IMG/VR virus record: IMGVR_UViG_3300035698_001664
Location: 1-20,135 of that record
Source: a virus
Length of the DNA stretch: 20,135 nucleotides
Direction: 5' to 3' (one strand)
Part shown: piece by piece, positions 1-20,135 of the stretch
Layout: every line of letters starts with the position of its first letter
Position numbering within the stretch: the first letter of the stretch is position 1
Notes under the pieces: generated by a model
Databases searched by the model: none
The model's input: only the letters and a program-made list of their open reading frames with translations
Told to the model about the DNA's origin: nothing
Position numbers and translations under genes: made by a program

Positions 1-584
1 CCACTATCTTTCGTAAATGCAGGATTGCCAGATGTTCCTTGGATAATGACATTAGGGGGTGTTTGTCTATCCGATTGAGCAAAAGCTGTAATAGTTACAT
101 GCTTAGAAATCGTTAAGGCTTCCGTATACGTGCCCTCTTTAACAAAAACTGTTGAATTCGCTGGTGCAGCATTTAACGCTGCTTGGATTGTGGTGTAATC
201 AGATTTTATATCATTTTGGTCGACAATGTAATTTGAACAGGCCGTGTCTACACCAGATGAAATCTGAGTTACGTAACCATTCGCATCTACTGCAAAAGTG
301 GTATCGTCAAAGGAACACATCCCAGAGTCAAGCTTGTCAGCTGGAGCACCCGTCACCGCTGCTGACACTTGCACTTCTTCAGTTAAGGTACTTCCCGATG
401 CACTAACGAAAACGGGTTTGGAATTAGTGGCATTAGCTACCGTACTACCTATGACAGTAATAACTCCAGCTGCTGTAGGATTAGCAGTTCCAGAATCCCC
501 CGCAAACTCAATAGCTGCTACTCCTGTTGTTGGCAACTGAACTCTATCGAATTCGCCTGTAAATGGATTTATTTTATATGCCAT
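1..584 (-). CDS. Tail spike/fibre protein, N-terminal part (cut by window edge)
   Basis: The frame is open from the ATG at 584 to the window edge (194 codons), so the C-terminus is missing. Residues 1-16 (MAYKINPFTGEFDRVQ) are a short phage-tail-type opening. A Ser/Thr/Ala-rich region follows, and from about residue 140 comes the pattern YTTIQAALNAAP...VFVKEGTYTE...ITISKHVTI-like, which is how right-handed beta-helix (pectate-lyase-fold) spikes begin. That fold is typical of receptor-binding or polysaccharide-degrading tail proteins. GAGGAC sits a few bases before the ATG, 8 bases after the preceding stop. The fold assignment is by pattern; any enzymatic activity is unknown because the catalytic part lies outside the window. 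Confidence 0.8.
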   Translation of the reverse strand, partial: MAYKINPFTGEFDRVQLPTTGVAAIEFAGDSGTANPTAAGVITVIGSTVANATNSKPVFVSASGSTLTEEVQVSAAVTGAPADKLDSGMCSFDDTTFAVDANGYVTQISSGVDTACSNYIVDQNDIKSDYTTIQAALNAAPANSTVFVKEGTYTEALTISKHVTITAFAQSDRQTPPNVIIQGTSGNPAFTKDS

Positions 585-592
585 CTAGTCCT

Positions 593-1150
593 CTATGAGT
601 ATGTGTGGTTTAGGACAGCTCCAAAAGTCACCGTTCCTGCTGATGAGTACGCTGTAAATCCTGTGGAGTCTATCCCCGTTAACTCGAATGTCGTCGCACC
701 AGCATTTGCTACAGTATAAGTATTGCTACCGTCAAAATTTACTTCTGTCATTCCTAATACATCCTGAATTACGATCGTATCGCCATTCACTAGAGTACCT
801 ATCGAAGATACTGTAACAACCGCAGGATTTGCTTGGGTAATCCCAGTAATAGTTAATGGTGAGTCTAATCTCCAGATAAATTCATAATTAGTAGATGCAT
901 TTCCTGCTGAGTTCTCTGCCCATTCCACTCTAGTAGGCGAACAGTTACCATCCCACGTAATCTTACGAATTTGCCACTTAGGCTCTGATAAAAGAACCCC
1001 CGCCTTGGCTCGACCTAGATATACAGGGTCGCCACAAGTATCGTTGATAGCCACTAAGGAAACCTCTGAGTCTTGGACTATAAACTGTCGTCTATCATCT
1101 GCTCCATACCTGAACGGTCTATTTATTGGACCTGTGCTTGTAGTGCTCAT
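593..1150 (-). CDS. Virion (tail-fibre-associated) protein with C-terminal FCCH-like module
   Basis: A 185-aa protein. Residues 1-95 are not recognised, but GDPVYLGRAKAG and WQIRKITWDGN suggest a beta-rich virion domain. Residues about 97-180 are a clear copy of the FCCH-like module found in many phage tail proteins: ITGITQANPAVVT, then a GDTIVI strand, GMTEVN, a YTVANAGATTFEL strand, and GIDSTGFTAYSSAGTV. The same module occurs three times in the 778-aa protein at 7475-9811. AAGGAAAA precedes the ATG, only 9 bases after the upstream gene. It sits in the tail-fibre cluster, so a fibre-attachment or structural role is inferred. No enzyme motif is seen. Confidence 0.75.
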   Translation of the reverse strand: MSTTSTGPINRPFRYGADDRRQFIVQDSEVSLVAINDTCGDPVYLGRAKAGVLLSEPKWQIRKITWDGNCSPTRVEWAENSAGNASTNYEFIWRLDSPLTITGITQANPAVVTVSSIGTLVNGDTIVIQDVLGMTEVNFDGSNTYTVANAGATTFELTGIDSTGFTAYSSAGTVTFGAVLNHTYS

Positions 1151-1159
1151 TTTTTTTCC

Positions 1160-1960
1160 TTAGTTTTCATCTACTAATATACTATTTTTATTTATGTAAT
1201 CTTCTTTAATTAAATGCATTTCATATCTCACAGAAACCTGAACATTTCCGCTGCCAGCAATTCGAACTACCTGTACCCTTACATCCGATTTAGGTGGTAG
1301 ACGAAGAGGATTAGATAGGGGGGGCGCAATAAAGTTTTCAACTGTACTCACTCGGTCTCTAGTTATCCATGATCCCTCTTGAGCTCTAGTCTGTAAATCA
1401 AACTGAACTTGGTCATTATTTAAAGCACCGTAATTAATATCTCTAATGAAAGCAAAAAAACCAGAAGGGACGGTATAATGGGATTTAAAAGTGGCACCAG
1501 ATAAAGTGGGAATAGACGCTTGAATTGTTGCGGAAGAAGACGATGTTGCACTTATAGTCCCTGTATTAACGCCCCCAGAACCAACTGTATCGACTCTCAT
1601 TCTAATTATTCTTATAAATGAAGACGTTGTTAATACATTTGTGGTTCCATTAAGAGTAATAGTCTCCCTAATTCCCTTATAATTAGCGTCTAAACCAAAT
1701 ATTGTAACAGTTCTTGCACCCGTTCCTAATGGAGAACCATCATCTGATGCCGATGATGAAACAATATTCATGGTTTCGTCTGAAGTAAGGTACTGAAGAA
1801 CGCCGCCGTTACTCCACACGTCTTCTACAACGGCAACTACAGATGAGTTGAACCCATATTTACTTACCCCTTCTATAAAAGGTACATGCCTTGCTGCAAC
1901 TTTTAAATTAAAATCCCAGTCAGACCACGTTGCTGAATTTGATTTATTACCTAATGGCAT
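1160..1960 (-). CDS. Beta-rich virion structural protein
   Basis: A 266-aa protein rich in Ser, Thr, Val and Gly with alternating hydrophobic strands. It contains TGARTVTIFGLDANYKGI followed by ETITLNGTT and, later, FIRIIRMRV and GSGGVNTGTI. I recognise this pattern from virion proteins of aquatic podo- and siphophages, but its function there is not known to me. The C-terminal half (VPSGFFAFIRDINYG, SDVRVQVVRIAGSG, VSVRYEMHLIKEDY) looks like a jelly-roll-type appendage. A very strong AAGGAGGA lies just before the ATG. It sits between two other tail-fibre-type genes. A role in the tail or capsid surface is inferred. Confidence 0.75.
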   Translation of the reverse strand: MPLGNKSNSATWSDWDFNLKVAARHVPFIEGVSKYGFNSSVVAVVEDVWSNGGVLQYLTSDETMNIVSSSASDDGSPLGTGARTVTIFGLDANYKGIRETITLNGTTNVLTTSSFIRIIRMRVDTVGSGGVNTGTISATSSSSATIQASIPTLSGATFKSHYTVPSGFFAFIRDINYGALNNDQVQFDLQTRAQEGSWITRDRVSTVENFIAPPLSNPLRLPPKSDVRVQVVRIAGSGNVQVSVRYEMHLIKEDYINKNSILVDEN

Positions 1961-1994
1961 GTATTCCTCCTTTTAATTTAGTAAAAAACTGTGT

Positions 1995-2363
1995 TTAACC
2001 TTGTTTTACAATCATATAGTTTATGATTGATACGTCGCCCGTAATAGTTGTTGATCCATCAGCAGGGTCTAGGGCTGTTACAATAAAGCTTGTTGATGCT
2101 GTTTGGGCTGTTATCGTTAAACTGCCTAGAGCTGTAGAACTATTCTCATCTGCTCGTGTTATAAATATTCTATCTGTTGCGCCTAATGTAGTATTTGCAA
2201 TTGTTACAGTTCCGCTTACTAGTGTAGCTTGTCCTACGGCACTTGATGACGAAACAATTCCCTGATTAACTGAGAAGTCGACTGGATTAAGTTGAACATC
2301 TCCCTGAACTGTTGTACTTCCTGAAATTCGCCCTGTATAGGCTAAAGGGTTTCGATCTGACAT
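1995..2363 (-). CDS. Small tail-fibre knob-type protein
   Basis: A 122-aa protein. Its C-terminal two thirds follow a pattern common at the ends of phage fibre proteins: GQATLVSGTVTIANT, then RIFITRADE, SLTITAQTASTSFIV, and a closing INYMIVKQG strand. In other phages this module usually forms the distal tip of a fibre; here it is a stand-alone short protein with about 40 residues in front (TGRISGSTTVQGDV). AGGAGAA is well placed before the ATG. The 57 bases between this gene and the larger gene upstream (2421) are AT-rich and show no clear terminator. A trimeric fibre-tip or accessory role is inferred from the module only. Confidence 0.75.
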   Translation of the reverse strand: MSDRNPLAYTGRISGSTTVQGDVQLNPVDFSVNQGIVSSSSAVGQATLVSGTVTIANTTLGATDRIFITRADENSSTALGSLTITAQTASTSFIVTALDPADGSTTITGDVSIINYMIVKQG

Positions 2364-2420
2364 AATATTCTCCTAGTTGTTAAATAATTTATAACACTTT
2401 TTGTTGTAAATAAATACATT

Positions 2421-4754
2421 CTAATTATCTTTGTCTGACTTTCCAGCCACTTGACCAAATCTTTTAATTAAAGACTTAGTCTGCTCACCTGAAAGACCTT
2501 TTTGTCCTAACATTTTCATAATATTTCTGGACTTAGGGTTTTCCAGTGCTTGAAATAGGGCCAGTCGTTGAGCCTGTTTAACTCCCATTCCTCCTAGTAT
2601 TCCTAATGATGCCATCTTTGGGGATACAGCAAACAATATATACTTAAGTTTTGATCCAAGATACTTATCTAAAAACTGATTAAATACAGAGGGTTGCTTG
2701 GTTTTAAGTGTATGGAGATTCTCAGCCATATTGTTTCCATATTTTTCTAGGTTTTGAAAGAAATTCAACCCTTCTTTTCCTAATGCATCTTTTACAACAG
2801 ACTTTAAGTGTGGATTACTTAAAATATCTTTGGTTTTTTCAAAATCTATAGCTTTATTCTCACCCACTACTGAACTCATCATATCTTCAAATGTCATTCT
2901 TTGAAGACTTTTGAACATACGTTTTCCTTTAGGGGACTTATTTAATGTATCTTTAACCATTTTATAACCAATATCGCTCTGCATCATATCTAAAGTCTGT
3001 TTTGGTCTACTTCCTGTATCAAAGGCCTTTTGGATATCTTCTAAAATTCTTCCTCTAGCAACAGCTTGCTGACCAGGTGATGAAAGAGTGTCTCCATATT
3101 CTAAAATCTTATCCATGTTCTTTTGCGCGTTCTTACTTAGATATTCCCGACTTTCATTCGCCATATCATTAGCTAGGGCTTTGCTTTTTCCTGCGATGTT
3201 TTCTACGATTAACCTATCGGTAAAGTTTTGAACCGCCTTGTTATCGCCCACAGACTCTTTTAGCTTTTCAATATTACTTGGCTTTGAAAAAAACGATGAC
3301 ATATCTTCAGCATTTTGCGTTTTTCTAAGCTTTCTAATAGCGTCGTTATTGTAGACCTTTTGACCTTCAGCAAATAGGTTCTCTGCTGATTCGTAAATTG
3401 GTTTTAATCCTGTTCCCTCTAACGCATTCATAGTGTCACGTTTCATCGCTGCTGACACTGGTTTCAGTAAGTCTATAGGTGCTGGATTGATATCAGCTTT
3501 CTTTAACAGACGATTGATTGACCTTTTACCTGCCATAAGTTGACTAAGAGGTAATTCAACTAGGTTTCCTTCGGACATTGGCTTTAATATATTAACTAAT
3601 TCTTGGAGAGACTGTTTAACTCCACCCTCTTCTGGTGCTCTAACTATACTTTGCTCAAGGTCTTTATAAATCTTAGATGCTACCTTATGAGTTTCAACAG
3701 GAATAACAGATTTACTTTTAGCGGCTGCTTCTACAGTGTCATAAAGTTTTCCATAAGTCTCTTGCAGAGCCTCAAAGTTTCCTTCAACGTATTTCTGTAT
3801 TCCTTCCCAGGATTTCTTTTGAGTTTTATCACCTACACTGATTTTATCAAGGATTGCTTTTTCATTTGATTTGATGATTTCACTTTCGATATCTGCTGAA
3901 CGAAATGTGCCTACATCTTTAAAGGCTGGTTCTGAAACCTTACCTACCAAATCTTCGAATTTAGACACAGATGCTTCTGATATTTTCGCAGTCCTACCTA
4001 AAAGGTCTCTGCTAGAGAGCTCTAGATCAGCCATTGCACCTTTAGTCCCTGATTCTGTCATAAACTTTGGCATTCCTGATGGCAGTTCTCCTGCTTTACT
4101 AAAACGTTTTCCCCACTCTATAGCTTTTTCCATTCCTCCTTTACCCTTAGATAAAAGCCAAGGGGTCATAGCAAATAGGAGACCTTGAGAAAACTGAGCA
4201 CCCTCTCCCTGTCCGTCTTCTTGTGCCATTTGTGCACCTGTACCAAAAAGAGCACCCAGACCAGCTTCTTTTGCCAGTCCCATTATTGTTGATGCTCCTG
4301 GAAGCATGGCATTCATAGCTACGAATTCACCAGCTGTCTTACCACCTTCTTGGAATACTCTCTCTGTAGAGGTTTGAGGTAGTAGAGCTCCTCCAGTTAA
4401 TTCATCTACACCTTCAGAAAGTGTAAGTAGGTCTGGTCTATTACCTATCTGTTCGGTAATTTGTTCTTCGCTTATTCCCGTCTCACCTAATTGTTGAGCT
4501 TGTTCATCATGGGCTGTTTGTCTTTTCTGTAGTTGATATTTTTCCTCCATAGCCATAGGACTTTCCTGGCCACCTCCCATCATTCTAGAGGCAATATCTA
4601 CACCACCCATCACGGCTTCTTTTGCCGCACCCCCAATAGCCCTTAAGTAGTTGGTTTCTGGCTCTTCTTGAGCTTCTTCAAACACCCAGCCTTCTTTAGG
4701 CTGCTGTTCTCCTTCATTTACAGACACTTCTTCTTCTTCAAATACCCAAGCCAT
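2421..4754 (-). CDS. Large internal virion / DNA-ejection-type protein
   Basis: A 777-aa, mostly helical, Lys/Glu/Ala/Gly-rich protein. The N-terminus carries a duplicated short motif (WVFEE at residues 3-7 and 23-27), each within an acidic stretch. Glycine-rich amphipathic or hydrophobic segments lie at about 152-174 (PGASTIMGLAKEAGLGALF) and 190-203 (GLLFAMTPWLL), with another near the C-terminus at about 702-725 (YILFAVSPKMASLGILGG). The middle is long charged helices. Size, composition, membrane-active-looking segments and its place next to another internal-type protein fit the large ejection proteins of podoviruses (compare P22 gp16/gp20 or T7 internal core proteins), but no lytic transglycosylase motif is seen. 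It starts 2 bases after the upstream stop, with AGGGATAA as ribosome binding site. Function is inferred from context. Confidence 0.7.
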   Translation of the reverse strand: MAWVFEEEEVSVNEGEQQPKEGWVFEEAQEEPETNYLRAIGGAAKEAVMGGVDIASRMMGGGQESPMAMEEKYQLQKRQTAHDEQAQQLGETGISEEQITEQIGNRPDLLTLSEGVDELTGGALLPQTSTERVFQEGGKTAGEFVAMNAMLPGASTIMGLAKEAGLGALFGTGAQMAQEDGQGEGAQFSQGLLFAMTPWLLSKGKGGMEKAIEWGKRFSKAGELPSGMPKFMTESGTKGAMADLELSSRDLLGRTAKISEASVSKFEDLVGKVSEPAFKDVGTFRSADIESEIIKSNEKAILDKISVGDKTQKKSWEGIQKYVEGNFEALQETYGKLYDTVEAAAKSKSVIPVETHKVASKIYKDLEQSIVRAPEEGGVKQSLQELVNILKPMSEGNLVELPLSQLMAGKRSINRLLKKADINPAPIDLLKPVSAAMKRDTMNALEGTGLKPIYESAENLFAEGQKVYNNDAIRKLRKTQNAEDMSSFFSKPSNIEKLKESVGDNKAVQNFTDRLIVENIAGKSKALANDMANESREYLSKNAQKNMDKILEYGDTLSSPGQQAVARGRILEDIQKAFDTGSRPKQTLDMMQSDIGYKMVKDTLNKSPKGKRMFKSLQRMTFEDMMSSVVGENKAIDFEKTKDILSNPHLKSVVKDALGKEGLNFFQNLEKYGNNMAENLHTLKTKQPSVFNQFLDKYLGSKLKYILFAVSPKMASLGILGGMGVKQAQRLALFQALENPKSRNIMKMLGQKGLSGEQTKSLIKRFGQVAGKSDKDN

Positions 4755-4756
4755 GA

Positions 4757-5722
4757 TTATCCCTTATATTTAACCCATCTGGTTCCATTAGAAATCATTC
4801 TTTGACCAGTTTTCTCATCTCTAATTATACGACCCTTGTTAGACTCAGCATTACTTTTATTTGGTTTATCAATTCCCTGGCTATCTGGTCTTCCATCGCC
4901 ATCAGCATCTGTTATTCCTCTGTTTGAAAGAGAGGCGTCTAACATGCTACCCGCTAGCTTTTCATAATTAAGAATGGCTTCCATAGGAATATTTTCACCA
5001 TATAACTCAAAAAGACCATTTAGGGTATTCTGTAATCGCTCACCATTCTCTACGAATGACTCTAGTCCTTTTAATTTACCTTCAATCGTCCATCTATTGT
5101 CTGAAGCACTAGGAGCAAATTGGGCCTTAATCATCTCAATTTTTGCTTGAGGAACTGCACCTCTAGGGTTAAATACCTTAAGAACGGGCTCAATTGCTGC
5201 TAATCCCAACGTATTAAACTCTGTGGCATCTGCTGATCCAAGAGCAGCTTTTGCATACCCTTCTAATCCCTTTAAATTACCTGAAAGGTCTCGTAGTCTT
5301 TCCAGGCTTTTACGTGAGTCGGCAATATGTGGAGCGTTAAAAACTGCATCAGCCACAAAATCCGCTCTTTTTTCACCCATTTTCTTATCAAATGGAGAAA
5401 CTTCAGGCTTTTTTAATCGATTTGCTGCTGATGTTTGTATGATATTCTGCACAAGAGGCTGTATAGTCGATGGGTCTATGTCCATGCCCTGTAACGTCTG
5501 CTGAAGTGTCCCCAAATGGGCAGACATGTCTTCTCCAGCAGGGATGTTCTGTGACCATTCCATTACAGCATTTAAAGCACCACTTTGCCGTTGTCTTTCA
5601 TCTACTTCTTTTTGTTTTTGACTAGCATCTTCAGTTCTTTTGTTCAAAGCTCCTGCTAAAGCAGAACCAGCATCAGAGATTCCCTGGCCAAGTCCTTGCC
5701 CCGTTTTATACATTATTACCAT
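4757..5722 (-). CDS. Internal virion/ejection-type protein with Ca-binding-like loop
   Basis: A 321-aa protein. It opens with a Gly/Ala-rich segment (TGQGLGQGISDAGSALAGAL) followed by a Gln/Lys/Glu helix (residues 30-48), as is common in phage internal or ejection proteins. The middle is helical. Residues 272-280 (DADGDGRPD) match the D-x-D-x-D-G-x-x-D loop of EF-hand, dockerin and thrombospondin-3 calcium sites. It ends in a small beta unit (RIIRDEKTGQRMISNG, WVKY). The ATG at 5722 overlaps the upstream TAA as TAATG, with GGAGG placed in the end of the upstream gene; a second Met at residue 4 is possible. It lies directly before the 777-aa internal protein, so the two probably act together in DNA delivery. 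That role is inference. Confidence 0.65.
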   Translation of the reverse strand: MVIMYKTGQGLGQGISDAGSALAGALNKRTEDASQKQKEVDERQRQSGALNAVMEWSQNIPAGEDMSAHLGTLQQTLQGMDIDPSTIQPLVQNIIQTSAANRLKKPEVSPFDKKMGEKRADFVADAVFNAPHIADSRKSLERLRDLSGNLKGLEGYAKAALGSADATEFNTLGLAAIEPVLKVFNPRGAVPQAKIEMIKAQFAPSASDNRWTIEGKLKGLESFVENGERLQNTLNGLFELYGENIPMEAILNYEKLAGSMLDASLSNRGITDADGDGRPDSQGIDKPNKSNAESNKGRIIRDEKTGQRMISNGTRWVKYKG

Positions 5723-6462
5723 TATCTAGCCTCCAGCTGTACGATTTTATCGTCCATCTCTTTAACGGCGTTCACAAGGACACTAATCAGCGCATAAAGA
5801 TCGACATGTAAAATCCCATCTTTTTCAGTTGTTAATTCCTGAGGAATATTCTCGGCTATAAGACCGATCTTATCCTTCTGACCACCAACCTCTTTTATGT
5901 AGTCATATTGCTTGACTGCGAACTTCTTAACATCTTTAAGACCGATTTTTGTGAAGTCTTTGATGTTCTCTTTTAACATTTCTGAGGAAGCGGCGGTGGC
6001 TCCTGCGGCAGCTAGTCTTCCACCTGCACTAATTAGAGGTCCTGCAATACCTTCATTTTGGTTTATAAGAGGTTCGAAGGTCCTCTGTCCAGCAAGTCCA
6101 CCTAAGCCACCATAAGCATTGAGTTGATTCTGCTGTTGATTCTGGAAGAATTGTCCGTACTGAGCACCAAGACCAACGGTTAGGTCATTAGCACTTTGAG
6201 CCAAAGCCTGATTCAACGCGGAACTCGAACCCGCATTAGCGTCTACAAAACGCTGCTGAAGAGCAGGCAAAACTTGTTGTTGATAATTCATCATCGCAGG
6301 GTCTACGACTGATGTATTAAAGGCGTCCTGGTAATCCTCAGGTGTCTGCTGCGCAAAGTTCTGGTATCCTTGCGCTGACTGGCCTAGCCACTGTTGCTGC
6401 TGGGGGTCCAGAAGCCCTATGTTTTTCTCGTGGGTTGCCCCCCCCATCATTGTTTTTCCCAT
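5722..6462 (-). CDS. Virion protein with C-terminal S74-like intramolecular chaperone domain
   Basis: A 246-aa protein. Residues 17-115 are Gln/Asn/Ala-rich helix (WLGQSAQGYQNFAQQ, ANAGSSSALNQALAQSAND); residues 116-158 are Gly/Ala-rich. From residue 159 comes SSEMLKENI, then YDYIKEVGGQKDKIGLIAENIP, DGILHVDLYALI and a final coiled coil (NAVKEMDDKIVQLEAR). This is the S74 / intramolecular chaperone auto-processing arrangement of tail fibres and spikes. The conserved Ser and Lys of S-x-x-x-L-K are present (S159, K164), and cleavage just before S159 would release the chaperone; the usual D after Ser is Ser here. The start has GAGGA upstream but lies inside the 3' end of the acetyltransferase-like gene (125-base overlap). 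S74 domains normally assist trimeric beta-helical parts, so finding one behind a Gln-rich helical part is unusual. Confidence 0.8.
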   Translation of the reverse strand: MGKTMMGGATHEKNIGLLDPQQQQWLGQSAQGYQNFAQQTPEDYQDAFNTSVVDPAMMNYQQQVLPALQQRFVDANAGSSSALNQALAQSANDLTVGLGAQYGQFFQNQQQNQLNAYGGLGGLAGQRTFEPLINQNEGIAGPLISAGGRLAAAGATAASSEMLKENIKDFTKIGLKDVKKFAVKQYDYIKEVGGQKDKIGLIAENIPQELTTEKDGILHVDLYALISVLVNAVKEMDDKIVQLEAR

Positions 6463-6925
6463 GAGTAATATCCTCGGTAAATTCCATTAGAACACTCTTC
6501 GAACGTTTGAAGCCATGCCTTTCGGAGTGTTTAGGGTAATTAGTTATCCAATATACTTTATTGAGTCTAGCTTTTACTCTAACTTCTTTAATAAAGTCAG
6601 CTAGTTTTTCAACTGCTCTTCCCTGTACCCAATACTCTTTATCCATTGAAAAAGTATTGATACATATGTCTTTACTAAGAGAGTCGATTGTAAACCAAAC
6701 GAATCCTTTTGTCATATTTTCGTCATTAGCTAATATATAAAGATGATTTAGTGGGTTTAATGTAGGACCCTCTTTCGTCATCCTTAAACAGCTTTGCTCT
6801 TGGTATTTGTAAAAGTCATCGACTGAGTAATCTCTGTCTCTTACCTGTTCCACTAAGTAAGTCGGGATGTGTACAGGTGTAAACACTCTTACCCATCTCA
6901 ACGCTTCTATCTTATGCTCTTTCAT
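6338..6925 (-). CDS. GNAT-like acetyltransferase fold protein of tail cluster
   Basis: A 195-aa protein, of which about residues 1-152 look like a diverged GNAT domain: a LYILANDENMTKGFVWFTID strand pair, ICINTFSMDKEYWVQGRAVEKL (a weak Q-x-x-G-x-A acetyl-CoA loop followed by a helix), RLNKVYWITN, then RHGFKRSKSVLMEF as the closing strand. Proteins of this kind are common between tail genes in podovirus-like genomes; their substrate is unknown. Residues 153-195 (from about DITHGKNNDGGG on) do not look like GNAT and lie entirely over the start of the next gene in another frame, across a run of eight G. The natural end may therefore be earlier, or a slippage or sequence error may be involved. 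The start overlaps the upstream gene by 14 bases, with AGGA upstream. Confidence 0.6.
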   Translation of the reverse strand: MKEHKIEALRWVRVFTPVHIPTYLVEQVRDRDYSVDDFYKYQEQSCLRMTKEGPTLNPLNHLYILANDENMTKGFVWFTIDSLSKDICINTFSMDKEYWVQGRAVEKLADFIKEVRVKARLNKVYWITNYPKHSERHGFKRSKSVLMEFTEDITHGKNNDGGGNPREKHRASGPPAATVARPVSARIPELCAADT

Positions 6926-7478
6926 CTGCCTGTCCTATGTATCTCAGATGTCCGATTAAAGTGCCTGCTGCTACGATACCTTGATTGGCAGTTGTAAAGC
7001 CTGAGCCTACGTTCCAGAATTCACCTCTATAGGTGTCTGATATGCCATTGACCACGATTTCGGTGCCCCCAGTGTATGTTATCACTGAAGACTGCACGAC
7101 ACCCACGAACGGTTTATCGTTGCTTAATGCAACTTTGTATGGGAGTTCTACATATAAATTTCCTGCTGCGGCTCCTGAACCGCTCCAGGCAACATCGAAC
7201 CAGACATCTGTGATGATTCCCTGTCGTAATGCCCAACCTGATTGGTGTGTGTAAGTAAAAGTACCTTCTGTACTGGTTCCTTTCAGAATAGGTATCCAAT
7301 TTTGATTTCCTACACCATGATCGGCTCTAATATCACCGTTTGTTGCCTGCGCAATGTTTTCATACATCTGCTGTAAGGAAAAGTTAAGCTCACGTAGGTA
7401 CTTTTCTAAGTCTTCAGGCTTACCGCTTTTAATATAATCTGAATGCAAAGGTAATATAATATTAGAGGGTAACGTCAA
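6912..7478 (-). CDS. Tail/virion protein, fibre-type (TTG start)
   Basis: A 188-aa protein. A helical N-terminal part (DYIKSGKPEDLEKYLRELN, a coiled-coil-like stretch ending near residue 44) precedes a beta-rich part with WIPILKGTSTEGTFTYTHQS, GWALRQGIITDVWFDVAWSG and AAGNLYVELPY. That beta part resembles a surface module seen in many phage fibre and spike proteins. No ATG fits the start: the frame opens with TTG at 7478, which overlaps the stop of the 778-aa gene as TTGA, and GGAGGGAG lies about 9 bases upstream. This coupling supports the TTG. A role in the tail or fibres is inferred from the module and position. Confidence 0.7.
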   Translation of the reverse strand: MTLPSNIILPLHSDYIKSGKPEDLEKYLRELNFSLQQMYENIAQATNGDIRADHGVGNQNWIPILKGTSTEGTFTYTHQSGWALRQGIITDVWFDVAWSGSGAAAGNLYVELPYKVALSNDKPFVGVVQSSVITYTGGTEIVVNGISDTYRGEFWNVGSGFTTANQGIVAAGTLIGHLRYIGQADERA

Positions 7479-9811
7479 TTGATTGTTCTCCCTCCTCTAG
7501 GCCTGAAATGAGGCTTGAAACCTTCGATCTGTAACGGTGTATTTAACCCACCACTACTTATCCCCACTCTATGTTGAAAGCCAATTCCACCAGCCAATAT
7601 TCGCTTCCACGATTTAGTTCTGTAGAATTTCTTTCTTACAATTTGTCCACCTGTTGTGAATGCGGTGAATGCAGTTGAATCTATACCGTCTAGCGTGAAG
7701 TTATTAGCGTCTACAACTGTTACAAGATATCCATCATCTATTTCAGTCATACCTTGCACTCCATAAATATAAATCAGGTCTCCTGTAACCAATCCATTCT
7801 CATGAGCCGTGACGACTGCGGGATTTGCCTGGGTAATATTGGAAACACATGCTACAAAATCAAGAGGAGGAAGAATGTCGCTTTGTCGCGTCTCATATGG
7901 AACGGTAGATGTGTCTTTATAGAATTCAACTGTAATCTGAGTCTTCTTATCCACATTAACATAGATATCCAAGTAGTTCAGTTGTGCCTCTTTTCCCTCT
8001 GGTTGGTAAGGATTCCAAGAATTAGTCAGTAATTTACATTCTATCGCTGATCCACTATCAGTTCCTTGGGTTTGCATTATATATACAATCCCACCGGTAT
8101 CACCGCCTAAAAATGAATCTGCATTTTCCTGCCAGAAAAACGATTGAAGTGTTTCTTCGTCGTAATCTAAAAGGTTGTTATCTAGATCAGGAGCTATGAA
8201 ATCATTTAAACCGAAATCTTCAGCAAAATTTCCGTATCCTAGGCAATTCATTGCTATCTCATATTGTGAATAAGCCGATGAATCGTCATCTAGTATGAGG
8301 GCTTTTGAGTTTTCCGTATCGTCATTATTTGCATAGAGGGTCCATGTACGTCGATTATCGAAATCTCGTAGGGCGTAGACTTTCTGAAACTCGTCTACAT
8401 TAACTTCATCCGTAGTAAAATCTTGGATTCTATCGTCTACGCGCCTTGTTTCTACTCCGTCAGTTGCTGTAATTCCTCTAACTCCGAGAGCCACCACATA
8501 TCTGTCGTACTGGACTGATGCCATTTTTCCACCACAAGCACGATAGTCATTGATTTTATCCCATCGGAAAGGAAGAGCGGGGTCAGGTACTGGACGGAGC
8601 GTCCATACGGAGTTTGTAAAAAATACAATGATAACATCTTGTAACGACCTCGCTGAAATTATCTGTTCTCCAGTCGGTGCATCTACAAATCCCCCTCCAC
8701 CAGCGACGGTATCATCCCAGTTTGAGGGTCCTTGGGCTTGGCACCATCGAGCTCTCTGAGGAAAGTTTGATGTCGTAGCTGGACTGGAGTCATATTCATA
8801 TACATTAAGAACAACTAACCGCTGCTTAATTGCGAATAGTAGCTTTCCACCATATAGGGTACGAGTTCCTCCTAAAGCAGGAGTAAAAATAGTAGTGGAG
8901 TTTGTAGAAGTACTTGAATCATAATATCTGATTCCGTCGAGTGAAACACCATCGTACTCCTTTCCATTTGTAAAATACATTCGATTGGTTGAATTTGAAT
9001 GCTGCCAGTTTTCTGTCCAGATGTACTCTGTGTCATCTCCTGACATCACGTCATTAGCGTCTAATGGATTGAATCTATCGTTTACACCATCGTAAACAGC
9101 GGCGTTTGTTGTATCAAAGGCGAGAGTTTCCTTAGTTCCATCAGGTGAGTAATAACGGAATATTCCCATTATTCTATCGGCGGTGAATAAATTAGCGTTT
9201 CCACCCGATGTATAGGCTGTATAAGCTGAACCATCAATACCACTTAGCTCAAAAGTAGTGGCCGTAGCATTAGCTACGGTATAAGTGTTTCCGTTCAGCT
9301 CCACCATTCCGTTAACATTGGTGATAATTACAAATTCACCATCAGCAAAATTGTTAGATGCGGTGACTACCGGGGGGTTGGCTGCTGTGATTCCTGTAAT
9401 TGCACCCGCTGGAGACACACAGATGCCCCCCCCTGACGTATATGCTGTAAAGCCTGTACTATCAGTACCTGAAAGCTCAAGCGTGTTAGCAGTAACGTTA
9501 GCAGCCGTGTATGTATTCCCATTAAGCTCAACCATTCCATTAACATTGCTTATAAGAACGGTTTGCCCATTATCTATTCCATGTGCTACCGATGTTACTA
9601 CAGCAGGATTCGCTTGGGTAACGCCTGTTATCAAGGTTCCCTTACAATGAGACATATACCCAAAAACTCGGTATCCACTTCTCTTTTGTATAAACCCGTG
9701 TCTTACATGAAAATTATTGAGCTCCCTAAAAGAATCAGGAGGAGCCATCCAAGGAGATACGTCTGTATCTATGCCCGTTTGAAAGGGAGCTATCAATAAT
9801 CCTTGAGTCAT
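7475..9811 (-). CDS. Tail / P22 gp10-like stabilisation protein with three FCCH-like modules
   Basis: A 778-aa protein. The opening, FQTGIDTDVSPWMAPPDSFRELNNFHVRHGFIQKR-like with a following GYRVFG (residues 10-51), matches the start of podovirus tail and packaged-DNA stabilisation proteins (F..G...D..P......F..L.N..V..G...KR.GY). FCCH-like modules occupy about 60-130, 137-207 and 655-725. Between them is a long beta-rich region with WxxxN and GGxxxSVQYDRYVVALG repeats that could form a propeller or tube ring. The C-terminus is basic (FKPHFRPRGGRTIN). The start overlaps the upstream stop as TAATG, with GGAGGT before it. Coming soon after the adaptor, it probably forms the tail tube or the plug below the portal. 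The family name is by pattern and moderately sure; the virion role is likely. Confidence 0.75.
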   Translation of the reverse strand: MTQGLLIAPFQTGIDTDVSPWMAPPDSFRELNNFHVRHGFIQKRSGYRVFGYMSHCKGTLITGVTQANPAVVTSVAHGIDNGQTVLISNVNGMVELNGNTYTAANVTANTLELSGTDSTGFTAYTSGGGICVSPAGAITGITAANPPVVTASNNFADGEFVIITNVNGMVELNGNTYTVANATATTFELSGIDGSAYTAYTSGGNANLFTADRIMGIFRYYSPDGTKETLAFDTTNAAVYDGVNDRFNPLDANDVMSGDDTEYIWTENWQHSNSTNRMYFTNGKEYDGVSLDGIRYYDSSTSTNSTTIFTPALGGTRTLYGGKLLFAIKQRLVVLNVYEYDSSPATTSNFPQRARWCQAQGPSNWDDTVAGGGGFVDAPTGEQIISARSLQDVIIVFFTNSVWTLRPVPDPALPFRWDKINDYRACGGKMASVQYDRYVVALGVRGITATDGVETRRVDDRIQDFTTDEVNVDEFQKVYALRDFDNRRTWTLYANNDDTENSKALILDDDSSAYSQYEIAMNCLGYGNFAEDFGLNDFIAPDLDNNLLDYDEETLQSFFWQENADSFLGGDTGGIVYIMQTQGTDSGSAIECKLLTNSWNPYQPEGKEAQLNYLDIYVNVDKKTQITVEFYKDTSTVPYETRQSDILPPLDFVACVSNITQANPAVVTAHENGLVTGDLIYIYGVQGMTEIDDGYLVTVVDANNFTLDGIDSTAFTAFTTGGQIVRKKFYRTKSWKRILAGGIGFQHRVGISSGGLNTPLQIEGFKPHFRPRGGRTIN
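9197..9634 (-). repeat. Tandem FCCH-like coding repeat
   Basis: Two adjacent copies of an approximately 70-codon module encode ITGVTQANPAVVT...GMVELNGNTYT...TSGG and then ITGITAANPPVVT...GMVELNGNTYT...TSGG. The copies remain similar at DNA level: the stretches around 9280-9320 and 9505-9545 both encode NVNGMVELNGNTYT with closely related bases. This points to a fairly recent internal duplication. Confidence 0.75.
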
Positions 9812-10476
9812 TAACGACCTCCAAACACGGCAACCATGAAGCTGCGATCTGTCTTAGTGGTTGAGTCATTCTTTCTTAATCTTATAGAGAAGTTAGTGGT
9901 GTCTCTGGTTTGGTCGGCTGCAAATGTTAAGTTAGTGTTTTCCCCGCCACCCGAACTACTGTATGCTGTACCTGTTACACAATAATCAGAGTTTGTAACC
10001 TGTAAAGCCGTAAATGATGCCTGATATAACCCTTCCGATGTTCTAACCCAGCTCATTCCATAGTTTACCTGAGTAGATATAGCTGAAGCAGCTACTGTTA
10101 CAAATGACCATGCTGTGACCATTGAATCTTGATTGTTGGTGAATACACCCTTATCAAATGTTAGAGTAGTTGCACTCAAAGCTGTCGTATCGGACCCTAA
10201 AGCGCCAGCTTGTGTCATCTGAAGTATGTTCCCAGAGCCGTCTTTCGAGTATAGTTCTGGATTACCGTCACCATCATCTTTTACATAGATAATTGAAGTA
10301 TCAGCGATAGTAGTGGGGTCATTCGCCGCGACCAATGGTGTCCTATTCTGTAGATTTAAGGCGATCGGTCTAAAGGTGCTTTCAGCTTGCTCAATAGCTA
10401 CCCAATTAGGCCTGATGACGACACCTAAATTTCTAATCTTTGTGGTGTCCTGTGGTTCCGCTTTGTCAAATGCCAT
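9811..10476 (-). CDS. Tail-associated structural protein
   Basis: A 221-aa protein. Residues about 63-90 (TSIIYVKDDGDGNPELYSKD, then GSGNILQMTQAG) are a motif that commonly precedes fibre or spike modules in phage tail proteins (YVKDDGxGNPELFYKDxxGNxxQLT). The rest is a beta-rich, Ser/Thr-rich domain: TLTFDKGVFTNNQDSMV, VNYGMSWVRTSEGLYQASF, TNFSIRLRKNDSTTKTDRSF and a terminal FMVAVFGGR. It has a GAGGGA ribosome binding site and sits just upstream of the 778-aa gene. An appendage near the tail tube is inferred. No catalytic motif is seen. Confidence 0.7.
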   Translation of the reverse strand: MAFDKAEPQDTTKIRNLGVVIRPNWVAIEQAESTFRPIALNLQNRTPLVAANDPTTIADTSIIYVKDDGDGNPELYSKDGSGNILQMTQAGALGSDTTALSATTLTFDKGVFTNNQDSMVTAWSFVTVAASAISTQVNYGMSWVRTSEGLYQASFTALQVTNSDYCVTGTAYSSSGGGENTNLTFAADQTRDTTNFSIRLRKNDSTTKTDRSFMVAVFGGR

Positions 10477-10477
10477 T

Positions 10478-10822
10478 CTAGTCCCTCGTTAACTTTCTTA
10501 TTTCAAATAATCCCTTAGTATCTGGATGCTCTTGCATACATTTACGCGCATAGTAGGGAAAATGGTTGTTGCTCACCTTCCACGTATTACCGTTTGCTCT
10601 CACACCTGTATACCATCTGATAATTTGTAGGATAAAATGGGCTCCTATCTTTTCAAAACCCTTGTCCATAGCTTCTTTTGACCTAACAACAAACTCTTCC
10701 CATATCTGTGGGTTTTGTTCGTCATATCTTCTGAATTCTCTCCAAGCGTTTGTTTCGTTGGCGTCTCCAGATTCTGGTGGAGGAAAAAAATACCCCTGTC
10801 CCTTCATGTCAAAATATTCCAT
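10478..10822 (-). CDS. Conserved-looking phage protein of unknown function (114 aa)
   Basis: A 114-aa, helical, Trp/Phe/Tyr-rich protein. The middle (NPQIWEEFVVRSKEAMDKGFEKIG, then AHFILQIIRWYT) and the C-terminal NNHFPYYARKCMQEHPDTKGLFEIRKL follow a pattern I recognise from small proteins encoded in many phages and prophages (a helix, then N-N-x-x-x-x-Y-A-R-x-x-x, then G-x-F-x-x-R-x-L). Their function is not known to me. GAGGTAGGT precedes the ATG, and spacing on both sides is only a few bases, so it is co-transcribed with the adaptor. It may be a non-virion accessory protein. Confidence 0.7.
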   Translation of the reverse strand: MEYFDMKGQGYFFPPPESGDANETNAWREFRRYDEQNPQIWEEFVVRSKEAMDKGFEKIGAHFILQIIRWYTGVRANGNTWKVSNNHFPYYARKCMQEHPDTKGLFEIRKLTRD

Positions 10823-10829
10823 ACCTACC

Positions 10830-11723
10830 TCAAAAGTTAGGTGCTGACCGAGTATTTAAAAGGTTTTGGTTGGTCCTTCTTAATACATAAGCCAATTGTT
10901 CTTTATACAAGGCAGTAACTTCAGCATACGCATCCATTTCCCCTAGATCAGACAATATATCCCTAGCCGCTCCGTACGCTATACATGGACCCCATTGGTC
11001 AAGGTCTGGCCTATCCGTAGCATTAACAAGAGGGCTCACTATTGCATAAGCTCCTACTCGGAAACGGTAAGCTGTATCGGGTACAGGGAAGAATCGGAAT
11101 TGGTTGTTGTACATAAGAACAGCTGTCGGCCTTCCTGCCTTGAACTGAACAAATGATAGGTAGATGTTTTGCCCTGACGCAGGTGCTGTATTAAATGTTA
11201 CATTAATCACGCCAGTGGAATAATTAATAGTAGCTGTTCCACCCATATCACCAGCAATCACAACGTTAGCTGTCGTCCAAGTCTGACTTGTATCCTCAAA
11301 TGTTTCTGTATTGTCAGTTATCACTAGAGAATCGGGTAAGATAGGGAACTGGGTAATGGTAGTTGAAAACGTTGCAATGACACCGTTTCCAGTCCAGGGT
11401 GTAGAACGTACTACTTGATTAGGGTTGTTCTCAAAAAATGGACCAGCGTCTTGGTACCATAACAGACTTAGCTCATCAATCTTTGCTGGTGGCTGCCAAT
11501 TCGTATAACTGGTATTAGGTAGGTCATACCATGCCGTATTAGCTGCCGTTAAAAACTCATAATATGTAAGCTTTCGTTCTAATTTCAACTCAGCAGGAAA
11601 GGTAAGCTCATAATACTTATTAATGTACTCATCTAACCGTGTGTTAGAGAGTTCACCAGGTGTGAGCCTTCCTGTTACCTGTCTAGTCTTAGTTCGAATG
11701 TTTGCTAATGTCCAAGTGGCCAT
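10830..11723 (-). CDS. Head-tail adaptor (phage adaptor / gp4-like) protein
   Basis: A 297-aa protein. The N-terminus, TLANIRTKTRQVTGRLTPGEL followed by NTRLDEYINKYYELTFPAELKLERKLTYYEF and YDLP, is the hallmark of the phage adaptor proteins that dock below the portal (L..(L/I)R.K.R..TGR.....LS...L...IN..Y...FP.EL). A beta-rich insert follows (TLV/ITDNTETFEDTSQTW, GGTATINYSTGVINVTF), and helices with DLDQWGPCIAYGAARDILSDLGEMDAY close the protein, again as in the family. Its place between the capsid genes and the tail protein fits. Ribosome binding site GAGGT, ATG at 11723. Identity is likely; the exact ring (adaptor or stopper) is inferred. Confidence 0.8.
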   Translation of the reverse strand: MATWTLANIRTKTRQVTGRLTPGELSNTRLDEYINKYYELTFPAELKLERKLTYYEFLTAANTAWYDLPNTSYTNWQPPAKIDELSLLWYQDAGPFFENNPNQVVRSTPWTGNGVIATFSTTITQFPILPDSLVITDNTETFEDTSQTWTTANVVIAGDMGGTATINYSTGVINVTFNTAPASGQNIYLSFVQFKAGRPTAVLMYNNQFRFFPVPDTAYRFRVGAYAIVSPLVNATDRPDLDQWGPCIAYGAARDILSDLGEMDAYAEVTALYKEQLAYVLRRTNQNLLNTRSAPNF

Positions 11724-11735
11724 TTATTACCTCAA

Positions 11736-12092
11736 TTAAGTATATGATTGACTCATTCGAAATCTAGGTGCTTTACCCGTCAGTTTCTTTGCCATTCTGC
11801 CTGTTCCATCTGGTCGCCAATCCCATATTGGTGTTCCACAAGATTCAAGATGGCGGGCAATGAAACGCGGTAATCTGTACTTGTCACCGTGGTTCATGCT
11901 AATCATATGATTGTTTAGCGTGTCCCCGTATGAGAAGCTGTGTGATAACCCAGGTTCTTCAAGATTGTAAAATTCATATTCACAAACTTCGCGAAGAAAA
12001 TTTTCCTCTTTCTCATTCTTTGGCTGGTTGCCAATGATTGGGAGCTTGGATAAAAATTCTTCTGAAACCTTTCTTTGTCTTACTTCGCTCAT
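11736..12092 (-). CDS. Hypothetical small protein between capsid terminator and adaptor
   Basis: A 118-aa protein that I cannot assign to a family. It has an acidic helical N-terminus (NEKEENFLREVCEYEFYNLEEPG) and a basic C-terminus (GTGRMAKKLTGKAPRFRM). There is no signal peptide or membrane segment. AGGAGAAATAG is well placed before the ATG, and the gene starts right after the intrinsic terminator, making it the first gene of the next transcription segment. Its place between the capsid and adaptor genes suggests a head-completion or regulatory role, but nothing in the sequence decides this. Confidence 0.65.
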   Translation of the reverse strand: MSEVRQRKVSEEFLSKLPIIGNQPKNEKEENFLREVCEYEFYNLEEPGLSHSFSYGDTLNNHMISMNHGDKYRLPRFIARHLESCGTPIWDWRPDGTGRMAKKLTGKAPRFRMSQSYT

Positions 12093-12105
12093 ATCTATTT
12101 CTCCT

Positions 12106-12141
12106 AATTAAAAGGGGGGGACAAAACGTCCCCTCCCCTTA
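12106..12141 (-). terminator. Rho-independent terminator after capsid module
   Basis: Read on the minus strand: AAGGGGAGGGGAC, loop GTTTT, GTCCCCCCCTTTT, then AATTA. The inner GGGGAC/GTCCCC pairs perfectly; an A-C mismatch is followed by outer G-C, G-T and A-T pairs into the T tract. It begins a few bases after the stop of the 200-aa capsid-associated gene. It would reduce read-through from the highly expressed capsid genes into the adaptor and tail genes. Confidence 0.8.
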
Positions 12142-12144
12142 GTA

Positions 12145-12747
12145 TTAAACTACAGGTTCTTCGCCAAAGACGATGGCCACCATAGATTCAGAGTTTCCTC
12201 CAACCGCTGATGTTCCAAGAGTCACTCCGCGAATAGCAAAGTTTTCTGTTGGAATTGGATCGCCGTTAGTATCAGACACACGAGAGACCACACCACCGCT
12301 AACGTAAACGTTATCTGAAGTAGTGTTCTGGTCTAAAGTGATAGTCGTAGCTGTCAATGAAGCGATCGTGTAGGTCGCTCTATTGAGGTCTAAAGCTGGA
12401 TCAGCACCGTCATCAGCACACTCAGCAACTTTAATAGTGTCACCAGCTGCAAACCCAAAAACGGCTGTGTCAGTACAAGTAATGACGCCAGGACTAGCAT
12501 TAGTGAAACCGCTCATAGCTGCACCGTAAGACGCATTCTGAGCTAGTGGTGTTACACCATTAGTAGTTGTGTATGCTGGAACTCCTACGTTGAAAATAGA
12601 AGCGTCAGCCATGTTAGCTGTCCACGCAAGCGCAGCAACTGTAGTTAGATTGAAAATGTCAATCTTAGCTGTTGTGAAACCCACATCGAGGTTTCTAGCA
12701 ACGGCTGTGCTTGGATTAGTCCAAGCAAATCTTTTTACTTGTGCCAT
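12145..12747 (-). CDS. Capsid-associated (possible decoration) protein with diverged FCCH-like module
   Basis: A 200-aa Ala/Thr/Val-rich, Lys-poor protein encoded directly after the major capsid gene; its Shine-Dalgarno AAGGAGGT overlaps the capsid stop. The N-terminal part reads TTAKIDIFNLTTVAALAWTA. Residues about 80-155 resemble the FCCH-like module of the tail genes (GFTNASPGVITC, then AAGDTIKVAEC, YTIASLTATTITLDQ, YVSGGVV), but diverged and with a small insert. The C-terminus (NFAIRGVTLGTSAVGGNSESMVAIVFGEE) is beta-rich. Being between the capsid gene and a strong terminator implies expression at similar level, so a decoration or cement role is the best guess. No direct family match is claimed. 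Confidence 0.7.
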   Translation of the reverse strand: MAQVKRFAWTNPSTAVARNLDVGFTTAKIDIFNLTTVAALAWTANMADASIFNVGVPAYTTTNGVTPLAQNASYGAAMSGFTNASPGVITCTDTAVFGFAAGDTIKVAECADDGADPALDLNRATYTIASLTATTITLDQNTTSDNVYVSGGVVSRVSDTNGDPIPTENFAIRGVTLGTSAVGGNSESMVAIVFGEEPVV

Positions 12748-12759
12748 TGTTTTACCTCC

Positions 12760-13417
12760 TTAGGAATGGGTTGCCATTAAGTTCAACATAAACGCATCAT
12801 TCAAAATCCTGGCGACGAATGGATGCTGCCATCCAACGGAACCACGTTGATGCAACGGATCGGCTGCACCTGCTGAACCTAGTGGCTCAATGTAGAACTC
12901 ACCACTTTCGCTGCCTAAATGCACTACTGCATAAGCTTCTTTACCGATGATGAAGTTGTTATAAACAGCAGGTGAAGCAGCACTTACGCTACCAACTGAT
13001 GTGTACAACCATCTAACGTTAGATGTAGAACCCCATTCGTCGTCAAGAACACGACTGTTGTTTGGATAATTTGCAGATGACAGGAACGAAGCAACCGCTT
13101 CTAAATCATCAAGTAAATCAGTGTCCAAATAACCGAAAAAAGCTGGTCTTACAGGAGCTGTAGCAAACGCATCAGTTCCAGAAATTACAGCAGAAATCAT
13201 CTCGGCATCATTACCAAGTAAAGTTTTGATAGCCGTATCAATATCGGCCTTACTTAATTCGGTAGGAGTGTTTCCGTTAGTACCGTTTGCACATTGAAGA
13301 ACGGAAGTGGTGCTCGCAAGTACGTCACGAGTAACTTCATCCATCGTTTGAGCCAAGTTTTGTGCAAGTAGACGAGCAGATTCGTTTAAGCATTCTGTTA
13401 CTTTCGGCTTAGCTATG
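12760..13417 (-). CDS. Major capsid protein, exon 2 (C-terminal two thirds)
   Basis: This exon joins exon 1 (14191-14501) after removal of the intron and gives about 322 aa in total. It encodes VTECLNESARLLAQNLAQTMDEVTRDVLAS, the helix of N4-gp56-type capsid proteins (family form: DPVLTEA.ELLGEQ.G.TLDTL.R.VL). Next come LSKADIDTAIKTLLGNDAEM, FFGYLDTDLLDDLE, DEWGSTSNVRWLYTS and YNNFIIGKEAYAVVHLG, ending in FVARILNDAFMLNLMATHS and TAA. The HK97-like fold forms the capsid shell. The open frame continues upstream to 14091, but residues before IAKPKV come from the intron and do not resemble a capsid protein. The 3' splice site is uncertain: the G at 13418 keeps the frame and standard chemistry, while the G at 13401 gives a protein six residues shorter (316 aa). 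Confidence 0.85.
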
Positions 13418-13531
13418 CCTACTGACCATATTTCTATGGCGGGGATACCTCTTCGGGTTTCCCTCTGTGGGTTTCCTCCACAGTTCAGACTATCGCATCC
13501 CTTTCGGGTTTCCTCGTTTAGTCGTTTAGCG

Positions 13532-13560
13532 TGGTCATTAATGTTGTCTTCGTTTATACT
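13532..13560 (+). promoter_or_regulatory. Sigma70-type promoter for the intron endonuclease
   Basis: TGGTCA (13532-13537, four of six matches to TTGACA), a 17-base spacer and TATACT (13555-13560, five of six). A start near 13567 would leave a short leader carrying the GAAAGGA ribosome binding site at about 13576-13582, ahead of the ATG at 13588. The match is by eye. Confidence 0.4.
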
Positions 13561-13587
13561 ATATTGGTACTTAACGAAAGGATTTAC

Positions 13588-14100
13588 ATGCCAAAACTTA
13601 AACCTTATGATTTGTCCAAAGTTACTTCTTTTGATTTGGCCTATTTGGCTGGATTCATTGATGGCGAGGGTTGTTTTTTCATTGGCCATCACGTCAACGT
13701 TTCCAAATGTACAGGTAATAAATATCCCAATTACCATACATGTCTTAAAATCTCTAACAACTGTATGGAAGTACTTGAATGGATTCTTAAAACTTTTGGT
13801 GGGCGCATAACTAAATATAATAAAAATCGAATGGAAGGAAGAAATTCCTACACATTTGAAGTTTATATGACTGGAAATTTGCTTACAGATATTACCGAAA
13901 TACTGCTTCCATATCTTAAAGTTAAACGTTCCCAAGCTGAAGTTATGTTGAAAATGCGCCAAACATTCTCTCGAACAGGAAGCTGTGGGCCTGTTAAACA
14001 GCCTCCACATATTCTTGAAATTCGAGGAAAGCTTAGAGAGCAAATGACTCAACTTAACTCTAGATTTAAGAAACATACTTATACTAACCATTTTAAATAA
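13588..14100 (+). CDS. LAGLIDADG homing endonuclease (antisense inside intron)
   Basis: A 170-aa single-motif LAGLIDADG protein and the only plus-strand gene in the window. The motif LAYLAGFIDGEG is at residues 17-28, with the active-site acidic residue at E27 by family alignment. It is followed by the beta strands and helix typical of the fold (TCLKISNNCMEVLEWILKTF, GGRITKY, SYTFEVYM) and a basic C-terminus. With one motif it would act as a homodimer cutting an intronless capsid allele and so spread the intron. A start at 13588 is preferred over an upstream Met at 13531: GAAAGGA lies just before it, the protein motif begins soon after, and a promoter-like pair at 13532-13560 lies upstream. 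It is opposite to the intron RNA, so it is not made from the capsid transcript. No terminator is seen after TAA. Confidence 0.88.
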   Translation: MPKLKPYDLSKVTSFDLAYLAGFIDGEGCFFIGHHVNVSKCTGNKYPNYHTCLKISNNCMEVLEWILKTFGGRITKYNKNRMEGRNSYTFEVYMTGNLLTDITEILLPYLKVKRSQAEVMLKMRQTFSRTGSCGPVKQPPHILEIRGKLREQMTQLNSRFKKHTYTNHFK

Positions 14101-14190
14101 CCTTCGCCCATGTTTCCATATTAAGCAGCTTCCTGCATAACGTAGGGGTCCATGTCAATTAGAGGAAATTTATACAGGGCCTGTACGTTA

Positions 14191-14501
14191 ACCCTGTCTT
14201 CTACTGTTAGCTCAACTTGGTTAGTGATAGTGACAAAGTTACCGTAGAAATCTACGCGTGCTTTGATATCAGTAGCACTTAACGGTGCTCCTGGAGGTGT
14301 TATTCCATCAACCAACGGAATCGGAACCGTTGAAAGTCGGGAATATCGTCTAAAGACGATTGTGTCCCCCATCTTTTCGGGAAGTACTCTTTTCTGAGCA
14401 AAACGAGTGTGGATAAGCGCTGGATATGCAGTCATCAACAAAAGTCTGTCATAGTACTCCCGAACAGCTGGAGGCAATACTGCTACTGTGGTAATAGCCA
14501 T
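14191..14501 (-). CDS. Major capsid protein, exon 1 (N-terminal third)
   Basis: Residues 1-104 of the major capsid protein (N4-gp56-type). The pattern is AVREYYDRLLLMTAYPALIHTRFAQKR, then KMGDTIVFRRYSRLSTVPIPLVDGITP, and VDFYGNFVTITNQVELTVEDRV, matching the family (YD..LL..A.P.L....F.....LP...G.T...RR......L.EG.TP......Y G.....T D.). AAGGAG precedes the ATG and overlaps the scaffold stop. The frame runs past the splice site for 22 codons into the intron and stops at 14121 (ending PYVMQEAA). Those residues have no place in the family pattern, so unspliced mRNA would give a truncated, surely inactive capsid protein. Confidence 0.88.
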
Positions 14502-14512
14502 AATAAAACTCC

Positions 14513-15184
14513 TTAAAATGCACCCATATTACGGCTGACAGTCTTGCGGAAATCATCATCACTCATGTCTTTGTATCGCTTAGCTTGGTTCATCGGAGTA
14601 GTACTGCCTACACTTGATAATGAGCCCACATTCTGTGAGTTCTGAACTATGCGTTCTGCATCGGCGTTCTTTTTCGATGATTTAGCTGAGGTTCGATAAC
14701 CCTCAGACTGTTTTGCTAAGTAATACGCAAGTTCAAAGTCCTGCGATTCCGTTAACGTCTTCCGTAAACCTGGGTTTTTGTTTAAAACTTCGGGTAAATA
14801 CTTAGTCACTACGTCTGAATAGTCAGGATTCTTCTGCGTCATTTTCAGCTCTTGAATACTCATCTGGTGTTGCTGATTCATCTTGGAAAGATACTTTTTA
14901 GCCTCTCCAACCGTCAGCACGTCATCATCAGATAATCTATCCATCTCGTCTTGCTTAGGCTGTTGGGCCTGGGCAGACTGTTGAGACTGCATTAACGATA
15001 AATGGTCCTTTATCACACGTAGTTCCTCTTGCAGACCTTGCCGTTGTGCACGTTCAGCTTGTAAAGCCTCCACGGGAATACTCCCTTGTTGACCTCCGCT
15101 GTCTTGTGATTCTGACTGCACATTGTCTACCTGAGCGGCGGCCTCAGAGTGGTTCTCGCCCGAAACAGTTACTTCTTCGCTCAT
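14513..15184 (-). CDS. Capsid scaffolding protein
   Basis: A 223-aa, Gln/Glu/Ser-rich, acidic and helical protein without Cys or Trp, directly before the major capsid gene. The N-terminal 40 residues are disordered and acidic. Residues about 42-80 (VEALQAERAQRQGLQEELRV onward) form a predicted coiled coil. A central helical part reads DVLTVGEAKKYLSKMNQQH. A basic C-terminal region (SAKSSKKNADAERIV and YKDMSDDDFRKTVSRNMG) would bind the coat. This arrangement is that of podovirus scaffolds, which guide coat assembly and leave before DNA packaging. AGGAG lies upstream of the ATG. The assignment rests on composition and gene order, not a catalytic motif. Confidence 0.8.
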   Translation of the reverse strand: MSEEVTVSGENHSEAAAQVDNVQSESQDSGGQQGSIPVEALQAERAQRQGLQEELRVIKDHLSLMQSQQSAQAQQPKQDEMDRLSDDDVLTVGEAKKYLSKMNQQHQMSIQELKMTQKNPDYSDVVTKYLPEVLNKNPGLRKTLTESQDFELAYYLAKQSEGYRTSAKSSKKNADAERIVQNSQNVGSLSSVGSTTPMNQAKRYKDMSDDDFRKTVSRNMGAF

Positions 15185-15249
15185 AGCGTGTAGCTCCTAA
15201 AATATTTAACGCCCGATGGTCATAATTGGTTCTAGACCAGTCGGCGGCA

Positions 15250-15624
15250 CTATTGTGTTACGTAAGCATTTGCAATACTGGTTGTTTCTGTGACAACCTC
15301 ATCGCATGCTTCAGCCCCTAAGCCTTGGAGGGCATCAAAGTCAAACGGCTTTTGAGGCATGTTTACCTCCCAAGATATTTCACTCTTTTTGTTGTCCACT
15401 TCTCCAATAATCATGCCCACTTGTGAGCGTGGTTTCTTGTCGAAGTACGGCTTAATGTGTTTCATCAGTGTGGGTTTACCATCTACGCAACCTTTGGCAG
15501 GTTTGGCAAAAATAACAATCCAGTAAGGGTTTCTTTTGGCCTTATTGGCGTCTACGATTGCTTGAATGTCCTTATTATCGGCTTCAATGATTGCGTCTCG
15601 GGTTTCCCCAGTCTCTTGAGTCAT
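15250..15624 (-). CDS. Conserved-looking phage protein of unknown function (124 aa)
   Basis: A 124-aa protein. The core NPYWIVIFAKPAKGCVDGKPTLMKHI, then QVGMIIGEVDNKKSEISWEVNMPQKPFDFDAL and a terminal SIANAYVTQ, is a pattern I recognise from small proteins encoded between portal and scaffold genes in podovirus-like genomes. Function is unknown to me. The fold looks alpha/beta with no catalytic signature. GGAGACTGT precedes the ATG, and it is spaced 27 bases from the upstream gene. The 65 bases to the scaffold gene show no clear promoter or terminator. Confidence 0.7.
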   Translation of the reverse strand: MTQETGETRDAIIEADNKDIQAIVDANKAKRNPYWIVIFAKPAKGCVDGKPTLMKHIKPYFDKKPRSQVGMIIGEVDNKKSEISWEVNMPQKPFDFDALQGLGAEACDEVVTETTSIANAYVTQ

Positions 15625-15651
15625 ACAGTCTCCATGTAAAGCGGATTTACA

Positions 15652-15954
15652 TTAGTATTTGTAGTCGAAGGCTTGAGAAGGATAGCCTCTATTTCCTTGA
15701 CGGAATGGCTTTACTTCTTTAAATCCTTGTCCTTCAGGTACAGTAATAGACTTAGGCTTGTTGTCATGGCCCATTACTTTGCTGCCCATGCCTTTAGGCA
15801 TGTATTGATCGTTGTTAGACTTGGCGTAAGACTTTTTCATTCCTTCCGACTCATCACGACGAGACTTATAAGACTGAGACTTGCCACTTTCGGCTCCGTC
15901 TTTCATCCCTAATTTCTCATCCATACGATCTTTATAGCCCTGTTTGTAGTCCAT
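15652..15954 (-). CDS. Hypothetical small basic hydrophilic protein
   Basis: A 100-aa, very polar protein (Lys, Gly, Ser, Asp and Met rich) with little hydrophobic core, probably disordered: YKDRMDEKLGMKDGAESGKS, RRDESEGMKKSYAKSNND, ending in RQGNRGYPSQAFDYKY. Its start overlaps the last 23 bases of the portal gene. The ribosome binding site is only a G-rich stretch (GGGGGTTC), so translation may be coupled to the portal. No family is recognised; an internal capsid or DNA-binding role is possible but unproven. Confidence 0.6.
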   Translation of the reverse strand: MDYKQGYKDRMDEKLGMKDGAESGKSQSYKSRRDESEGMKKSYAKSNNDQYMPKGMGSKVMGHDNKPKSITVPEGQGFKEVKPFRQGNRGYPSQAFDYKY

Positions 15955-18028
15955 CTTGAACCCCCATAGGTGGTGGTGGTTGTTGTTGCATGCCAGGAAT
16001 TCCCGACATGGGGTCTTGCTGCATAGACTGGACGCTTTGTTCGCCTTCAGCAGAAATTATGACATCATCACGTTTCACCTCTTCCTCTTCCTTCTGATTG
16101 GTTTCTTCCATCATTCGGATTAGAGAGAAGTATTTGAGAAGACGGTCGTCATCCATAGTCTCTAGCTCTTTCATGGCCTTCACGCGGCTAAGTGCAGCGT
16201 CTGACCTGTCTTGAACTGATTTGGAAGCTCTCTCGTCTTCAAGTCCCATATTTGCGACAGCTCTTGTAAACCTTTCTTTTGATAAGGCAATATCTGAAAT
16301 AGCTTTTGCTTGTTGGGCTTGACGTTGTGAGTCGATAAGTTGTTGTTGCATTTGCTGTTGCTGCTGGGCCTGTTCGGCTTGAGCTTTCTCCATCGCAGCG
16401 AGCTGGTCGATGTAGGTACTTTTCCCTTGAATCGGAGCTGCTTCTGCAAGCATTTCCCCTGTAACAGGTGCACCAAGTTGTTTTAAGTCCACAAGTTGAC
16501 GGAAATACATCTGTTTTTGAGTATCTGTGAGCATACCCTCAGTAACTGACACATCATATTTAGTGAATTCCTTGTCGTAGAATTCTTGTGTGGGCTCTTC
16601 ATTTAGGATTCTTTTTACCTTTTCAGGTGACCACGTTTGAATCAGCTTTATGGTCTTTTGTGAGATAGACTTCTGAGCAAAACGCAAGTTATCCATTACG
16701 TCTTGAAGGTTAACTAGAGCAGCACTTTGCCGTAGCATCATCATAACGCCAGACTCCTGAGCATTGTCAGACACTCCAAAGGCAGCGTCATTAATCCCAG
16801 CTATTTCCATCATGTCTCTATCAAATAGCTCTTGTAGTTGGAACATGGAGGGAGGTATCTGGGCGGGAGGAATCTTTTCAATTGCGCCTGGAGGGGCATC
16901 CTCTCGACGCCAGATTACCTTTCCTTGGCTCGTTTGGAACAATGAGCGAGGGTTGATTACACTGTTTTCGTTAGCTATCCAACCAGAATTTATCTGAGAA
17001 TCCAACAAATCGATCATTTGTGAGCGACGCCTGTTTGCTTCACGTTGCGGGTCACGCATGCATCTAGTTAAAGATTGCATCTTTAGACCCCATTGATCAG
17101 ATTCTGGTTCCCATATTCCTACGAAGGGGACGAAATTATATTCATCTAGGCCATATGGGTTCTCATCGCTTTTCATAACGACATCATTGACGATGATATG
17201 ACGCTCAATGTATCGCTTAGGACGCTCTATTATTTTTAGATTCTCATGAAGGGAAAGCATTAGCTCTTGACGGTCTTTAGGAACGTCAAATTCCATGTAC
17301 TCGCCTGTTTCCATGTCTACAATCATCGGCACATTGCGCCACTTCTGCATGAAGAATTCATTGTAGGCCATCAAATCCATGCCGTTAGGCTGTCTTTGGT
17401 AGGGGAGCCACGTGAATTTATCATCACGCTCCCAACCAACTTTATAAAGGTCGAAAACTTCCTCTTCCATACCAGGTAATAGGGAGGCTACTTGTTGGGG
17501 TCCTAGATACTTTCGTCTCATGATGTAGGAACAATCGGAAAAATCTAGCTTGGACCAGTATGGGTCGGTGATAAAGCCATTATAGGGGTCTCTGCCGTAT
17601 TTTACGTCTCCATTTATAGGATCGTCACGGTAGTCCATCCATACAGACATTAGGTTCCAACCTGTCTTTAGAGCACCTCCAAAGCAGTCGGAAATAGTTC
17701 GATATCCATCGCCATAATTCATGCTGTAAAGCAAGAGCTGGCTTAGCTGGTCGGCAGTTTTTTGGTCGGAATTCTCAATAGGTATAACAACAGAGGAAAG
17801 ACGGTTTTTTCTTTGATATCCCGTAACCATGTTGATATTGCGGCGGACTCGGTTGAACACAAAAGCATTTCTGCCCTCTTGGAAGAGTTGCCTCTTCTCT
17901 TGTTCATCCCATTGGTCGCCTAGATAGAACCTTAAATCCTTTTCAGCTTCTGGATAGAAAGCATCCCAGGCATAATAGGCCTCGTTATAGAACTCATCGA
18001 AATCGCGAATAATACTCTGATCTTCCAT
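15932..18028 (-). CDS. Portal protein (P22-like)
   Basis: A 698-aa protein that forms the ring at the capsid vertex through which DNA is packaged and ejected. The N-terminal pattern AEKDLRFYLGDQWDEQEK, NRVRRNINMVTGYQRKNR, DSDPYWSKL-like GFITDPYWSKLDFSDCSY, then NPYGLDEYNFVPFVGIWEP and REANRRRSQMIDLLDS, is that of large P22-type podovirus portals, and the length (P22 gp1 is about 725 aa) fits. Residues about 545-580 are a Gln/Ala-rich helix (EKAQAEQAQQQQQMQQQL), which would form the long barrel of such portals. The C-terminus is Pro/Gln/Met-rich. The ATG at 18028 has no good Shine-Dalgarno, and its first base closes a 7-bp stem in the leader. Confidence 0.92.
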   Translation of the reverse strand: MEDQSIIRDFDEFYNEAYYAWDAFYPEAEKDLRFYLGDQWDEQEKRQLFQEGRNAFVFNRVRRNINMVTGYQRKNRLSSVVIPIENSDQKTADQLSQLLLYSMNYGDGYRTISDCFGGALKTGWNLMSVWMDYRDDPINGDVKYGRDPYNGFITDPYWSKLDFSDCSYIMRRKYLGPQQVASLLPGMEEEVFDLYKVGWERDDKFTWLPYQRQPNGMDLMAYNEFFMQKWRNVPMIVDMETGEYMEFDVPKDRQELMLSLHENLKIIERPKRYIERHIIVNDVVMKSDENPYGLDEYNFVPFVGIWEPESDQWGLKMQSLTRCMRDPQREANRRRSQMIDLLDSQINSGWIANENSVINPRSLFQTSQGKVIWRREDAPPGAIEKIPPAQIPPSMFQLQELFDRDMMEIAGINDAAFGVSDNAQESGVMMMLRQSAALVNLQDVMDNLRFAQKSISQKTIKLIQTWSPEKVKRILNEEPTQEFYDKEFTKYDVSVTEGMLTDTQKQMYFRQLVDLKQLGAPVTGEMLAEAAPIQGKSTYIDQLAAMEKAQAEQAQQQQQMQQQLIDSQRQAQQAKAISDIALSKERFTRAVANMGLEDERASKSVQDRSDAALSRVKAMKELETMDDDRLLKYFSLIRMMEETNQKEEEEVKRDDVIISAEGEQSVQSMQQDPMSGIPGMQQQPPPPMGVQDGLQTGL

Positions 18029-18260
18029 CGCACCAACATAAGGGGTTGTTTATCTTTCCCCGTATGGAAAGGTGCGAGGCCGTCTGAAACGGCAAACGAA
18101 CAGGAGAGCTACTCCCTACCTCGCGTGTAACTAGTATTAGCGTTTAATGTGGTTCAACGCTTTAAAATGGTGAGGTGCCAGACCTTTACGTCCAACTTTC
18201 GCTATGTCCTAGGAACATAAGCACCTCATAACGCAGTTTGTGTTTCACTGCCTTAGTGAG
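18028..18260 (-). promoter_or_regulatory. Structured RNA leader ahead of the portal gene
   Basis: About 240 bases without a gene contain a chain of perfect stems on the minus strand. TCACT/AGTGA (18259-18245). TGAGGTGC/GCACCTCA, 8 bp (18228-18221 with 18178-18171), enclosing a hairpin at 18222-18201 (TATGT/ACATA). AGCGTT/AACGCT (18161-18139). GGAG/CTCC (18115-18103). GCCGT/ACGGC (18093-18079). TCGCACC/GGTGCGA, 7 bp (18077-18071 with 18034-18028), enclosing TTTCC/GGAAA. The last stem contains the GGTG stretch just before the portal ATG and the A of the ATG itself, so it would block initiation when formed. No named RNA family is recognised. A cis-acting translational switch or an independent phage RNA are both possible. 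Confidence 0.6.
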
Positions 18261-18271
18261 TCATCGTCATT

Positions 18272-18487
18272 TCAGGTCATATGGGTAAGGTCAATATATC
18301 CTGTGACCAATGGATAATTTTTACTTCCTTCCATCTCAGAAGAATTGTCAAGAGGGCTGCCCTGGTTAGAGGCGCCCCAATCTCCTTGTACACATGGCAC
18401 ACGAGATGCTAAATACTTTCTCCAGTTTCCGACTGATACGTACTCTCTAGAGAAGTTGTGTTTCTTCCAAAACTTCTTCTTATTCAT
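18272..18487 (-). CDS. Small ORF of unknown function (71 aa), coupled to the 59-aa gene
   Basis: A 71-aa ORF whose ATG overlaps the stop of the 59-aa gene as ATGA, which suggests translational coupling. The N-terminus is basic and aromatic (MNKKKFWKKHNFSREYVSVG); the rest is polar (SNQGSPLDNSSEMEGSK). No domain is recognised. There is no separate Shine-Dalgarno beyond A/G-rich codons of the upstream gene (AAAAGATGAAG). It ends about 12 bases before the first stem of the portal leader, so part of it may overlap a larger RNA structure. Real coding status is likely but not certain. Confidence 0.5.
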   Translation of the reverse strand: MNKKKFWKKHNFSREYVSVGNWRKYLASRVPCVQGDWGASNQGSPLDNSSEMEGSKNYPLVTGYIDLTHMT

Positions 18488-18663
18488 TTCTTCATCTTTT
18501 TAAAAGTCTCAGCAAGACGAGCTCTTTGCCCCATCTTACCAGGCTTCTTGGCCGCAGCCGCTAGTTTCTTTGCTGGAATATCAGAACCCTTTTTCACGCC
18601 TAGTGCTTGACGTAACGCTCCAGGCTTCTTTACTGCGTCCTGTATCCACTTCTTGTCTGCCAT
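18484..18663 (-). CDS. Small basic conserved-type phage protein (59 aa)
   Basis: A 59-aa protein starting ATG GCA GAC AAG AAG TGG and ending in TTT AAA AAG ATG AAG AAA TGA. It reads MADKKWIQDAVKKPGALRQA, then LGVKKGSDIPAKKLAAAAKK, then a PGKMGQRARLAETFKKMKK end. The pattern WIQ.A.KKPGALR..LGV..G..IP..KL..A..K.GK.G.RA.LA.T is very frequent in phage genomes near terminase, portal or tail genes. Function is unknown; the high Lys/Arg content suggests nucleic acid or capsid contact. AAAGGT is placed before the ATG. It overlaps the next ORF as ATGA. Confidence 0.8.
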   Translation of the reverse strand: MADKKWIQDAVKKPGALRQALGVKKGSDIPAKKLAAAAKKPGKMGQRARLAETFKKMKK

Positions 18664-18709
18664 CTTTATACCTTTATTATTTTTGTTAGTCTATATTACT
18701 AAAAATATT

Positions 18710-19966
18710 TTAGTTTCTTTTGTAGGAGTATGCATTCTGCATCATGTCAGCTTCTTCCTCTGTCATTTTACTTCCACTACGTTCAAAGAAATGTGTAAAC
18801 AGTGCATAACGCTCCGCATCTTTTGTGTGGTCATGTTGCTTTACTGGCTTATCTTCACCTCTTGCACTGGCTTTACTATCCCAAACATAGTTTGTATACT
18901 CTTTAATTGTCTCGGTACAGTTTGAGCAAATCTTGTACGTTCCGTTCGTTAATAGCTGTCCTTGATATCGTATACCAGGAAGCACATCGTTTGCAGCGTC
19001 CCTAACATGTTGTACGTCGTTACGGCGCAACTCTTGTTTGAATGAAGCCGCACTTGGGTCGATATAGATAGCTTCAACATGAAATCCATCAATGAAGTCG
19101 ATGAGGTCTTTTGAATATTCATAGTCGGACTTCTGTCGCATGTTCTTCTTCGAATCATATACATATTCCTTCTCAAGCCACATATTCGGGTAAGCCCCTG
19201 CGTTGTACCCTATCATAACAAACACACATGGGTTTGTTGTACCGTAGTCTATCCCAACAATGTAGTAAGTCGCTGTTGCCTGTGGCATCTGGATGCAGTT
19301 TGTTTCCTCATCAAAGAAGTCATATACAGCACCATCGGCCATAACCCACTTACCCTCAATGTATCTCTTGTACCATAGACCTTGATACTCTTTCTTCAAC
19401 TCATCCTTAAACTGCTCCGATAGGGATGGGTTGTCATCAATTGTGTAACTGAACACCTTACAGTTTAACTCTTTTTCCCTGTCGATAAGGTCTGTCTTCA
19501 CCCAATGAAACGGGCTGTCAGGGTTTGTGGAGGCGAAAAGAGAGGCGTTTGGTATAGATAGACGTGATAGTAGCATCTTACAGAAATTCTCTGGAAGGAT
19601 AGTAAGTTCATCAATAAGAGCACCAGCAAACTCCGAACCCCTAATCTTAGCCTCGGCACGGTCATCGTTAGCACCTATGACGAACATTGTACGGTCATAC
19701 ATCCTTACCTCACCCTTACCCGCTGAGTACTGAACAGCGTCCCCTACCATATCCTGAAGTGGATTAATGATGTTTCTCTTTATTGTCTTATCAGTACGAC
19801 CACAAATTACTAAAGGTCCCTTTGGTCCACTCCTACAGAACTCAATCCATCTAAGGAGAGCAATAAAAGACTTCCCTGCTCTCACAGGTCCCTCGAAGAT
19901 GTTTATACGAGCGTTTGAGTCCTGGAATGACCTAAGCTGTTTGTCACTAAGTCTACTTATTTGCAT
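18710..19966 (-). CDS. terL: Terminase large subunit (DNA packaging ATPase/nuclease)
   Basis: A 418-aa packaging motor. ATPase part: Walker A GPVRAGKS at 26-33, Walker B ALIDE at 116-120, coupling motif STNPD at 146-150. RNase H-like nuclease part: GIDYGTTNP with D240, YIDPSA with D303, and the HDHTKDAERYAL region with D378 and D383 as metal ligands. It is of the shorter PBSX/Terminase_6-like type; length is normal and no key residue is missing. It cuts concatemeric DNA and pumps it through the portal. AGGAAAAAG precedes the ATG. The 46 bases between its stop and the 59-aa gene hold only the ribosome binding site. No small-subunit gene is recognisable within the window. Confidence 0.95.
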   Translation of the reverse strand: MQISRLSDKQLRSFQDSNARINIFEGPVRAGKSFIALLRWIEFCRSGPKGPLVICGRTDKTIKRNIINPLQDMVGDAVQYSAGKGEVRMYDRTMFVIGANDDRAEAKIRGSEFAGALIDELTILPENFCKMLLSRLSIPNASLFASTNPDSPFHWVKTDLIDREKELNCKVFSYTIDDNPSLSEQFKDELKKEYQGLWYKRYIEGKWVMADGAVYDFFDEETNCIQMPQATATYYIVGIDYGTTNPCVFVMIGYNAGAYPNMWLEKEYVYDSKKNMRQKSDYEYSKDLIDFIDGFHVEAIYIDPSAASFKQELRRNDVQHVRDAANDVLPGIRYQGQLLTNGTYKICSNCTETIKEYTNYVWDSKASARGEDKPVKQHDHTKDAERYALFTHFFERSGSKMTEEEADMMQNAYSYKRN

Positions 19967-20008
19967 CTTTTTCCTGTTCTGTTTTGTGTGCTATTTTCTG
20001 GGTCGTAT

Positions 20009-20042
20009 ATTTGTATGTATAATGCTACTTATACATACAAAT
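20009..20042. repeat. Perfect 14-bp inverted repeat upstream of terL
   Basis: Arms ATTTGTATGTATAA (20009-20022) and TTATACATACAAAT (20029-20042) with a 6-base loop, no mismatch. It begins 7 bases after the stop of the upstream gene and ends about 42 bases before the terL start. There is no long T tract after it on the minus strand, so it is not a typical terminator. An operator, an mRNA processing hairpin or a promoter-linked protein site are options. Confidence 0.8.
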
Positions 20043-20048
20043 TATATT

Positions 20049-20135
20049 TCATGGTTTTTTCTGCATTTTATTACTGAAACCATTTTCATCAATATGTGCT
20101 TGAACTTGCTTGTCTAAACATAAAAGATAACCTAA
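20049..20135 (-). CDS. 3' end of an upstream gene (partial)
   Basis: A frame open from the window edge gives 28 codons ending in QAHIDENGFSNKMQKKP and TGA at 20051-20049. By position it could be the end of a small terminase subunit or another early packaging gene, but too little is present to tell. Of the frames on this strand it is the one that stays open to just before the inverted repeat. Confidence 0.45.
   Translation of the reverse strand, partial: LGYLLCLDKQVQAHIDENGFSNKMQKKP

Follow-up and report, generated by a model that had tools for sequence, protein, structure and literature searches.

The mycobacteriophage LittleE (JF937101, genes 13/14) carries a group I-like intron of approximately 819 bp in its major capsid gene, and both RT-PCR and N-terminal sequencing showed that it is spliced in infected cells (PMC3706429). 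Some Zeta and Delta crAss-like phages have several group I introns in one major capsid gene, which is broken into five fragments in one genome (PMC7886860). The tape-measure gene of ICP1 harbors multiple introns with swapping endonuclease cargo, and their splicing was detected by RT-PCR (PMC10448857). A first-pass annotation of the DNA studied here had framed phage introns as mostly belonging to non-capsid genes, a framing to be corrected for the capsid-gene introns already described (PMC3706429, PMC7886860).

We analyzed a stretch of 20,135 nucleotides of viral DNA, hereafter the window. Its capsid locus is best read as a major capsid gene whose codon 104 holds a mobile group I intron, a reading based on sequence comparisons to which we assign a probability of roughly 0.93.

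The interrupted capsid gene

The minus strand of the window displayed a podovirus-like structural operon, with a terminase large subunit, a P22-type portal, and then a split capsid gene. As the first-pass annotation had claimed, the two capsid halves are collinear and run in the same direction: both lie on the minus strand and match consecutive parts (22-136 and 132-341) of the phrog_1357 major head protein profile, which is 356 long. Neither half had a match in Pfam. The gene is organized as follows:

14191..14501, minus strand: first capsid exon, comprising codons 1-103 plus two bases of codon 104 (phrog_1357, 3.8e-16; alignment to the intronless relative L005)
13391..14190, minus strand: putative group I intron, 800 nt, starting UAACG and ending ...ACAGAAUG (ends set by comparison with intronless relatives, a U ahead of the 5′ site, the final G, and the restored frame; covariation)
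12760..13390, minus strand: second capsid exon, from the final base of codon 104 through the stop (phrog_1357, 1.5e-18)

In the alignment to L005, the match of exon 1 stops at 14190 and that of exon 2 begins near 13398. The intron was delimited to 14190-13391 because of this alignment together with the U before the intron, the G at its end, and the reading frame. Its borders read ...GACAGGGU^UAACG...ACAGAAUG^CUUAAACGAA, and splicing as U^U...G^C restores the capsid frame. A 5′ site after the second U (GUU^) was rejected, as it shifts the frame. The terminal G (13391, minus strand) is kept in all relatives with an intron at the same site, and the U that closes exon 1, part of the U.G pair of P1, is invariant in the nine introns compared. 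The interval first proposed, 13401-14191, captured the insertion but missed its ends, by 10 nt on one side and 1 nt on the other.

Once joined, the exons add up to 942 bases encoding a single protein of 313 aa. This predicted product has the same length as the uninterrupted capsid protein of L175, to which it is identical at 296 of 313 residues, including 40 residues across the splice joint. The predicted junction in the window capsid exons is GACAGGGT^CTTAAACG, also written GAAGACAGGGT^CTTAAACGAATC. A search for relatives with the second capsid half alone as query returned 80 loci, and in 61 relatives with an uninterrupted capsid gene (across L002-L089) residue 104 is directly followed by residue 105, so that the sequence broken in the window is a conserved stretch present whole in all of them. 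Capsid homologs containing intron-encoded residues, which the first-pass annotation had named as evidence against its reading, were found neither among these 61 relatives nor in L175, with its 313 aa. We also rejected an intein, since the reading frame of the capsid gene meets a stop 22 codons inside the insertion.

Other features of this phage group were observed. L175 is a close relative without the intron, and its contig (JAAKFB010000001.1, 36464 bp) is binned in the Chlamydiae MAG K1000_chlam_2. Should the binning be correct, a chlamydia could be the host, and tailed phages of chlamydia would be notable; a misbinned free phage genome is equally possible. By eye, the same contig also has an ORF resembling an HNH-type homing endonuclease (1508-2194, minus strand), which lies antisense between the genes for terminase and portal and may mark a second place where homing genes insert in these phages. 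In the window, an E1_FCCH-like module (Pfam PF16190) occurs in three structural proteins encoded on the minus strand (593-1150, 7475-9811, and 12145-12747), with three copies in the second and a match below the cut-off in the third. Finally, a small protein at 1995-2363 (minus strand) matched the C-terminal domain of a K1 capsule-specific polysaccharide lyase (PF24146, 1.1e-12), which suggests a tail part that binds the host surface.

Intron fold and covariance models

The RNA elements of the intron were assigned as follows, all on the minus strand:

14174..14197: P1, ACAGGGUU (exon/intron) with GGCCCUGU; U.G at the 5′ splice site
14162..14168: 5′ strand of P3, UUUCCUC, pairing with GAGGAAA at 13515-13509; compensatory changes in 5 of 7 pairs
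14099..14154: P4, P5, and the 5′ strands of P6/P6a, with the endonuclease gene in the P6 loop
13509..13515: 3′ strand of P3, GAGGAAA
13487..13536: 3′ strands of P6/P6a, P7 (13525-13519 with 13492-13487, one bulged C), and P8 (CCC-GAAA-GGG)
13406..13483: hairpins P9, P9.1, P9.2, and P9.3

Several of these helices had been proposed from the letters alone, and P1 with its U.G pair (ACAGGGU/GCCCUGU), P3, P7, P8 with a GAAA loop, P9, P9.1, and P9.2 were all recovered, to which P9.3 is added. The strands of P3 lie about 650 nt apart in the window. The pairing of P10 is short, about two pairs by eye.

The fold was evaluated on an alignment of nine same-site introns (the window, L004, L012, L055, L082, and L084-L087) with the homing-gene loop left out. 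Unguided, RNAalifold recovered P1, P3, P4, P5, P6, P8, and the P9 series, while P7, which is interleaved with P3, was placed by hand in the consensus structure. Paired cells amounted to 97.7%, a percentage biased upward because the structure was derived from the same nine sequences, and two-sided compensatory changes, which this bias does not explain, were found in 31 of 63 pairs. When one strand was slid by 1-3 columns as a control, 35-46% of cells were paired and two-sided changes were seen in 2-10 pairs. No more than 1 in 500 shuffles attained any of five measures. The two-sided changes are spread over the core (P3, 5 of 7 pairs; P4, 2/4; P5, 2/3; P6/P6a, 5/8; P7, 1/6; P8, 2/3), and compensatory changes are also present in the P9 series. 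Within P7, an A-U pair, the bulged C, and then a G-C pair are invariant in all nine introns, and by analogy the G-C beside the bulge may be the guanosine site. The intron of L004, which has no ORF and measures 236 nt, folds better than all of its 200 shuffles (z = -4.4). Overall, the locus is best read, as the first-pass annotation had proposed, as a major capsid gene interrupted by a group I intron.

The generic Rfam model, RF00028, had no match in the window or in the ORF-less L004, at either gathering or permissive E-values, and at both thresholds no group I match was obtained in the clade of the window. The experimentally spliced LittleE intron reaches 30.7 bits with RF00028, below the gathering score, which illustrates how insensitive this model can be to phage introns. 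We therefore built our own covariance model from the 3′ half of the nine same-site introns, which found the window once and, outside the training set, many further introns at 43-163 bits, located at other positions of the capsid gene and in other phages. A match of 13.6 bits in L071 was treated as chance. One of the introns detected, L099, scored 63.8 bits with our model and, independently, 73.8 bits (E 7.8e-17) with RF00028 over an overlapping stretch. With RF00028, the covariance search suggested as a check gave no match for the window or L004 and a strong one for L099, an intron that our model links to them. Since LittleE also falls below the gathering score, the comparative evidence is strong, and L099 provides a link, we do not count the RF00028 miss as a refutation. 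Because the generic model is blind to this intron family, calls of capsid genes in this phage group will go wrong: standard annotation yields two broken capsid genes and an unexplained antisense ORF.

The antisense gene, probable mobility, and further intron sites

Most of the intron is filled by a LAGLIDADG gene on the opposite strand, a feature that the first-pass annotation did not mention:

13588..14097, plus strand: gene encoding a 170-aa LAGLIDADG homing endonuclease, antisense to the capsid gene, with the single motif LAGFIDGEG; lies in the P6 loop
13575..13587, plus strand: likely ribosome-binding site (AAAGGA) directly ahead of the start of the endonuclease gene, assigned from sequence and conserved in most relatives

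The domain was identified by Pfam (PF00961, 3.5e-8, 34.7 bits against a cut-off of 23.1), and the PDB profile of I-MsoI matched nearly the whole length of the 170-aa protein (8.5e-12). Apart from I/V exchanges, the motif is invariant in seven copies. The dN/dS of the window gene against relatives for which dS could be estimated is 0.10-0.19; across pairwise comparisons of six endonuclease genes, none of which has stops, it is 0.06-0.19 where dS is estimable, with changes mostly at third positions. These sequence comparisons indicate that the endonuclease gene is under purifying selection. As cargo at the same site, the gene is intact in six relatives, shortened in L012, and missing from L004. 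In the wider intron family, LAGLIDADG genes occur in both orientations; antisense placement is common, not a fixed trait. Promoter-like matches for the antisense gene were no more frequent than in shuffled sequence.

The codon-104 intron requires at least nine gains or losses on a tree of capsid residues 105-285, a number that is rough because it is a parsimony count on 181 columns. L004, which has the intron, groups with L066/L068, which do not (support 98/91), and L002 and L003 are identical over residues 105-285, the former with an intron at codon 104 and the latter with one at codon 88 instead. Judged from these sequences, such patchy presence is as expected of a mobile element.

This capsid gene is a hot spot for introns at many positions. 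We found 3′ splice positions near codons 17, 20, 32, 36, 67, 88, 100, 104, 143, 228, and 290, about 11 intron sites in this capsid gene, L077 being left out of the list for its ambiguous intron end. Three interruptions each were found in the capsid genes of L012, L055, and L105. The exons of L012 (261, 38, 12, and 634 nt, the last including a few bases past the stop) join into a complete capsid protein, with a U before each intron; at L012:2245-2525, exons of 38 and 12 nt stand between three successive introns. At codon 88 (L003, L012, L031, L032) a second, weakly related intron was observed (17-25 bits with our model), which in L031 holds an apparent LAGLIDADG-like ORF on the sense strand, by eye. 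Insertions of approximately 900 bp near capsid codon 35 of L038 and L059 had no match to our model and are probably another intron family.

We also scanned 2.9 million viral contigs with a 22-base intron-end signature, which returned 84 stretches. Among the 80 of these 84 that were listed, 44 distinct 3′-exon peptides were assigned through cluster representatives, 37 to capsid clusters (phrog_1357, phrog_283, phrog_1328) and 7 to a tape-measure cluster, an excess of capsids that may be partly ascertainment, as the signature came from capsid introns; the short-exon matches L097/L119 and L108 fall outside this gene assignment. Tape-measure genes of other phages interrupted by the same intron family were observed in L107, L116, L092, L094, L117, L134, and L167. 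We tentatively raise the idea, which we hold at rather less than even odds, that one group I intron lineage has specialized in virion structural genes and mainly in major capsid genes, with about 11 sites here, further sites in other capsid and tape-measure families, stacks of up to three per gene, and exons down to 12 nt. If so, neighboring introns with such short exons may need a set splicing order or shared exon pairings.

Proposed splicing, rival readings, and known systems

Sequence comparison demonstrates the insertion, its ends, a conserved RNA fold, a restored frame, a conserved LAGLIDADG gene in the P6 loop, and a patchy distribution. Based on these findings, we infer that the RNA folds in the late capsid transcript and binds guanosine at P7; a cut would follow after the U of the P1 U.G pair, and exon 1 would be joined to exon 2 after the terminal G, yielding the normal 313-aa capsid protein. 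The endonuclease would be made from separate opposite-strand transcripts, probably at another time than the late capsid mRNA. Because it has one motif, it likely acts as a homodimer, as I-CreI and I-MsoI do. During co-infection it may cut, at the site of insertion, the uninterrupted capsid allele of the other phage, upon which repair would copy the intron in. Introns without an intact gene (L004, 236 nt; L012, shortened gene) could persist as spliceable remnants.

An addition to this explanation, not a replacement for it, is the suggestion in the first-pass annotation that capsid supply might be limited at the splicing step. The location in the gene of what is probably the most abundant virion protein speaks for such a role, yet we consider it unlikely, as most close relatives have no intron, the intron comes and goes on the capsid tree, and the capsid intron of LittleE was reported as efficiently spliced (PMC3706429). 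We deem it very improbable that the intron is a degenerate remnant that no longer splices, with a capsid made from two separate polypeptides or a defective genome. Reading exon 1 into the intron does give a plausible 126-aa protein with a stop, and splicing of the window intron is itself inferred; however, the helices are kept by compensatory changes across nine introns, every same-site intron has the U at its 5′ site and the G at its end, both exons are intact, with 95% identity to a capsid that is not split, and the split lies within a stretch conserved whole in 61 relatives. That the element is chiefly a homing-gene insertion, with the antisense gene as the unit that matters and the RNA incidental, is barely credible: the ORF makes up 64% of the insertion and is strongly conserved, but L004, which has no ORF, retains a complete RNA core in the same position and some family members at other capsid sites have no detected LAGLIDADG gene.

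In an essential and presumably highly expressed gene, the relatives offer a natural series: no intron, an intron with an intact homing gene, one with a decayed gene, one with no gene, and several introns at once. This series makes it testable why capsid genes are favored and how introns split by exons of 12-38 nt are spliced.

The capsid intron of LittleE resembles that of the window in the U before it, the G at its end, and a LAGLIDADG-type gene on the opposite strand. However, LittleE is an unrelated phage, the endonucleases are 24% identical over 105 aa, and its RNA reaches 14.3 bits with our 3′-half model. In LittleE the best matches to the core are all to one side of the endonuclease gene, whereas the gene of the window, placed in the P6 loop, is flanked by core sequence at either end. 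We rejected a placement of the window intron in the LittleE lineage, as both RNA and endonuclease are weakly similar. Zeta and Delta crAss-like phages share with the group of the window the presence of several introns in one capsid gene, but they are large gut phages whose introns were identified mainly by endonuclease domains (PMC7886860). ICP1 likewise has multiple introns in a structural gene, although a different one and with HNH endonucleases. The window endonuclease is, like I-MsoI and I-CreI, a single-motif protein of about 160-170 aa. The genes of those two enzymes reside in introns of organelle rRNA genes, while that of the window lies antisense within a protein-coding gene of a phage. 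Phage capsid introns are thus already known; less expected here are how many sites there are, an exon of 12 nt, and the failure of Rfam to see the introns of this clade.
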